This document shows, in pieces, positions 1-64,000 of a DNA stretch of 64,000 nucleotides. The DNA is from Marinicauda algicola (GTDB lineage: Bacteria; Pseudomonadota; Alphaproteobacteria; Caulobacterales; Maricaulaceae): assembly GCF_017161425.1 (NCBI RefSeq), contig NZ_CP071057.1, positions 3,163,501 through 3,227,500 of the forward strand. The letters run 5' to 3'. The notes under the pieces are model-generated. The model was not told the origin of the DNA and ran no database searches. It was given only the letters and a program-made list of their open reading frames with translations. Every line of letters begins with the position of its first letter. The first letter of the stretch is position 1. A program made the translations under genes and the position numbers.

Positions 1-1185
1 ACGGGGCGCAGCTCCTGCCGATCCTGGAACAGTTCGCCGCCACGCTCGACCCGGCGGGCGGCACGCCCGGCGCCGGGCAGGCCGGGACCTCCATCGCCTT
101 CCACCGCGCCACCAACGCGATCATCATCAACGGCGATCCCGACACGCTGCGCGAGCTCGACCTGGTCATCCGCCAGCTCGACATCCGGCGCCCGCAGGTC
201 GTGATCGAGGCGATCATCGTGGAAATCTCCGACACCGCCGCGCGCGATCTCGGCGTCCAGTACCTGCTGGCGGGCGACGGCGACGACGCGGTGCCCTTCT
301 CCTACTCGCGCTTTGGCGGCAACAACGTCGACCTGCTCTCGCTGACCGGCGCGCTGACGAGTTCCGGCGGCCTGCTGGACGAGGACGGGACCGCCGATAC
401 CGGCTCGGCCGCCCAGCTGCGACAGGCCGCCATCGCCTCCCTGCTCGGCAGCCGCGGCGGTCTGCTCGGCGTCGGCGGCCAGACCGATGACGGCACGCTG
501 TTCGGCCTGATCCTCAACGCGCTGGAGACCGACAGCGATTCCAACGTGCTCTCCAAGCCCTCGGTGACCGTGCTCGACAACGAGGAGGCCTCCATCCTCG
601 TCGGCCAGGAGATTCCGATCACCACCGGCGAGGCGCTCGGCGCGAACAACACCAACCCGTTCCGCCAGATCGAGCGCCAGGATGTGGGCGTCCAGCTCGA
701 TGTCACCCCGCAGATCAACGAGGGCGACACGATCCGCCTAACCATCCGCCAGGAGGTCTCCTCCATCGCCGGGCCGGTCAGCGCGAACTTCCAGGAGCTG
801 ATCACCAACCAGCGCGAGATCACCACCACGGTCCTCGCAGATGACGGCGAGATCATCGTCTTGGGCGGCCTGATAGAGAGCGACCAGCAGTATCGGGACG
901 ACCAGGTGCCGCTGCTGGGCGACATCCCCGTCGCCGGCCGGCTGTTCCGCAACGAGAGCAACAGCGAACGCCGGCGCAACCTCATGGTGTTCATTCGTCC
1001 CCAGATCATCCGCTCGGCCGAGGACATGCGCCAGGTGACCCGGCAGAACTACGGTTCGATGACCGCCGCGCAGCGCCGGGCCACGCGCGGCAACGGCTCG
1101 AGCCTGGAAGACATCGTCGACATGATGCTGGACGGGCAGGATCCGTTCGATCGCCCGCTTCCCGAGACCGGCGAGACCGCCCCGA

Positions 1186-1193
<8 letters not shown>
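1..1193 (+). CDS. gspD: Type II secretion secretin GspD, C-terminal part
   Basis: Outer-membrane secretin ring through which folded exoproteins leave the periplasm. The frame is already open at base 3, so the 5' end lies outside the window and about 396 residues are visible. They cover the end of an N-type ring-building domain (RRPQVVIEAIIVEIS) and the whole secretin beta-barrel region, with the family signatures VGQEIPITTG, DVGVQLDVTPQIN, VLGGLI and VPLLGDIPVAGRLF. A soluble tail of about 60 residues follows the barrel and could be the pilotin-binding S region. The stop overlaps the gspE start by 8 bp, so the genes are translationally coupled. gspC, usually before gspD, would be upstream and is not seen. 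Confidence 0.95.
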
Positions 1194-2665
<1,472 letters not shown>

Positions 2666-2679
<14 letters not shown>

Positions 2680-3895
2680 GTACGAGGCCCTCGACCCGGC
2701 CGGCAAGCGCACGAAGGGATTGCTTTCGGCCGACAGCGAGCTTGCCGCCCGGCGCGAGCTGCGCCGCCGGCGCATGGCGCCCCTGAAGCTGCACCGCGCT
2801 GGCGAGAAGCCCGCCACGGCCGGGGTCGCCCTGCCGCGGCTCTTCGCCCCTGCGGGCCTCAAGCCCGCCGACCTGATGAGCGTCACGCGGCAGCTCTCGA
2901 CCCTCATCGGAGCGGGCATGCCGGTGGAGGAGGCCGTCGGCCTCATCGCCAACCAGGCCGAGAAGACCCCGGTGCGGCGCATCCTGATGACGGTGCGCGG
3001 GCGCGTCACCGAGGGCGAGCGCCTGTCCGACGCCATGGCCGAGCATGCCTCCAGCTTCCCGCCGGTCTACCGCGCGATGGTGGCGGCCGGGGAGGGTTCC
3101 GGCGGGCTTTCCCAGGTGCTCGACCGGCTCGCCGACTATCTGGAGAAGTCCGAGGCGCTGAAGCGGCGCATCGGCGTGGCGATGATCTATCCGAGCGTGC
3201 TCGGCGTGCTCGCCCTCGTCGTGGTCGGCGTGCTGATGGTCTTCATCGTGCCGCGCATCGCCGAACAGTTCACCAGCCTGGACGTCACCCTGCCGCTGAT
3301 CACGCGCGCCATGATCGCGCTGTCGGAATTCCTGCAGGCCGGCTGGCTCTGGATCGCCCTCGCACTCTTCGCTCTCGTCCTCGCCGCCAGTGTCCTGAGC
3401 CAGCGACCCGGCGTGAAGCGGGCGGTTGACGGACTCGTCCTCTCCCTGCCCTGGCTCGGCAATTTCGTGCGCCGGATCGAGAGCGCGCGGTTTGCCCGAA
3501 CGATGTCGATCCTGATCGCCTCCGGGGCGGTGCTGCCGGACGCGCTGCGCGCCGCGCGCCGCGCCAGCGCCAACGCGCATTTCCAGGACCGGATCGCACG
3601 GGTCATCGAGGCGGTGGAGCAGGGCTCGGGCCTGTCCGACGCGCTGCGGTCCACGCAATGGTTTCCGCCACTTATGGTGTATATGATCGCGTCCGGTGAA
3701 CGCTCGGGGCGGCTCGACGACATGTTCGCGCGTGCCGCCGAGCATCTCGAGGCGGAGGTGGACGGCGCGGTCAGCGTCGGGCTGAGCCTGCTCGAGCCGG
3801 GCATCATCATCGTCATGGGCGGGCTGGTGGCCGTGATCGTGCTCTCGATTCTCCTGCCCATACTGCGTCTGAATACCCTGGCCATGGGCGGATAG
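2666..3895 (+). CDS. gspF: Type II secretion inner-membrane protein GspF
   Basis: Polytopic inner-membrane platform protein of the T2SS. The GTG at 2666 is chosen because the family N-terminus (PAFEYEALDPAGKRTKG) begins right there; the in-frame ATG at 2627 would add 13 unrelated residues inside gspE. About 409 residues hold two tandem T2SSF domains, each with the pattern of an LIGAGMPVEEA/LIASGAVLPDA-type helix, and three hydrophobic segments (around YPSVLGVLALVVVGVLMVFIV, WLWIALALFALVLA, and the last 30 residues). It overlaps gspE by 14 bp. Confidence 0.95.
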
Positions 3896-3925
3896 CCCGG
3901 GCCGTACTGCCAGAGGAGCGATCCC

Positions 3926-4381
3926 ATGCCGGGTCTTCGCAAGCATCTCTCCCGCAAGCGCGCGCGCGAGGCGGGCTTCACCCTGACCGAGATGATGGTC
4001 GTCATCGTCATCATCGGACTGCTGTCCACCGTGGTGGTGATCAACGTCCTGCCGCTGCTCGGCGGGGCGCGCGAGGACAAGGTGCGCGCCGACCTCGCCA
4101 CTCTGGAAAGCTCGCTGACGACCTTCTACGCGACCTACGGGCGCTATCCCACGACAGACGAGGGCCTGGAGGCGCTGGTCAATCCGCCGCGCGAGGACCG
4201 GGTGGCCGCGCGCTATGCCGAGGAAGGCTTTATCCAGCGCCTGCCCGACGATCCCTGGGGCAATCCCTATCAGTATCTGTCGCCCGGCGAGCACGGCCGC
4301 TTCGACGTCTATTCGCTCGGCGCCGACGGGCGCCCGGGCGGGCAGGGCGATGCGGCCGATATCGGCAACTGGGACCTCTAG
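3926..4381 (+). CDS. gspG: Major pseudopilin GspG
   Basis: Major subunit of the periplasmic pseudopilus. A basic leader of 17 residues ends in Gly17, followed by the class III signal FTLTE (cleavage G17|F18, Glu at +5) and a hydrophobic helix. The C-terminal half has the GspG calcium-binding/alpha-beta loop pattern (YPTTDEGLEALV, DPWGNPYQY, SLGADG). At 151 aa it has the normal family length. It is preceded by an AGAGGAG ribosome site and follows gspF by 30 bp. Confidence 0.96.
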   Translation: MPGLRKHLSRKRAREAGFTLTEMMVVIVIIGLLSTVVVINVLPLLGGAREDKVRADLATLESSLTTFYATYGRYPTTDEGLEALVNPPREDRVAARYAEEGFIQRLPDDPWGNPYQYLSPGEHGRFDVYSLGADGRPGGQGDAADIGNWDL

Positions 4382-4399
4382 GAGGGGCGAGGAACCCTG

Positions 4400-4903
4400 A
4401 TGGCGCGGCCCGGGCCGATACACCGCGAGGCGGGCTTCTCGCTCGTGGAGACGTTGGTGGTCGTGGCGGTCGTCGCGATGATGACCGCGGTCGCCGTGCT
4501 CTCCGTGACCGGACGCCAGAGCGCGATCGAGCGCGAGGCCGAGCGCCTGCTCGCCCGCTTCGGCGAAGCGCGCGAGACCGCGCTGGTGACCGGTGGAATC
4601 GTCGGCTTCACGCCTGAGGCGGACGGGTCGGGCTATCTCTTCCTGACCTATCGCGACGGGAGCTGGCGCGACATGCCCGATCACCCCGCGCTCGCGCCGC
4701 GCCGCCTGCCCGACGGCATCCGGCTGTATTCCGAGGCGGGCCGCACGCGGCGCAGCCCGGACGCGGCGCTGGCGCCCGCAGCCTGGTTCGATCCGACCGG
4801 CATCGAGGGGCCGTTCGCCTTCCTGCTGCAGGACAGCGATCGCGACCTGCGCCTGGTGCGCGACGGGCAGGGCGTGCTGCGCATCGAGGAGGAGGTGAGG
4901 TGA
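4400..4903 (+). CDS. gspH: Minor pseudopilin GspH
   Basis: Minor pseudopilin of the T2SS. The prepilin signal is G12|FSLVE with Glu at +5, followed by a hydrophobic helix. The rest is a poorly conserved globular domain (FTPEADGSGYLFLTYRDG...). Identification rests on the pseudopilin leader plus its place between gspG and gspI. The stop overlaps the GTG start of gspI. At 167 aa the length fits GspH. Confidence 0.9.
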   Translation: MARPGPIHREAGFSLVETLVVVAVVAMMTAVAVLSVTGRQSAIEREAERLLARFGEARETALVTGGIVGFTPEADGSGYLFLTYRDGSWRDMPDHPALAPRRLPDGIRLYSEAGRTRRSPDAALAPAAWFDPTGIEGPFAFLLQDSDRDLRLVRDGQGVLRIEEEVR

Positions 4904-5268
4904 GCGCGCGCCGCGATCCCGGGTTTTCCCTTGTCGAGATGCTTGCCGCTCTCGCGGTGCTCTCGCTCGCGGGCCTCGCCCTGATGAATGCGGTGACGTC
5001 CGCCGGGCGCAGCGCGATCCATGCCCGCGAGCGCGCCCTGGCCGCGATCGCGGCGGAAAACGTCCTGACGCTCGCCCTCATCGAGGCCCATCCGCTGCGC
5101 GGCATCGAGGACGATCGCGGCAGCTACGAGCTCGCAGGCACCGCCTACGAATGGACGATCGAGGTGGAGGACACGCCCGATGCCGCGCTGCGCCGCGTGA
5201 CCCTGACGCTCAGCGACGCGCGCGGGCCCGTCAGCGAGCTCGTCACCTTCCGGCGGAGGGCGTCATGA
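4900..5268 (+). CDS. gspI: Minor pseudopilin GspI
   Basis: Minor pseudopilin of the T2SS tip complex (I-J-K). GTG start with a very short leader: cleavage is predicted after Gly8 (PG|FSLVEMLAALAVLSLAG), with Glu at +5. The globular domain has the GspI pattern AYEWTIEVEDTP followed by a VTLTLSD strand. At 122 aa it matches GspI, which is one of the smallest pseudopilins. It is coupled to gspH and gspJ by start/stop overlaps. Confidence 0.92.
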   Translation: MSARRDPGFSLVEMLAALAVLSLAGLALMNAVTSAGRSAIHARERALAAIAAENVLTLALIEAHPLRGIEDDRGSYELAGTAYEWTIEVEDTPDAALRRVTLTLSDARGPVSELVTFRRRAS

Positions 5269-5930
5269 CGCGCGCGCTACGACCGGATGCCGGCTTCACC
5301 CTGACCGAGGTCCTCGTCGCGGTGATGATCTTCGCGATGATCAGCGCCATCGCGCTCGCCATGCTCACGACGGCGCTGCAGGCCCGCGACGTTCATACCG
5401 CCCAGATGGCGACCATCGGCGAGGTGCAGCGCGCGCGGGCGCTGCTGCGCGAGGATGTCGGCCAGCTGGTGCTGCGCCCCTTCCGCGGTCCGGACGGGCT
5501 CACCGATGGCCGGCTGTTCGCGGGCGACGCGGAGGGCACCGACCCGTTCCGCCCGGCCGCCCCCGACGAGGAACGCGAGATCCTCGTCCTGACCCGCGCG
5601 GGCTGGGCCAATCCCGGCGGGATCCAGCCGCGTTCCACCCTGCAGCGGGTCGCCTGGCTCTATGACGGCACGACGCTCAAGCGCCGCGCCTGGGCCTATC
5701 CCGACGTCACACGCGAGAGCGAGCCGGCAACGATCACCGTGCTGGAGGAGGCCGGGGAGCTGCGGCTCGAATTCCTCGTCCGCGACCGCTGGATGGATGG
5801 GCTGACGATCCCGGCCGGCGGCGAGGGCAGGGCAATCGGACCGCGGGCTGTGCGCGTCTCCTACACCGTGCCGGGTCTCGGCCGGATCGAGCACGTGCTG
5901 CCGGCACCGGACAGCGGACCCGCGTCATGA
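5265..5930 (+). CDS. gspJ: Minor pseudopilin GspJ
   Basis: Minor pseudopilin of the T2SS tip complex. ATG at 5265 overlaps the gspI stop (ATGA). The leader is ten residues to Gly10, then FTLTE with Glu at +5 and a hydrophobic helix (VLVAVMIFAMISAIALAML). The globular domain contains GspJ-typical strands such as EREILVLTRAGWANPGG and QRVAWLYDGTTLKRRAW. 221 aa. The open frame extends upstream to 5151, but that extension lies in gspI and lacks a leader. Confidence 0.93.
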   Translation: MTRALRPDAGFTLTEVLVAVMIFAMISAIALAMLTTALQARDVHTAQMATIGEVQRARALLREDVGQLVLRPFRGPDGLTDGRLFAGDAEGTDPFRPAAPDEEREILVLTRAGWANPGGIQPRSTLQRVAWLYDGTTLKRRAWAYPDVTRESEPATITVLEEAGELRLEFLVRDRWMDGLTIPAGGEGRAIGPRAVRVSYTVPGLGRIEHVLPAPDSGPAS

Positions 5931-6943
5931 GAGGCCTGATGAAAAGGCTCGCCGGCCGCCGCGAGGAGGGCACGGCGCTGATGACGGCGATCCTGATGAC
6001 GGCGCTCATGGCCGTCATCGCGGTCGAGCTCGTCGACCGCACCCGCTTCGCATTGTTCCGCACCGCCAATGCCGACCAGCGCGACGAGGCTTACTGGTAT
6101 GCCCTCGGTGCGCGCGAGTTCGCGGAGGGCGTAATCCTGCGCTCCGGGCCGCCCGGACGCGAGGTGATGCGCCCCGGCGAAGCCTGGGCCGGGGATGCGC
6201 AGGTCTTCCCGATCGAGGGCGGCACGCTCGTCGGGGAGATCCGCGACGGCAATAACTGCCTCAATCTCAACGCTCTCGCCGGCGATGGCGTGGAGGGGGA
6301 GGAGGAGAGGCCGGCCCTGAGCGCCGAAGACAACCGCGCCATGTTCTCGGTTCTGCTCGAGCGCCTCGGCGTGCCGCCCGACGTGATCGAGCCGGTGAAG
6401 GCCCAGATCGTCGACTGGATCGATGCCAACACCTATCGCGAACCGCGCGGGGCGGAGGACGAGGTCTATCGCGCCTTCGATCCGCCGCTGCGCGCCGCGA
6501 ACCAGCGACTGTACGAGGTGGAGGAGCTGCTCGTCCTGCCGGCGATGACGCCGCAGCTGTTCGCGCTGATCCGGCCCTATGTCTGCGTGCGCGACACCTC
6601 CGTCCAGCCGCCGTTCAACCTCAATACCCTGCAGCTCGACCAGGCCGTGCTGCTGTCGGCCCTGTTCCAGGGAAGGCTCAGTGTCGGAGATGCCGAAGCG
6701 GTCCTTTTGGAACGTCCCCCGACCGGTTATGAGAGCCTCGATGACTTCTTCGCCCGTCCCGTGATCGCGGCGCTCGAGCCCGATCTCGCCCTTCGCGAGG
6801 CCGTTACCTTGCGCACGCGCTGGTTCGAAATCGACGTCACGGTCCGCCTCGGCGAGACCGAGTTCACCCTGTCCGAGCTCGCCGAACTCGGGCCCGGCGG
6901 AAGCATGGAGCGCCGCTATCAGCGCTTTGGAGCCGTGCGATGA
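5927..6943 (+). CDS. gspK: Pseudopilin GspK
   Basis: Largest minor pseudopilin, predicted to cap the pseudopilus. The leader reads EEG|TALMTAILMTALMAVIAVELVD, with cleavage after Gly15. Glu at +5 is absent, which is characteristic of GspK rather than a defect. The 338 residues include the helical insertion domain (LLERLGVPPDVIEPVKAQIVDWIDAN) and the NLNTL/PPTGYESLDDFFA segments of the family. ATGA overlap with gspJ and 4-bp overlap with gspL. Confidence 0.94.
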   Translation: MRGLMKRLAGRREEGTALMTAILMTALMAVIAVELVDRTRFALFRTANADQRDEAYWYALGAREFAEGVILRSGPPGREVMRPGEAWAGDAQVFPIEGGTLVGEIRDGNNCLNLNALAGDGVEGEEERPALSAEDNRAMFSVLLERLGVPPDVIEPVKAQIVDWIDANTYREPRGAEDEVYRAFDPPLRAANQRLYEVEELLVLPAMTPQLFALIRPYVCVRDTSVQPPFNLNTLQLDQAVLLSALFQGRLSVGDAEAVLLERPPTGYESLDDFFARPVIAALEPDLALREAVTLRTRWFEIDVTVRLGETEFTLSELAELGPGGSMERRYQRFGAVR

Positions 6944-8220
6944 GCGTGCTCGTTGTGTCCCTTCCGCCGGGTGGCGGAACCGAGAATGCGCGCGTGCCCT
7001 GGGCGCTCGTTGGCGCCGATGGCGGACTTGTCGCCGAAGGGCAGATCGCGCCCGGCGAGATGCCGGCGCTGCCCGAGGGCGGCAGGGCCGAGCGCGCCGT
7101 TGCGCTGATGCCGGCCCAGGACGTCTTCGTGCGCTATCTCGCCGTGCCCGGACGCAGCGAGCGCGAAGCGGCGCAGGCGGCCCCCTTCCTCGTCGAGGAG
7201 GAACTCGCCGCGCCGCTGGAGACGCAGGCGGTCGCCGTCGGCCCGCGCGACGCGGAGGGACGCGGCTGGCTCCTCGCGGTCTCGAAACCGGTCCAGGCCC
7301 GCTGGCGCAGCTATCTCGCAGGGCTCGGCGTGAAACCGGTCCATGCTGTGCCCGACGCGCTCCTGCTCGACGCCCATGGCGGCGATCTCGTCGTCGCGGC
7401 GGTGGACGGGACGATCCTCTTCCTGACCCGGGCCGGCGACCGGCTGCGCCCGGGCGGGGCGGGCGATGATATCGGCGAGCAGCCGGCAGCCGGGGTGCCT
7501 CTGTGCGGCGGGATCGATGCCGAACTCGCCGAGATCGTGTTGCCCGCGCTCGGCGCGCGCGTGAAGCCGCGCCGCCTCCTGGTCAGTCCCGATATCGATC
7601 CGGCCCTCATCGCCCCCGACGACAGTCCGATCGCGCTCAAGCGCCAGCCTGCTCCCGACCTGCGCCTGGAGGCGGCCTGCATGCCGGAAGCCGCGCTTGC
7701 CCGGCTGCCCGCACTCTTCGGCGAGGCGCTGGTCTCGGGCATCGACTGGGCGGCGCTCGCAAGACCCTGGCGGCGCGCCGCGGCGCTCGCGGGCATCGCC
7801 GTGCTGGGCGCGGCGGGCCTGCTCGTCGGGGAGGGGCTCTACTACGCCCAGCGCGCGGAGGCGTTCTACGAGGCCTCGCGCGAGCTTTACCGGGCCGAGT
7901 TGGACGAGCGCGCCATCGATCCTGCCGCCCAGATCGCCACGCGCCTGCGCGCGCTCGGGGGAGCGCCGGGGGAAAGCGAGTTCCTGGAGCTCGCCGCGGC
8001 GCTCGGCGCGGTCGCGGCCGCCAGCGAGAGCGTGCAGCTGGAATCGGTGCGCTACAGCGCCGAGCGCGGCGGGCTGTCGGTGACGGCCACCTATCCCGAT
8101 TTCGCCGATTTCGAGGCGTTCCGCGCCGCCGCCGAGGCCGCGGGCCTCGTCATCGAGGATGGCGGGGCGCGCCAGGGGGAGACCGGCGTGACCGGCGACT
8201 TCCTTGTGAGGCTGTCATGA
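6940..8220 (+). CDS. gspL: Type II secretion protein GspL
   Basis: Inner-membrane assembly-platform protein that tethers GspE to the membrane. The N-terminal cytoplasmic part has the actin-like pattern of GspL (ALMPAQDVFVRYLAVPGRSEREAAQAAPFLVEEEL). One membrane helix lies near residues 285-305 (AAALAGIAVLGAAGLLVGEGL), followed by a periplasmic coiled/ferredoxin-like domain. 426 aa. It overlaps gspK and gspM by ATGA junctions. Confidence 0.92.
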   Translation: MSVLVVSLPPGGGTENARVPWALVGADGGLVAEGQIAPGEMPALPEGGRAERAVALMPAQDVFVRYLAVPGRSEREAAQAAPFLVEEELAAPLETQAVAVGPRDAEGRGWLLAVSKPVQARWRSYLAGLGVKPVHAVPDALLLDAHGGDLVVAAVDGTILFLTRAGDRLRPGGAGDDIGEQPAAGVPLCGGIDAELAEIVLPALGARVKPRRLLVSPDIDPALIAPDDSPIALKRQPAPDLRLEAACMPEAALARLPALFGEALVSGIDWAALARPWRRAAALAGIAVLGAAGLLVGEGLYYAQRAEAFYEASRELYRAELDERAIDPAAQIATRLRALGGAPGESEFLELAAALGAVAAASESVQLESVRYSAERGGLSVTATYPDFADFEAFRAAAEAAGLVIEDGGARQGETGVTGDFLVRLS

Positions 8221-8726
8221 ATCTCGAGACGCTCCTTGCGCCGCTGCGCCAGCTGTGGGCGCGCCAGACCGCCCGCGAACAGGCCCTCCTCGCGCTGTGC
8301 GGCGGACTGATCGTGCTGGTCCTGGTCTGGTTCCTCGTGCTGTCTCCGGCCCTGTCCTACCGCAATGCGATGCGCGCGAGCTTCGAGGCCCAACTCGAGG
8401 ATCACCTCGCGCTCGTCGGCGGCATCGAGCGCTACCGGGCCCTGGCGGCGGCGAGCGAGGCCGAGGCGGGAAGCGCTGCGCCGCTGCGCACCCTCGTGGG
8501 GGCGAGCGCGCGCGAGGCCGGTGTCGCGATCACCCGCGTCCAGCCCCTCGAGGACGGCCAGCTCAGCGTCTGGGTCGACCGGGTTCAGGAGGCCGAGCTG
8601 ATGGCATTCCTGATCGGGCTCTCCGAGGCCGAGGGCGTGCGCGTCACCCGCATGAGCCTCGACCGCGAGGGTGACGGGCTGGTACGCGCCCAGATGGTGC
8701 TCGCCCGGCCGGGAGGCGCCGCATGA
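8217..8726 (+). CDS. gspM: Type II secretion protein GspM
   Basis: Small bitopic inner-membrane partner of GspL. The ATG at 8217 overlaps the gspL stop. It fits GspM: a short cytoplasmic tail, one membrane helix (ALLALCGGLIVLVLVWFLVL), then a periplasmic domain with coiled coil and a ferredoxin-like end. 169 aa, normal for the family. The open frame continues upstream to 7503 inside gspL, but that part is arginine-rich out-of-frame sequence. Confidence 0.92.
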   Translation: MNLETLLAPLRQLWARQTAREQALLALCGGLIVLVLVWFLVLSPALSYRNAMRASFEAQLEDHLALVGGIERYRALAAASEAEAGSAAPLRTLVGASAREAGVAITRVQPLEDGQLSVWVDRVQEAELMAFLIGLSEAEGVRVTRMSLDREGDGLVRAQMVLARPGGAA

Positions 8727-9454
8727 GGCCGCTCCTCCTCGCGATCGCGGGCGGGACGGTCTTTCTGGCCACGGCCCTTGCCGGCCTGCCGGCCCGGGTG
8801 GTGCACGATCTCGCGCTGCGTCCGGCCGGCATCGAGGCCGATCTCGTCACCGGCCCGGTGTGGAATGCGCGCCTTTACCGGCTCACGCTCGCCGGCCAGC
8901 CGTTCTCCCAGGCAAGTGCGCGCCTGGCCTTCTGGCCGCTCCTGACCGGGACGGCGCGGGTGGAGATCGAGGCGCGCGACGAGAGCGCGACCGCCCGCGG
9001 CACTCTGGTCGCGCGGCCCGGCCGGATCGCCCTGCGCGATGCGAGCCTTGCCGTCGAGGCGCGCCGCCTGCCGGGCGTCGCCGGCCTTCCGCTGACCCAG
9101 ACCGAACGCATCTACGCCGAGATCGACCGCATCGTCTTCGAGGGCGGGCAATGCGTCGAGGCGACCGGCATCGTCTCCACGGCGCTGCTCGCCCGGCTCG
9201 GCCCGCGCTACGATCTCGAGCTGCCGCAGCTCGAGGGCGCGCTCGGCTGCGCCGGGGACGGCGTCGGTCTCGGCTATCAGGGGCGCAGCCCGGTCCTTGA
9301 GGTGACGGGCTCGCTGCGCTTGGGACCGGACGGCTATCGCTGGACGAGCGAGGCGCAGACCGGCGAGCCGGGTGTGATCGCGGTCCTGCTTGCGCTAGGG
9401 TTCGACGAGACCGGCGCGGCCTGGCGCGCCGAGGGCGAGGGGCGCTACCGATGA
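8723..9454 (+). CDS. gspN: Type II secretion protein GspN
   Basis: GspN is an accessory T2SS component with one N-terminal membrane anchor (LLLAIAGGTVFLATALAGLPA) and a periplasmic beta-rich domain. Visible family features are the opening LPARVVHDLALRPAGIEADLVTGPVWNARL and the paired Cys in ECVEATGIV-like context (GGQCVEATG ... GALGCAGDG). 243 aa. It overlaps gspM and the downstream lipoprotein gene by 4 bp. Confidence 0.88.
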   Translation: MRPLLLAIAGGTVFLATALAGLPARVVHDLALRPAGIEADLVTGPVWNARLYRLTLAGQPFSQASARLAFWPLLTGTARVEIEARDESATARGTLVARPGRIALRDASLAVEARRLPGVAGLPLTQTERIYAEIDRIVFEGGQCVEATGIVSTALLARLGPRYDLELPQLEGALGCAGDGVGLGYQGRSPVLEVTGSLRLGPDGYRWTSEAQTGEPGVIAVLLALGFDETGAAWRAEGEGRYR

Positions 9455-10029
9455 AACGGCTTGCGATGGTGATCGGCGCGGCGATGTGGCTCGGCGCCTG
9501 CGCCGGCGGCCTGCCCGGAAAGCCGCCGGGCATGACGGCGGACGAGGCCGAAGCCGCCCGTTCCGGGCAGGCGCCGCCGGTGTCCGGCGTCACGGGCGAG
9601 GGGCTTGAAGCCCTGCCGCCGCAGACCCTGACGTCCGGCGAGTGCGGCCTGTTCTTCTGGACCAGCGCCGCGCCCCACCGCTTCGTCCTGTTCGAGAACG
9701 AGAGCCGGCAGAGCGCAAAAATCCTCCATGAGGGCCGGATGCACACGATCGGGGTGGTCCCGCAGCGTGCCGATTTCGTCACGGGCGACGCGTTCAGCCG
9801 CGTCTATCTCGACCGGCAGAGCAATCTGGTCTTCACCCTCACCGGAGAGGTCGGCGAGGAGGGCCGGGCGGGCGTGCTCATCGAGCGCGCCCTCCTGAAG
9901 GTGCGCGAACTCGACGGGACGGAGATCGTCGTGCCCGTGCTCGGACTGCGCTCGTGCCGTACCGGCATGCCCGTCACGCCGGGCAGCGCGGATGCGCGCG
10001 GATCGCGCGCCGTCCGCCCGGGCGGCTAG
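9451..10029 (+). CDS. Lipoprotein of unknown function at the end of the T2SS operon
   Basis: 192-residue predicted lipoprotein. Signal sequence MKRLAMVIGAAMWLGAC has a lipobox (LGAC, Cys17), followed by a low-complexity linker. A compact domain begins GECGLFFWTSAAPHRFVLF and ends with a second Cys (LGLRSC), suggesting a disulfide. It starts inside the gspN stop (ATGA), so it is co-translated with the T2SS. The family name is not recognised. By position it could assist the secretin as a pilotin or other outer-membrane accessory, but nothing in the sequence proves this. Confidence 0.75.
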   Translation: MKRLAMVIGAAMWLGACAGGLPGKPPGMTADEAEAARSGQAPPVSGVTGEGLEALPPQTLTSGECGLFFWTSAAPHRFVLFENESRQSAKILHEGRMHTIGVVPQRADFVTGDAFSRVYLDRQSNLVFTLTGEVGEEGRAGVLIERALLKVRELDGTEIVVPVLGLRSCRTGMPVTPGSADARGSRAVRPGG

Positions 10030-10523
10030 AGGAAGAGCGGGAAGCCCGGCACGAGGCGCTGGATCGCCCAGACGAGGCCGATCGCGAGCGCGAGGAAGGG
10101 CCCGAAGGCCAGCATCGTCATGCCGTCTATGCTGCGCCCGGTGAGGCGCAGCACGACCACGCAGCATAATGCGGTGAAACTCGCGATCAGCACGATCACG
10201 GGCAGTGCCGCGACCGAGCACCAGGCGCCGCCCGCGGCGAGCAGCTTGGCATCTCCGCGGCCCAGCCCGTCCCGGCCCCGCAGACGCCGGTAGCTCATCT
10301 CGATCGCGACGAAGGCGAAATAGCCGGCCGCCGCGCCGGCGAGGTGCAGCAGGACCGGCCGGCCGAGCAGGAATGCTGCGCCGATGCCTGCAGCAATCAG
10401 CGGCAGGGTGATGGCGTCGGGCAGGCGGTAGGTGCGCCAGTCTATGATCGCGAGCGCGGCGAGCGCGGCGAAGAGGACGAGGCTCGCCGCCAGGACGATC
10501 GGATCGGAGATTTCGCCAGGCAT
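10026..10523 (-). CDS. Prepilin peptidase (A24 family), short form
   Basis: Membrane aspartyl protease that cleaves type III signal peptides of pseudopilins. Both catalytic Asp motifs are visible: D28 in IIDWRTYRLPDAI and D91 in GLGRGDAKLL (GxGD). About five hydrophobic segments. At 165 aa it lacks the N-terminal cytoplasmic methyltransferase/zinc region of GspO/PilD and so resembles CpaA/TadV-type enzymes. It is convergent with the T2SS lipoprotein gene and overlaps its end by 4 bp. It probably matures GspG-K, but service to a Tad or other pilus is possible. Confidence 0.88.
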   Translation of the reverse strand: MPGEISDPIVLAASLVLFAALAALAIIDWRTYRLPDAITLPLIAAGIGAAFLLGRPVLLHLAGAAAGYFAFVAIEMSYRRLRGRDGLGRGDAKLLAAGGAWCSVAALPVIVLIASFTALCCVVVLRLTGRSIDGMTMLAFGPFLALAIGLVWAIQRLVPGFPLFL

Positions 10524-10599
10524 GGTCCTATCCGGGTCTGGGCCGGTTCCGGTCTAGACCCTCGCGGCGCGGGGGTTCAAGCCCGGCGTTCGCGGGAGC

Positions 10600-11595
10600 T
10601 CAGGGCCAGATCGCCCAGACATAGGCGAGATAGCCTGCGAACAGGATCGCGCCCTCGATGCGCGAGAGGCGCCGCCCGGTCCACAGCATCGCCAGCAGGA
10701 CGACGGACACGGCGAGCATGACGAAGTTGTCGAACCCGGCGATCGTCTCGGGAACGGGGGTGGGTGAGAGGATCGCGGTCACGCCGCCGATGCCGAGAAT
10801 GTTGTAGATGTTCGAGCCGAGGATATTGCCGATCGCCACGTCGGCCTGGCGACGCATGGCGGCCAGTGCGGAGGTGGCCAGTTCCGGCATCGAGGTGCCG
10901 GCCGCCACGATGGTCAGTCCGATCACGGTCTCGCTGATGTCGAGCGCCTGGGCGAGATCGATCGCACCGCCGACGAAGAAGCGCGAACCGGTGACGAGCA
11001 GGGCGAGCCCTGCGACGGCGAAGGCGAGCGCCTTGACCCAGCGCAGGGGAGATGGGGCCACCCCCGCCCGCGGACGCAGGCCAGGATCGAGCCCCTCTGC
11101 CGCCTCGGCCTTGTCGTAGGCCGCCGTATGGCCGGCCGCGGGCGCCGGCGTGCGCTCCTGGCGCCAGGCATAGACGAGATCGGCGGCGAGCCCGGCGAGG
11201 AAGACCGCCCCGGTCACCCGGTCGAGCGTCCACACGAGCCCGATCCCGGTCAGCAGCAGTGCGGTGGCGATCACGATCCCGGCGTCGCGCTTCAGGGCGG
11301 AGGCGGACACCGCGAGCGGCTGGATCAGCGCCGAGAGGCCGAGGATAACGAGGATGTTGAAGATGTTCGAGCCGACGATGTTGCCGACCGCGATGCCCGG
11401 CGAGCCGGCGATCGCGCCCTGCACGCTCGTCACCAGCTCCGGCGTCGAAGTCCCGAAGCCCACCACGGTCAGCCCGATCAGCAGCGGGGAGACGCCGAAT
11501 CCCTCGGCCAGCCGTGTCGCGCCCCGGATCAGCGCTTCCGCGCCCAGCACGAGAAGGACGAGCCCGCCCAGGATGGCGGCAAGGGTGACGATCAC
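10600..11595 (-). CDS. Calcium/sodium antiporter (CaCA family, YrbG-like)
   Basis: Inner-membrane cation exchanger. Two inverted alpha-repeats are plain: GFGTSTPELVTS with GNIVGSNIFNI in the first half, and AAGTSMPELATS with GNILGSNIYNI in the second. The acidic Glu in each PEL motif is the ion ligand. Ten hydrophobic segments with a charged central loop (about residues 150-185). GTG at 11595 is preferred over an upstream ATG at 11640 because AGGAG lies about 8 nt before it and the membrane helix begins at once. 331 aa, normal length. Confidence 0.92.
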   Translation of the reverse strand: MIVTLAAILGGLVLLVLGAEALIRGATRLAEGFGVSPLLIGLTVVGFGTSTPELVTSVQGAIAGSPGIAVGNIVGSNIFNILVILGLSALIQPLAVSASALKRDAGIVIATALLLTGIGLVWTLDRVTGAVFLAGLAADLVYAWRQERTPAPAAGHTAAYDKAEAAEGLDPGLRPRAGVAPSPLRWVKALAFAVAGLALLVTGSRFFVGGAIDLAQALDISETVIGLTIVAAGTSMPELATSALAAMRRQADVAIGNILGSNIYNILGIGGVTAILSPTPVPETIAGFDNFVMLAVSVVLLAMLWTGRRLSRIEGAILFAGYLAYVWAIWP

Positions 11596-11671
11596 GGGGG
11601 GAGGCTCCTGAAGGCAGCGAAGATATAGAGCATTCCACAAGCGCAGGTCCCGTCAATGATGTTCCGGCACG

Positions 11672-12772
11672 TCATGTTTGCGTCTCCAGCAGCCGGGTCG
11701 GATCCGCGGCCTCCCCCTCGCGCGGCTCCAGCAATGTCAGGGCGAGCGCGATCGTCTTCAGGAGCCGGCGCCGGCCCGTGCGGGCGTAGGCCGAGAGGCA
11801 GGCCTCGGCGAGCTTGATCGCGTGATCGTCGCCATGGACCGCCGCGGCTTCGGCGAGACGGTCCGGCGTGCGGCGGGCCGGGACCGGACGACCGGCGCCC
11901 GGGGCAGGCGGGTAGAACACCGCCTTCAGCGCGCAGCCGGTCTGCCAGGCGCCGGCGATCAGGGCGCGCTGGGCTCCCGGTCCGACGAGCGGCAGGAGAT
12001 TGCGCGCCGCGGCGGCGCCGGTGACGGCATGGGCGAAGACGATCGCCGTGTAGCCGTTGCGTGCCGCGTCCAGGAACAGCTCCGCGAAGGTGCAGACGAG
12101 CGCGTCTGCCGTCGCCAACGGCTCCTCCGACAGGTCGGCCCCGGCGGTCTCGCGCGCGAAGCCGGGTGCGCGGGCGAGATTCGCGAGCCCGGCCGTGATC
12201 GACCCTGCCCTCACCCGCCAGTGCAGCGCGACGGGGGTCACGGCGGCCAGAGCCTCGTGCGGCGGTAGAGTTCCGAAGGCGGGAGCGGGCAGATCGGGCG
12301 CCAGCGGGGCATATCTCGCCGCCCAGACCGCGAGGCCTTGCGCGAGTTCACTGCGCCGCAGCGCCGTGTCCTGCCAGGCGAGCGCGCGGGCGGCATGAGC
12401 CGTGCGGATCACGCCGTGCACGGCCGCCGTGCCATAGCCCGCGGAGAGGCGCCGGGCCCAGCGGTCGAGCGTGGCGCGCCATCCGTTCATCTCGATCTCG
12501 CGCGCGAAGAAGGCGGCCCAGGCCTCGAACCGGGCGGGCTTGCCGAGCGCCTCGCGCCAGCCTGCCGCCCCGATGGGGGGCTGAGCGGGGGCGCGGGGCA
12601 GGAGGTCGTGCTCCTCCGCCCGCAGCCAGCTGAGCGCGGTGTCGCCACGTCCCATCGCGGCGAGCGCCTCCACCACCATCGGGGCGTGGTTGATGAAGCC
12701 GTTGGCCAGGTTCGGCCCGTAGGGACGCAGGACCGCGAGGGCGGCATCGTGGCGGGCATAGGGGTCGGTCAT
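11672..12772 (-). CDS. Questin oxidase-like protein (DUF4243), predicted SoxR target
   Basis: About 366 residues resembling the questin oxidase-like family (PF14027, formerly DUF4243). The fungal prototype GedK cleaves the anthraquinone questin by a Baeyer-Villiger-type reaction. Visible signatures are FINHAPMVVEALAAMG near the N-terminus, GYGTAAVHGVIRTAHAARAL in the middle, and AIVFAHAVTGAAAARNLLP later, which supply conserved His residues. ATG at 12772 follows a GAAGGAAG ribosome site; the upstream extension to 12835 carries an arginine-rich tail and was dropped. It is transcribed away from soxR, and its promoter contains the SoxR box. Substrate in this organism is unknown. Confidence 0.8.
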   Translation of the reverse strand: MTDPYARHDAALAVLRPYGPNLANGFINHAPMVVEALAAMGRGDTALSWLRAEEHDLLPRAPAQPPIGAAGWREALGKPARFEAWAAFFAREIEMNGWRATLDRWARRLSAGYGTAAVHGVIRTAHAARALAWQDTALRRSELAQGLAVWAARYAPLAPDLPAPAFGTLPPHEALAAVTPVALHWRVRAGSITAGLANLARAPGFARETAGADLSEEPLATADALVCTFAELFLDAARNGYTAIVFAHAVTGAAAARNLLPLVGPGAQRALIAGAWQTGCALKAVFYPPAPGAGRPVPARRTPDRLAEAAAVHGDDHAIKLAEACLSAYARTGRRRLLKTIALALTLLEPREGEAADPTRLLETQT

Positions 12773-12849
12773 GGTCGTCTTCCTTCGACAAGCGGTGCGG
12801 CGTGACGCAGCTGCCCTGAGGGCCCGGTCCGTCACGTTGAACTTGTCGG

Positions 12850-12880
12850 AGCCTAATTCCTCAAGCTAACTTGAGGTCAA
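12850..12880 (-). promoter_or_regulatory. SoxR-type promoter and operator for the questin-oxidase-like gene
   Basis: On the minus strand the order is -35 TTGACC (12880-12875), a 19-bp spacer, then -10 TAGGCT (12855-12850). The spacer contains the palindrome CCTCAAGTTAGCTTGAGG (12876-12859 read on the minus strand), which differs by one base from the E. coli soxS SoxR box. The overlong 19-bp spacer is the hallmark of MerR-family activated promoters. The orientation drives the questin-oxidase-like gene. SoxR may also repress itself from the same site. Confidence 0.85.
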
Positions 12881-12902
12881 GCTTCAGAACGGAGAATTTT
12901 CG

Positions 12903-13361
12903 ATGGCCAAGAGCACGCATGACTGGCTGGCGATCGGCGCGCTTGCCCGGCGCACCGGGCTCTCGGTCTCGGCGATCCGCTTCTACGAGGAGAAGGGGCT
13001 CGTCAGCTCGATCCGCAATGCCGGCGGCCAGCGCCGCTTCGCGCGTTCGGACATCCGCCGGCTCTCCTTCGTGCTGATCGCCCAGCAGCTCGGACTGACG
13101 ATCGCGGAGATCCAGGCCGTGCTGGCCGGACTGCCGGAGGGGCGCACGCCGAGCCGGGCGGACTGGGCGCGGATTTCCGCGGCTATCCGGGCCCGCATCG
13201 AGGCCAAGCTCGCGGAGCTGTCGCGCGTGCGCGATCATCTCGACGGCTGCATCGGCTGCGGCTGTCTCTCGCTCGATCTCTGCGCGCTCTACAATCCGGA
13301 CGACCGCGTGGCGCGCAAAGGGGCCGGTCCGCGAATCCTGATGGGCGACCGGGCCGACTGA
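12903..13361 (+). CDS. soxR: Redox-sensitive transcriptional activator SoxR
   Basis: MerR-family activator that senses redox-cycling compounds through a [2Fe-2S] cluster. N-terminal winged helix-turn-helix (IGALARRTGLSVSAIRFYEEKGL, residues 11-33), dimerisation helix, and cluster ligands C116, C119, C121 and C127 in CIGCGCLSLDLC, the exact C-X2-C-X-C-X5-C spacing of SoxR. 152 aa. GGAGA precedes the ATG by 7 nt. It lies divergent from its likely target, with the SoxR box between them. No soxS is present, as usual outside enterics. Confidence 0.96.
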   Translation: MAKSTHDWLAIGALARRTGLSVSAIRFYEEKGLVSSIRNAGGQRRFARSDIRRLSFVLIAQQLGLTIAEIQAVLAGLPEGRTPSRADWARISAAIRARIEAKLAELSRVRDHLDGCIGCGCLSLDLCALYNPDDRVARKGAGPRILMGDRAD

Positions 13362-13401
13362 CTCTGGTGCTCCCCGCCTGGCTTGACTCTCTCACGTTCC
13401 G

Positions 13402-13416
13402 GAACAAAGATAGAAC
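13402..13416 (+). promoter_or_regulatory. Alphaproteobacterial LexA box
   Basis: GAAC-N7-GAAC at 13402-13416, which is the reverse complement of the alphaproteobacterial LexA operator GTTC-N7-GTTC. It lies 36 bp before the imuA start and would place the imuA-imuB-dnaE2 operon under SOS control. Confidence 0.85.
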
Positions 13417-13451
13417 ATCAAGCGAGGAAGCTGGCGAGGAGGACTCATCGC

Positions 13452-14294
13452 ATGGGCCGATCCGACGGCCGCCGCGCTGTTGCAGGCAAAGCCGATCTCG
13501 ACGCGCTGCGCAAGGCGATCGGGGCGCTGGAAGCGACCGGATCGCGCTTTGCCCCGCCGGCCCGTCTGCGTGCGCCGGAGCGCGAAGAGGCGGCGTGCCG
13601 GCAGCTCTGGCGTCAGAGGGGCGCCGGTGAAGCGGACGATCCGCTCGCGCGCTTCCGCGCCCGGCCCGGCCTGCACGAGGTCAAGCCCGCAGCCTATCTG
13701 GACGGCCCGCTCGCCTTCGTCTTCGCCGCGCTCTGGCTTGCCGGGCTCGGCGGGGACCGGCCCATCCTCTGGGTCAGGGGGGCGGGCGATCCGCGGCTCG
13801 ATTTCGGCGGGCCCTGCCCGGACGGGCTCGCGGCCCGCGGGATCGATCCGGCCCGGCTCGTCGCGGTCGCGCCGGGAAAGCCCGCCGACGCGCTCTGGGC
13901 GATGGAGGAAGGGGTGAAGGCGGGCGCGCACGTGCTCGGGGAGGCGGGCGCGAACCCGGCGTGCGACCTGACCGCCACGAAGCGCCTGCACCAGGCGGCC
14001 CTGTCGCGCGGGGGCACGCTCGTGCTCCTGCGCGCCCACGACGTGTGCGGGACGAGCGCGGCCCTGACGCGCTGGTCCGTCGCTCCGGTTCCGAGCGCGC
14101 CGGCGGGCTGGAAGGGTGCGGGCGGCCTGCCCGCACCGGGAGATTTGCGCCTGCGCGCCGTGCTCGAACGCCAGCGCGGCGGGGCGCCCGAAGAGTTCGA
14201 ACTGGATTTCATCCATGACCCGTTTCGCCGCGCTCAGCCTGTCTCGCTGGCCGACCGACCGGCGCCTCTCCAGCGGCGCCGCGAGGCCGGATAG
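13452..14294 (+). CDS. imuA: SOS mutagenesis protein ImuA
   Basis: RecA-like accessory factor of the ImuABC translesion mutasome. It keeps the RecA/SulA-like core pattern (AAYLDGPLAFVFAALWLAGLG, PILWVRG, GIDPARLVAVAP, ALWAMEEGVKAGAHVLGEAG) without a clear Walker A, as expected for ImuA. ATG at 13452 is chosen because GAGGAGG lies about 10 nt upstream; an in-frame ATG at 13383 lies upstream of the LexA box and would put the operator inside the gene. 280 aa. Its end overlaps imuB by 80 bp. Confidence 0.9.
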   Translation: MGRSDGRRAVAGKADLDALRKAIGALEATGSRFAPPARLRAPEREEAACRQLWRQRGAGEADDPLARFRARPGLHEVKPAAYLDGPLAFVFAALWLAGLGGDRPILWVRGAGDPRLDFGGPCPDGLAARGIDPARLVAVAPGKPADALWAMEEGVKAGAHVLGEAGANPACDLTATKRLHQAALSRGGTLVLLRAHDVCGTSAALTRWSVAPVPSAPAGWKGAGGLPAPGDLRLRAVLERQRGGAPEEFELDFIHDPFRRAQPVSLADRPAPLQRRREAG

Positions 14295-15753
14295 CGAGGA
14301 TGCGCCGCTTGTCCTCACCCTCGCCGGAGCGGGCGGGGAGCGGCTGCATGCGCTGACGCAAAATGCCGAGGCCGCCGGTCTCGCACCCGGCATGGGCGTC
14401 GCCGATGCGCGCGCGCTCGCCCCCAGGCTCGTCGCGCAGCCGGCCGATCCCGGTGCCGACCGCGCCGCGCTTGAGCGCCTGGCGCGCTGGTGCGGACGCT
14501 TCTCCCCCTGGACGGCGGCCGATCCGGGCGGGCCGGGCCTTGACGGGGTCCTCCTGGACATCACCGGATGCGCGCGCGTGTTCGGCGGCGAGGACCGGCT
14601 GATGGACCGGCTGGTGCGCGAGGTGCGCGCGCTGGGCCTCGAGGCATCGGCGGCCGCCGCGCCGACGATCGGGCTCGCCTGGGGTCTTTCCCGCTTCGCC
14701 GCGCCGGCGGCTTCGCGCGGCTGGGTGACGGCTGCGGGCGTGCGCGGCGTGCTTGATCCGCTTCCGGTGGAGGCCCTGCGGATCGGGGAGACGGCCGGCA
14801 AGCTCGGACGTTTCGGGCTGAGGCGCTGCGGCGATCTGTTCGCCATCCCCCGCGCCGATCTCGCGAAACGCTTCGGGACCGGTCTCGTGCGCCGGCTCGA
14901 CCAGGCCATGGGAGTGGAGCGCGAGGTCCTCGATCCGCTGCAGCCCAGGGCCGGTCTCAGGGCCCGGATCCGCTTTGCCGAGGCTCACCAGACTCTCGAC
15001 GGGGTGAAGTCCGGCTGCGCCCGGGCGGTCGAGCGATTGTGCAGGGAGCTCGAGCGCGAGAGCCTCGGTCTCACCCGTCTGCGTCTCACGCTCTACCGCG
15101 TGGACGGGCAGGCGCGCGACCTGGTCGTGGGGACCGCGAGGCCGAGCCGCGACCCGGCCCATCTCTCCCGCCTCGTCAGCGAACGCCTCGACCGGGCCGA
15201 GATCGATATCGGCTTCGGCATCGATCTCGTCGAGGCGGCCGCGAGCCTTGCAGGCCCGCTTTGCGGCGAGCAGGCCGATCTCTCGGGGCAAGGGGAGGGA
15301 GAGGCGGGCCTGATGGCGCTCGCCGACCGGCTCACCGCGCGGCTCGGCGAGGGGGCCGTGACCCGGCCCGACCCCGGCGACAGCCACATTCCCGAGCGCG
15401 CCGCCCGCTTCGTGTCCCTCTCGGGCAAGGCTCCGGCCTGGCCGAAGCGGCGCGAGCTGCGCCCGCTCCTGATCCTCGACCGGCCCGAACCCGCCGAGGC
15501 GGTCGCGGAAATCCCCGACGGCCCGCCGCGCCAGTTCACCTGGCGGCGCATCCGGCACCGCGTCGCGCGCGCGGAAGGGCCCGAGCGCATCGCACCGGAA
15601 TGGTGGCGCATGAAGCCGGGCGAGGGGCCGGGGCGCACGCGCGACTATTTCCATGTCGAGACGATGGAGGGCCGCCGCTTCTGGCTCTATCGCGAGGGGC
15701 TCTACGCACGCGAGACTGACCGGCCCTCATGGTTCGTGCACGGGGCGGGGTGA
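14215..15753 (+). CDS. imuB: Inactive Y-family polymerase-like protein ImuB
   Basis: Hub protein of the translesion mutasome that recruits DnaE2 and the beta clamp. It has the Y-family fold (DITGCARVFGGEDRLMDRL, a helix-hairpin-helix-like LGRFGLRRCGDLFAIPRADLAKRFG, then a little-finger region) but lacks the catalytic acidic set of DinB, as is typical of ImuB. The C-terminal domain DYFHVETMEGRRFWLYREGLY is characteristic. ATG at 14215 gives 512 aa and the usual start TRFAALSLSRWPTDR. The 80-bp overlap with imuA suggests tight translational coupling. dnaE2 begins 3 bp later. Confidence 0.93.
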   Translation: MTRFAALSLSRWPTDRRLSSGAARPDSEDAPLVLTLAGAGGERLHALTQNAEAAGLAPGMGVADARALAPRLVAQPADPGADRAALERLARWCGRFSPWTAADPGGPGLDGVLLDITGCARVFGGEDRLMDRLVREVRALGLEASAAAAPTIGLAWGLSRFAAPAASRGWVTAAGVRGVLDPLPVEALRIGETAGKLGRFGLRRCGDLFAIPRADLAKRFGTGLVRRLDQAMGVEREVLDPLQPRAGLRARIRFAEAHQTLDGVKSGCARAVERLCRELERESLGLTRLRLTLYRVDGQARDLVVGTARPSRDPAHLSRLVSERLDRAEIDIGFGIDLVEAAASLAGPLCGEQADLSGQGEGEAGLMALADRLTARLGEGAVTRPDPGDSHIPERAARFVSLSGKAPAWPKRRELRPLLILDRPEPAEAVAEIPDGPPRQFTWRRIRHRVARAEGPERIAPEWWRMKPGEGPGRTRDYFHVETMEGRRFWLYREGLYARETDRPSWFVHGAG

Positions 15754-15756
15754 GCC

Positions 15757-18700
15757 ATGGCCTATGTCGAACTCGCCGCGGCGACGAACTTCTCCTTCCT
15801 GCGCGGCGCGAGCCATCCCCACGAGATGGTCGAGACCGCCAGGGCACTGGGCCTGTCGGCGATCGCCATCACCGACCGCAACACGCTCGCCGGCGTGGTG
15901 CGCGCCCATCTCGCCGCGAAGGAGGCGGGCATCAAGCTCCTCGTGGGCGCACGCCTCGTGACGGTGGAGGGTGTCGAACTCGTCTGCCTGCCGAAGAACA
16001 AGGCGGCCTATGGCAAGCTCTCCCGGCTCCTGACCGACGCCAATTTCCGCGCGCCGGACGAGGCGCGGGAGGGGCGGGTGAGCCTCATGGACGTGGCCGG
16101 AGCTGGACCGGACCAGGTTCTGATCCTCCTGCCGCCGCAGGCCGAGGACGCGCACTGGGTGCGCGAGGCGGAGGCCTTCATCGCCCGGTGCGAAAGCGCG
16201 GTGCATTTCGGCCTCGTGCGCTCGTTCGACGGCGAGGACGGAGCCCGACTTGCCCGGCATGCCGCGCTCGCCGCCCGGCTCGGGATCGAGACCGTGGCCG
16301 TGGGCGATGCGCGCTTCCACCACCCCGACCGCCGGGAAATGGCCGACATCCTCACCTGCATCCGCGAGCACGTGAGGATAGACGCGGCCGGGCGCCGGCT
16401 CGCGGCGAACGCGGAACGCCACCTGAAATCGCCCGCCGAGATGGCCCGGCTCTTCGCCGGCCACGAGGAGGCCGTCGCGCGCTCGGCGGGGCTCGCCGGC
16501 GAGATCGATTTCTCCCTCGACGAGCTGGTCTACGAATATCCCGAAGAGGTGATCGGGGCGGGCGAGACGCCGATGCAGACCTTGCGCCGCCTGACCGAGG
16601 AGGGGCTGAAGCGCCGCTACCCGGATGGCGAGCCGGGCAAGGTCAGGACGGCGGTGGAGTACGAGCTGGGCCTGATCGAGGAGCTGAACTACCCCTCCTA
16701 TTTCCTCACCGTCTACGATCTCGTGCGCTTTGCCCGGTCCAGGGGCATTCTCTGTCAGGGCCGCGGCTCGGCGGCCAATTCCACGGTCTGCTTCGCGCTG
16801 GGCGTGACCGAGGTGGACCCCGCCAGGATCGATCTCCTCTTCGAGCGCTTCGTTTCCGCGGAACGCAACGAACCGCCCGATATCGATGTCGATTTCGAGC
16901 ACGAGCGGCGCGAGGAGGTCATCCAGTACGTCTACGAGAAGTACGGGCGCCGGCGCGCCGGGATGACGGCGGTGGTCAGCTGCTATCGCCCCCGCGGCGC
17001 GATCCGCGAGGTCGGCAAGGTGTTCGGGCTTTCCGGCGACGTCATCGCGGCGCTGTCGAAATCGGTCTGGGGCTGGAAGGAGGCACTCTCCGCCGAGGTC
17101 ATCCGCACCGAGCTCGGCCTCGATCCGGAGAGCCCCGCGCTCGCCCGCACGCTGCACTATGCGCGCGAGCTCCTGAGTTTCCCGCGCCATCTCTCCCAGC
17201 ATCCCGGCGGCTTCGTGATGACGCTGGGCCGGCTCGACGAGATCGTGCCCGTGCGCAAGGCCGCCATGCCCGAACGCACCGCGATCGAGTGGGACAAGGA
17301 GGATATCGAGGCGCTGGGCCTGATGAAGGTCGACGTGCTCGGCCTCGGCATGCTGTCCTGCGTCTCGCGCGCGCTCTCGCTTCTCGAGGAGGGGTATGGC
17401 CGCTCCCTCGCGGTCGCCGACGTGCCGGCCGAGGACCCCCGCGTCTACGACATGATCTGCAAGGCCGACACGATCGGGGTCTTCCAGATCGAGAGCCGGG
17501 CGCAGATGACCATGCTGCCGCGCCTCAAGCCGCGCTGCTTCTACGACCTCGTCATCGAGGTCGCCATCGTGCGTCCCGGCCCCATCCAGGGCGACATGGT
17601 CCATCCCTATCTGAGGCGCCGCGACGGCAGGGAGCGGGTCGAGTTTCCCTCGGAGGAACTGCGCCAGGTGCTCGGCAAGACGCTCGGCGTGCCGCTCTTC
17701 CAGGAGCAGGCGATGAAGATCGCCATCGTCGCGGCCGGCTTTTCGCCTTCGGAGGCCGACAGGCTGCGCCGCTCCATGGCCGCCTTCCGCCGCTCGGGCA
17801 CGATCGCGGAGATGGGCGAGCGCCTGGTGAAGGGCATGATCGCCAACGGCTATGAACGCGATTTCGCCGAGCGCTGCTTTGCCCAGCTCGAAGGCTTCGG
17901 CGAGTACGGCTTTCCCGAGAGCCATGCGGCGAGCTTCGCGCTCATCGTCTATGTCAGCTGCTGGCTCAAGCGCCACTATCCCGACGTCTTCCTCGCCGCC
18001 ATCCTCAACGCCCAGCCGCTCGGCTTCTACGCCCCGGCCCAGCTGGTGCGCGATGCCAGGGAGCACGGGATCGTCGTGCGCCCGGCCGACGTGAACCGGT
18101 CGAACTGGGACTGCACGCTGGAAGACCTCGCTCCCGGCGAGCGGGCCGCGCTCACGCCCGAAGGCGGCGGGGCGAGGGCGGTCCGGCTCGGCCTCAGGCA
18201 GATCAAGGGCCTGTCCGAGGTCACGGCGGCGCGCCTCGTGGCCGCGCGCGAGGAGGGTGGAGCGTTCGCAAGCGTCGAGGACATGGTGCGCCGCGCGAGG
18301 CTCTCGCGCGGCGAGGCCGACCGGCTCGCCCAGGCCGATGCGCTGCGCTCCATGAGGCTCGACCGGCGCGAGGCGGGCTGGAAGGCGCTCGCCCTCCCGG
18401 GCCCCGACCTGCCGCTGTTCGAGGTGGCGGGCGAGGGGCGCTCTTCCGCCTCGCGCCTCGCCGACAGTCACGGTTTCTCGCTGCCCGTCATGAGCCGGTC
18501 CGAGCACGTGGCGCAGGACTATGCCACCACCAGCCTGTCGCTGAAGGCCCATCCGGTGAGCTTCCTGCGCTCCCATTTCGACGAACTCGGCTACCGCTCC
18601 TGCGCCGATCTGAAGACCGCCCGCAACGGCGCGCGCCTGGGCCTGTCGGGGCTCGTGCTGATCCGCCAGCGCCCGGGCACGGCGAGCGGGGTGATCTTCG

Positions 18701-19026
18701 TCACGCTGGAGGACGAGACGGGCGTGGCCAATCTCGTCGTCTGGCCGAAAGTCTTCCAGCGCTTCCGGCGCACCGTGATCGGGGCGAAGCTGATGGGCGT
18801 GGTCGGCCGGGTGCAGCGCGAGGGGGAGGTGATCCATCTCATCGCCGAGCAGCTGATCGACCAGACCCCGCTGCTGTCGCGCCTGACCGGGGGCGAATTC
18901 GCGCCCGCGCTCGCGCGCGCCGACGAGGTGAACCGGTCCAGCGCCGACCAGCGCATGAAGCCGAGGCGGCATGGCGCGCTCGCACCGGCGGGACCGGCGA
19001 TGCCGAAGAGCCGCGATTTCCACTGA
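15757..19026 (+). CDS. dnaE2: Error-prone DNA polymerase DnaE2 (ImuC)
   Basis: C-family polymerase subunit for damage-induced mutagenesis. The PHP domain is at the N-terminus (ELAAATNFSFLRGASHPHEM, AIAITDRNTLAG). The palm has the catalytic Asp pair in PPDIDVDFEHERREEV; QGRGSAANSTVCFALGVTEVDP and SLQHPGGFVM-like motifs (LSQHPGGFVM) are present; an OB-fold lies near the C-terminus (LSGLVLIRQRPGTASGVIFVTLEDETG). At 1089 aa it has the DnaE2 rather than the DnaE1 length. Last gene of the LexA-controlled operon; convergent with the ABC permease gene. Confidence 0.96.
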   Translation: MAYVELAAATNFSFLRGASHPHEMVETARALGLSAIAITDRNTLAGVVRAHLAAKEAGIKLLVGARLVTVEGVELVCLPKNKAAYGKLSRLLTDANFRAPDEAREGRVSLMDVAGAGPDQVLILLPPQAEDAHWVREAEAFIARCESAVHFGLVRSFDGEDGARLARHAALAARLGIETVAVGDARFHHPDRREMADILTCIREHVRIDAAGRRLAANAERHLKSPAEMARLFAGHEEAVARSAGLAGEIDFSLDELVYEYPEEVIGAGETPMQTLRRLTEEGLKRRYPDGEPGKVRTAVEYELGLIEELNYPSYFLTVYDLVRFARSRGILCQGRGSAANSTVCFALGVTEVDPARIDLLFERFVSAERNEPPDIDVDFEHERREEVIQYVYEKYGRRRAGMTAVVSCYRPRGAIREVGKVFGLSGDVIAALSKSVWGWKEALSAEVIRTELGLDPESPALARTLHYARELLSFPRHLSQHPGGFVMTLGRLDEIVPVRKAAMPERTAIEWDKEDIEALGLMKVDVLGLGMLSCVSRALSLLEEGYGRSLAVADVPAEDPRVYDMICKADTIGVFQIESRAQMTMLPRLKPRCFYDLVIEVAIVRPGPIQGDMVHPYLRRRDGRERVEFPSEELRQVLGKTLGVPLFQEQAMKIAIVAAGFSPSEADRLRRSMAAFRRSGTIAEMGERLVKGMIANGYERDFAERCFAQLEGFGEYGFPESHAASFALIVYVSCWLKRHYPDVFLAAILNAQPLGFYAPAQLVRDAREHGIVVRPADVNRSNWDCTLEDLAPGERAALTPEGGGARAVRLGLRQIKGLSEVTAARLVAAREEGGAFASVEDMVRRARLSRGEADRLAQADALRSMRLDRREAGWKALALPGPDLPLFEVAGEGRSSASRLADSHGFSLPVMSRSEHVAQDYATTSLSLKAHPVSFLRSHFDELGYRSCADLKTARNGARLGLSGLVLIRQRPGTASGVIFVTLEDETGVANLVVWPKVFQRFRRTVIGAKLMGVVGRVQREGEVIHLIAEQLIDQTPLLSRLTGGEFAPALARADEVNRSSADQRMKPRRHGALAPAGPAMPKSRDFH

Positions 19027-19084
19027 TTCAGCCCCGCCCCCGACGAGGGGGGAGGGAAAGGCGCCGCCGCGCAGGCCGCTGCGC

Positions 19085-20545
19085 CTACCCCTTCTTGCCC
19101 ATTCCGAACCAGCCCTTGACCGTGTCGACATCGGCGCTGCCGAGCGCGCCCTGCCGGAAGACGGCGGTCGCGCCCCACAGCACGAAGACCATGGTGGCGA
19201 GCATGAGGGCGGTCGTGCCCAGGAGCTCCCAGGCCGGCGGGTCGGTGGGCAGGCGCGCCATCATCACGAAGGGCGTCCAGAGCGGGACCCAGCTCGCGAT
19301 CTCCACGAATGCGGAATCCATCGCCTGGAAGGAGAAGGAGAGGATCAGCAGCGGGGCCATAAGGACGAGGATGATCGGCGTCATCAGGGTCTGCGCATCC
19401 TGAAGCGTCTCGCACAGCGACCCCAGTGCCAGGAAGATCGAGCCGAACATGAGATAGCCGACGACGAAATAGCAGAAGGCCGCGAAGAACAGGCCCGGCT
19501 GGGCGATGCCCGCGAGCAGGCCGGCGAGATCGGGATCGAGCGCGACGAGCGCGCCGCTGCCGGCCACCGCGACGCCGGTACCGACGAGGCCCCAGACCGC
19601 GAACAGGGTGAAGGAGACCGCGGCGACGCCGGCGAGCTTGCCGACCAGGATCTCGTGGAAGCGCGCGGTGGACAGGAGCAGCTCGATGATCTTGCCGCCC
19701 TTCTCCTCGATGAGGCTCGTCAGCAGCATGTTCGCTACCGAGAAGACCGAGGTCCAGAGCAGGAAGGCGAGCAGGATGGCGAGGAAATAGGGAATCCGGT
19801 CGGCCGATGTGACTTCGCGCTCCTCGGCGGCCTCCACGCTCGGATCGATATTGCGGATCGGCGGCGCGAGCTGGGCGAGTGCGTCGATCTCCGCCTCGCT
19901 CAGCCCCTGTGCGGCGAGCGCCTGGCGGCGCAGATGGCGCTCGAGCACGCGCCGGGCATCTGCCGCAATGGCATCGTCGGTGAGGTTGGTCGAGTACCAG
20001 GTCAGCGAGAGCGGACGGTCCTCGCCCTCGCGGATATAGAGGGCGCCGAAGACCGCACGGGGTCCTTCCGGGGTGTTCACCGAGCGCTCGCCCACGAGGA
20101 AGGGCCGCAGAACCGAGGGGTCGACGGCGGGGGCTTCGACGCGCACGCGATTGCCGAAGCCGGCGGCGAATTCGGCCGCGCTCTGGTCGATGCCGAGAAT
20201 GTCCAGGGCCTGCGACAGCCCCTCCATCATGGAGGGAGCCTCGTCGAAGGCGGCCAGCGCGCGGTCCCGCTCCGCCTCGCCACGCACTTGGGCGAGTGTC
20301 TCCAGGGCGAGCCTCGCGCGCTCGCGCCGCTCGCGCTCGAGCCCGTCCTGGACGATGGCGTCATAGCCCTGGCCCGTCTCGTCGATGACGACGTAGTAGC
20401 GGGTCGGCTGGGAGGACTCCACGAGGAAGGGGATGGAGGCGCCCAGCACCATGAAGAGCGGCACCGAGAGCAGGGAGAGCCAGAAGCCCCAGGTCGCCAC
20501 GTAGGACAGGTATTCTCGCCGGGCGATGAGATAGATCGCGCGCAT
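19085..20545 (-). CDS. ABC-2 type permease, NatB-like
   Basis: Membrane component of an export ABC transporter, COG1668/NatB type. A first membrane helix (TWGFWLSLLSVPLFMVLGASI) is followed by a large extracytoplasmic domain of about 200 residues and then five to six helices. The segment SLIEEKGGKIIELLLSTARFHEILVGKLAG is the conserved coupling region of this family. ATG at 20545 gives 486 aa; a longer frame to 20656 lies inside the ATPase gene. It starts 4 bp after the ATPase stop. The exported substrate is unknown; sodium was proposed for B. subtilis NatAB. Confidence 0.88.
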   Translation of the reverse strand: MRAIYLIARREYLSYVATWGFWLSLLSVPLFMVLGASIPFLVESSQPTRYYVVIDETGQGYDAIVQDGLERERRERARLALETLAQVRGEAERDRALAAFDEAPSMMEGLSQALDILGIDQSAAEFAAGFGNRVRVEAPAVDPSVLRPFLVGERSVNTPEGPRAVFGALYIREGEDRPLSLTWYSTNLTDDAIAADARRVLERHLRRQALAAQGLSEAEIDALAQLAPPIRNIDPSVEAAEEREVTSADRIPYFLAILLAFLLWTSVFSVANMLLTSLIEEKGGKIIELLLSTARFHEILVGKLAGVAAVSFTLFAVWGLVGTGVAVAGSGALVALDPDLAGLLAGIAQPGLFFAAFCYFVVGYLMFGSIFLALGSLCETLQDAQTLMTPIILVLMAPLLILSFSFQAMDSAFVEIASWVPLWTPFVMMARLPTDPPAWELLGTTALMLATMVFVLWGATAVFRQGALGSADVDTVKGWFGMGKKG

Positions 20546-20549
20546 CGCC

Positions 20550-21494
20550 TCAGGCCTCCGCCGGGCGGGCGTCGGCCGGATCGGCGACCAGACGCACGAA
20601 GGCGTCGTGCAGATGGGGCCGCAGCGGCTCGAAGCGCGCGAGCGTGATGCCGGCATCGACGCAGGCCTTGAGCAGTTCCTGCGGCGAGGCGCGGCCGGAC
20701 AGGACGACGCGCCAGATCTCGATGCCTTCCTCGTCCGGGCCGAGCCGGGTCACCGATCCGAACGGGCTCAGGAGACCGGTTAGGTCGCGCGCCTCCTCCA
20801 CCCCGATATCGACCTGGCGCGGCACCACGGCGAGCGCCTCCTCGACGCGGCCGTCGAACACCTTCTCCCCGCGCGCCATCAGCACGATGCGGTCGCACAG
20901 CCTTTCGGCGTGCTGCATGACATGGGTGGAGAACAGGACGGTGCGCCCCGCCTCGGCCTGTTCGCGGATCATGTCCTCGAGCACGGCCTGGTTGACCGGG
21001 TCGAGACCGGAAAAGGGTTCGTCGAGTATGATGAAATCGGGCTCGTGCACGATGGCCGAGATGATCTGGACCTTCTGGGCCATGCCCTTGGAGAGCTCCT
21101 TGATCTTCTTGCCGGCCGCATCGGCGAGCCCGAAGCGGTCGAGATGGGTGCGGGCGCGCTCTCGCGCCTCGCGGGCGGGCACGCCCTTGAGCCGCGCGAA
21201 CAGGGTGATGACCTCCAGCGCCGTCATCTTGCGGTAGACGCCGCGCTCCTCGGGCAGGAAGCCGACGCGGTCGAAGGCCTTCTTCTCCAGGCCGCGGCCG
21301 AACAGCCGTACCTGGCCGCGATCCGGCCGGATGATTCCGAGCGCGATGCGAAGCGTCGTGGTCTTGCCCGCCCCGTTCGGGCCGAGGAATCCGGTGATCT
21401 CCCCGTTGCGCGCCTTGAACGAGACCTCGCGCACGGCCGCCTTGCCGGCGAAGCTCTTGGCCAGCCCCTCCACCTCCAGCGCATACGCGGTCAT
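20550..21494 (-). CDS. ABC transporter ATP-binding protein, NatA-like
   Basis: ATPase partner of the downstream permease. Walker A GPNGAGKT (38-45), signature LSKGMAQKVQI, Walker B FIILDEPFSGLDP and an H-loop STHVMQHAE are all present. The C-terminal 80 residues form the usual DUF4162-like extension. 314 aa. It forms a two-gene unit with the permease. No separate binding protein was found, consistent with an exporter. Confidence 0.92.
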   Translation of the reverse strand: MTAYALEVEGLAKSFAGKAAVREVSFKARNGEITGFLGPNGAGKTTTLRIALGIIRPDRGQVRLFGRGLEKKAFDRVGFLPEERGVYRKMTALEVITLFARLKGVPAREARERARTHLDRFGLADAAGKKIKELSKGMAQKVQIISAIVHEPDFIILDEPFSGLDPVNQAVLEDMIREQAEAGRTVLFSTHVMQHAERLCDRIVLMARGEKVFDGRVEEALAVVPRQVDIGVEEARDLTGLLSPFGSVTRLGPDEEGIEIWRVVLSGRASPQELLKACVDAGITLARFEPLRPHLHDAFVRLVADPADARPAEA

Positions 21495-21599
21495 CGCGTC
21501 CCCCTTGCTCGCGATACGGACATGGACCTTCCTAGGCGGTCCTGTGCGTTAGTTCCAGCATGGTCTATGTAAGAACCAGCCGGCAGAGGAGACTGATCG

Positions 21600-22007
21600 A
21601 TGGCCGAACGCGAATTCCCGATCGAGTTTTCCACCCTGACCCCCGATCCGCGCCCACGCGCCTGGCTCGTCCTGCCCGAGGGCTTCGAGGCCGAGGCCGA
21701 GCCCGACGCGCGCAGCCCGTACTTCGATGCGTCGCCGCAGGCGCTGATCGAGGCCTTCGTCGCCGCCGCGCTCGAGGAGCCGCGAACGCGCGAGCTGCGC
21801 CGCGACGGGCTGCAGGTGGAGATCCGGCAGAAGAGCCCCGTCCTGCGCTTTCGCGATTACGTCACCGCGCAGGCCGTGCCCGCGAAGGGCGGCGGCGCGC
21901 TCGCGGTCTATTCGCGCGCAGTGGTCGGCTTCTGGGACCTCAACGTCAACCGCAAGCGCGTCGAGCGCTGGATCGCGGCCACGAAGGAGAAGCTCGCCTC
22001 GTCCTAG
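21600..22007 (+). CDS. DUF1499 family protein
   Basis: 135-residue soluble protein resembling DUF1499. The typical C-terminal pattern is present: LRFRDYVTAQAVPAKGGGALAVYSRAVVGFWDLNVNRKRVERW, cut here only by alignment to family members with an SRS..G..DLGVNR core. No signal peptide. GAGGAG precedes the ATG. It is convergent with and overlaps the DinB-like gene by 4 bp. Function is unknown for the family. Confidence 0.7.
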   Translation: MAEREFPIEFSTLTPDPRPRAWLVLPEGFEAEAEPDARSPYFDASPQALIEAFVAAALEEPRTRELRRDGLQVEIRQKSPVLRFRDYVTAQAVPAKGGGALAVYSRAVVGFWDLNVNRKRVERWIAATKEKLASS

Positions 22008-22504
22008 GCGCTCGGCAGGGCGAAATACAGAAGATCGAGCGCCGGCGGTTCGGCGACGCCGAGCTGGCGCAGTATGTGGGTCGCCTGGCCGCGATGATGG
22101 GTCTGGTGGTTGAATACGTGGGTGAGGATCACGCCGCGTGGCAGCGCCTTCGCCTCGCCCTTGGTATTGCGATACTCCACCGCCTCGGAGAAGTCCTCGT
22201 TCGACAGGCTGCCGACATAGGCGATGAGGCGTCGGTCCTCCGCCTCGCGGGCCTCGCGCAGCGCCTCGAACTTCTCGTAGAGGATCTGGTCGAGGCTTGC
22301 GGGCCGTTCGCCCTCGCCGGTCAGCCGGTACAGCCAGATCCGGTCGGCCACCAGGATGTGGTTCAGCGTGCCGTGCAGGCTCTTGAAATATGCCTTGACG
22401 TCGCGCTTGCGCTCGAAGTCGGTCAGTGCGGTTGCGGCGTCGTAAAGCCGCGCGTTCGCCCAGGTGTTGTAGTTGGCGAAGCGCCTGAAATGCTCTTTCA
22501 TCAT
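22004..22504 (-). CDS. DinB/YfiT-like metal-binding hydrolase family protein
   Basis: 166-residue four-helix bundle of the DinB/YfiT superfamily. The three metal-binding His are visible: one in LHGTLNHILVADRIWLYRL and two in HVFNHQTHHRGQATHILRQLG. The opening FRRFANYNTWANARLYDAA is the family start. Such proteins act as thiol-dependent transferases or have unknown roles, and are unrelated to DNA polymerase IV despite the name. No LexA box was noticed upstream. Confidence 0.88.
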   Translation of the reverse strand: MMKEHFRRFANYNTWANARLYDAATALTDFERKRDVKAYFKSLHGTLNHILVADRIWLYRLTGEGERPASLDQILYEKFEALREAREAEDRRLIAYVGSLSNEDFSEAVEYRNTKGEAKALPRGVILTHVFNHQTHHRGQATHILRQLGVAEPPALDLLYFALPSA

Positions 22505-22650
22505 GAAGGCGGACGACCTCTGAACGCGGTGCCGGGGGCACCGCCATCGGGTCTCACCCTAGCCGTCTTCGTCCGCAGGGCAACCGGCCAGTGTGTCGCG
22601 TCGCATGACGCCGCCTTCTGAAACCTTCCCGGCGCTGCTAATCTGCCCAT

Positions 22651-22983
22651 ATGAGCGCGATTGATGACGCCACCGCCCGCACCCGGCTCCTCGCCTTGCG
22701 CGAGGAGATCGTCGTGCTGTCGCAGGGCGCGAGCGAGGACCGCAAGCCGGTCGGGCTCGACCAGCAATCGGTCGGCCGGCTCTCGCGTCAGGACAGCCTG
22801 CAGGTCCAGGCCATGGCCAAGGCCGCCGAGGCGCGCCGCGCGCAGGAGCTGCGCCGCATCGATGCGGCGCTCAGGCGCCTGGAAGAAGGCGAGTACGGCT
22901 ATTGTGTGGAATGCGGCGAGGCGATCGAGGGCCGGCGCCTCGGGATCGACCCGGCCGCGCCGCGCTGCGCGGGCTGCGCCTGA
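22651..22983 (+). CDS. TraR/DksA-type zinc finger protein
   Basis: 110-residue small DksA/TraR-family protein. A helical N-terminal part precedes a C4 zinc finger with C85, C88, C106 and C109 (YCVECGE ... RCAGCA). It is much shorter than DksA (about 150 aa) and lacks a recognisable DxxDxA coiled-coil tip, so ppGpp-dependent polymerase control cannot be assumed. A possible -10 (GCTAATCT) lies about 20 bp before the ATG. Confidence 0.85.
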   Translation: MSAIDDATARTRLLALREEIVVLSQGASEDRKPVGLDQQSVGRLSRQDSLQVQAMAKAAEARRAQELRRIDAALRRLEEGEYGYCVECGEAIEGRRLGIDPAAPRCAGCA

Positions 22984-23065
22984 GCAAATATTCCCGTCGG
23001 CATGTCGAATCGGGCTCGCTTCGCGCGTCGTCCTGCCGGAGACTGCTCTTCGGGGAGGATACGCC

Positions 23066-23530
23066 ATGACACCGGTTCTGCTCGCCGCTCTCTTGCTCAT
23101 CGTCCAGGACCCGGCCGGTCCGGGCGTGCGCCGCGACATCGCCGATCTCGCCTGGCTGGAAGGCTGCTGGGAGGGTACCGGTTTCGGCATGAGTGTGGAG
23201 GAGTGCTGGATGAGCGCGCCGGACGGGCGGCTGACCGGCATGTTCCAGATGATCGGCGCGGACGGGGCGCAGACGATGTCGGAAATCTTCGTGCTCGACG
23301 AGTTCGAGACCGGCCCGGCGGTTCGCCTCAAGCATTTCAACCCCGACATGACCGGCTGGGAGGCTGGCGACGAATTCCTCAGCTTCGCGCTGATCGAGAC
23401 AGGCGAGGACTTCGCGCGATTCGAGGGGCTCGAATATCGCCTCGAAGCGGGACGCCTGATCGTCGATCTGGTGGTCGGGACGGGCGCCGGGGAGCGGATC
23501 GAGCGTCTCGAGTTCGACCGCGTGCGCTAG
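23066..23530 (+). CDS. Exported DUF6265-like protein
   Basis: 154-residue predicted periplasmic protein. A short signal sequence (TPVLLAALLLIVQ) is followed by a lipocalin-like DUF6265 domain with the pattern ADLAWLEGCWEG, EECWMSAPDGRLTGMFQM and RLKHFNPDMTGWE. ATG at 23066 has GGGGAGG 7 nt upstream; the upstream-open frame to 22661 lies in the zinc-finger gene. Function of the family is unknown. It is convergent with the methyltransferase gene and overlaps its end by 4 bp. Confidence 0.78.
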   Translation: MTPVLLAALLLIVQDPAGPGVRRDIADLAWLEGCWEGTGFGMSVEECWMSAPDGRLTGMFQMIGADGAQTMSEIFVLDEFETGPAVRLKHFNPDMTGWEAGDEFLSFALIETGEDFARFEGLEYRLEAGRLIVDLVVGTGAGERIERLEFDRVR

Positions 23531-24156
23531 GCCGGCACCGCCGCTCCGGCGTAATTGTAGGCCGCGAACTTGGGGGATTTGGGCAGATAACCCTCCTCCA
23601 TCCGCGCAATGCGGAAGCCGGCCTGTGCGATCAGCGCGTCCGGCTTGCGGGTGAGGTGGCATCCTCCGGCGATCGGCTTCCAGACCGGCTCGATGCGGCG
23701 CTGCCATTTCGCGACGCCGGGATCGGGAGCCCGGCCATGCTCTGAGAAGAGCAGTTTCCCGCCGGGCTTCAGCACGCGGCGCATCTGGGCAAGGGCGGCC
23801 TCGACATCGGGGATCGTGCAGGCGGTGTAGGTGAGCACCACGGTGTCCACGCTGGCGTCGTCGAGCGGGATCTCTTCTCCGGGCAGGTCCAGCCACTCGA
23901 TTTCGAGCGGGCTCTTATCCACCGCGTCCCGCGCTTTCCTGCGCATGCCCTTCGACGGCTCGAGCGCGAACAGGCGCTCCACCCGCACCGGGTCGTAGAA
24001 CTCCAGATTCGTGCCCGACCCGAACCCCACCTCCAGCACCCGGCCCTCGGCGGCCGGCACGACCTGCGAGCGCTTCTTCATGATCTGCGGCTGGGAACAG
24101 GTGAGGGCGATGAGGTGAGGCAGGATGTGCTCGTGGTAGAATGACATCAGGGCCAT
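23527..24156 (-). CDS. Class I SAM-dependent methyltransferase
   Basis: About 209-residue soluble methyltransferase of the UbiE/Methyltransf_11 type. Motif I is VLEVGFGSGTNLEFYD, followed by LFALEPSKGMRRKA, an acidic post-II segment (DTVVLTYTACTIPD) and VLKPGGKLLFSEHG. Two starts are possible: ATG at 24156, or ATG at 24147 that overlaps the upstream stop as TGATG. It is the last gene of the pnt operon and overlaps the repeat-protein gene. Substrate unknown; small molecules or lipids are likely. Confidence 0.85.
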   Translation of the reverse strand: MALMSFYHEHILPHLIALTCSQPQIMKKRSQVVPAAEGRVLEVGFGSGTNLEFYDPVRVERLFALEPSKGMRRKARDAVDKSPLEIEWLDLPGEEIPLDDASVDTVVLTYTACTIPDVEAALAQMRRVLKPGGKLLFSEHGRAPDPGVAKWQRRIEPVWKPIAGGCHLTRKPDALIAQAGFRIARMEEGYLPKSPKFAAYNYAGAAVPA

Positions 24157-24443
24157 CCCGGAAAGCTCTCTACGAACATGATCTCGAGGTCGGCAAAGTC
24201 TTCCACGCGGCGCACGGTGAAGTCCGGGAAGCTCTCGACGAACTGCCACTCGCCGCACGCATCGGGGAAGACCGTCACCGGCTTCACCTTCAGGTCGGGA
24301 AAAGCCTCCACGACCTCCACTTCGAGATCGGCGAAGGCCTCCACGATCTTGACCTTGCCGTAAAGGGCAATGCCCTCGAGCGTGCAGTCCTCCCCGATCT
24401 CCTGCGCTGCGATCGCGCCGAGGATGAGGAGGGCCGCGTTCAC
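24147..24443 (-). CDS. Small repeat protein of the 7(1) septoil-knot type (DUF6150-like)
   Basis: 98 residues, GTG start with GGAG upstream, only 3 bp after the pntB stop. A short signal-like start (MNAALLILGAIAAQEIG) leads into at least six copies of an 11-12 residue beta-repeat: VKIVEAFADLE, VEVVEAFPDLK, VKPVTVFPDACG, EWQFVESFPDFT, VRRVEDFADLE, IMFVESFPGWP. Two Cys (in EDC and DAC) could pair. This repeat matches my recollection of the family named for a 7(1) knotted fold. The family match is from memory; the repeats themselves are plain in the sequence. Function unknown. Confidence 0.7.
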   Translation of the reverse strand: MNAALLILGAIAAQEIGEDCTLEGIALYGKVKIVEAFADLEVEVVEAFPDLKVKPVTVFPDACGEWQFVESFPDFTVRRVEDFADLEIMFVESFPGWP

Positions 24444-24446
24444 CGT

Positions 24447-25858
<1,412 letters not shown>

Positions 25859-25862
<4 letters not shown>

Positions 25863-26188
25863 CGGGTCTCACCTTTGTTCGCCGGCTTCTCCTTCTTCTT
25901 GTACATCGCCAGCATGCGCTGGGTGACGAGGAAGCCGCCGAAGATGTTGATGCTGGCGAGCATGACCGCGAGCGCGCCGGCATACTTGCCGAACTGCGAG
26001 CCGGAATCGACGGCCGTCGCGCCGGCGGCGAGAAGCGCGCCGACGATGATCACCGAGGAGATCGCGTTCGTCACGCTCATCAGCGGGGTGTGCAGGGCCG
26101 GGGTGACCGACCACACGACGTAATAGCCGACGAACACGGCCAGCACGAAGATCGCGAGGCGAAAGACGATCGGGTCGACGGCTTCCAT
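25859..26188 (-). CDS. pntAB: NAD(P) transhydrogenase subunit alpha part 2
   Basis: Small membrane subunit (109 aa) of the split alpha chain of transhydrogenase. Three to four hydrophobic segments are visible: [37 protein letters not shown] and [17 protein letters not shown]. The motif [18 protein letters not shown] is strongly conserved in PntAB. The C-terminus ends [10 protein letters not shown]. It overlaps pntB by ATGA and follows the 42-aa lipoprotein ORF by 4 bp. Confidence 0.95.
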
Positions 26189-26192
26189 GGCG

Positions 26193-26321
26193 CTAGTCCG
26201 ATTGGCTGCTGGCGGGTGCCGGGACGAAACCGGCCTCGGAACTTTCGTGAACGATGATGCAGGCCGTCAGGGTGATGACGGCGATGCCGGCGAGCACGAC
26301 TTGGGCGACGCGGCGTTTCAT
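26193..26321 (-). CDS. 42-aa putative lipoprotein between pntAA and pntAB
   Basis: Small open frame starting three bases after the pntAA stop (TGA CCC ATG) and ending 4 bp before the pntAB start. GGAG lies about 10 nt before its ATG, overlapping the pntAA end. The product begins [21 protein letters not shown], a perfect short lipoprotein signal with lipobox LTAC (Cys21). The mature part is 22 residues ([16 protein letters not shown]...). Its position, ribosome site and signal argue for real translation. Function unknown; it may be membrane-anchored beside transhydrogenase. Confidence 0.65.
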
Positions 26322-26324
26322 GGG

Positions 26325-27449
26325 TCAGCTCCCGAAGCTTGGATGGACTACCTGACCGTCGCGGGTCAGGGCCATGCCCTTGATGATCTCGTCGTCCCAG
26401 TGCACGTGCGCCTCGCCGTCCTCGCCGCGCAGCAGCGGCAGGAGGTTGACGAGGTTCTTGGCGAGCAGCTGGGAGGCGTCCGCGGCCAGGCGGCCGGGCA
26501 GGTTGGTGAAACCGGCGATGCGCACACCGCCTTCCTCCACGATCTCGTCCGGCCGGGTCAGCGCGGTGTTGCCGCCATTGGCCGCGGCGATGTCGATGAT
26601 GACGGAGCCAGGCTTCATGCCGGAAATCATCTCGCCCGTGATGAGTTTCGGCGCGGGACGCCCGGGAATCAGCGCGGTGGTGATCACGATGTCCTGCTTG
26701 GCGAGGTGCTGCGCGACCAGCTCGGCCTGCTTGACGCGGTACTGCTCGCTCATCTCCTTGGCGTAGCCGCCCGCGGTCTCGGCCGCCTTGAACTCCTCGT
26801 CCTCCACCGCGACGAACTTCGCCCCGAGCGAGGCGACCTGTTCCTTGGCGGCCGGGCGCACGTCGGTGGCGGTGACGATGGCGCCGAGCCGGCGCGCGGT
26901 GGCGATCGCCTGCAGGCCGGCCACGCCCGCGCCCATGACGAAGCAGCGCGCCGCGGCGATCGTGCCGGCGGCGGTCATCATCATCGGGAAGGCACGGCCA
27001 TAGAGCTGGGCCGCCTCGACGACCGCGCGGTAGCCCGCGAGGTTCGATTGCGAGGACAGGGCGTCGATCGACTGCGCCCTCGTGATGCGCGGAGTGAATT
27101 CCAGCGCCAGCGCGTTCACGCCGGCCGCCGCGCAGGCGCGCGCGAACGCGGCGTCGCCGTGCGGCTCGAGCAGGCCGGCGAGCACCGCCCCCGAGGGCAG
27201 CCTTGAAAGGGTCTCGTCGTCGGGACGGCGCACGCAGAAGACCGCGTCGGCGCCCTTGAGGACCTGGGCCTTGGTGCCGACCGTGGCGCCGGCAGCCTCG
27301 TAGGCACTGTCTGGAAAGTGAGCCCCGGCCCCGGCGCCCTTCTCAACCGCGATCGCGGCGCCGGACTTCACGAGGCCCTTGACCGTGTCCGGCGTGGCGG
27401 CCACGCGGTTCTCGCCCTCGCGGCGCTCTTTGAGAACGGCTATTCGCAT
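26325..27449 (-). CDS. pntAA: NAD(P) transhydrogenase subunit alpha part 1
   Basis: NAD(H)-binding domain I of transhydrogenase, related to alanine dehydrogenase. The opening MRIAVLKERREGENRVAATP is diagnostic. The Rossmann motif is VMGAGVAGLQAIATARRLGA, followed by ATDVRPAAKEQVASLGA. ATG at 27449 gives 374 aa; the upstream extension to 27488 is unsupported. First gene of an operon continuing to pntAB, pntB and two further genes. An aa3-oxidase subunit IV gene lies just upstream in the same direction. Confidence 0.96.
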   Translation of the reverse strand: MRIAVLKERREGENRVAATPDTVKGLVKSGAAIAVEKGAGAGAHFPDSAYEAAGATVGTKAQVLKGADAVFCVRRPDDETLSRLPSGAVLAGLLEPHGDAAFARACAAAGVNALALEFTPRITRAQSIDALSSQSNLAGYRAVVEAAQLYGRAFPMMMTAAGTIAAARCFVMGAGVAGLQAIATARRLGAIVTATDVRPAAKEQVASLGAKFVAVEDEEFKAAETAGGYAKEMSEQYRVKQAELVAQHLAKQDIVITTALIPGRPAPKLITGEMISGMKPGSVIIDIAAANGGNTALTRPDEIVEEGGVRIAGFTNLPGRLAADASQLLAKNLVNLLPLLRGEDGEAHVHWDDEIIKGMALTRDGQVVHPSFGS

Positions 27450-27548
27450 GCAATCGCCCGTATCTGGTCCGTGGACTCCAGCCGGCACCAGAATGGGCGA
27501 TTTCAGGGCGCGCGCAAGGGGAAATCTGGTCTGCCCGCAGGCAGATGG

Positions 27549-27845
27549 CTAGCTGCCGAAGAAGCCGACGATGATGAAGCCGGCGATGACGGTGATCACG
27601 CCGAGGATCGCAACCGTGAGCCAGTAGGCCGTGCCCTGCTTGAGCAGCACGCCGATCACGCCGCCGACGATGGCGGTGATGATGAAGCTCGTCAGCCAGC
27701 CGAGGCCGGTGCCGAACGTCATCGACAGGAAGAGCACGACGAGGCCGATGACGGCGGCGCTGAAGACGCTGATGCTGATGAAGCTCTCGAAGGTGTGCTT
27801 CTGCTCGGAGATGTCCATCTCGCCGCGCGAATAATCGTGAGCCAT
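27549..27845 (-). CDS. aa3-type cytochrome c oxidase subunit IV family protein
   Basis: 98-residue membrane protein. It begins with the bacterial COX4-type motif DYSRGEMDISEQKHTFESFI, followed by three hydrophobic segments (SVFSAAVIGLVVLFLSM, WLTSFIITAIVGGVIGVLL, LTVAILGVITVIAGFIIVGF). Classical subunit IV has one helix, so this is a longer form, perhaps with an added membrane hairpin. It lies 100 bp upstream of pntAA on the same strand and may belong to the same transcript. The main oxidase genes are not in this window. Confidence 0.8.
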   Translation of the reverse strand: MAHDYSRGEMDISEQKHTFESFISISVFSAAVIGLVVLFLSMTFGTGLGWLTSFIITAIVGGVIGVLLKQGTAYWLTVAILGVITVIAGFIIVGFFGS

Positions 27846-27973
27846 GGGGCGCTCCTGTCCGTCATGGCGCGGGGAGGATCCCGCGTCCTGCCAAATCTCG
27901 GGAACAGGCGATTATCACGGGTCCCGGCCCGCGCCAAGCGCCGGGGATGCGCTTGCTCAGTATCGGCCAGGCG

Positions 27974-28903
27974 TCAGACTCGATCGCGCGCCCAGCTCGC
28001 CAGCAGCGTCTCGACCGCCGCGGCGACGGCCAGCGGCTGGTCGAGGATGAGATGGTGCCGGGCCTGCGGCACGGTGATGAAGGGTGCGCCGGGGAAGGTC
28101 TCGCGCATGAAGTCCCAGGTCTCCGCCTGCATCAGGACCGACTGGGCCCCGCGCATGAAGGCGAGCGGGCAGCCGGCCTTCTCGCGCGCCTCTTCGGGGT
28201 CGCGCGGCTCGTATTCGAGCTTCGCCCACAGGTCGGGATCGAACAGCCAAGTGTAGCCGTCTCCGGCCCGTTTCAGCGACCCGCGTGCGATATGGTCGAC
28301 GAGCCACAGATTGTCGCACTCCTGCTCGGGCAGGAGGCGGAAGCGGGCGAGCGCAGCGATCATGTCCGGATAGGTGCGCCCGCCCCGGCGCGGCGGGGAT
28401 TCCGAACGCTGCTTGGGGCGCGGCCGGATCGGAGAGTCCAGCAGCACCGCCGCGCGCAGTCTATCCCCGTGGTCGATCGCGGCCTTGATGGTCACGAAGC
28501 CGCCGAAGGAATGGCCGACCATCATCGGCCGGCCGGCCCCGAACGCGCCGGCATGCTCGCCCGCCGCGATCATGTCGCTCGCGTGGTCGGCCATCGTGTA
28601 GATCTCGCGCCAGCCGGACTCCCCCATGCCGGCGAGATCGGGCGCCACCACGCGATGGCCGGCCTCGGCGAGGAAGGGACCGAGCGCGTCCCACCAGCCC
28701 TTGTGCGCGGTGCCGCCATGGATCAGCAGCACGCCGGGAAGGCCGCGCTCGCCCCAGGCCTTCCAGGCCAGGCGCGTGCCCTCGCGCTCTGCGAATCCCG
28801 TCTCCACCGGGCCCTCCAGGGCATCCTCGAACCAGGCGGGACGTGCGGGCATCTCGCCCTTGAACGGTATGAGGGGCGGAGGCAGGCGATCGGGTCTGGA
28901 CAT
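27974..28903 (-). CDS. Alpha/beta hydrolase
   Basis: 309-residue cytoplasmic alpha/beta hydrolase. The oxyanion region is LLIHGGTAHKGWW, the nucleophile elbow is GHSFGG with its catalytic Ser, and the late His sits in VPQARHHLILDQP. No signal peptide is visible. Specificity cannot be read from sequence. It is transcribed alone, divergent from the sigma-54 regulator gene across about 265 bp. Confidence 0.87.
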   Translation of the reverse strand: MSRPDRLPPPLIPFKGEMPARPAWFEDALEGPVETGFAEREGTRLAWKAWGERGLPGVLLIHGGTAHKGWWDALGPFLAEAGHRVVAPDLAGMGESGWREIYTMADHASDMIAAGEHAGAFGAGRPMMVGHSFGGFVTIKAAIDHGDRLRAAVLLDSPIRPRPKQRSESPPRRGGRTYPDMIAALARFRLLPEQECDNLWLVDHIARGSLKRAGDGYTWLFDPDLWAKLEYEPRDPEEAREKAGCPLAFMRGAQSVLMQAETWDFMRETFPGAPFITVPQARHHLILDQPLAVAAAVETLLASWARDRV

Positions 28904-29168
28904 GGAGCGGGTTCGCGAACAAGCGGGACGGTAAGGAGGTCAGGCCTAGGCGCTTGCGCCGGGGCGGTCAATCTGGATGCAGGACAGCATACGCTAACCA
29001 CCTATTTACCCTAACGATTTCTCACCGCTCTCTACACGCCGTTTTTACCCATGGTGTCTCATAACGGTGCGCATGGATGGGGCGCGCTCTCATCCGGTCA
29101 CGCGGAAGACCGCGGGCCGGGGCGAATGAGGGGAGCGCCGATATAGCGACCGAAAAGGCGTGGGTGAG
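28904..29168. other. Divergent intergenic region before the sigma-54 regulator
   Basis: About 265 bp between the hydrolase and response regulator genes. It includes a comparatively AT-rich stretch (about 28985-29065), which probably contains both promoters. No operator could be assigned with confidence; a CtrA full site (TTAA-N7-TTAA) was looked for and not found. Confidence 0.4.
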
Positions 29169-30629
<1,461 letters not shown>

Positions 30630-30633
30630 GACG

Positions 30634-32145
30634 TCACGCCCGCTCCAGGGCAGCGTCGAGACGCGACAACAGCGCTTCATCGCGCTCCACGAGGCCGGCC
30701 TGCGCGCCGGCCTCGCGGCGTATGCGCGACAGGACCGGCTCAAGCGCGCCGGTCTCCTGCAGGGATGCCAGGAAAGGCGAACCGGTCAGGCTGGCCGCAT
30801 CGCGCCATCCCAGATCGACCGCGGTGTGCAGGCGTGACAGGGCGAGGTCCGCGGCGCCTCCTGCGGCGGCGACCTCGGCCAGGCGGACGTGATACTCGGG
30901 CCAGGTCGTGCCCGGCACGGCGAGTTCGACGATGACGGCTTCGACGGGCCGGACTTCCTCGCCGAGCCGATAGGCGAGCGCGAGGGCGTCGAGCATGCCG
31001 TCCTCGCCGGCGCGTTCGAATCCCTCCCGCGCGCCCGCCTCGTCTCCCCGGAGCAGGCGAAGCCGGCCTTCGATCCGGGCCAGCTCTCCGGTGGCGCGTT
31101 CGCGGGGCTGGGCACGATCGAGCAGGCGCTCGGCCTCTGCCCGGTCGCCGCGGCGCAGGGCGATCGTGGCAAGCCCGGCCAGCACGACGGGGTGGTCGGG
31201 ATTGATCAGCAGGGCACGCTCGGCGAAGCGGTCCGAGCGGCCGGTGTCGCCGGCCAGATCGAGCGCGTCGGCGATCTGCAGGTCGCGGTAGAGCGAGACG
31301 GTGGTGGCGCCGAGGGTCTCGGCCTCCAGCGCGAGGGCTTCGTGCAGGCGCCCGCGGATCTTCAGAAGATAGGCCGCGCTCGAGGCGGCGGCGTAATCGT
31401 CCGGCGCATCGGCGCGGGCCTGCCGGTACGCCGCGATGGCCTCCCCGATACGCCCCTGGGCGTCGAGCGCATAGCCGAGCGCGTGCCAGGCCGCGCCGTC
31501 GTGTGCGTGACGCTCGATGACCGCGCGTGCCAGCGCCTCGGCCTCGGCGACTTCATCGGGGCCGCCGCCGAATTTCGTCACCCGCGTGGACAGGGCAAAG
31601 CTCAGCGCAGTCTGCACGCGCGCATCGGAGGGCGCCCGGATCAGCGCGTCGCGCAGCAGCGCGATCGCCCGGTCGGTCTCCTCGCGCTGGTGCAGGCCGA
31701 GCTGGGCGCGGGCATGTGCGAGAAGGGTGTCCACCTCGCTCGGCGCAACCGGCCCTGAGGCCGGCTCCGGGGCGGGCCGGACCAGGAGTGCCCCCGCCGA
31801 GGCGCCCCCCAGCAGGACGAGGCCCGCAAGGCTCGCCGCAAGCGCGGGCGATGCCCGCCGGGCGGGCCTGGGCGTGGCCATCAGGGCATAGCCCCGTCCA
31901 CGCACGGTGCGGATGAAGGCCGGATCGCGCGGATCGTCACCCAGCGCCTTCCTCAGCAATGCGATGCGCTGGGCGATCGTGTCCTCGCTGACGTGTTCGA
32001 GGTGCCAGGCGGCGCGCGCGAGCTCTGCAGCGCTCACCGGTTCCGGCGCCCGGTCGATCAGCACCCCGAGCACGCGGGCGCTGAGATCGGGCAGGGCGAT
32101 GCGCTCGCCGGCGCGTTCGAGCCGGGCATGGGCGCGATCGAACAC
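30634..32145 (-). CDS. CadC-like membrane regulator: winged helix, TM segment, TPR repeats
   Basis: About 503 residues. An OmpR/CadC-type winged helix (residues 1-92, ending DPAFIRTVRGRGYALMA) is joined to one membrane helix (ALAASLAGLVLLGGASAGALLV, about 102-123) and a periplasmic array of TPR-like repeats (AWHALGYALDAQGRIGEAIAAYRQA; AAYLLKIRGRLHEAL). This is the layout of ToxR/CadC one-component sensors. The GTG at 32145 starts late in the winged helix. A CTG at 32181, five bases after AAGGGAGG, would restore the first strand (GRIALNGIVFDR), so the true start may be 32181. It is divergent from a beta-lactamase-like lipoprotein gene, its probable target. Confidence 0.82.
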   Translation of the reverse strand: MFDRAHARLERAGERIALPDLSARVLGVLIDRAPEPVSAAELARAAWHLEHVSEDTIAQRIALLRKALGDDPRDPAFIRTVRGRGYALMATPRPARRASPALAASLAGLVLLGGASAGALLVRPAPEPASGPVAPSEVDTLLAHARAQLGLHQREETDRAIALLRDALIRAPSDARVQTALSFALSTRVTKFGGGPDEVAEAEALARAVIERHAHDGAAWHALGYALDAQGRIGEAIAAYRQARADAPDDYAAASSAAYLLKIRGRLHEALALEAETLGATTVSLYRDLQIADALDLAGDTGRSDRFAERALLINPDHPVVLAGLATIALRRGDRAEAERLLDRAQPRERATGELARIEGRLRLLRGDEAGAREGFERAGEDGMLDALALAYRLGEEVRPVEAVIVELAVPGTTWPEYHVRLAEVAAAGGAADLALSRLHTAVDLGWRDAASLTGSPFLASLQETGALEPVLSRIRREAGAQAGLVERDEALLSRLDAALERA

Positions 32146-32281
32146 GATTCCGTTCAGCGCGATGCGGCCGGAGCGGGTCAGGCGCGCCTCCCTTCAGATT
32201 TCTTCAGGCTTCTTAAGGTGACGCCGGAGCCGGGAGAGAGGCAAGGGGAATGCGCGATCGACAACAACGCGAGTGCGCGCC

Positions 32282-33367
32282 ATGAGCCTGACGACGAATT
32301 CCGCCCGGTGCTGCCTGCTTGCCCTGCTTGGGGCGTGCACCATCTCGAGCCCGGGCCGGGCCGGTATCGAATGGACGCCGCAAGACGCGGCCGAGCTCGA
32401 GGCGCGCATCGCGGCGGGCGAGTTCGGCACGGTGACGAGCGTGCTGATCCTCGATGACGGAGCGATCGTCTATGAGGGCTATTTCAACGGCGCCGATGCG
32501 GCGACGCTGCACGATACCCGGTCGGTGACCAAGACGATCACCGGCATGGTGGCCGGCATCGCCATCGGTGAGGGCCTGCTCCGTCTCGATGCCCCGCTCG
32601 CGCCGCTCTTCGCCGACCTCGCCCCCTTTGCCGAGCCCGATCCGCGCAAGGACGCCGTCACCGCGCTCGATCTGCTCACCATGAGCAGCGTGATGGAGTG
32701 CAATGACTGGAACGAGTTCTCGCGCGGCAACGAGGAGCGGATGTATCTGGTCGAGGACTGGACCGGCTTCTTCTGGGATTTGCCGATCCGGGGCTTTCCC
32801 GCCTGGACCGAGCCGCCCGGAGAGAGCCCGCACGGGCGGGCCTTTTCCTATTGCACGGCGGGCGTCCAGCTGCTGGGCGAGGCGATCGGCCGGGCTGCCG
32901 GGACGGACTTCACCGCCTATGCCGAGGACCGCCTGTTCGCCCCGCTCGGGGTGAGCGATTTCGAGTGGGCGCGCAACGCACAGGGCCAGGCCCATATGGG
33001 CGGCGGACTCAGGCTCACGACACGCGCCCTCGCGCGCTTCGGCGAGCTGCAGCGCCTCGGCGGCGAGTGGCAGGGCGAGATGATCTTCCCGCGGAGCTGG
33101 GCCGACGCCTCGGTGAGCGAGCAGGCGGTCATACCCGGCACGGTTTTCGGCTATGGCTATCTGTGGTGGCTCGCCGCGCCCGAGGGCAGGGACGGCCCCG
33201 TCGAGGTCGCGGCGATGAACGGCAATGGCGGCAACCGGGTGTGGGTAGTGCCGGAATTTGGCCTCACCGTCGTCCTGACCAAGACCGACTACAACACGCG
33301 CGGCATGCACGAGCAGGCCGCGGCCCTGTTCGAGGCCTTCATCCTGCCCAACCTGCGCGAGGACTGA
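32282..33367 (+). CDS. Class C beta-lactamase-like serine hydrolase, lipoprotein
   Basis: 361 residues from ATG 32282 (a GTG at 32273 is an alternative). The lipobox LLGAC puts the lipid on Cys19. The catalytic SxxK motif is S81-V-T-K84, with RSVTKTITGMVAGIAIGEG as context. The second motif reads YCT instead of YxN/YSN, and the KTG position appears as NGNGG. These features suit an esterase or peptidase of the family more than a true beta-lactamase. The gene lies 100 bp from and divergent to the CadC-like sensor gene. Confidence 0.87.
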   Translation: MSLTTNSARCCLLALLGACTISSPGRAGIEWTPQDAAELEARIAAGEFGTVTSVLILDDGAIVYEGYFNGADAATLHDTRSVTKTITGMVAGIAIGEGLLRLDAPLAPLFADLAPFAEPDPRKDAVTALDLLTMSSVMECNDWNEFSRGNEERMYLVEDWTGFFWDLPIRGFPAWTEPPGESPHGRAFSYCTAGVQLLGEAIGRAAGTDFTAYAEDRLFAPLGVSDFEWARNAQGQAHMGGGLRLTTRALARFGELQRLGGEWQGEMIFPRSWADASVSEQAVIPGTVFGYGYLWWLAAPEGRDGPVEVAAMNGNGGNRVWVVPEFGLTVVLTKTDYNTRGMHEQAAALFEAFILPNLRED

Positions 33368-33376
33368 GGCGGGGCT

Positions 33377-33904
33377 TCAGCCCTTGCCGCCGTCGATGAC
33401 CCGGAACACCGGTTGCTGCCGCGCCCGGCCGTCCTCGCTGGAGGACGCGGCGAGGTCGGCCGCCCGTACCAGCTTCGGCGGTTCGGGGCGTGCCGGCTGC
33501 GGCGAGGTCTCGGGCAGGTCCTCGTTGATGTCGCGCGCCGCCGCGCGCTGCGGTGCCCCCTTGCGCTTGAAGCCGGAGCCCTTCGGCCTGAAGCTCGATC
33601 CGCTCTTCGGCCCGCCCTTGCCCTTCGCCTTCTTCTCGATCTCCTTCAGCTTCGCTTCCTGAAGCCGGGACAGGGGCTCGGCGAGATCGCCCTTCTGCGG
33701 ATCGGCAAAGGCGGAGCCATAGGTGTGGAGACGTTGCTCGACGGAGGTGACGAACTCCTCCTCCCAGTCGGACAGGTCTCGCTGCGCCGCTTCCGCCGCC
33801 TCGGGGTCGACCGATCGCGCGATGGCGCGGGCGGCCGCGTCGCGCGCGCGGCGGATGCGGGCAAGCGCCTTCCTCTTCTTGCGGTCGTCGATCTCGCGGG
33901 TCAT
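33377..33904 (-). CDS. Basic conserved hypothetical protein
   Basis: 175 residues, no signal peptide or membrane helix. The N-terminal half is a charged helix rich in Arg, Ala and Glu (KKRKALARIRRARDAAARAIARS). The middle is lysine/glycine-rich (EIEKKAKGKGGPKSG, FRPKGSGFKRKG), and the C-terminus is proline-rich and probably disordered. Coding use matches the neighbours. Family not recognised. The basic low-complexity middle could bind nucleic acid, but this is a guess. It is convergent with the lipoprotein gene, 9 bp away. Confidence 0.7.
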   Translation of the reverse strand: MTREIDDRKKRKALARIRRARDAAARAIARSVDPEAAEAAQRDLSDWEEEFVTSVEQRLHTYGSAFADPQKGDLAEPLSRLQEAKLKEIEKKAKGKGGPKSGSSFRPKGSGFKRKGAPQRAAARDINEDLPETSPQPARPEPPKLVRAADLAASSSEDGRARQQPVFRVIDGGKG

Positions 33905-34000
33905 GATGTTCCCATCATGTTCCGGCGGGTGCGCCTTGTAAAGCCCGCTGCCGGGCCACTATCCGGCTGCTGGCTGCGGCCATATCGACGCCGGGGGATG

Positions 34001-34447
34001 CTATCTCGCCACGAACGCCTTGCTGACGATCGTCCACTCGCCGTCGAGCTCGTAAAGCAGGAAGAAATCGTCGAACTCGCGCGTCGGCGTGGTGAAGCGG
34101 AAATGGGCGAATGCCATGGCGTCGTCGATCACGGTGATCTCCACGATCTCGCCCGTGCGCTCGACCGGGATCGGGCTGGAGAAGCGCGCGGCGAACTCGC
34201 CCAGATTGACGACCTCGAGACTGGCGTTGCCGGCCTCGTCCACGCGGCGCACGTACATCGCGCCGTTCTCGGCCGCGAAGGCGCTGCGCACGCGTGCGGC
34301 GTCGCCCTCGTTGCCGCCGATGAAATAGTCCATCACCGTCTCGGTGATCGCCGCCTCGGCGGGTGAAGGCCCGCCCTCCTGCGCCGGCGCGGCAGGAGTA
34401 CACAGGGCAAGGCCGGCCAGGCCGGCGGCGAGAGCGTAGACGCGCAT
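34001..34447 (-). CDS. Exported NTF2-like (lumazine-binding-like) protein
   Basis: 148 residues with a clear signal peptide (VYALAAGLAGLALCTPAAPAQ). The mature part fits the SnoaL/NTF2 cone fold, close to the putative lumazine-binding group: AAITETVMDYFIGGNEGDAARV, then MYVRRVDE, and a final LYELDGEWTIVSKAFV. The function of such periplasmic proteins is generally unknown; they bind small hydrophobic ligands or act as stress proteins. Confidence 0.8.
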   Translation of the reverse strand: MRVYALAAGLAGLALCTPAAPAQEGGPSPAEAAITETVMDYFIGGNEGDAARVRSAFAAENGAMYVRRVDEAGNASLEVVNLGEFAARFSSPIPVERTGEIVEITVIDDAMAFAHFRFTTPTREFDDFFLLYELDGEWTIVSKAFVAR

Positions 34448-34529
34448 GCAAATCCCCTTTTGTTGTCTGGCGACAGGGTCAATCTAGCGCGAGACCGGGC
34501 CGGAGGGAACGAGCCCCGCGGTCAGCCGC

Positions 34530-34814
34530 TCAGATCTCGCCGAGGGCGCCGAGATAAAGCTCGAGCAGGGCCTCCTGCTCCGCGCGCTCGTTGCGGTCCT
34601 GCTTGCGGATGGAGACGACCTTCCTGAGGACCTTGGTGTCGTAGCCGTTGGCCTTGGCCTCGGCATAGACCTCCTTGATGTCGTCGGCGATGCCCTTCTT
34701 TTCCTCCTCCAGGCGCTCGATGCGCGCGATGATGGATTTCAGCTGATCGCGCGCGACCGCGCCGATCGCGTCGGACTGGTCAACGGGCTCGTTCGACTGG
34801 GTGTCGGCGACCAT
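34530..34814 (-). CDS. gapR: Nucleoid-associated protein GapR (DUF2312)
   Basis: 94 residues, start at ATG 34814 with AAGGAG 7 nt upstream (the longer frame to 34865 is unsupported). The segment [20 protein letters not shown] followed by [15 protein letters not shown] and the end [12 protein letters not shown] closely matches Caulobacter GapR. GapR binds overtwisted DNA ahead of polymerases and supports topoisomerase action and replication. The protein is almost all helix and forms coiled-coil multimers. It lies at the end of a minus-strand series from rpmJ. Confidence 0.93.
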
Positions 34815-34930
34815 GGGGTACTCCTTGTCGGCACGTGGGGGGCCAGGTTCAATCGCCTCCAGCATAAGCGGTCCCGGGCGGGGGAGAATATCCGGGCCTC
34901 AGCCATTTCCTGTGGAGGGCTGTGGAAAGA

Positions 34931-35884
34931 TCAGCGCCGCGCCCGCGTGAGCACCTGGGAAACCGCCTGCGCCACGCGTTCGGGGTGATGGTGATGAAGA
35001 TTGTGGCCGGCCCCCTCGATCAGCTCGAGCTCGGCATCGGGCAGGGTCTCGGACACCGGCACCGCGTGCCGTGCGGTGGAGACGACGGTGTCGGCCGGTC
35101 CGGCGAGGATCACCGCCGGCGCCTCGATCTCGCCGTAGCGGTCCTCCTGCGCGGCGAGGAAGTCGTTGACGTGCGCCATGTCGTGCGCGTTCGCCTTCCA
35201 GTTCGAGGCGCGCAGGATCAGCGGCAGGTGGGTGTCCTCGACATAGTTGTCCGGCACCGGCTCGGGGGCGAAGGCCTCTTCCACCCCGTCGTCCAGCCGG
35301 GCGCGTCCGATCGTGGGCACGACGATGCGCGTCACCAGCGTGCCGAGCACCGGCCAGTGCGTCGCGGTGTTGTAGAAGGCCGCCTCGCCGACCCAGGCGC
35401 GCACGGCCGGGGCGATCAGGACGAGGCCCGTCACGGCGTCGGGATGGTCCATGGCCAGGCGCAGGGAGATCGCCGCGCCCCAGGAATGGCCCACCACCAC
35501 GGCCTGCCCGACGCCGAGCTCGGAAAGGAAGCGCCGGATGAGGAAGGCCTCCCTCTGCGGGTTCCACCAGACGCCGGGCCGCTCGCTCCATCCCAGGCCC
35601 GGCCGGTCGAGCCAGATCACGCGATAGTCCTGCAAATGTCCGGACAGGGCGGTGTAGGGCTCCTGGAGATTGGACGAGGCGCCGTGCAGAACAAGCACGC
35701 TCGCGCCGTCCTGCGGGCCCGTCATCTTGTAGTGAAGCTCCACCCCGTCGACCGTCACGAAGCGGCCTTCGGGCGGGTACTGCCCGGCGATCCCGCGTGC
35801 GCGCGCCTCGCCGAGGCCGAGCCCGGCGAACAGGGCGGCCAGCACCAGGATTTCGGGCAGGGCGAGAAGCAGCGTACGGCTCAT
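34931..35884 (-). CDS. Alpha/beta hydrolase with N-terminal membrane anchor
   Basis: 317 residues. An uncleaved signal-like helix (LLLALPEILVLAALFAGLGLG) is followed by an alpha/beta hydrolase domain. VLVLHGASSNLQEPY provides the oxyanion region, GHSWGAAISLRLAM the nucleophile, and EGAGHNLHHHHPERVA the catalytic His within an unusual run of His. The family resembles epoxide hydrolase/esterase-like proteins. It follows the TPR gene by 27 bp and precedes gapR. Substrate unknown. Confidence 0.87.
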   Translation of the reverse strand: MSRTLLLALPEILVLAALFAGLGLGEARARGIAGQYPPEGRFVTVDGVELHYKMTGPQDGASVLVLHGASSNLQEPYTALSGHLQDYRVIWLDRPGLGWSERPGVWWNPQREAFLIRRFLSELGVGQAVVVGHSWGAAISLRLAMDHPDAVTGLVLIAPAVRAWVGEAAFYNTATHWPVLGTLVTRIVVPTIGRARLDDGVEEAFAPEPVPDNYVEDTHLPLILRASNWKANAHDMAHVNDFLAAQEDRYGEIEAPAVILAGPADTVVSTARHAVPVSETLPDAELELIEGAGHNLHHHHPERVAQAVSQVLTRARR

Positions 35885-35911
35885 GGGGCAGGGCTCCGGG
35901 CGCGGGATGCG

Positions 35912-36511
35912 TTAGAGGGCGCGCCCTGAAAGCTGGCGCTCGATGCGCGCTTTTCCAGCCCGGGCCTCGGGCATCAGCGGATAGAGGGCGAGCGCGGCGT
36001 CATAGGCCGCCCCGGCCGCCTGCCAGGCTTCGGCCTCCTCCAGCGCGCGGCCGAGGATGGCGTAGGCGTCGAAACGGCGCGGCTCGAGCGCGATGGCGCG
36101 CTCGACCGCTTCCAGCGCGAAGGGCCAGTCGTTCTGCGCCGCCGCGATCTCGGCGCTGGCGAGCCAGGCCTCGGAGAAGTCCGGCTCGAGCCGGCGCAGA
36201 TGGGTGTACTGGCGCGCCGCGGTCGCCAGGTCGCCGGCCTCGCGCGCCTCGGCCCCGCGCGAGAGCAGGAGATCGGCCGTCGCCCCGCCCTGCTGGCGCC
36301 ACATGGAGCGGATCTCGCCCGCGATGACTGCGGCCGCCTCCTCGGTCTCGGCGGCCTGCAGCTCGGCGAGGCGCCGGTCGAGGCGCTCGGCCGGGCGCTC
36401 GCGCACCCGCGGCTCCTCGATGAGATCGATGTCCGGCCCGACCGCCTGCGGTTCGGGAAGCGACGGAACGTCCTGCGCAGACAGCGCGAGAGAGGCGAGA
36501 AGCCAGATCAT
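35912..36511 (-). CDS. Exported TPR-repeat protein
   Basis: About 199 residues from ATG 36511, where a signal peptide begins (IWLLASLALSAQDVPSLP). A TTG at 36538 is a possible longer start. Three TPR-like units cover the second half: AREAGDLATAARQYTHLRRLEPD, AAAQNDWPFALEAVERAIALEP and ALEEAEAWQAAGAAYDAALALYP. It is probably a periplasmic scaffold. It sits between the HAD and hydrolase genes on the minus strand. Confidence 0.8.
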   Translation of the reverse strand: MIWLLASLALSAQDVPSLPEPQAVGPDIDLIEEPRVRERPAERLDRRLAELQAAETEEAAAVIAGEIRSMWRQQGGATADLLLSRGAEAREAGDLATAARQYTHLRRLEPDFSEAWLASAEIAAAQNDWPFALEAVERAIALEPRRFDAYAILGRALEEAEAWQAAGAAYDAALALYPLMPEARAGKARIERQLSGRAL

Positions 36512-36551
36512 GGGCGGGAAGGTAAGGCCTTGCGGCAAACGCGCAAGAGGC

Positions 36552-37178
36552 TCACCCGCCTCCCGGCGGGGCGAGCTTCACGCCGAGCCGCGCCAGATCG
36601 CGGCGCAGTTTCGCCTCGCCCTCGAACACCAGGCCGGGAAAGCCGGCGCGCTCGCCGGCGGCGATGTTCTCGGCGCGGTCGTCGATGAACAGGGTCTCTT
36701 CCGGCGCGGTGGCGATGCGCGCCTTCGTGATCTCGAAGATGGCCGGATCGGGCTTGATCACGCCTTCCTCGCCGGTGATCACCGCCGCGTCGAGGCGGTC
36801 GAGGAAGGGGTACATGGCCCTGAGCGGGGGCCATTTCTCCGCCGGCAGGTTGGAGAGCGCGTACTGTTTCAGGCCGAGCGCCCGGGTCTCCTCGAAGAGA
36901 CGGTCCATGCGCTCGACCGGCCCGTCGAACATCTCGTCCCAGCGCTCCTGCCAGGCGAGGATGAGATCGGCCTTGCCGGGATGGGCCTCGATCAGGGCCT
37001 GCCGGTTCTGCGCCATCGGTACGCCGGCATCGTGGCGGGCGTGCCAGGCAAGCGTGCAGACGCCGCCGAGGAAGTCTTCCACGGCGGCGTCGCTGGGCAG
37101 GAGTTTTCTGTAGAGCCGGCGCGGGTCCCAGTCGACCAGGGTATTGCCCAGGTCCCAGAGGATCGCGCGGATCGGCAC
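36552..37178 (-). CDS. HAD-superfamily hydrolase
   Basis: 208-residue haloacid dehalogenase-like phosphatase. Motif I is LWDLGNTLVDW, with the nucleophile Asp followed by Asn where many phosphatases have the second Asp; this variant is common in YihX-type HADs. Motif II is ALSNLP, motif III Lys is in GVIKPDP, and motif IV is FIDDRAEN. The helical cap lies at about 20-90. It begins 9 bp after rpmJ, so the two are co-transcribed. Likely substrate is a small phosphate ester. Confidence 0.9.
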   Translation of the reverse strand: MPIRAILWDLGNTLVDWDPRRLYRKLLPSDAAVEDFLGGVCTLAWHARHDAGVPMAQNRQALIEAHPGKADLILAWQERWDEMFDGPVERMDRLFEETRALGLKQYALSNLPAEKWPPLRAMYPFLDRLDAAVITGEEGVIKPDPAIFEITKARIATAPEETLFIDDRAENIAAGERAGFPGLVFEGEAKLRRDLARLGVKLAPPGGG

Positions 37179-37187
37179 CGCGGCTCG

Positions 37188-37313
37188 TTAGCCGGCGCGG
37201 GCCTTGAAGCGCGGGTCGCGCTTGTTGATCACGTAGACGCGGCCACGGCGGCGCACCACCTGGCAGTCGCGGTGGCGGTTCTTCAGCGAGCGAAGCGAGC
37301 TGCGGACTTTCAT
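37188..37313 (-). CDS. rpmJ: 50S ribosomal protein L36, zinc-free type
   Basis: 41-residue L36. ATG at 37313 is chosen because the family starts [17 protein letters not shown]; the longer frame to 37421 is spurious. Only one Cys remains of the zinc ligands, so this is the zinc-independent form usual in alphaproteobacteria. The motif [21 protein letters not shown] is diagnostic. It heads a minus-strand series (HAD, TPR, hydrolase, gapR). Confidence 0.95.
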
Positions 37314-37504
37314 CTGTTTACACCGTCGTGTTCGCAGGCCGGCGCCGGAGTGCTGGCGGGCCTCATGAATTTCGAGCCGCGGGAAGTACACGCGGGCCCG
37401 GGTGAAGTCAACCGTGCCCATGCGCTCTTAACCCGTGCCATGGAAGTGCCTTACAGTCGTTCTATCTGCGCTCTCCCGATCCGCCGACCCCATGAAAGGC
37501 CGCC

Positions 37505-38707
37505 ATGCTCCGCATTGCCGTCACCGCCGCGCTGACCCTTCTCCTCGCCGCCGCCGCCCGCGCCCAGGACGTGCCGTTCGAGACCTGGCGCGCCGGGTTC
37601 GAGGTGCGCCTGGCCGAGCGCGGCGCCCCGCCGGAAGTGATCGCCTCGATGATGGAGGGGCTGGAGCCGGACATGCGCATCATCGAGCGCGACCGCACCC
37701 AGCCCGAACACGTGCGCCCGATCTGGGAGTATATCGAGGGCGCCGCCTCTCCGGCGCGCGTGGAGGCCGGGCGGGCGGCGCAGGCCGAGCACGGTGCGGT
37801 GCTCGCCGCGGTGGAGGAGCGCTTCGGTGTCGATGCCGACATTCTCACCGCCGTCTGGGGGCTGGAAAGCGCGTTCGGCGAGATCCAGGGCGATGAGGAC
37901 GTGGTGCGCGCGCTCGCCACGCTCGCCTGGGAAGGCCGCAGGCGGAACTTCGCCGAGGCCCAGCTCTTCGCCGTCGCGGAGATGATCGAGCGCGGCCTTG
38001 CCCGGCGCGACGAGCTGAAAGGGTCCTGGGCCGGGGCCATGGGCCAGACCCAGTTCATCCCGACGACCTATCTGGAAACCGCGGTCGATTTCGACGGCGA
38101 GGGCCATCCCGACATCTGGCAGAGCGAGGCCGACGCGCTCGGCTCGGCGGCCAATCTGCTCCGGCGCGAGGGCTGGCGCACCGGAGAGCCGGTCGTGGTC
38201 GAGGTGGCCCTGCCCGAGGGCTTCGATTTTGCCGCCTGGAACGAGCGGGAGCGAAAGCCGGTGGCCGAATGGGGCCTTGCCGGCCTCACCCGCGCCGATG
38301 GCGGGGAGTGGAGCGCGGATGCGCTCTATCTCGACACGCGGCTCGTGATTCCCGCCGGGGCGGAGGGGCCGGCCTTCCTGGCCTTTGCCAATTTCGATGC
38401 CCTGATGGGCTACAACGCGGCGACCGCCTATGCGCTCGGCGTGTCCTATCTCGCCAAGGCGCTCGATGGCGGGCCGTCGATCCGCCAGTCCTGGCCGGTG
38501 GACAATCCGCCCATCAGCCACAGCGAGACGCGGGCCCTGCAGGAGGCGCTCACCGCGCTCGGCTACGACACGCGCGGCGTGGACGGCATGGCCGGGCCCA
38601 ATACGCGCGCCGCGATCCGCGCCTTCCAGGAGGATCATGGCATGGCCCCGGACGGCTATGCCGGACGCCAGGTCTACCAGGCGGTGATGGCGCGCGCGGC
38701 GGGGTAG
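37505..38707 (+). CDS. Lytic murein transglycosylase, MltB-like, with peptidoglycan-binding domain
   Basis: 400 residues with a signal peptide (IAVTAALTLLLAAAARAQ). The catalytic domain is of MltB type: the acid Glu sits in AVWGLESAFGEIQG, followed by GSWAGAMGQTQFIPTTYL and ANLLRREGWRTGEPV. The C-terminal 60 residues form a PG_binding_1 domain (LQEALTALGYDTRGVDGMAGPNTRAAI). It cleaves peptidoglycan glycan strands in the periplasm. No lipobox is seen, so it is probably soluble. It is divergent from rpmJ across about 190 bp. Confidence 0.94.
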   Translation: MLRIAVTAALTLLLAAAARAQDVPFETWRAGFEVRLAERGAPPEVIASMMEGLEPDMRIIERDRTQPEHVRPIWEYIEGAASPARVEAGRAAQAEHGAVLAAVEERFGVDADILTAVWGLESAFGEIQGDEDVVRALATLAWEGRRRNFAEAQLFAVAEMIERGLARRDELKGSWAGAMGQTQFIPTTYLETAVDFDGEGHPDIWQSEADALGSAANLLRREGWRTGEPVVVEVALPEGFDFAAWNERERKPVAEWGLAGLTRADGGEWSADALYLDTRLVIPAGAEGPAFLAFANFDALMGYNAATAYALGVSYLAKALDGGPSIRQSWPVDNPPISHSETRALQEALTALGYDTRGVDGMAGPNTRAAIRAFQEDHGMAPDGYAGRQVYQAVMARAAG

Positions 38708-38708
38708 C

Positions 38709-40004
38709 TCACACCGGGCTCGGCCGGTCGGGGTCGTCGGCCTCGATCGGGGCCATGGCGGCGCGCACGCGCGGATGGAACAGGGCGATCGCGCCGGCGA
38801 GGAGCCCGAGCGCGATATTGATCTGGAAGGGCGTCGCCGGTCCGAAGACCTGGTAGAGCCAGAGCCCGGTGATCGGCGCGATGAGGAAGCCCACCCCGGC
38901 CGTTGCGGTGGTCAGGCCCGCCGCCCGGCCCTGCTCGGCCGGGCCGACGGCAAGGCTCGCCCCGCCGGTGAAGCCCGAGCGCGACAGGCCGAAGCCGAAA
39001 CTCGTCATGACGAAGCCGAACACGATCGCGCCGTAGGAGGCGGAGAAGACCAGCTCCAGATTGCCGAGCGCGCACAGCACGCTGCCCGCGACCATCAGCG
39101 TTCTCGGACTCACGCGGAAATAGGGGATGACCACCAGCTGGGCGATGATGATCGCGGTGGCCCCCGCGGTCAGCGCGACGCCGGCGAGCTGCAGCCCGTT
39201 CTGCGGATCCTCGCCGAGCCGGTCCATGACGTAGAACGCCAGCGCCTGGAGACTGCCCGCCTGGGCGAGCCAGGCGGCGCAGCCGAACGCCATGAAGGCG
39301 GTCAGGCGCGGATCGCCCGCGAACCTGAACTGGACGAGCGGGTTGATCGCGCGGCGCTGCTCCTTCGGCGGGGTGCGCTCCGGCAGGGTCAGGCGCACCG
39401 CGACCGCCGCGCCGGCGACCACGCCGGCCACGGCCAGCATGAAGGGCACGATGCCGATCCGGTCGGCGAAGGCGGCGGCGAGCGCGGGACCGATCGCCCC
39501 GCCGATGCCGAACGCGCTGGTGAGCCCCGCGAGCGCCGCGGTGCGCTCCATCGGCCTCGTGCGGTCGGCGACATAGGCCTGGGCGGACGGGTTCGTCGCC
39601 GAGCCGAACGCCCCGAACAGGGTGCGCGCGAGCGCCATGGCGATGATCGCCGCGACCGGGGGCAGCAACCCGACCTGGCCGGCATGGGCCCCGGCGGCGA
39701 AGACCAGGGTGGAGACCGAGAAGGCGGAAAGCCCGAACACGATCATCGGCCTTCGCCCGTGCCGGTCGGACAGCGCGCCCCAGACCGGGCTCATGGTCAG
39801 GAACATCAGCGCGGACAGGGTATAGATCGCCCCCACCCACACCTCGGCCACGCCGAGCCCGCGCGCCAGCGGGGGCAGGATGGCGAACAGCATGGAATTG
39901 CCGATGCCGGTGGCCACCAGGCACACGAACAGCAGGCGGAAGGCGCGCCGGCGCACCTGCGGACTGGAGGGATTGGACGGATCGTAGGGACCGGGCGGAG
40001 ACAT
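38709..40004 (-). CDS. Major facilitator superfamily transporter
   Basis: 431 residues with about twelve hydrophobic segments. The loop 2-3 signature is present as WGALSDRHGRRPMIVFG, and helix 5 as FGIGGAIGPALAAAF. The family resembles TetA/DHA1-type drug:proton antiporters. Termini are cytoplasmic (proline-rich N-terminus). It is convergent with the transglycosylase gene, 1 bp apart. Substrate unknown; multidrug or tetracycline-like efflux is possible. Confidence 0.9.
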   Translation of the reverse strand: MSPPGPYDPSNPSSPQVRRRAFRLLFVCLVATGIGNSMLFAILPPLARGLGVAEVWVGAIYTLSALMFLTMSPVWGALSDRHGRRPMIVFGLSAFSVSTLVFAAGAHAGQVGLLPPVAAIIAMALARTLFGAFGSATNPSAQAYVADRTRPMERTAALAGLTSAFGIGGAIGPALAAAFADRIGIVPFMLAVAGVVAGAAVAVRLTLPERTPPKEQRRAINPLVQFRFAGDPRLTAFMAFGCAAWLAQAGSLQALAFYVMDRLGEDPQNGLQLAGVALTAGATAIIIAQLVVIPYFRVSPRTLMVAGSVLCALGNLELVFSASYGAIVFGFVMTSFGFGLSRSGFTGGASLAVGPAEQGRAAGLTTATAGVGFLIAPITGLWLYQVFGPATPFQINIALGLLAGAIALFHPRVRAAMAPIEADDPDRPSPV

Positions 40005-40057
40005 ATTGGTCGCAGACTTAAGCCGCGCCGCGCGGTGCGTCCACGCCGCGGCGCGCG

Positions 40058-41860
40058 CTAGGGAGCCGTCGCGCAGCCGGCGAAGCCGAGCGGGCCGTCG
40101 AGATCGAACACCAGCGCCCAGCCCCGCGCGAATGCGGCGTAGAGCCCATCGGCGATCTCGGTCATGCCGGAGGGTGCGGCGGGGAGGGCGAAGAGTTCAC
40201 CATGGTCATATCCTCGCGTCTCTGCCGCGGACACGAATGAAATAGCTCCATGATTGCCGCCGAGGTGAGCGAGGCCGGAGGCAATGAGGAACCCGTCTTC
40301 GGCTTTCTCTATCTCCACGACATTAATGGCCTCGGCGAGTACCGCCGGAGGCCGGCCCAAGGACTGCGCCACGAGTGAACCATACCACTCGCCGTAATCG
40401 GTGCCGGTTAGCACGAGATAGTCGTCTTCGAGGAACTGGAACGAGCGACTCTCGCCGGGGGCCAGCGATCGCTGCGCGTCAAACGCAACGCCCTGCCACT
40501 GCCAGCGCGTGCTTGGACAGACGGGCAATTCCGGGTCGACCCCGTCGCGAGCATTCCAGGAATCGAAGCCGCCGGAGAATGGTCCCCCCGCCAAGGCCTC
40601 CACAGGGCAATGGCGCCACTTACGTTGAACGCAGCGGTCATAGCCCGGTGCGAGCCGATCGAGGTCGGCGCCGTCGAACGTGCCTTTCCGGATGAAATAG
40701 GCGGAGAGTTCGGCCTGGCGCCGGATCGCGGGCAGCCAGTGGCCCTCGGCGATCTGATCGACGGCCTCCAGCGCCGACGTGAGGCGAAGCCTCTCCAGCC
40801 CGCGCAGCGCATGATAGCGCTCGCGCCAGTCGTTAGAGTGAAGCATGTCCAGAAGCGCCGGCACGGCAAATTCGTCTGCAATCTCCACGAGGTAGTCAAA
40901 GAAGACGCTGTCGTACTCGACAGCCGCCACGAGCGCGCGCGTCGGTTCGGCCGTGTCGTAGCCGGCCTCGAAGGCTGGCTGCGCCAGGGCGAAGCAGTTC
41001 CGCGGCGCCTGCTCCGGTGCAGCCGCGCAGGCCTCAATCCGCTTGGGCACGGCGGCCAGCTGGCCCGCGAAAGCGAGTGCCGTGTAGTAATCAACGCGCG
41101 CCGCCTCGGGGATGGAGGGTTCGAGGGACCACAGGCGCAGGGCCGATTCCTCGCCGAGGCCGTCGACGGCTGCGAGCATGACCAGCGCGGCGCGGCGCTC
41201 GTTGACCGGGCGGCTGCGATCGCCAGCACGATCGAGAAGATCCGCGATTGCCCCGTTTTCCAGCCCGCGAAGCTGTAGATAGGGGGCAATTATCGAGTCG
41301 GGGTTCTCCGAGAGCCGGTCCAGCGCATGGGGATAGGCGCGCGTGCCGAGAACCTGAACGGCCTCGAGAAAGTCACTGTCCGGCAAGCTTTCGCCATCAA
41401 GGTGCGAGGTTCCGATCCCCGGGGTTTGATAAAAGGTCCTGGATCGATCCTCCCTGGCCTCATTGAGCAGGAAATCGGCCGCCTCTTCAGTTCCCAGCCG
41501 CGCGATCTCCACCGTGAACGCGCCCTCGCGCAGTTCGGCCGTGCGATCGAGAAGCGCGATCAGCGTTTCCAGATCGCCGGTCGTCCAGTGCCAGGCCTCG
41601 CCGGGCGCCGGGGCTTCGACTTCCTTGTCGGTGTCGAGGAGCCGCAGCGCCAGCGTGCTTTCTGCTTCGCCCCCCTCCATTGCGACCGCGACCAGGGTGT
41701 CCCGAGCCGAGGCTCCGAGCGCGAGGAGGACGGGCCGAATGTCGCCTGCGTCGACCGTCTCGTCGGCGAGCGCGAGCGCCAAGCAGCTCTCGACACTTCC
41801 GCAATCGGGCGGCCCGGCCTGTGCCAGTGCAGCTCCCGCCAGCAGCATCGTCAGCAGCAT
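40058..41860 (-). CDS. Large exported protein of unknown function with helical repeats
   Basis: About 600 residues. ATG at 41860 opens a signal peptide (LLTMLLAGAALAQAGPP); the longer GTG start at 41941 does not. The middle (roughly 200-420) contains repeated helical pairs of HEAT-like character (LLDMLHSNDWRERYHALRGLERL). The C-terminal 200 residues look beta-rich. Six or more Cys suggest periplasmic disulfides. Family not recognised. By eye the gene seems less GC-biased than its neighbours, which could indicate recent acquisition; codon counting was not done. Confidence 0.72.
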   Translation of the reverse strand: MLLTMLLAGAALAQAGPPDCGSVESCLALALADETVDAGDIRPVLLALGASARDTLVAVAMEGGEAESTLALRLLDTDKEVEAPAPGEAWHWTTGDLETLIALLDRTAELREGAFTVEIARLGTEEAADFLLNEAREDRSRTFYQTPGIGTSHLDGESLPDSDFLEAVQVLGTRAYPHALDRLSENPDSIIAPYLQLRGLENGAIADLLDRAGDRSRPVNERRAALVMLAAVDGLGEESALRLWSLEPSIPEAARVDYYTALAFAGQLAAVPKRIEACAAAPEQAPRNCFALAQPAFEAGYDTAEPTRALVAAVEYDSVFFDYLVEIADEFAVPALLDMLHSNDWRERYHALRGLERLRLTSALEAVDQIAEGHWLPAIRRQAELSAYFIRKGTFDGADLDRLAPGYDRCVQRKWRHCPVEALAGGPFSGGFDSWNARDGVDPELPVCPSTRWQWQGVAFDAQRSLAPGESRSFQFLEDDYLVLTGTDYGEWYGSLVAQSLGRPPAVLAEAINVVEIEKAEDGFLIASGLAHLGGNHGAISFVSAAETRGYDHGELFALPAAPSGMTEIADGLYAAFARGWALVFDLDGPLGFAGCATAP

Positions 41861-42064
41861 GCGTGCATCCCTTCCCCTGTCAGGGGAGCAGACTATGTCG
41901 CCCGCGCGATGTGGTAAACGCCCGCCTAATCCCGCGCTCACCGGGTTTTAAGCATCGTCCTGTAGGGTCTGTCCCGAAATCGGACGAAAGCCGCACATCA
42001 GAGCCGGTCCACCGGCCAGCGGGTTTCAGGAAAGGTCCGATGTGGTGAACGGGATGGTGGGACA

Positions 42065-42931
42065 ATGTTTCAGATACTCGGCGTGCTCGTCGTGTTCGGG
42101 ATGGTGTTTGGCGGCTTCATGCTGGCCGGCGGCCATTTCGACATCATCGTCAAGGCGCTTCCCTTCGAGCTGATGATGATCGGGGGCGCCGCGGTCGGCG
42201 CCTTCCTGATCGGCAATTCCGGCAAGACGATCTCCAAGACGCTGAAGGACTTCTCCAAGCTGATCAGCGGGCCGAAATGGAAGGCCAGCGACTATCGCGA
42301 CCTGCTCGCGCTGCTGTTCCAGCTGACCAAGACGATGAAGACCAAGGGCGTCATCGCGCTGGAAAGCCATATCGAGAAGCCCCACGAGAGCACGATCTTC
42401 TCCAAGTATCCGAAGATCCTGAAGGATCATTTCGCGGTCGATTTCATCTGCGACACGCTGCGCATGATGACGATGAACCTGGAGGATCCCCACCAGGTCG
42501 AGGACGCGATGGAGAAGCAGCTGGAAAAGCACCACCACGAGGAGATGGGGCCGGCCAACGCGCTGCAGAACATGGCCGACGCGCTGCCCGCGCTCGGGAT
42601 CGTGGCCGCCGTGCTCGGCATCATCAAGACGATGGGCGCGATCGACTCCCCGCCCGTCGTGCTGGGCGCGAAGATCGGCTCGGCGCTGGTGGGCACCTTT
42701 CTCGGCGTGTTCCTCGCCTATGGCCTGGTCGGCCCGATGTCGGTGCGCCTGAAGAATGTCTACGAGGAAGAGGCGATCTTCTACCGCATCATCCAGAACG
42801 TGCTCGTCGCCCACCTGCACGGCAATGCGGCGCAGATCTCCGTCGAGATCGGGCGCGGCCACGTGCCGAGCGAGTTCCAGCCGAGCTTCATCGAGCTGGA
42901 AGAGGCGCTCAGCGCGGCGCCGGCCGAATAG
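42065..42931 (+). CDS. motA: Flagellar motor stator protein MotA
   Basis: 288-residue inner-membrane proton-channel subunit that drives flagellar rotation. Four membrane helices are visible: near residues 2-22, 33-52, about 178-198 and 205-225. Conserved pieces include LFQLTKTMKTKGVIALESHIE in the torque loop, and PALGIVAAVLGIIKTMGAI, with the conserved proline of helix 3. motB is not adjacent (mnmC follows), as in Caulobacter. A strong terminator follows the stop by about 30 bp. Confidence 0.96.
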   Translation: MFQILGVLVVFGMVFGGFMLAGGHFDIIVKALPFELMMIGGAAVGAFLIGNSGKTISKTLKDFSKLISGPKWKASDYRDLLALLFQLTKTMKTKGVIALESHIEKPHESTIFSKYPKILKDHFAVDFICDTLRMMTMNLEDPHQVEDAMEKQLEKHHHEEMGPANALQNMADALPALGIVAAVLGIIKTMGAIDSPPVVLGAKIGSALVGTFLGVFLAYGLVGPMSVRLKNVYEEEAIFYRIIQNVLVAHLHGNAAQISVEIGRGHVPSEFQPSFIELEEALSAAPAE

Positions 42932-42960
42932 GACGCGCGAAAGCGCGACACGGATACTGA

Positions 42961-42997
42961 CCCCGGCGCAACGGTCCCCCGCGCCGGGGTTTTCTTT
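42961..42997 (+). terminator. Rho-independent terminator after motA
   Basis: Stem CCCCGGCGC (42961-42969) pairs with GCGCCGGGG (42981-42989) around an 11-nt loop, followed directly by TTTTCTTTT. Confidence 0.88.
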
Positions 42998-43051
42998 TCA
43001 AGGCGCCCTGCGCGCTTGATTTTCGCGCGCGCGCGGCCCAATCGGGCGGAC

Positions 43052-44947
43052 ATGAGCGAGGACACCCTCATCCGCCCCCACGCCGCGCTCGAATGGAGCG
43101 AGGCCGGCCCGCGCGCGTCGGGCGCGGACGATGTCTATTTCTCGAGCGAGAACGGGCTGGAGGAGACGCGGGCGGTGTTCCTGGCCGGCTGCGGCCTGCC
43201 GCAGGGGTTCGAGGGCCGCGAGCGCTTCACCATCGCGGAACTCGGCTTCGGCACGGGGCTGAACTTCCTCGCCGCGTGGGATCTGTTCCGGCGCACGGCT
43301 CCGGCCGGCGCGCGGCTGCATTTCGTCTCGCTCGAGGGCTTCCCGCTGCGGCGCGGGGATGCGCGCCGCGCGCTTGGCGCCTTCCCCGAGCTTGCCCCGC
43401 TCGCCGAAGCCCTGATCGAGGCATGGCCGGCGCCGAGAAAGGGGGCGCACCGGCGCGCGTTCGAGAACGGCCGCGTGATGCTCACCCTGTTCCAGGACGA
43501 GGCCCTGCCGGCGCTTCGGAACATGGAGATGACCGCCGACGCCTGGTTCCTCGACGGCTTCGCGCCGGCGAAGAATCCGGACATGTGGTCGCAGGCGGTC
43601 GTGGCCGAGATCGCGCGCATGAGCCGGCCGGGCACCCGGCTCGCCACCTTCACCGTGGCCGGAGCGGTACGCCGGGCGCTGGCCGCGCACCGCTTCGCGG
43701 TCGACAAGCGCCCCGGCTACGGACGCAAGCGCGAGCGCCTGGAGGCGGTGTTCGCCGGCGAGCCGCGCCCGGGCGTGCCGAGCCCGTTCGCGCGCCTGGC
43801 GGCGGGCTCCGGGCCGGTCGCCATCGTCGGCGGCGGGATCGGCGCGGCGAGCCTGGTCCATGCCCTGCGCCTGCGCGGTCGGCAGGCGCGCGTGTTCGCC
43901 GAGGGCGGCGCGGCGGCGGGCGCCTCCGGGGCGCCGTGCGGGCTGTTCACGCCGCGCCTGGAAGCGGCCGACCGGCCGCACGTGCGCGCGACGCTCGCCG
44001 CCTTCGACCATGCCCGCGAGATCTACGCCGGCAGCGGGGCGTTTGCCGGGGAGGGGGCCCTGCGGCTGGCCAAGGACGATCCGGCGCGCCTGGAGCGCCT
44101 GGCGCCCATGCTCGGGGAGGATTTCGAGTTCCTCGCGGCCGGGGCGGCGCGCGCGCGCACCGGGCTCGCCGAGGCGGGGGCCGGGCTGTGGATGGCGCGG
44201 GCCGGCCGCTTCGACCCGGCCGGGCTCGTGAACGCGCTCTTCGGCTCCACCGCGATCGTCGACGCGCGCGTCGGCGGGCTGGAGCGAACCGTGTCCGGCT
44301 GGCGTCTCGCCGGCGTCGACGGCGAGACGCTGGCCGAGGTCGAGACGGTGCTTCTCGCCTGCGGGGCGGGCCTTTCGGCGTTTTCCGGCCTGACCGGGCT
44401 CGGCGTCGAGCGCACTGCGGGCCGCGTCGGCCTGTTCGCCCCGCCGGACGGTCTGCCGGCCGCGCCGGTGGCCTGGGGCGGCTATCTCGGCGCGGCGCCG
44501 GACGGGCGCCTGCTCGTCGGCGCGACGCATGCCAAGGGCGCCGATCCCGGTTCGCCGCGCGAGGGCGAGGCGGCGCTCAGGGCCGCCCTCGCCGAGGCCT
44601 TTCCCGGCCTCGCCGCCCGGCTTGGACCGCAGGAGGACAGCTGGGCCGGCGTGCGCGCCGCCTTTCCCGACCGCCTGCCGGCCGCCGGCGGGGTGCCGGA
44701 CGAGCGGTTCGACGAGATCTGGCGCGAGCACGCGCGCGGCGGGCCGGTGCCCGCCGACGTTGAGGCCGCGCTGAGACCCGGGCTCGGCGTGCTCGGCGGG
44801 TTCGGCGCGCGCGGCTTCGCCCACGCCCCGCTGCTCGCCGAGGCGCTGGTCAGCGATCTGTGCGGCGAGCCCTCACCACTGGAGCGAGCCGGCCGGCAGG
44901 CGCTGCACCCGGCCCGGTTCGCCCTGCGCGCCCTCCGGCGGGGCTGA
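43052..44947 (+). CDS. mnmC: Bifunctional tRNA wobble-uridine enzyme MnmC
   Basis: Completes mnm5s2U in tRNA anticodons. The N-terminal methyltransferase domain (about 1-235) has DDVYFSSENGLEETRAVFLAGC and FTIAELGFGTGLNFLAAWDLF. The C-terminal FAD oxidoreductase domain begins with the dinucleotide fold VAIVGGGIGAASLVHALRLRG and ends VLGGFGARGFAHAPLLAE. 631 aa, close to E. coli MnmC. ATG at 43052 is chosen because MSEDTLIRPHAALEW is the family start; the upstream frame to 43016 is rejected. Its 3' end overlaps an antisense small gene. Confidence 0.94.
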   Translation: MSEDTLIRPHAALEWSEAGPRASGADDVYFSSENGLEETRAVFLAGCGLPQGFEGRERFTIAELGFGTGLNFLAAWDLFRRTAPAGARLHFVSLEGFPLRRGDARRALGAFPELAPLAEALIEAWPAPRKGAHRRAFENGRVMLTLFQDEALPALRNMEMTADAWFLDGFAPAKNPDMWSQAVVAEIARMSRPGTRLATFTVAGAVRRALAAHRFAVDKRPGYGRKRERLEAVFAGEPRPGVPSPFARLAAGSGPVAIVGGGIGAASLVHALRLRGRQARVFAEGGAAAGASGAPCGLFTPRLEAADRPHVRATLAAFDHAREIYAGSGAFAGEGALRLAKDDPARLERLAPMLGEDFEFLAAGAARARTGLAEAGAGLWMARAGRFDPAGLVNALFGSTAIVDARVGGLERTVSGWRLAGVDGETLAEVETVLLACGAGLSAFSGLTGLGVERTAGRVGLFAPPDGLPAAPVAWGGYLGAAPDGRLLVGATHAKGADPGSPREGEAALRAALAEAFPGLAARLGPQEDSWAGVRAAFPDRLPAAGGVPDERFDEIWREHARGGPVPADVEAALRPGLGVLGGFGARGFAHAPLLAEALVSDLCGEPSPLERAGRQALHPARFALRALRRG

Positions 44948-45169
44948 GAACAGGCGCGCCCGGATCGAGAAGGGCGGGCAGCCCCGGCGCCAGCACGACG
45001 TGTCCGGGGACAGCGCGATCAGCTTGCCGGGACCGCCGACCTCCAGCGTCACGGCCCCGGTCTGCAGCTCGACGCGGGCGCCCGAGCGCGGCGGCTCGAC
45101 GACGAGGGCGGCCGTCCCGATCAAAACGATGCTCGTCAGGGCGAGGACGGCGACGAGACGCAGCAGCAT
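44873..45169 (-). CDS. Small membrane-anchored or exported hypothetical protein
   Basis: 98 residues. ATG at 45169 follows CAAGGGG and opens with LLRLVAVLALTSIVLIGTAALVV, a signal or anchor helix. The mature part contains a Cys pair, SCWRRGCPPFS, and a short C-terminus SLQW. The last 75 bp lie antisense to the end of mnmC. The ribosome site and signal helix support it, but the family is unknown and the overlap is a warning. Confidence 0.5.
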   Translation of the reverse strand: MLLRLVAVLALTSIVLIGTAALVVEPPRSGARVELQTGAVTLEVGGPGKLIALSPDTSCWRRGCPPFSIRARLFSAPPEGAQGEPGRVQRLPAGSLQW

Positions 45170-45316
45170 GGCGAAGCCCCTTGATTTGCGGTGTTCGGAG
45201 CCTGAGATGCCGCAGCCGGCCCATCCGGATGCATCACCGGTGACAATTCTGCCGTCCGGCACGGGGTTTGCGCGGACCGCGGCAAGTCCCGTCAACCTGA
45301 CGCAAATCGGAACGCA

Positions 45317-46162
45317 ATGACCGCTCCTCTCACTCCCAGCGAGATCGAAGCCGCCCTCGCGCGGGATGGAGACCGGCGCGTCGCCACGCGCCATGTCTGG
45401 TTCCTGAACTCCGCCTTCGACCGGATCGGCTTCGAGACCGCGCTGCGCCGGGTGGCCGAGCGCCCTGCGGCCAAGCCCTTCGCCTTCGTCGTCACGCCCA
45501 ATGTCGACCATCTCGTGCGCCTGCGCCGCGACAAGCTCCTCGCCCCGCTCTACGCGCAGGCCTGGCTCACCGTCTGCGACAGCCGCGTTCTGGAACTCAT
45601 CGCCGCATTCTCCGGCGAGGCGCTCGACGTCACGCCGGGATCCGATCTCACCGAGGCGCTGTTCGAACGCGTCATCCATCCCGACGAACCCGTCACGGTG
45701 ATCGGCGGGAACGCGCAGGTCGTCGAGGCGGTGACGCGGCGCTATGGTCTGAACCGCGTGAACTGGCATCAGCCGCCCATGGGCCTCAGGCACAAGCCGG
45801 AGGCGATCGCGGACTGCGCCCGCTTCGTGGCCGAGCATCCCGCCCGCTTCGTCTTCCTGTGCGTCGGCTCGCCGCAGCAGGAGATGATCGCCGAGGCGTG
45901 CCTGGAACGCGGCGACTGCACCGGGGTGGGCCTGTGCGTCGGCGCCTCGCTGGATTTCCTCTCCGGCAAGGCGCGCCGAGCTCCCGTGTGGATGCGCCGC
46001 GCGCGCCTGGAATGGCTGCACCGGCTGATGGAGCAGCCCGCGAGGCTGTGGCGGCGCTATCTCGTCGACGGGCCGAAAATCCTGTTCATCTGGTGGGAGT
46101 GGAGGAAGGCCCGCGCCAAGCTGCGCCGCTTCGAGCGCCAGCTGAAGAGGGGCTTCTTCTAG
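45317..46162 (+). CDS. WecG/TagA/CpsF family glycosyltransferase
   Basis: 281-residue cytoplasmic glycosyltransferase (GT26) that usually adds N-acetylmannosaminuronate or a related sugar to a lipid-linked intermediate in surface polysaccharide synthesis. Family signatures: VVTPNVDHLVRLRRDKLLAPLYAQA (the conserved TPN..H), a D in LTVCDSRVLE, TVIGGNAQVVEAV, and FVFLCVGSPQQEMIAEA, with GVGLCVGASLDFLSGKARRAPVW. The C-terminal basic tail (RRYLVDGPKILFIWWEWRKAR) contacts membrane. No other polysaccharide genes are adjacent. Confidence 0.93.
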   Translation: MTAPLTPSEIEAALARDGDRRVATRHVWFLNSAFDRIGFETALRRVAERPAAKPFAFVVTPNVDHLVRLRRDKLLAPLYAQAWLTVCDSRVLELIAAFSGEALDVTPGSDLTEALFERVIHPDEPVTVIGGNAQVVEAVTRRYGLNRVNWHQPPMGLRHKPEAIADCARFVAEHPARFVFLCVGSPQQEMIAEACLERGDCTGVGLCVGASLDFLSGKARRAPVWMRRARLEWLHRLMEQPARLWRRYLVDGPKILFIWWEWRKARAKLRRFERQLKRGFF

Positions 46163-46282
46163 CGCCCGTCCGCGGGCGGACTCCCCGGCGAATCCCCGTC
46201 GCACAGAGGCGCCATGTCCAGGCCGGCGCCCGTTCCCGGCGCGATCCGCCAGCGCCTCGCGCCCCCCCCCGGGGCCGGTGTG

Positions 46283-47524
46283 TCAGGGCCGGTAGATGTA
46301 GAAATGGCGCTCGACCGCCTCGCGCTGGCGCTGGTAGGCGCTCGCGCTCGCATGCACGCCCTCGCGCAGGATCACGTAGTGGCGGCAGCGCGGCTGCGAG
46401 GCTTCCGAGGCGGCGAAGACCGGACGGGTCATCTCGGTGAAGCTCTCCACGCTCAGCGCGGTGCCGAGCGGGACACCGTGGACGGGCAGCGCCTCGCGCC
46501 TTGCCCGTTCGCCAGCCCCCGGCGCAAACTCGAGCCGGATGCCGCGATCGTCGAGATAGGCCTCGAACAGATAGGCCGGCCGCCCGTCCGCGCCGCTCCA
46601 GCAGGCCGGCAGGCCCGCGCCGCGGGCCGGGGCCAGGCGCTCGCCCGCCCGCGAGAGCTGGCGGTTGAGCTCGTCCACGCGGCGCTGGGAAGCGGCGAGG
46701 GCATGCTCCAGCTCGGCGATCTCGCGCGGCGAGCCGCCGCTCGTGCGCATGCGCGCGATCTCGTTCTCGTAGGCCTCCACGAACACCACCTCGGTGGCGT
46801 ACTGCTCGCGCAGGACCGCGACGTCCTCGCGCAGCTGCTGCAGGGCGATCTCAAGCTCGCGCCGGTCCTGCGGGGTGGCGAAGCCGAACAGGCGCGCCAG
46901 CGGCTCGTTGAAGATCCCGATCAGCACCGCCAGCCCGAGCGCGCCGGCCGCCGCGCCGGCGATCAGGGCGGGCCTGACCCAGTCGCCATCGGCCGGCGCG
47001 GGCGGGCAGGGGGGAAAGCGGGTCTCGCTCCAGAAGCTCGCCGCGGCCGCGTCTGCCCCCGGGGCGGTGGCGTCGTGCGCGTACCAGTCGGTGAACTCGG
47101 CCTGGCCGCTCGCCGGATTGGGACGCTGCATGCGCCAGATCGCGAAATAATGGTGCAGGGGAGTGGCATGGAAGGCGCGGTGGAAGGCGGGCGCCATCTG
47201 GTCGTTGATCTGCGGCGGGACCGAGTGGTCCTTGAAGAAGATGTAGCAGTCCACGCACAGCGCGGCGTCCTTCAGCCCGCTATAGCGCGCGTGCACCTGT
47301 TTCGCGATCCGGCTCTTCTCATGCGCCTGGACGGGAAGGGGCTTCTTCTCCTTTTCCGCCTTCTTCAGGGCGCGCTGGTAGGTGCAGGCCTTCAGGTCGT
47401 CGATCGTCAGGGTCCAGGACAGCGCGAGCGTGCCGTCGTGCGCGGTGGAATTGAGATCGCCCTTCGCGTCCGGATGGGCGCGAATCGTCTGGTCCAGCTT
47501 CTCGAAGATCTGCCTGTCCGCCAT
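46283..47524 (-). CDS. Membrane protein with coiled coil, unknown function
   Basis: 413 residues from ATG 47524, preceded by GAGGGG. The cytoplasmic N-terminal half (about 1-175) contains three Cys (DLKACTYQ, ALCVDCYIFF) and a His-rich stretch (AFHRAFHATPLHHYFAIW). One membrane helix (WVRPALIAGAAAGALGLAVLIGIF) is followed by a long coiled coil (ALQQLREDVAVLREQYATEVVFVEAYENEIARM and the next 40 residues). A C-terminal domain follows, in which Cys occur in PACWSG and QPRCRHY. Family not recognised. Confidence 0.72.
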   Translation of the reverse strand: MADRQIFEKLDQTIRAHPDAKGDLNSTAHDGTLALSWTLTIDDLKACTYQRALKKAEKEKKPLPVQAHEKSRIAKQVHARYSGLKDAALCVDCYIFFKDHSVPPQINDQMAPAFHRAFHATPLHHYFAIWRMQRPNPASGQAEFTDWYAHDATAPGADAAAASFWSETRFPPCPPAPADGDWVRPALIAGAAAGALGLAVLIGIFNEPLARLFGFATPQDRRELEIALQQLREDVAVLREQYATEVVFVEAYENEIARMRTSGGSPREIAELEHALAASQRRVDELNRQLSRAGERLAPARGAGLPACWSGADGRPAYLFEAYLDDRGIRLEFAPGAGERARREALPVHGVPLGTALSVESFTEMTRPVFAASEASQPRCRHYVILREGVHASASAYQRQREAVERHFYIYRP

Positions 47525-47731
47525 GACCCCTCGCCGCGCCGCCACCCGCTCTTGCGGTGTGGGGCGCGCCATCCCGCTACCCTCGTTAACCTTCCTAGCC
47601 GATGGGGCGGCGCGCTGTCATCTGTGCCGGGTACGCAACACGCGCGCGAAATTCGCCTGTCCGGTTCCCGGAAACGAGGCAATGCCCGCCCGGCGGCCGG
47701 ACGGACGGGATCGGGGAATGGAGGAGGATGG

Positions 47732-47805
<74 letters not shown>

Positions 47806-48119
47806 GACCGGAGGGACCGCTGATATATCGGCGGGGCTGCGGGCTGGCAAGCCGTCAGATGCGGCTCGCGTGGCGGCAATTGCGGTCCGTCCCGCCCCCC
47901 CCCGGTGACATCCCGCCCCGCGCCGCAAAGGTGATCGGTCGAGGACTTTTTGCAACACTTCGGCAAAAGGGTGGTCATCCGATACGTAATCATGTTGTTA
48001 CAAATCGGCGCGTCCGCCATGGTGGCGTCCGGCATGAATCGCCAAGTCCTTGCGACTGCCAGCACCGCCGGGAAGCGGGCACGCAGTGGCGGGATTCCAA
48101 CTTGAAAAGGGGAACGATC
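47806..48119 (+). promoter_or_regulatory. Upstream region of TonB receptor 1
   Basis: About 314 bp between tRNA-Val and the first receptor start. A lower-GC stretch at about 47940-48005 probably contains the promoter. It contains GTGGTCATCCGATAC at 47971, resembling the repeat found upstream of the second receptor. A block GACTTTTTGCAACA (47944) also resembles GACTTTTCTGCAACA before receptor 2 (51507). Otherwise the two upstream regions differ. Nothing else recognisable. Confidence 0.45.
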
Positions 48120-51100
48120 GTGAGCAATTGGGAAAAGAATCGTCTGCTTCTGTCGACGATCCTGACCGGCGTCATGTTCGGCAGCGTGGTGACCGCGCCG
48201 TCGCTCGCCCAGGACGCCAGCCAGGAGGCGGAAGAAGAAGAGGAAGAGGAAGCGGAGGAAGTCGATCCGGACGACACGATCGTCGTGACCGGTTCGCGTA
48301 TCCGCCGCGACAGCTTCACCTCGACCGCGCCGCTGCAGGTCATCGACTCCGAAGAGATCCGCGATGCCGGTCTCATCGACACCGCGCAGATCCTCCAGCA
48401 GACCACGGTGGCCCAGGGCGTCCAGCTCGACACCACCATCACTTCGACCTTCGTCACCGACGGCGGCCCTGGCGCGAACAACATCTCGCTGCGCGGCCTG
48501 AACCCGGACCAGACGCTGGTCCTGATCAACGGCCGCCGCTTCGCGCCGGCCGGCGTGGAAGGCGCCCCGGCGCTGCCCGACGTCAACCTGATCCCGTCCT
48601 CGTTGATTCAGCGCATCGACATCCTGCTGGACGGCGCCTCCTCGGTTTACGGCTCGGACGCCGTGGCCGGCGTGGTCAACGTCATCCTGCGCGACGAGTT
48701 CGACGGGCTGCAGGTCGACGGCTTCGTCTCGGTTCCCGAGGAATCCGGCGGCGGATCGCAGCGCTGGAACGTCATGATGGGCGATTCCAACGAGCGTTCG
48801 AACTTCGTGTTCGCGGTGGAGTATTTCAACCAGGACGAACTCGAGGTCCAGGATCGCGACTACAACTTCGATCCGAATGACGGGTTCTATTGCAGCCGTG
48901 ACCTCGAATACGATGCCGACGGCAACCTGCTCTCCGAGTGCGAAGGCGCGATCATCAACCGGATCCGCATCTTCTCGGCCTTCCAGGACGGCAATCTCGA
49001 CTTCAGCCTGTTCGATCCCGCCCTGTTCAGCGTCGACGTCTATCGCAACGGCGCTGAAGACCGTCCGCTCCTGGTCGGCACCGGCTTCGGCCGCGGCAGC
49101 TCGTTCGACGAACGGGCCCGCTCCTCGTATCTCGAGGGCGGGGACGACATGATCCCGCAGTCGCAGCGCTACTCGATGTTCTTCACCGGCGAGCGCGATC
49201 TCGATCCGGTCTTCGGCATCGAGGGGATCACCGCCTTCGCGGAGGCCTCGCACTCCAACAGCCAGACCTATGTGAAGAACAGCTATCACGGCCAGATCTT
49301 CGCGACCGTTCCGGCGTCGAACCCGTTCAACCCGTTCGGCGTCGACGTGGTGCCGATCTTCGCCTCGCCGGTCGAGCGTCTGAACATCGACGTGGAAGTC
49401 CAGCAGACCCGCCTGATCGGCGGCCTGCGCGGCGATCTCGCCTTCGCCAACGCGCCGGAATGGACCTACGAGCTGTTCACCGGCTACACCCGCTCGATGG
49501 GCTATTCGTCCCGTCCGGCGATCGACGAGGCGCGCCTGCGTCACACGATCTACACCTCGCGTGACGACGGCACCGGCAACATCATCTGCGGCACGGATCA
49601 GGATGCCGAGCTGTTCGGCTTCCTCGGCCCGGACGAGTGCGTCCCGGTCAACCTGTTCCATCCGGGCCTCTATCCCTACGACGCCCAGACGAATGTCGGC
49701 TTCGGCTCGGTGGAGGAGCGCGAGTATCTCGAGATCGAGCGCACCGTCACCACCAAGGTCGACCAGAAGATCGCGGGCGGCTTCGTGACCGGTCCGGTGT
49801 TCCAGCTCCCGGCCGGGGATCTCTCCGCCGTGGTCGGTGTGGAATGGCGTGAAGACAGCCTGGACTCCGGCGTGGACACCGTGGCGGCCCAGGGCCGTGC
49901 GGCCGGCTTCTTCGCCGACCGTCTCTCGCGCGGCTCGGTGAGCCTGTGGGAAGTCTATGGCGAGGTGTCGATCCCGGTCGTCTCCGGTCAGCCGCTCGCC
50001 GAAGAGATCACGATCGATCTCGCCGGGCGCCTGACCGACCACGAGTTCTACGGGCAGAACGACACCTACTCGGCCCGGGCCTCCTGGTCGCCGACCGACT
50101 ACCTGACCTTCCGCGGCACCTACGGCACGTCGTTCCGCGCGCCGAACACGCGGGAGCTTTTCCTGGGCGGTCAGACCGGCTTCACCTCCGGCGCTGCCGA
50201 TCCCTGCGTGGTTCCGCTTGCCGCCAACGTGGGCGGGACCTACGACCCGAGCCAGGACAACCGCGACCCGCAGGTGCTCGCCAACTGCGTGGCCGAGGGT
50301 GTCGATCCGACCTCCCTGGGCCTCGGCGGGGTTCCCTCGATCGAGTCGTTCCAGGCCGGTAACCCGAACCTCGAGCCGGAAACCTCCACGGCGTTCAGCT
50401 ACGGCCTGGTGTTCGAGCAGCCCTTCTTCGACGCGTTCGACGCCACGTTCGGCCTGACCTACTTCGACATCGAGGTGGAGGACTCCATCGCGATCCCGGG
50501 TACGGCCTTCTCGCTGGCGCAGTGCTACAGCTCGCCGAACTTCCCGAACGACCCGTTCTGCGCCCGCCGTCAGCGCGATCCGCAGACCGGCTTCCTGGCG
50601 TTCGTCGACAACACGCCGTTCAACGTCGCCACCCAGTCGGCAACGGGTCTCGACCTCAACGGCCGGTTCTCCTACGACGTGCCGGAGAGCTTCTTCGGCG
50701 GGTTCAACATCGACGTGAACGCGGTGTGGACCTGGTCGGACGAGGTGCTGAGCCAGACCACGCCTCAGTCCAACGTCAACAACTTCGTGGGCGACTGGGG
50801 CAACCCGGAATGGCGCGGCACGGTCAACACCCGCTTCACCAAGGGTGACTGGTCGGTGCTGTGGCGGGCCCGTTACCTGGGCGAGCAGGCGGAGATCTTC
50901 AACGATCTCACGCCGGGCTCGAACCAGCCTTACGGACAGCGCTTCTACGCGCCGTGCGAACTGGCCGGGTGCGTGTCGAACAACGATCCGTCCACGCCCT
51001 GGCTGGACTACTCCTCGGTCATCACCTCGGCCGATGCGGTCTGGTACCAGGATCTCTCGATGACCTATTCGCATGACACCTGGATCATCCGGGCCGGCGT

Positions 51101-51260
51101 GAACAACCTGTTCGACGAGGAACCGGCCCTCGTCGACCAGAACTCCGGCAGCACCGGGGATCCGGGCTTTGCAGCCCAGGGCAACTCCAACGCGGTGCTG
51201 GGTTCGGGCTACGACCTGCTCGGCCGCCGCTTCTTCCTGAACGTGACCAAGCAGTTCTAA
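48120..51260 (+). CDS. TonB-dependent outer-membrane receptor, copy 1
   Basis: 1046 residues. GTG start with AAAAGGGGAA 6 nt upstream; both copies share it. Signal peptide (NRLLLSTILTGVMFGSVVTAPSLAQ), then an acidic run EAEEEEEEEAEEVDPDD, TonB box DTIVVTG, plug (QVIDSEEIRDAGLIDTAQIL, NNISLRGLNPDQTLVLINGRR, GSDAVAGVVNVILR), and a 22-strand barrel ending in DLLGRRFFLNVTKQF with terminal Phe. It resembles large receptors for carbohydrate or peptide fragments in Caulobacter relatives. It is nearly identical to copy 2; differences cluster in the barrel. Ligand unknown. Confidence 0.94.
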   Translation: MSNWEKNRLLLSTILTGVMFGSVVTAPSLAQDASQEAEEEEEEEAEEVDPDDTIVVTGSRIRRDSFTSTAPLQVIDSEEIRDAGLIDTAQILQQTTVAQGVQLDTTITSTFVTDGGPGANNISLRGLNPDQTLVLINGRRFAPAGVEGAPALPDVNLIPSSLIQRIDILLDGASSVYGSDAVAGVVNVILRDEFDGLQVDGFVSVPEESGGGSQRWNVMMGDSNERSNFVFAVEYFNQDELEVQDRDYNFDPNDGFYCSRDLEYDADGNLLSECEGAIINRIRIFSAFQDGNLDFSLFDPALFSVDVYRNGAEDRPLLVGTGFGRGSSFDERARSSYLEGGDDMIPQSQRYSMFFTGERDLDPVFGIEGITAFAEASHSNSQTYVKNSYHGQIFATVPASNPFNPFGVDVVPIFASPVERLNIDVEVQQTRLIGGLRGDLAFANAPEWTYELFTGYTRSMGYSSRPAIDEARLRHTIYTSRDDGTGNIICGTDQDAELFGFLGPDECVPVNLFHPGLYPYDAQTNVGFGSVEEREYLEIERTVTTKVDQKIAGGFVTGPVFQLPAGDLSAVVGVEWREDSLDSGVDTVAAQGRAAGFFADRLSRGSVSLWEVYGEVSIPVVSGQPLAEEITIDLAGRLTDHEFYGQNDTYSARASWSPTDYLTFRGTYGTSFRAPNTRELFLGGQTGFTSGAADPCVVPLAANVGGTYDPSQDNRDPQVLANCVAEGVDPTSLGLGGVPSIESFQAGNPNLEPETSTAFSYGLVFEQPFFDAFDATFGLTYFDIEVEDSIAIPGTAFSLAQCYSSPNFPNDPFCARRQRDPQTGFLAFVDNTPFNVATQSATGLDLNGRFSYDVPESFFGGFNIDVNAVWTWSDEVLSQTTPQSNVNNFVGDWGNPEWRGTVNTRFTKGDWSVLWRARYLGEQAEIFNDLTPGSNQPYGQRFYAPCELAGCVSNNDPSTPWLDYSSVITSADAVWYQDLSMTYSHDTWIIRAGVNNLFDEEPALVDQNSGSTGDPGFAAQGNSNAVLGSGYDLLGRRFFLNVTKQF

Positions 51261-51285
51261 CCGGTCACCTCAGGGAAGGCCTTCG

Positions 51286-51314
51286 GGGCCCGCGCCACCG
51301 GCGCGGGCCCTTTT
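51286..51314 (+). terminator. Terminator of TonB receptor 1
   Basis: Stem GGGCCCGCGCC (51286-51296), loop ACC, stem GGCGCGGGCCC (51300-51310), then TTTT. Confidence 0.92.
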
Positions 51315-51413
51315 CCTGTGCGGCGCCTCCCAGCCAGGGGGCGCCGCACCGCATTTTCTTCCGCGATCCAGCCGATACCCGGCACGGGCATCCCCCCCCT
51401 GCCGCAGCGTAGG

Positions 51414-51496
51414 GTAATCAATCGAATACTTAAAAGGTGGTCAAACGAATACTAATAATGCACTCAGAGTGATCAAAGGGTGATCAATCGAATACT
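51414..51496 (+). repeat. Direct-repeat array upstream of TonB receptor 2
   Basis: Three 17-bp direct repeats of consensus GTRRTCAAWCGAATACT at 51414-51430, 51437-51453 and 51480-51496, plus a partial copy GTGATCAAAGG at 51469. Starts are 23, 32 and 11 bp apart, close to whole helical turns, so sites would face one side of DNA. The stretch is AT-rich compared with the surroundings. It looks like an operator array for receptor 2. No known regulator motif was recognised. Confidence 0.7.
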
Positions 51497-51662
51497 CATT
51501 GTTTATGACTTTTCTGCAACAGGACTGGCGTAATCACACAGTGAAATCGCCGTTTCGCGCATCGTTGTCTTGCAGCCGCGCTGGCGCGCTCGCCATAGTG
51601 CCGGCCAAGTGCGGAGGATACCGCGCTTCAACGGCCTCGCGCGTGCGGGGCAGCGATCCGAA

Positions 51663-54600
51663 AAAAGGGGAACGATCGTGAGCAATTGGGAAAAGAATCG
51701 TCTGCTTCTGTCGACGATCCTGACCGGCGTCATGTTCGGCAGCGTGGTGACCGCGCCGTCGCTCGCCCAGGACGCCAGCCAGGAGGCGGAAGAAGAAGAG
51801 GAAGAGGAAGCGGAGGAAGTCGATCCGGACGACACGATCGTCGTGACCGGTTCGCGTATCCGCCGCGACAGCTTCACCTCGACCGCGCCGCTGCAGGTCA
51901 TCGACTCCGAAGAGATCCGCGATGCCGGTCTCATCGACACCGCGCAGATCCTCCAGCAGACCACGGTGGCCCAGGGCGTCCAGCTCGACACCACCATCAC
52001 CTCGAGCTTCGTCACCGACGGCGGCCCTGGCGCGAACAACATCTCGCTGCGCGGCCTGAACCCGGACCAGACGCTGGTCCTGATCAACGGCCGCCGCTTC
52101 GCGCCGGCCGGCGTGGAAGGCGCCCCGGCGCTGCCCGACGTCAACCTGATCCCGTCCTCGATCATCCAGCGTATCGACATCCTGCTGGACGGCGCCTCCT
52201 CGGTTTACGGCTCGGACGCCGTGGCCGGCGTGGTCAACGTCATCCTGCGCGACGAGTTCGACGGGCTGCAGGTCGACGGCTTCGTCTCGGTTCCCGAGGA
52301 ATCCGGCGGCGGATCGCAGCGCTGGAACGTCATGATGGGCGATTCCAACGAGCGTTCGAACTTCGTGTTCGCGGTGGAGTACTTCCACCAGGACGAGCTG
52401 AATGTGAACGACCGCGACTACAACTTCGACCCGAATGACGGGTTCTATTGTAACCGCGACCTGGAACTGGATGCCGACGGCAACCTGCTCTCCGAGTGCG
52501 AAGGCGCGATCATCAACCGGATCCGCATCTTCTCGGCCTTCCAGGACGGCAATCTCGACTTCAGCCTGTACGATCCCGTCCTCTTCGGCCGCGACGTCTA
52601 CTACAATGGCGGCGAAGACCGTCCGCTCCTGGTCGGCACCGGCTTCGGCCTCGGCAGCACGTTCGACGAACGGGCCCGCTCCTCGTATCTCGAGGGCGAA
52701 GACGACATGATCCCGGAAAGCCAGCGCTACTCGATGTTCTTCACCGGCGAGCGCGATCTCGATCCGGTCTTCGGCATCGACGGCATCACCGCCTTCGCGG
52801 AGGCCTCGCACTCCAACAGCCAGACCTATGTGAAGAACGGCTATCATGGACAGATCTTCGCATCGGTGCCCGCGTCCAACCCGTTCAACCCGTTCGGCGT
52901 CGACGTGGTGCCGATCTTCGCCTCGCCGGTCGAGCGTCTGAACACCGACGTGGAAGTCCAGCAGACCCGCCTGATCGGCGGCCTGCGCGGCGATCTCGCC
53001 TTCGCCAACGCGCCGGAATGGACCTACGAGCTGTTCACCGGCTACACCCGCTCGATGGGCTATTCGTCCCGTCCGGCGATCGACGAGGCGCGCCTGCGTC
53101 ACACGATCTACACCTCGCGTGACGACGGCACCGGCAACATCATCTGCGGCACGGATCAGGATGCCGAGCTGTTCGGCTTCCTCGGCCCGGACGAGTGCGT
53201 CCCGGTCAACCTGTTCCATCCGGGTCTCTATCCCTACGACGCCCAGACCAGCACCGGTTTCGGCTCGGTGGAGGAGCGCGAGTATCTCGAGATCGAGCGC
53301 ACCATCACCACCAAGGTCGACCAGAAGATCGCGGGCGGCTTCGTGACCGGTCCGGTGTTCCAGCTCCCGGCCGGGGATCTCTCCGCCGTGGTCGGTGTGG
53401 AATGGCGTGAAGACAGCCTGGACTCCGGCGTGGACACCGTGGCGGCCCAGGGCCGTGCGGCCGGCTTCTTCGCCGACCGTCTCTCGCGCGGCTCGGTGAG
53501 CCTGTGGGAAGTCTATGGCGAGGTGTCGATCCCGGTCGTCTCCGGTCAGCCGCTTGCCGAAGAGATCACGATCGATCTCGCCGGGCGCCTGACCGACCAC
53601 GAGTTCTACGGGCAGAACGACACCTACTCGGCCCGGGCCTCCTGGTCGCCGACCGACTACCTGACCTTCCGCGGCACCTACGGCACGTCGTTCCGCGCGC
53701 CGAACACGCGGGAGCTTTTCCTGGGCGGTCAGACCGGCTTCACCTCCGGCTTCGCCGATCCCTGCGTGGTTCCGACCGCCGCCAACGTGGGCGGGACCTA
53801 CGACCCGAGCCAGGACAACCGCGACCCGCAGGTGCTCGCCAACTGCGTGGCCGAGGGTGTCGATCCGACCTCCCTGGGCCTCGGCGGGGTTCCCTCGATC
53901 GAGTCGTTCCGGGCCGGTAACCCGAACCTCGAGCCGGAAACCTCCACGGCGTTCAGCTACGGCCTGGTGTTCGAGCAGCCCTTCTTCGACGCGTTCGACG
54001 CCACGTTCGGCCTGACCTACTTCGACATCGAGGTGGAGGACTCCATCGCGATCCCGGGTACGGCCTTCTCGCTGGCGCAGTGCTACAACTCGCCGAACTT
54101 CCCGAACGACCCGTTCTGCGCCCGCCGTCAGCGCGATCCGCAGACCGGCTTCCTGGCGTTCGTCGACAACACGCCGTTCAACGTGGCGGCCCAGCAGGCC
54201 TCGGGTCTCGACCTCAACGGCCGGTTCTCCTACGACGTGCCGGAGAGCTTCTTCGGCGGGTTCAACATCGACGTGAACGCGGTGTGGACCTGGTCGGACG
54301 AGGTGCTGAGCCAGACCACGCCTCAGTCCAACGTCAACAACTTCGTGGGCGACTGGGGCAACCCGGAATGGCGCGGCACGGTCAACACCCGCTTCACCAA
54401 GGGTGACTGGTCGGTGCTGTGGCGGGCCCGTTACCTGGGCGAGCAGGCGTCGATCTTCAACGACATCACGCCGGGCTCGAACCAGCCTTACGGACAGCGC
54501 ATCTACGCGGCGTGCGAACTGGCCGGGTGCGTGTCGAACAACGATCCGTCCACGCCCTGGCTGGACTACTCCTCGGCCATCACCTCGGCCGATGCGGTCT

Positions 54601-54855
54601 GGTACCAGGATCTCTCGATGACCTATTCGCGCGACACCTGGATCTTCCGGGCCGGCGTGAACAACCTCTTCGACGAGGACCCGGCTCTGACCGACCAGGA
54701 CGCCTCGGGCGATGTCCAGAACACCTCCAACGCGGTGCTGGGTTCGGGCTACGACCTGCTCGGCCGCCGCTTCTTCCTGAACGTGACCAAGCAGTTCTAA
54801 CCGGTCACTTCAGGGAAGGCCTTCGGGGCCCGCGCCACCGGCGCGGGCCCTTTTC
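51663..54855 (+). repeat. Tandem duplication unit, copy 2
   Basis: Second copy of the unit at 48105-51315, offset 3558 bp at the start. Identity is interrupted by short divergent tracts, a mosaic pattern expected from duplication followed by gene conversion or local selection. Confidence 0.93.
51678..54800 (+). CDS. TonB-dependent outer-membrane receptor, copy 2
   Basis: 1040 residues, same domain order as copy 1: signal peptide, poly-Glu linker, TonB box DTIVVTG, plug, barrel, terminal Phe. Differences from copy 1 are clustered. One cluster covers EYFHQDELNVNDRDYNF and SLYDPVLFGRDVYYNGGED; another covers NVAAQQASGLDLNG; the last is the C-terminal segment DPALTDQDASGDVQNTS, which replaces a longer EPALVDQNSGSTGDPGFAAQGNS. 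Signal, plug and most barrel strands are unchanged, so surface loops seem to be the parts that vary. Confidence 0.94.
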   Translation: MSNWEKNRLLLSTILTGVMFGSVVTAPSLAQDASQEAEEEEEEEAEEVDPDDTIVVTGSRIRRDSFTSTAPLQVIDSEEIRDAGLIDTAQILQQTTVAQGVQLDTTITSSFVTDGGPGANNISLRGLNPDQTLVLINGRRFAPAGVEGAPALPDVNLIPSSIIQRIDILLDGASSVYGSDAVAGVVNVILRDEFDGLQVDGFVSVPEESGGGSQRWNVMMGDSNERSNFVFAVEYFHQDELNVNDRDYNFDPNDGFYCNRDLELDADGNLLSECEGAIINRIRIFSAFQDGNLDFSLYDPVLFGRDVYYNGGEDRPLLVGTGFGLGSTFDERARSSYLEGEDDMIPESQRYSMFFTGERDLDPVFGIDGITAFAEASHSNSQTYVKNGYHGQIFASVPASNPFNPFGVDVVPIFASPVERLNTDVEVQQTRLIGGLRGDLAFANAPEWTYELFTGYTRSMGYSSRPAIDEARLRHTIYTSRDDGTGNIICGTDQDAELFGFLGPDECVPVNLFHPGLYPYDAQTSTGFGSVEEREYLEIERTITTKVDQKIAGGFVTGPVFQLPAGDLSAVVGVEWREDSLDSGVDTVAAQGRAAGFFADRLSRGSVSLWEVYGEVSIPVVSGQPLAEEITIDLAGRLTDHEFYGQNDTYSARASWSPTDYLTFRGTYGTSFRAPNTRELFLGGQTGFTSGFADPCVVPTAANVGGTYDPSQDNRDPQVLANCVAEGVDPTSLGLGGVPSIESFRAGNPNLEPETSTAFSYGLVFEQPFFDAFDATFGLTYFDIEVEDSIAIPGTAFSLAQCYNSPNFPNDPFCARRQRDPQTGFLAFVDNTPFNVAAQQASGLDLNGRFSYDVPESFFGGFNIDVNAVWTWSDEVLSQTTPQSNVNNFVGDWGNPEWRGTVNTRFTKGDWSVLWRARYLGEQASIFNDITPGSNQPYGQRIYAACELAGCVSNNDPSTPWLDYSSAITSADAVWYQDLSMTYSRDTWIFRAGVNNLFDEDPALTDQDASGDVQNTSNAVLGSGYDLLGRRFFLNVTKQF

Positions 54856-54862
54856 TTTCTTT
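54826..54862 (+). terminator. Terminator of TonB receptor 2
   Basis: Same hairpin as after copy 1 (GGGCCCGCGCC-ACC-GGCGCGGGCCC), followed by a longer tract TTTTCTTTCTTT. Confidence 0.93.
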
Positions 54863-54896
54863 CCGGAATCCGCCGTCCCGAATGCGGCGCCGCACG

Positions 54897-54926
54897 AAAA
54901 AGCCCGCCCCTTTCGGGGGCGGGCTC
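54897..54926 (-). terminator. Terminator of the small exported protein gene
   Basis: On the minus strand GCCCGCCCCC-GAAA-GGGGCGGGC is followed by TTTTT. On the plus strand the same hairpin is followed by TCTT, so it may also back up receptor 2 termination. Confidence 0.88.
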
Positions 54927-54952
54927 TTCGCACTCGATCGGCAGGCGCAAGA

Positions 54953-55582
54953 TCAGATGTCGATACGCTGCACGCGGATCGCGCGGCCCTCGCCGTTGAT
55001 GCGCAGGAAATAGCCCCCGGCCGGTGCGCGGCGGATTTCGGCGAGCATCACGTCGTCCCCGCGCGGCACCCAGAAGCGCATCCCGTCCGTCACTTCCCAG
55101 ACCTGGCCATTGGTCATGTGGAAGCGCTTGGTGTTGTAGCCATGCGTGCTGATCCGCTCGATCGTCATGCGCACCGCATCGATATCGCCATTGTCGGCGC
55201 GTTCGAGGATTTCGGTCTCCGGCGGCAGGGTCTGCGGCGCGGCGCCCGCGCTCGCCGCGGCCAGCTCGCGGCCCGAATCCCGCCCGAGCGACAGGCTGGG
55301 CAGGGAGAAGTCGGGAAACGAGGGACGCGGCAGGCCGAAGAGGCGCGATTCCTCGCTCGCGTCGCCGAAATTCCCGGCTTCGGACTGGGCTTCGGAGCCG
55401 GTCGGCGCCGCCTCGGCGGGCGCCGCGGCCTGCTGAGCGGCAACCCGGTCGAAGCAGGCGAGGCGCTCGGCATCGTTCTCGATCCCGAGGCAGCGCAGAA
55501 GCGCGCTCTGCTCGGGGGACTGGGCAAAGACCGGGCCCGCCGCGAGCGCCGCGAGAGCCCCGGAAATGAGAAGTCGTTTCAA
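54953..55582 (-). CDS. Exported protein of unknown function
   Basis: 209 residues. TTG at 55582 is chosen: GAGGGAG precedes it and the signal peptide (LKRLLISGALAALAAGPVFAQ) starts there; the longer frame to 55642 is not supported. The mature N-terminus has two Cys in a pattern LLRCLGIENDAERLACFDRVA, seen in several small exported proteobacterial proteins. A proline/serine-rich linker leads to a C-terminal beta domain (MTIERISTHGYNTKRFHMTNGQVWEV ... RVQRIDI). Function unknown. It is divergent from the S9 peptidase gene. Confidence 0.78.
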   Translation of the reverse strand: MKRLLISGALAALAAGPVFAQSPEQSALLRCLGIENDAERLACFDRVAAQQAAAPAEAAPTGSEAQSEAGNFGDASEESRLFGLPRPSFPDFSLPSLSLGRDSGRELAAASAGAAPQTLPPETEILERADNGDIDAVRMTIERISTHGYNTKRFHMTNGQVWEVTDGMRFWVPRGDDVMLAEIRRAPAGGYFLRINGEGRAIRVQRIDI

Positions 55583-55734
55583 GTCGCGTCTCCCTCGGTT
55601 CTGCCGGGTGCAGGCGAGACCCGCCGGCATCCGGAAATTCAACGCGGATACTGTGACGTGTCGCAGCCGGTTTGGCCATGGCTTTCGCCATTGCTGCGGG
55701 CGAGGCCTGCCTGCGCCGGCGGGCCGGTTTGGAC

Positions 55735-55762
55735 TTGCCCTGCGGGTGCGAGCCGCTAGGTT
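55735..55762 (+). promoter_or_regulatory. Possible housekeeping promoter of the S9 peptidase gene
   Basis: TTGCCC (55735) and GCTAGGTT (55755) with a 14-bp gap resemble the Caulobacter sigma-73 promoter pattern TTGACGS-N10-14-GCTANAWC. It lies about 70 bp before the start. Weak -35 match. Confidence 0.35.
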
Positions 55763-55829
55763 TCATGATGCAATACAAGCTTCCCGGCAAGCCGGTGGAA
55801 TCCGGTGCGGGGCATGAAGGGGGTCAGAC

Positions 55830-57872
55830 ATGAGTATCAAGCACATCCTGGCCAGGACAGGGTGGGGAGTGGGCTTGGCGGCTGCGGCCGCGCTCGCCCC
55901 GGTCCTGTCCGCGGCCACGGCGATCGCGCAGCCCGTCGTTCCCACGGAGGCCTATGCCAGGCTTCCAGACGCCCAGTCGGTCAACATTTCGCCGGACGGC
56001 ACGCGCATCGCGATGATCACCGGTGCCGAGCGCGACCAGACCTTTGCGCTCATCGTGTCGCTGGACGGAAGCGAGCAGTCGTTCGCCATTCCGGGATTTT
56101 CGCGCGACATCGACGATGAATTGCTCGTCGGCGTCGACTGGCTGTCGGACCGCTACATCCTCATCGTCTACCGCGAACGCATCAGCGTGCCCGGCCAGCC
56201 GTGGGAAGACGCGGATGTGGCCCGCCGGGTCGTCTATGATCTCGAAGAAAGGGATTACCACGAGATCGATCCGCAGGCCTCGATCGAGTCCCTGCTGCCC
56301 GACGACCCGGACGGCATCCTGATTTCCACCATCGTCGTTCAGCAGCGCGGAACCAGCGTCGACCGGGCCCGCGGCGGCGGGGTCGGGCAGATCGTCAACC
56401 TGTATCGCTACGACATGGACGATGCCGATTACGACCGCGTCGCCAACGGGACGCTGTCGACGGTCAACTGGGTCATCGGGGAGGACAACCAGCCGATCCT
56501 GCGCCAGGACCGCGAGGCCGACGAGCAGCGCTGGCGCGTCTACGATTACAATGGACGCCGGGCGAACCTGATCTACGAGGAGACCTATTCGGTCGAGCGT
56601 TTCGGGCGCGACGGGCGGCGCGCGATCTCGCGCATGTCCAACCTCGTCGGCGAGGACGTGCAGGGGCGCGGCATCTGGTTCTCCCAGCTCGAGGACCGCG
56701 ACAAGCTGCGCGCCTACCTGTTCCATCCGCAGACCGGCGAGATTTCCGGGCCGGAGATCGCGCCGGAGGATTTCGATTTCGGCGGCTTCATCACCGACTG
56801 GCGCACCGGAAAAGTCATCGGCGCGACCTGGTTCGAGGAACGCCGGCAGACCGAGTGGTTCGATCCCGACTTCGCCGCCCTGCAGGACCAGCTGGAAGAC
56901 CTGTTCGCCGATTCCGACATCACGATCACGAGCTGGGACCGGGCCGGGGAGCGGCTGATCGTCAACGTGGCGGGCGGCGCGACGAGCGACGACTTCTATC
57001 TCCTCGACCGCACGACCGGGGAGATGGCCTTCCTGATGAGCGCCTATCCCGAGGTTCCGCCCGAGCGGATCCATCCGGTTTCGGTCGTGAATTACACCGC
57101 GCGTGACGGGCTCGATCTCTGGGGCTATCTCACCCTGCCCAACGACCGGCCGGCCGACGGCCTGCCGCTGGTGATCGCGCCGCACGGCGGCCCCCAGTCA
57201 CGCGATGTCTACGGCTTCGACCCGCTCTTCGCCCAGCCCTATGCGGACATGGGCTATGCCGTGTTCCAGCCCAACTTCCGCGGCTCGGACGGCATGGGTC
57301 AGGACTTCGTGCGGCGCGGCCACGGGGAGTGGGGCCGGCTGATGCAGTCCGACATCACCGACGCGGTCGAGCACCTCGTCGCCGAGGGCGTCGTGGATGC
57401 CGGCCGGGTCTGCATCTGGGGCTGGTCCTATGGCGGCTACGCGGCGCTCGCGGGCTGGGCGCTGACACCGGACGTCTATCGCTGCGCGATCGCCGGGGCG
57501 CCGGTCTCCGACATCCTGGAGATGATGGCCTGGCAGGCCGACCAGCTCGGCGGGGCGGGCGCGGTCAACTACTGGACCGAGTATATCGGCGACTGGCGCG
57601 TGGAGCGTGACCGGATGGTCGCGATCTCACCGGCGCGGCAGGCGGCGAACGGCGACGATCCGCTGCTTGTCATCCATGCCCGCGAGGACCAGATCGTTCC
57701 CTTCGAGCAGGCCGAGATCATGGTCGCGGCCGCGCGAAATGCGGGCAAGGACGTCGAGCTCGTCGCGATCGACGGCGACGGACACAACCTGCTCTTCGCC
57801 CGCACGCGCCAGATCACGATCGATGCGGTCAGGAACTTCCTGCTCGAGCACAATCCGCCCGATCCGCGCTAG
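55830..57872 (+). CDS. S9 family (prolyl oligopeptidase-like) exported peptidase
   Basis: 680 residues with a signal peptide (GWGVGLAAAAALAPVLSAATAIAQ). An N-terminal seven-blade-type propeller region is followed by an alpha/beta hydrolase domain. The nucleophile Ser is in WGWSYGGYAALAG, Asp in HAREDQIVP and His in GDGHNLLF. The pattern matches acylaminoacyl/dipeptidyl peptidases of the S9C group. It is probably periplasmic, where it would trim peptides brought in by the adjacent TonB receptors (inference from context). GAAGGGGG precedes the ATG. Confidence 0.94.
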   Translation: MSIKHILARTGWGVGLAAAAALAPVLSAATAIAQPVVPTEAYARLPDAQSVNISPDGTRIAMITGAERDQTFALIVSLDGSEQSFAIPGFSRDIDDELLVGVDWLSDRYILIVYRERISVPGQPWEDADVARRVVYDLEERDYHEIDPQASIESLLPDDPDGILISTIVVQQRGTSVDRARGGGVGQIVNLYRYDMDDADYDRVANGTLSTVNWVIGEDNQPILRQDREADEQRWRVYDYNGRRANLIYEETYSVERFGRDGRRAISRMSNLVGEDVQGRGIWFSQLEDRDKLRAYLFHPQTGEISGPEIAPEDFDFGGFITDWRTGKVIGATWFEERRQTEWFDPDFAALQDQLEDLFADSDITITSWDRAGERLIVNVAGGATSDDFYLLDRTTGEMAFLMSAYPEVPPERIHPVSVVNYTARDGLDLWGYLTLPNDRPADGLPLVIAPHGGPQSRDVYGFDPLFAQPYADMGYAVFQPNFRGSDGMGQDFVRRGHGEWGRLMQSDITDAVEHLVAEGVVDAGRVCIWGWSYGGYAALAGWALTPDVYRCAIAGAPVSDILEMMAWQADQLGGAGAVNYWTEYIGDWRVERDRMVAISPARQAANGDDPLLVIHAREDQIVPFEQAEIMVAAARNAGKDVELVAIDGDGHNLLFARTRQITIDAVRNFLLEHNPPDPR

Positions 57873-57889
57873 GGCGGTTGCCAAAGGAA

Positions 57890-57920
57890 CAGCCCGCCCC
57901 GGACTCCGGGGCGGGCTGTT
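57890..57920. terminator. Bidirectional terminator between S9 peptidase and cpdR
   Basis: Long stem CAGCCCGCCCCGG-ACT-CCGGGGCGGGCTG (57890-57918) between two convergent genes. The T-tracts are imperfect on both sides (TTCG on plus, TTCCTTT on minus). Confidence 0.7.
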
Positions 57921-57949
57921 CGTCGCGAGTCCCTCGGTTCGAGGCGGGC

Positions 57950-58318
57950 TCAGGCCGCTTCCATCACCTTGGCCACCTCGTCGACCAGATCGCGCAGGTG
58001 GAACGGCTTGGAAAGGACCTTGGCCTCCTTCGGCGCGCGCGAGCCGGCATTGAGCGCGACCGCGGCGAAGCCGGTGATGAACATGATCTTGAGCGCCGGG
58101 TCGATCTCCGCCGCGCGGCGGGCGAGCTCGATCCCGTCCACGCCCGGCATCACGATGTCGGTCAACAGAAGATCGTAGCGCCCGGCCCGGTCGCCCAGCG
58201 CATCGAGCCCTTCCTCCCCGTCGGCCACGGCCTCGACCTCGTGGCCGGCGCGCTTGAGCGCCTTGGCCAGGAAATCGCGCATGGAATCATCGTCTTCGGC
58301 AAGCAGAATGCGGGCCAT
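57950..58318 (-). CDS. cpdR: Single-domain response regulator CpdR
   Basis: 122-residue stand-alone receiver. The start MARILLAEDDDSMRDFLAKAL, phospho-Asp D54 in LLLTDIVMPGVDGIELARRA, and the run IMFITGFAAVALN ... KVLSKPFHLRDLV match Caulobacter CpdR. There the unphosphorylated form primes ClpXP for degradation of cell-cycle proteins, under CckA-ChpT control. ATG at 58318 follows AAGAGGA; the longer frame upstream is spurious. Confidence 0.95.
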   Translation of the reverse strand: MARILLAEDDDSMRDFLAKALKRAGHEVEAVADGEEGLDALGDRAGRYDLLLTDIVMPGVDGIELARRAAEIDPALKIMFITGFAAVALNAGSRAPKEAKVLSKPFHLRDLVDEVAKVMEAA

Positions 58319-58456
58319 GCCTAATCCTCTTGGCGTCACCATCCGAGCGTCCTGGATAGCAGACCGAGGTAAAATTCCCCTGAACGCCGGCAGGCGGATC
58401 GGACGCAGGCGAAGAACCGTTTGACCGGGCAAGTGATTGTCCGCAAGGATAGAACC

Positions 58457-59326
58457 ATGACCGATACCGGCAAGGCCAGCGAGCGCGACAGTGCGCCCGT
58501 GCGCGTTCTGCGTCCGCAGCACCGCACCTCGCGCTTCATTTTCGCCTCGCCCCATTCCGGGCGGAGCTATCCACCGGCCTTCCTAGCGCGATCGGCGCTC
58601 CCGCTCGCGCTGCTGCGCCGCTCCGAAGATGCCTATGTGGAAGCCTTCTTCACCTCCGCGCCCGCGCTTGGGGCCTCGCTGATCGCCGCGGAGTTCCCGC
58701 GCGCGCTCGTCGATCCCAATCGCGATGCGTGGGAGTTCGATCCGACGATGTTCGAGGACGCGCTTCCGGCCAATGCCGGTCCGGCCTCGGCGCGGGCCGC
58801 CGCGGGCCTGGGCGTGGTGCCGCGCCTAGCCGCGGACGGGCGCGCGATCTATGCCGGCAAGCTCGCCTTCGCCGAGGCGCGCGAGCGGATCCGGCGCTAT
58901 TACCGGCCCTATCACGACACGCTCAAGGCCGAGATCGACGCCGTGCGCGAGCAGTTCGGCGAGGCGATCGTGATCGACTGTCACTCCATGCCCTCGGCGA
59001 GCGCGCGCGGCGCGGACATCGTGCTCGGAGACCGCTTCGGCGCGTCCTGTACGCGCGCCCTGACGACCCGGGCCGAGGCCGGATTCCGCCGTCTCGGCCT
59101 TTCGGTCGTGCGCAACCGGCCCTATGCGGGCGGATTCACGACCGAACATTACGGCGCGCCCGATTCGGGCGTCCATGTCCTGCAGGTGGAGATCAACCGG
59201 GGCCTCTATCTCGACGAGGCGCGCGTCTGCCCCGGCGAGGGCTGGGACGATCTCGCCGCGCGACTGGAGCGCTGGATGCAGGATATCGTCGGATTCCAGG
59301 AAATCTCCGAAGCGGCGGCAGAATAA
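58457..59326 (+). CDS. N-formylglutamate amidohydrolase family protein
   Basis: 289 residues from ATG 58457, preceded by AAGGAT; a TTG at 58421 is less likely. Features of the family: FIFASPHSGRSYP, the metal/active region DPNRDAWEFDPTMF, IDCHSMPS, and NRPYAGGFTTEHYGAP with HVLQVEINRGLYLDE. It hydrolyses N-formyl-L-glutamate in histidine degradation; many members next to cpdR lack other hut genes, as here, so the true substrate may differ. Confidence 0.92.
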   Translation: MTDTGKASERDSAPVRVLRPQHRTSRFIFASPHSGRSYPPAFLARSALPLALLRRSEDAYVEAFFTSAPALGASLIAAEFPRALVDPNRDAWEFDPTMFEDALPANAGPASARAAAGLGVVPRLAADGRAIYAGKLAFAEARERIRRYYRPYHDTLKAEIDAVREQFGEAIVIDCHSMPSASARGADIVLGDRFGASCTRALTTRAEAGFRRLGLSVVRNRPYAGGFTTEHYGAPDSGVHVLQVEINRGLYLDEARVCPGEGWDDLAARLERWMQDIVGFQEISEAAAE

Positions 59327-59484
59327 CCTTTACGTGTATCCTTGGGGTGCAAATTCACTTTACTGTGGAAAACGAATTCAATAAGACCTCTGACAAGTGT
59401 ATATTATTCATGACGGCGCAGTGAACGCCGTCTGACACCGTCGCGGCAGGCTCGCTGCGGCGCGGAATGCGGAGGAACCGGTTC
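59327..59484 (+). promoter_or_regulatory. AT-rich promoter region and inverted repeat before the XRE gene
   Basis: 59330-59410 is markedly AT-rich for this genome and probably contains the promoter of the XRE regulator. An inverted repeat GACGGCG-N7-CGCCGTC (59412-59432) follows. It could be an autoregulatory operator or a leader hairpin. The ribosome site GGAGGAAC sits 9 nt before the ATG at 59485. Confidence 0.5.
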
Positions 59485-59877
59485 ATGACGAATGAAATCG
59501 ACCACCATGTCGGCAAGCGCCTGCGCCGCCGTCGGCGCCTGCTCGGTTTGACGCAATCCCAGCTCGCCGACGCGGTCGGGATCCGCTTCCAACAGGTCCA
59601 GAAGTACGAGTGCGGCGCGAACCGCGTCAGTGCCAGCCGGCTGTTCGAACTCGCCGAGGCCCTCGACGTCCCGGTCCAGTATTTCTACGAGGGCATCGAG
59701 GGGCGGGGCGGCGCCGCGGTCTCCGAGGAGGAGTCGCTGGAGCCCGACATCCTCTCCAAGAAGGAGACGGTGGACCTCGTGCGCGCCTATTACCGGCTGA
59801 ACGAGCGTCCGCGCCGCCGTCTGCTCGAGCTCGCCCGCTCGCTCGATCCGACGGAGCGCGAGAGCGACGTCGCCTGA
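59485..59877 (+). CDS. XRE-family transcriptional regulator
   Basis: 130 residues. A helix-turn-helix of Cro/CI type covers about residues 10-63 (VGKRLRRRRRLLGLTQSQLADAVGIRFQQVQKYECGANRVSAS in outline). The C-terminal tail has two more helices (KKETVDLVRAYYRLNERPRRRLLELARSL). This tail arrangement is typical of a widely conserved alphaproteobacterial single-copy regulator. ATG at 59485 is used because the GGAGG ribosome site lies between it and the upstream ATG at 59467. Confidence 0.9.
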   Translation: MTNEIDHHVGKRLRRRRRLLGLTQSQLADAVGIRFQQVQKYECGANRVSASRLFELAEALDVPVQYFYEGIEGRGGAAVSEEESLEPDILSKKETVDLVRAYYRLNERPRRRLLELARSLDPTERESDVA

Positions 59878-59944
59878 CTTTCATGAGATGGTGATGACCG
59901 GGGCCCGGCCGCCGCGCCGGGCCTCGGCGTTTCAAGGACCGAGA

Positions 59945-60754
59945 ATGAGCCCGATCCGGCCCGAGGACGATCTCGCCTTCGCCGCGCGCCTGGCCGACGC
60001 CGCGCGCGAGGTGGTGTATCCGCTGTTTCGCGCCGGCCTCGCCGCCGACAACAAGGACGCGGCCGGCTTCGACCCCGTGACCGAGGCCGACCGGGCGATC
60101 GAGGCGCGGCTGCGCACCCTCATCGCCGAGCGATTCCCCGAGGACGGCGTACTCGGCGAGGAGGAGGGGGCGCGCCCCTCGACAAGCGGTCGGACCTGGG
60201 TGCTCGACCCGATCGACGGCACGCGCGCCTTCATCGCGGGCATCCCGACCTGGACGGTGCTGATCGGGCTCGCCGACGACACCGGCCCGGGCCTGTCGGT
60301 GATCGACCAGCCCCATACCGGCGAACGCTTTCTCGGCGTGGCGCTCGGCACCGACCGGCGCACCATGCTGGAGCATGCCGGCCGCACGCGCGCGCTGCGC
60401 GCCTCATCGGTGAAACGCCTTCGCGACGCGGTGCTGACGACGACCGACCCCTACCTGTTCGAGGCCGGCGAGGCGGAGGCCTTCGCCCGGCTGCGCCCGC
60501 GCGTGCGTCTCGCGCGCTACGGCCTCGATGCCTACGGCTATGCCATGCTCGCGCTCGGCGGGGTGGATCTGGTCGTGGAAAGCGGGCTGAAGCCCTGGGA
60601 CGTCGCCGCCCTGGTCCCGGTGATCCGCGGCGCGGGCGGTGTCGTCACCGACTGGGCCGGGCGCGCCCGCATCGAGACCGGCCAGGTCCTCGCCGCTGCG
60701 ACGCCGGCGCTGCACGAGGAGGCTCTGGCGCTGCTGGAGGCGTGCGCGCTCTGA
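59945..60754 (+). CDS. hisN: Histidinol-phosphatase, inositol monophosphatase family
   Basis: 269 residues. The metal-binding signatures of the IMPase fold are present: E in GVLGEEEG, DPIDGTRAFIAGIPTW (motif DPxDGT), and the C-terminal WDVAALVPVIRGAGG. The sequence DKDA(A)GFDPVTEADRAIE and the insertion pattern fit the HisN-type histidinol-phosphatase of alphaproteobacteria, which makes histidinol in histidine synthesis. ATG at 59945 has AAGGA upstream. A generic inositol-phosphatase role cannot be excluded. Confidence 0.85.
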   Translation: MSPIRPEDDLAFAARLADAAREVVYPLFRAGLAADNKDAAGFDPVTEADRAIEARLRTLIAERFPEDGVLGEEEGARPSTSGRTWVLDPIDGTRAFIAGIPTWTVLIGLADDTGPGLSVIDQPHTGERFLGVALGTDRRTMLEHAGRTRALRASSVKRLRDAVLTTTDPYLFEAGEAEAFARLRPRVRLARYGLDAYGYAMLALGGVDLVVESGLKPWDVAALVPVIRGAGGVVTDWAGRARIETGQVLAAATPALHEEALALLEACAL

Positions 60755-60764
60755 GGAGGTGACG

Positions 60765-61535
60765 CTAGCCGGGCGGGGTCAGCCAGTCCGGCAGGCGTCC
60801 GGCCGCCGCGGCGGCGCCGAGGAGGAGGCCGGCCGCGTTGTTCACCGCATGCGCGAGGATGCCGGGCCAGAGCGAGCCGGACGCGCGCAGCAGCCAGACG
60901 AGCACCAGGGCGAGCAGGGCGGCGTTGATCGCCTGGGGCGGCAGGATGTGCATGGCGCCGAACATCGCCGAACTCATCAGCGCGGCCAGCCAGACCGGCC
61001 GGTGGCCGGTCATCCACTGGAACAGGAAGCCGCGGAAGAAGACCTCCTCGGCGAACGGCGTGATCGCGATCGTCATCAGGAGATAGGCGGCGCTCACCCA
61101 GAGCGATGCCGGGTCGGCGAAGGCAAAGGCGGCGCCGGTGAAGCCCGCCCAGGCCGGCATGACCGCGATCACGGCCTTCACGATGAGGAGACCTGCGGGC
61201 ACGAAGGCCAGTCCGATCGCGCTGCCGGCGACGAGCCAGAGGGGTGGCGCGGGCCGTAGCCCGAGGCTCGCCCAGCCGATCGAGGGCCGGCGCGCGAGCC
61301 AGAGCCAGATCGCGGCGAGCAGGGCGGCGGCCTTGCTCGCCTGGCTGACGAGCAGCAGCGAGGCGGGCAGGCGCTCGCCATCGCCGAGATAGGCCTCCAT
61401 GCCGATCGTCGCCGCCACGGTGCGCATGTGCACGATGCTCAGGACCGCGTAGAGCCCGAACGCGGTCAGGATCACTCCGGCGCCGCGGTAAAATCCCCAG
61501 CCGGCCCCCGGCCGGATCGCGTTGCTTGCTGTCAT
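60765..61535 (-). CDS. CPBP intramembrane metalloprotease
   Basis: 256-residue membrane protein with about eight hydrophobic segments. The CPBP (CAAX protease and bacteriocin-processing) motifs are visible: EEVFFRGFLFQW (EExxxR), FGAMHIL (His) and ILAHAVNNAAG (His/Asn). It probably cleaves membrane peptides; the substrate is unknown. GGGAG precedes the ATG. It is the last gene of a minus-strand unit with the LuxR-type and lipoprotein genes. Confidence 0.9.
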   Translation of the reverse strand: MTASNAIRPGAGWGFYRGAGVILTAFGLYAVLSIVHMRTVAATIGMEAYLGDGERLPASLLLVSQASKAAALLAAIWLWLARRPSIGWASLGLRPAPPLWLVAGSAIGLAFVPAGLLIVKAVIAVMPAWAGFTGAAFAFADPASLWVSAAYLLMTIAITPFAEEVFFRGFLFQWMTGHRPVWLAALMSSAMFGAMHILPPQAINAALLALVLVWLLRASGSLWPGILAHAVNNAAGLLLGAAAAAGRLPDWLTPPG

Positions 61536-61625
61536 CTCGACACTCCCGTTTGCATGACGGGAGAGGGCCCGGCACGGCGAGCGGGCGCCACCGGCAAATG
61601 TCGGGAATGTGTTGGCCGATATCCG

Positions 61626-62351
61626 TCAGCCGCGCGGGCGTGCGCAGGCGGCGGCCTGCGTCCGGTTGGTCACGCCGAGCTTGGCGTAGAGTTCGGAATT
61701 GTATCCGCGCACGGTTGCCGGCGAGAGGTTCAGCCGCCGGGCGATTTCCTTGTCGGTGCACCCCTGGGCGAGGAGGTCGAGGATCTCCCGCTCGCGCCGG
61801 GTGAGATCCCAGGCCGTCTCCGCAAGGCCGGGGGGCGGTGCGCCGTCTTCGCACCCCGCCCAGGACAGGAAGGCCCCGGATCGGGCCGCGAAGCGGACCC
61901 GCACGCGACGGTCGGCCGGGACCGACCGGAACACCGGCTCGGGCACGCGGAACCGGCGCCCGTCTATGACGAGAACGCCGGCAAGCGGGGCGATGAGGCC
62001 GGGACGGCGGACGCGGTCCTTCTGCGCCAGGCCCTGCACGGTGCTGACGGCGCCCTGGCGCAGATCGCCCAGCGCCCGGGCCAGCCGGACCGGCGCGAGC
62101 GCCAGCAGGGCGCACCACAAGAGCAGGACCGGTACGCCCAGCACCCAGGGGCCCGCAAAGCCCCTCTCGCCGGCGGAAACCATCCAGAGCGCCAGGGCGA
62201 CGAGGCCGGCGAGCGCGGCAAGGCCGGCGAGGCTGAAGACGCCCTGCGCGAGGATGTAGCGCCCGATCGTCCGGCGTTCTTCCTCGCTCAGGCGCGCCTG
62301 CCCGGCGGGGGCGGGGCCTGGCGCAGCCTCCCGGCCGGGCGCGCTAGCCAT
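61626..62351 (-). CDS. Membrane-bound LuxR-type regulator
   Basis: 241 residues. Two hydrophobic helices (FSLAGLAALAGLVALALWMV and WVLGVPVLLLWCALLALAPV) form an N-terminal hairpin. A short beta-rich linker (GVLVIDGRRFRVPEP) follows. The C-terminus is a LuxR/GerE helix-turn-helix (LTRREREILDLLAQGCTDKEIARRLNLS and TVRGYNSELYAKLGV). No receiver or autoinducer domain. The DNA-binding domain would be tethered at the membrane. It overlaps the upstream lipoprotein gene by 8 bp. Confidence 0.88.
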   Translation of the reverse strand: MASAPGREAAPGPAPAGQARLSEEERRTIGRYILAQGVFSLAGLAALAGLVALALWMVSAGERGFAGPWVLGVPVLLLWCALLALAPVRLARALGDLRQGAVSTVQGLAQKDRVRRPGLIAPLAGVLVIDGRRFRVPEPVFRSVPADRRVRVRFAARSGAFLSWAGCEDGAPPPGLAETAWDLTRREREILDLLAQGCTDKEIARRLNLSPATVRGYNSELYAKLGVTNRTQAAACARPRG

Positions 62352-63279
62352 TTCCGCCGTCTTCCTCCCCCGCGTCGCTTTCGGCCTCCGCCGCCGGCTT
62401 CACGAAGCGCAGGGTCATGCGGTCGGATTCCCCGATCGCCTGGTAGGGCGCGGGATCGAAGTCGGCGGCGGGCTGTTCGCCCGGCGCGGCGACGCGGCTG
62501 ACGGGAGGCAGGGTCCACACGCCGAAGGGATGGTCAGCGGTGTCGGCCGGGTTGGCGTTGATCTCGCTCGCAGCGGCGAGTTCGAAGCCGGCTTCCTGCG
62601 CCAGCGCGATGACGTAGTCCTGCTGGACATAGCCGCTTGCGGCACGCGGGTCCTGTTCCACGCTGGCGGGCAGGCGGTGCTCGACCACGCCGAGCACGCC
62701 GCCGGGCTTGAGCGCGGCATAGAAGTCGGCGAAGGCCTTCTCCGCGAAGCCGCGCGCCATCCAGTTGTGCACGTTGCGGAAAGTCAGGATCGCGTCGGCG
62801 CTTTCCGGAGGCAGGATCGGACCGGTCTCGGGACCGAACTCGGTCATCTGGACCGTGCCGTAGAGCGGGTCGGAAAAGCGGGCGATGTACTCGTCGCGGA
62901 AGCGCTCCAGGCGCTCCTCGCCGCCGGTCGGGAAATAGGCCGCGACATAGGTGCCGCCATTGGCCGCGATCCAGGGCGCGAGGATCTGGGTGTACCAGCC
63001 GGCGGCCGGCCAGATCTCCACCACTGTTCCGGACGGATCGATGTTGAAGAATTCCAGCGTCTCCCGCGGGTTGCGCCACTCGTCGCGGGCCGCCTGCTCG
63101 CCGCGCCACGCGCCTTCGACCGCCCATTCCAGCGTCCCGGCTTCGGCCCCGGCGGCGGGCTCGGCGACCGCCTCGGGCGCCGCCTCGTCCCCGGCGGGCG
63201 GTGCGGCGGGCTCCTCCTCGCCGCCGCCGCAGGCGGACAGGAGCAGGGACAGGGCGATGAGAGAAGTGGCGTGGCGCAT
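62344..63279 (-). CDS. Exported methyltransferase-fold lipoprotein
   Basis: 311 residues. Signal with lipobox LLSAC (MRHATSLIALSLLLSAC, Cys17) and an Ala/Glu/Pro-rich linker. A class I methyltransferase-like domain (COG4798 type) follows: FFNIDPSGTVVEIWPAAGWYTQILAPW stands at motif I, where the usual DxGxG is replaced by EIWPAAG; later FADFYAALKPGGVLGVVEHR. S-adenosylmethionine is not known in the periplasm, so the domain may bind another ligand. It heads the operon with the LuxR-type and CPBP genes. Confidence 0.88.
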   Translation of the reverse strand: MRHATSLIALSLLLSACGGGEEEPAAPPAGDEAAPEAVAEPAAGAEAGTLEWAVEGAWRGEQAARDEWRNPRETLEFFNIDPSGTVVEIWPAAGWYTQILAPWIAANGGTYVAAYFPTGGEERLERFRDEYIARFSDPLYGTVQMTEFGPETGPILPPESADAILTFRNVHNWMARGFAEKAFADFYAALKPGGVLGVVEHRLPASVEQDPRAASGYVQQDYVIALAQEAGFELAAASEINANPADTADHPFGVWTLPPVSRVAAPGEQPAADFDPAPYQAIGESDRMTLRFVKPAAEAESDAGEEDGGNG

Positions 63280-63537
63280 GAGGACAATCCCGTTCGGTCG
63301 CGGAGGGCGGGGCTATCAAGGCCCGCGAAGGGTTGAAAAATCAAGAGCCACGCGCGCCCCGGCGCGCGCCTATTGCATCGCGCGGGCGCGCTTCCCATGT
63401 GGATTTGCGAGGGTCGCCTGTACGGGGCCTTCGAACGCCTGGGACCGGTGCCGCGCGAAGCAGGCCGGTCCGATTCGTCAACTGCAACAGGGCCCGGCGC
63501 GCCCGGTGCCCGCGATCGCTTCGATGGAGGATCAAGC
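63280..63537. other. Intergenic region before the Hsp20 gene
   Basis: 258 bp between the divergent lipoprotein and Hsp20 genes. It contains GC-rich palindromic stretches around 63350-63390 and CCCATGTGG at 63394. No convincing heat-shock promoter or thermometer structure could be assigned. GGAGG precedes the Hsp20 start. Confidence 0.35.
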
Positions 63538-64000
63538 ATGCGTAGCGTTGATTTTTCGCCGCTATACCGGACCATTGTCGGTTTCGACCGGCTGGCCAAC
63601 ATGATGGACACCGCGTCCAAGCTGGAAGGCGGCTCCGGCTATCCCCCCTACAATATCGAGCAGACCGGTGAGAACGCGTTCGTGATCGAACTCGCCGTCG
63701 CCGGTTTCTCCGAGGACGACCTGTCGATCGAGGTCCAGGAAAACGTGCTCACCGTCTCCGGCAAGCGCGAGCGCGCCGAGGACGAGAACGCGCGCACCTT
63801 CCTGCACCGCGGCATCGCCGAGCGCTCCTTCGAGCGCCGCTTCCATCTCGCCGACCACGTCCAGGTGCGCGATGCGGAGCTGAAGAACGGCATGCTGACG
63901 ATCAAGCTCGAGCGCGAGGTGCCCGAGGCGAAGAAGCCGCGCCAGATCGCCATCAACGGCAAGTCCGGCGCCAAGGTGATCGAGGGCGGCAAGAAGTCGG
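63538..64000 (+). CDS. Hsp20-family small heat shock protein, truncated by window end
   Basis: ATG at 63538 follows GGAGGATCAAGC. 154 residues are visible, with no stop before the window ends. Start MRSVDFSPLYRTIVGFDRL and the alpha-crystallin domain (FVIELAVAGFSEDDLSIEVQ, VSGKRERAE, FLHRGIAERSFERRFHLADHV, ELKNGMLTIKLEREVPE) match alphaproteobacterial IbpA-like chaperones, which hold unfolded proteins during heat stress. Only the extreme C-terminus is missing. Confidence 0.94.
   Translation, partial: MRSVDFSPLYRTIVGFDRLANMMDTASKLEGGSGYPPYNIEQTGENAFVIELAVAGFSEDDLSIEVQENVLTVSGKRERAEDENARTFLHRGIAERSFERRFHLADHVQVRDAELKNGMLTIKLEREVPEAKKPRQIAINGKSGAKVIEGGKKS

Follow-up and report, generated by a model that had tools for sequence, protein, structure and literature searches.

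In the window, that is the whole stretch of 64,000 nucleotides of Marinicauda algicola DNA analysed here, a soxR gene and the divergent gene of a questin-oxidase-like enzyme probably constitute a detoxification module of one sensor and one effector, in which a dioxygenase of the BTG13/AflY/PaD type would remove a quinone redox cycler. Sequence and structure comparisons established the regulator, its box, the promoter geometry, the fold and ligand set of the enzyme and the evolutionary coupling of the two genes. Direct control of a single modifying enzyme by SoxR is a known kind of regulon, and the PF14027/BTG13-type effector family appears to be undescribed: our literature search found no description of a SoxR regulon with a PF14027/BTG13-type dioxygenase (questin oxidase). 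The same two-gene layout across distant proteobacteria suggests a dedicated destruction of toxic quinones. If this is true, the bacterial members of a large and mostly uncharacterised family would gain a physiological role that can be tested, together with a class of inducers, and ring-destroying dioxygenation would join efflux and tailoring, the known SoxR strategies. Such enzymes might also be useful in breaking down anthraquinone dyes, drugs and toxins.

Table 1. Features of the soxR-dioxygenase locus and its surroundings (positions in the window).
Feature	Position	Strand	Basis or remark
Calcium/sodium antiporter gene	10600-11640	-	TIGR00367
Gene of questin-oxidase-like (PF14027/BTG13-type) putative non-heme iron dioxygenase, 366 aa	11672..12772	-	PF14027, AF2 model
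H317-K320 codons, DDHAIK motif, putative metal ligand and putative carboxylated lysine	11813..11824	-	H317 and K320 invariant
H248 codon, HAVTG motif, putative metal ligand	12029..12031	-	Invariant; aligns with BTG13 H296
H119 codon, AVHGxIR motif, putative metal ligand	12416..12418	-	Invariant; aligns with BTG13 H158
H29 codon, N-H-x-P-M motif, putative metal ligand	12686..12688	-	Invariant; aligns with PaD N-H
SoxR-type promoter of the dioxygenase-like gene	12850..12880	-	TTGACC - 19 bp - TAGGCT
SoxR box CCTCAAGCTAACTTGAGG	12859..12876	.	0 mismatches to CCTCAAGNNNNCTTGAGG
soxR, 152-aa [2Fe-2S] MerR-family redox sensor	12903..13361	+	TIGR01950, 2zhg match
imuA-like, imuB-like (Y-family polymerase, PF00817) and dnaE2-like mutagenesis cassette	13383-19026		Downstream of soxR
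LexA-like site, alphaproteobacterial GAAC-N7-GAAC	13402-13416		In front of mutagenesis cassette

The regulator and the divergent promoter

The product of soxR scores 188.1 bits against the equivalog model TIGR01950 (cut-off 116.9) and matches E. coli SoxR (2zhg) with a phmmer E of 1.4e-38. It also matches PF00376, PF13411 and PF09278, has the MerR-type helix-turn-helix, and carries a cluster motif, CIGCGCLSLDLC, which aligns with that of 2zhg and provides the [2Fe-2S] ligands of the CX2CXCX5C pattern as C116, C119, C121 and C127. The identity of the protein and its cluster ligands, which an earlier note had read from the letters of the DNA, are thereby confirmed, and no other protein of the genome scores above the TIGR01950 cut-off.

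The promoter is directed at the enzyme gene: on the minus strand, TTGACC (12880-12875) and TAGGCT (12855-12850) are separated by the 19-bp spacer TCAAGTTAGCTTGAGGAAT, and the box lies inside this overlong spacer, as in SoxR target promoters. The coordinates agree with the layout described in the earlier note. The -10 hexamer is poor, and a standard promoter scan with spacers of 16-18 returned no match, as expected for a SoxR promoter with a spacer of 19 bp. The claim that the stretch contains no second box also stood, since no other site of the window fully matches CCTCAAGNNNNCTTGAGG and the second-best one, with 3 mismatches, is at chance level; it can even be extended to the 3.42-Mb genome, in which no other site has fewer than 2 mismatches. 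From base composition, about 0.0002 exact matches would be expected per 64 kb and 0.009 per genome. The E. coli box in its printed form, CCTCAAGTTAACTTGAGG (PMC4411124), differs from the Marinicauda box by one base, just as the note had said.

Comparison with known systems places the locus among the SoxR regulons outside the enterics, in which SoxR directly activates enzymes or exporters acting on small molecules (PA2274 and mexGHI in P. aeruginosa, ecaA-D in S. coelicolor, mfsA in S. maltophilia; PMC4146615); it differs from them by its PF14027/BTG13-type effector and by having the sole box of the genome. The layout is that of S. maltophilia mfsA, a divergent target sharing with soxR a box in a 19-bp spacer, where oxidised SoxR activates mfsA in addition to repressing the divergent soxR gene (PMC4411124). 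The overlong spacer and the divergent arrangement are found in E. coli SoxRS as well; however, the AraC-family soxS is missing here and the divergent gene is a PF14027 member, so the response would be a one-step one.

Fold and putative metal site of the enzyme

The enzyme gene likely starts at the ATG at 12772, the alternative being the GTG at 12835, where the longest open reading frame begins. The earlier note had made its reading depend on a profile search, and this search places the protein in PF14027, though weakly: it scores 39.4 bits for a cut-off of 27 and covers only positions 1-132 of the 340 of the profile, so that, judged from Pfam alone, family membership would be thin. The PF14027 model is too insensitive for this branch, with 5 of 398 genomes of the phylum, the corresponding figure for the profile of alignment A4 being 9 of 385 genomes of the class.

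Structure prediction was more informative. The AF2 model, calculated from an alignment of homologues (pLDDT 89, pTM 0.90), gave six Foldseek matches in the PDB with E below 0.001, all from one family: PaD, an AflY-like non-heme iron dioxygenase and BTG13. In VIA-align, the six BTG13, AflY-like and PaD entries reached Z scores of 31.6-34.4 over about 342 residues, the next fold being at 7.3, and the best of them, BTG13 (7y3w), superimposed with a Z of 34.4 over 341 residues, so that the family fold extends over nearly the whole chain. Entries below Z 8 in the VIA and Foldseek results (clamp loaders, helical designs) were discarded as generic helical matches, and two weak matches to plant-pathogen effectors (E 0.27) as due to chance. 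A profile built from 16 diverse bacterial homologues likewise found PaD as its best match (E 2e-15) and BTG13 (E 1e-12), and the ligand motifs coincide in these alignments. The protein is only about 15% identical to the fungal enzymes, a level at which substrate pockets diverge, and this calls for caution regarding a quinone substrate.

The residues H29, H119, H248, H317 and K320 are invariant in the 16 homologues. Four of them align with BTG13, H317 with H374 and K320 with K377 (BTG13 numbers were obtained by counting residues in the profile alignment), and H29 with the N-H of PaD. BTG13 H58, mutated in 7y3x, is probably the equivalent of H29, though the two are not directly aligned. The iron of BTG13 is held by four histidines and the carboxylated Lys377; by analogy, the bacterial enzyme is a putative iron protein with a putative carboxylated lysine. 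Furthermore, T251 aligns with BTG13 T299, the residue mutated in 7y3y.

BTG13, the Cercospora questin oxidase, was presented in a 2024 paper as an atypical non-heme iron dioxygenase which cleaves anthraquinone, according to PMC12186474, where that paper is cited. BTG13 has the same whole-domain fold as the Marinicauda protein, with four of the putative ligands and T251 aligned; it differs by the 15% identity, by its length (about 440 against 366 residues) and by its location in a polyketide cluster, whereas the bacterial enzyme is under predicted SoxR control. The hydroquinone dioxygenase PaD (8z4q) and the AflY-like dioxygenase (8yxs) also present this fold (Z of about 32) and the same motifs, with identities of 16-18% and 15%, respectively.

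Recurrence of the pair and of its box

Close homologues of the enzyme occur in 5 of the 61 genomes of the window's family and order, and all five are divergent from soxR with a box of 0-2 mismatches. A scan of named genomes yielded 13 enzyme loci, nine of them paired with soxR: two Marinicauda species, three records labelled Oceanicaulis, a Maricaulaceae isolate, Sphingomonas changbaiensis, a Pseudomonadaceae MAG and Paraburkholderia aspalathi, whose homologue is only 28% identical. Around the latter, 148 genomes contained 17 with an enzyme match, of which 11 were paired, and one further paired case came from another alphaproteobacterium (G150). In total, 21 distinct genomes carry a divergent soxR-enzyme pair with a box: Maricaulaceae, Sphingomonas, the Pseudomonadaceae MAG, relatives of Paraburkholderia and this alphaproteobacterium. 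The sample is non-random, since many of the pairs were gathered in the neighbourhood of a single Paraburkholderia.

The promoters of the 21 pairs and of one unlinked case (L071/L103) were compared. In all 22, a box is present, the spacer is 19 bp long and the promoter points at the enzyme gene; TTGA of the -35 hexamer is invariant, as is A at position 2 of the -10 hexamer, and T at position 6 is found in 21. The survey that the earlier note had called for thus bears out the conservation of both box and pairing in relatives. In the unlinked case, soxR lies elsewhere in the genome and the box is kept at the enzyme gene, hence it does not serve soxR autoregulation only. Twelve checked genomes with the enzyme gene and without a neighbouring soxR were devoid of any soxR. 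Only G052 combines soxR with a distant enzyme homologue that is unlinked to it and has no box; this genome, and the occurrence of the enzyme gene where soxR is absent, weigh against the module reading.

On the enzyme tree, the label "divergent from SoxR" changes six times, with at least four changes forced by well-supported branches. On the SoxR tree, from which entries with other partners such as ABC transporters had been removed by a motif filter, the SoxR proteins with an enzyme partner belong to two deep clades, and at least three changes are required by well-supported branches. The changes on both trees mean that the enzyme joined or left SoxR control several times.

Other partners of SoxR were found within Maricaulales. 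Among 30 SoxR loci, with partner families called by family models for representatives and by eye for the rest, the divergent gene with the box encodes a VOC/glyoxalase-superfamily protein in 13 or 14, an ABC transporter in 7, the PF14027 enzyme in 3 (5 with two known cases missing from the list), an N-acetyltransferase in 2, an MBL-fold protein in 1 and an FMN reductase in 1, and has no family call in 2. SoxR of Maricaulales seems dedicated to switching a single small-molecule gene, which can be exchanged for another. This agrees with the literature on non-enteric SoxR, according to which it directly controls transporters and enzymes that modify small molecules (PMC4146615). The exchangeable partners in loci L042-L070 include an ABC exporter and an arylamine N-acetyltransferase-like protein with an N-terminal extension. 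The gene divergent from soxR in G403 (L052 130-1437, minus strand) matched no Pfam or NCBIfam model; it carries LTHAPLELAARAGLLPM, which faintly resembles the NHAPMVVEAL motif of the enzyme.

Other arrangements of the enzyme gene were also observed. In two alphaproteobacterial loci (L031, 4247-4933; L077, 762-1430) from genomes without soxR, the homologue faces away from the gene of a SufR-like regulator, in which a CPIC...C...C motif is present; both loci share an upstream palindrome resembling CTTGAATTATTCAAG; the L031 regulator scores 124 bits with TIGR02702, under the cut-off of 178.8. In the related genomes of L078 and L080, the enzyme gene is divergent from that of a protein of ~110 residues resembling DUF1330 or ABM-type monooxygenases.

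Proposed function and genomic surroundings

The mechanism we propose is the following. SoxR would sit on the dyad within the overlong, 19-bp spacer of the promoter. Once its [2Fe-2S] cluster had been oxidised by redox-active compounds such as quinones and phenazines, the protein would distort the DNA and activate transcription of the divergent gene. The product is probably a BTG13/AflY/PaD-type non-heme iron dioxygenase, with four histidines and a carboxylated lysine as the probable iron ligands. With O2, it would cleave or otherwise modify a quinone ring, either in the quinone itself or in the corresponding hydroquinone or anthrone, and the redox cycler would thereby be removed. Regulation of the enzyme gene by SoxR is very likely on comparative grounds, because the pairing recurs, the box is kept when soxR is unlinked and 12 checked genomes without the pair lack soxR; the redox activation in vivo and the class of substrate are what we infer beyond this. 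The earlier suggestion of a sensor directly inducing a quinone-destroying enzyme is strongly supported in its regulatory half, through the 22 promoters and the distant lineages, and gains support from fold and ligands for its enzymatic half, the quinone itself being the part that we infer. Streptomyces SoxR answers quinones such as actinorhodin and plumbagin and not paraquat (PMC5288332), so paraquat may be the wrong first inducer here too.

Cleavage of a quinone or hydroquinone by a non-heme iron dioxygenase is our best guess for the function, as judged from sequence and the structural model. The main competing reading keeps SoxR control and assigns to the enzyme a non-quinone substrate, another redox-active or electron-rich ring such as a phenazine, a hydroxypyridine or a flavin- or melanin-like pigment. 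We regard it as a possible, clearly less probable explanation. The involvement of a bacterial DUF4243 domain in the biosynthesis of minimycin, which is not a quinone (PMC8724604), implies that the substrates of the questin-oxidase family are wider than quinones, SoxR answers chemically diverse agents (PMC5288332), and the identity to the quinone enzymes is low. However, the annotation of each of the three solved relatives found is that of a quinone- or hydroquinone-type dioxygenase or of a non-heme iron dioxygenase, and the ligand motifs are kept together with the counterpart of BTG13 T299.

Two other readings seem very improbable to us. One box between divergent genes autorepresses soxR in Stenotrophomonas and E. 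coli (PMC4411124), and the layout might mainly serve this autoregulation, the enzyme being an incidental neighbour that SoxR does not activate; against this highly unlikely scenario stand the 19-bp-spaced hexamers directed at the enzyme in every promoter compared, the box kept in the unlinked case and the recurrence of the pairing on both trees. It is just as hard to believe that the enzyme makes or tailors a redox-active metabolite of the host, with SoxR as a feedback sensor in the way of actinorhodin in Streptomyces: the fungal homologues are indeed biosynthetic and SoxR of S. coelicolor has targets similar to the tailoring enzymes of actinorhodin (PMC4146615), yet the pair has no polyketide or phenazine genes next to it and lies between an Na/Ca exchanger and the mutagenesis cassette, and the surroundings vary among relatives while the pair persists.

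Beyond the single locus, we give an even chance to a broader proposal, namely that the bacterial questin-oxidase branch is a widespread, inducible system of detoxification by quinone or hydroquinone ring cleavage under iron-sulfur sensors, SoxR repeatedly and SufR-like proteins in others. This branch would then parallel the four-histidine/carboxylated-lysine iron dioxygenases, which to our knowledge have so far been known from the anthraquinone and aflatoxin pathways of fungi.

As for the immediate surroundings, the antiporter gene starts about 30 bp past the dioxygenase gene on the same strand, and no terminator was predicted between them; co-transcription of the two is possible. In M. pacifica (L004/L030), a different neighbour takes the place of the antiporter, and in M. 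salina (L003), the imuA-like and imuB-like genes appear to flank the soxR-enzyme pair. Elsewhere in the genome (G000:C1:1860738-1860755), tandem TCAAG-cgacc-TTGAC palindromes (CGTCAAGGTCGCTTGACG and its neighbours) look like the operator of another regulator.
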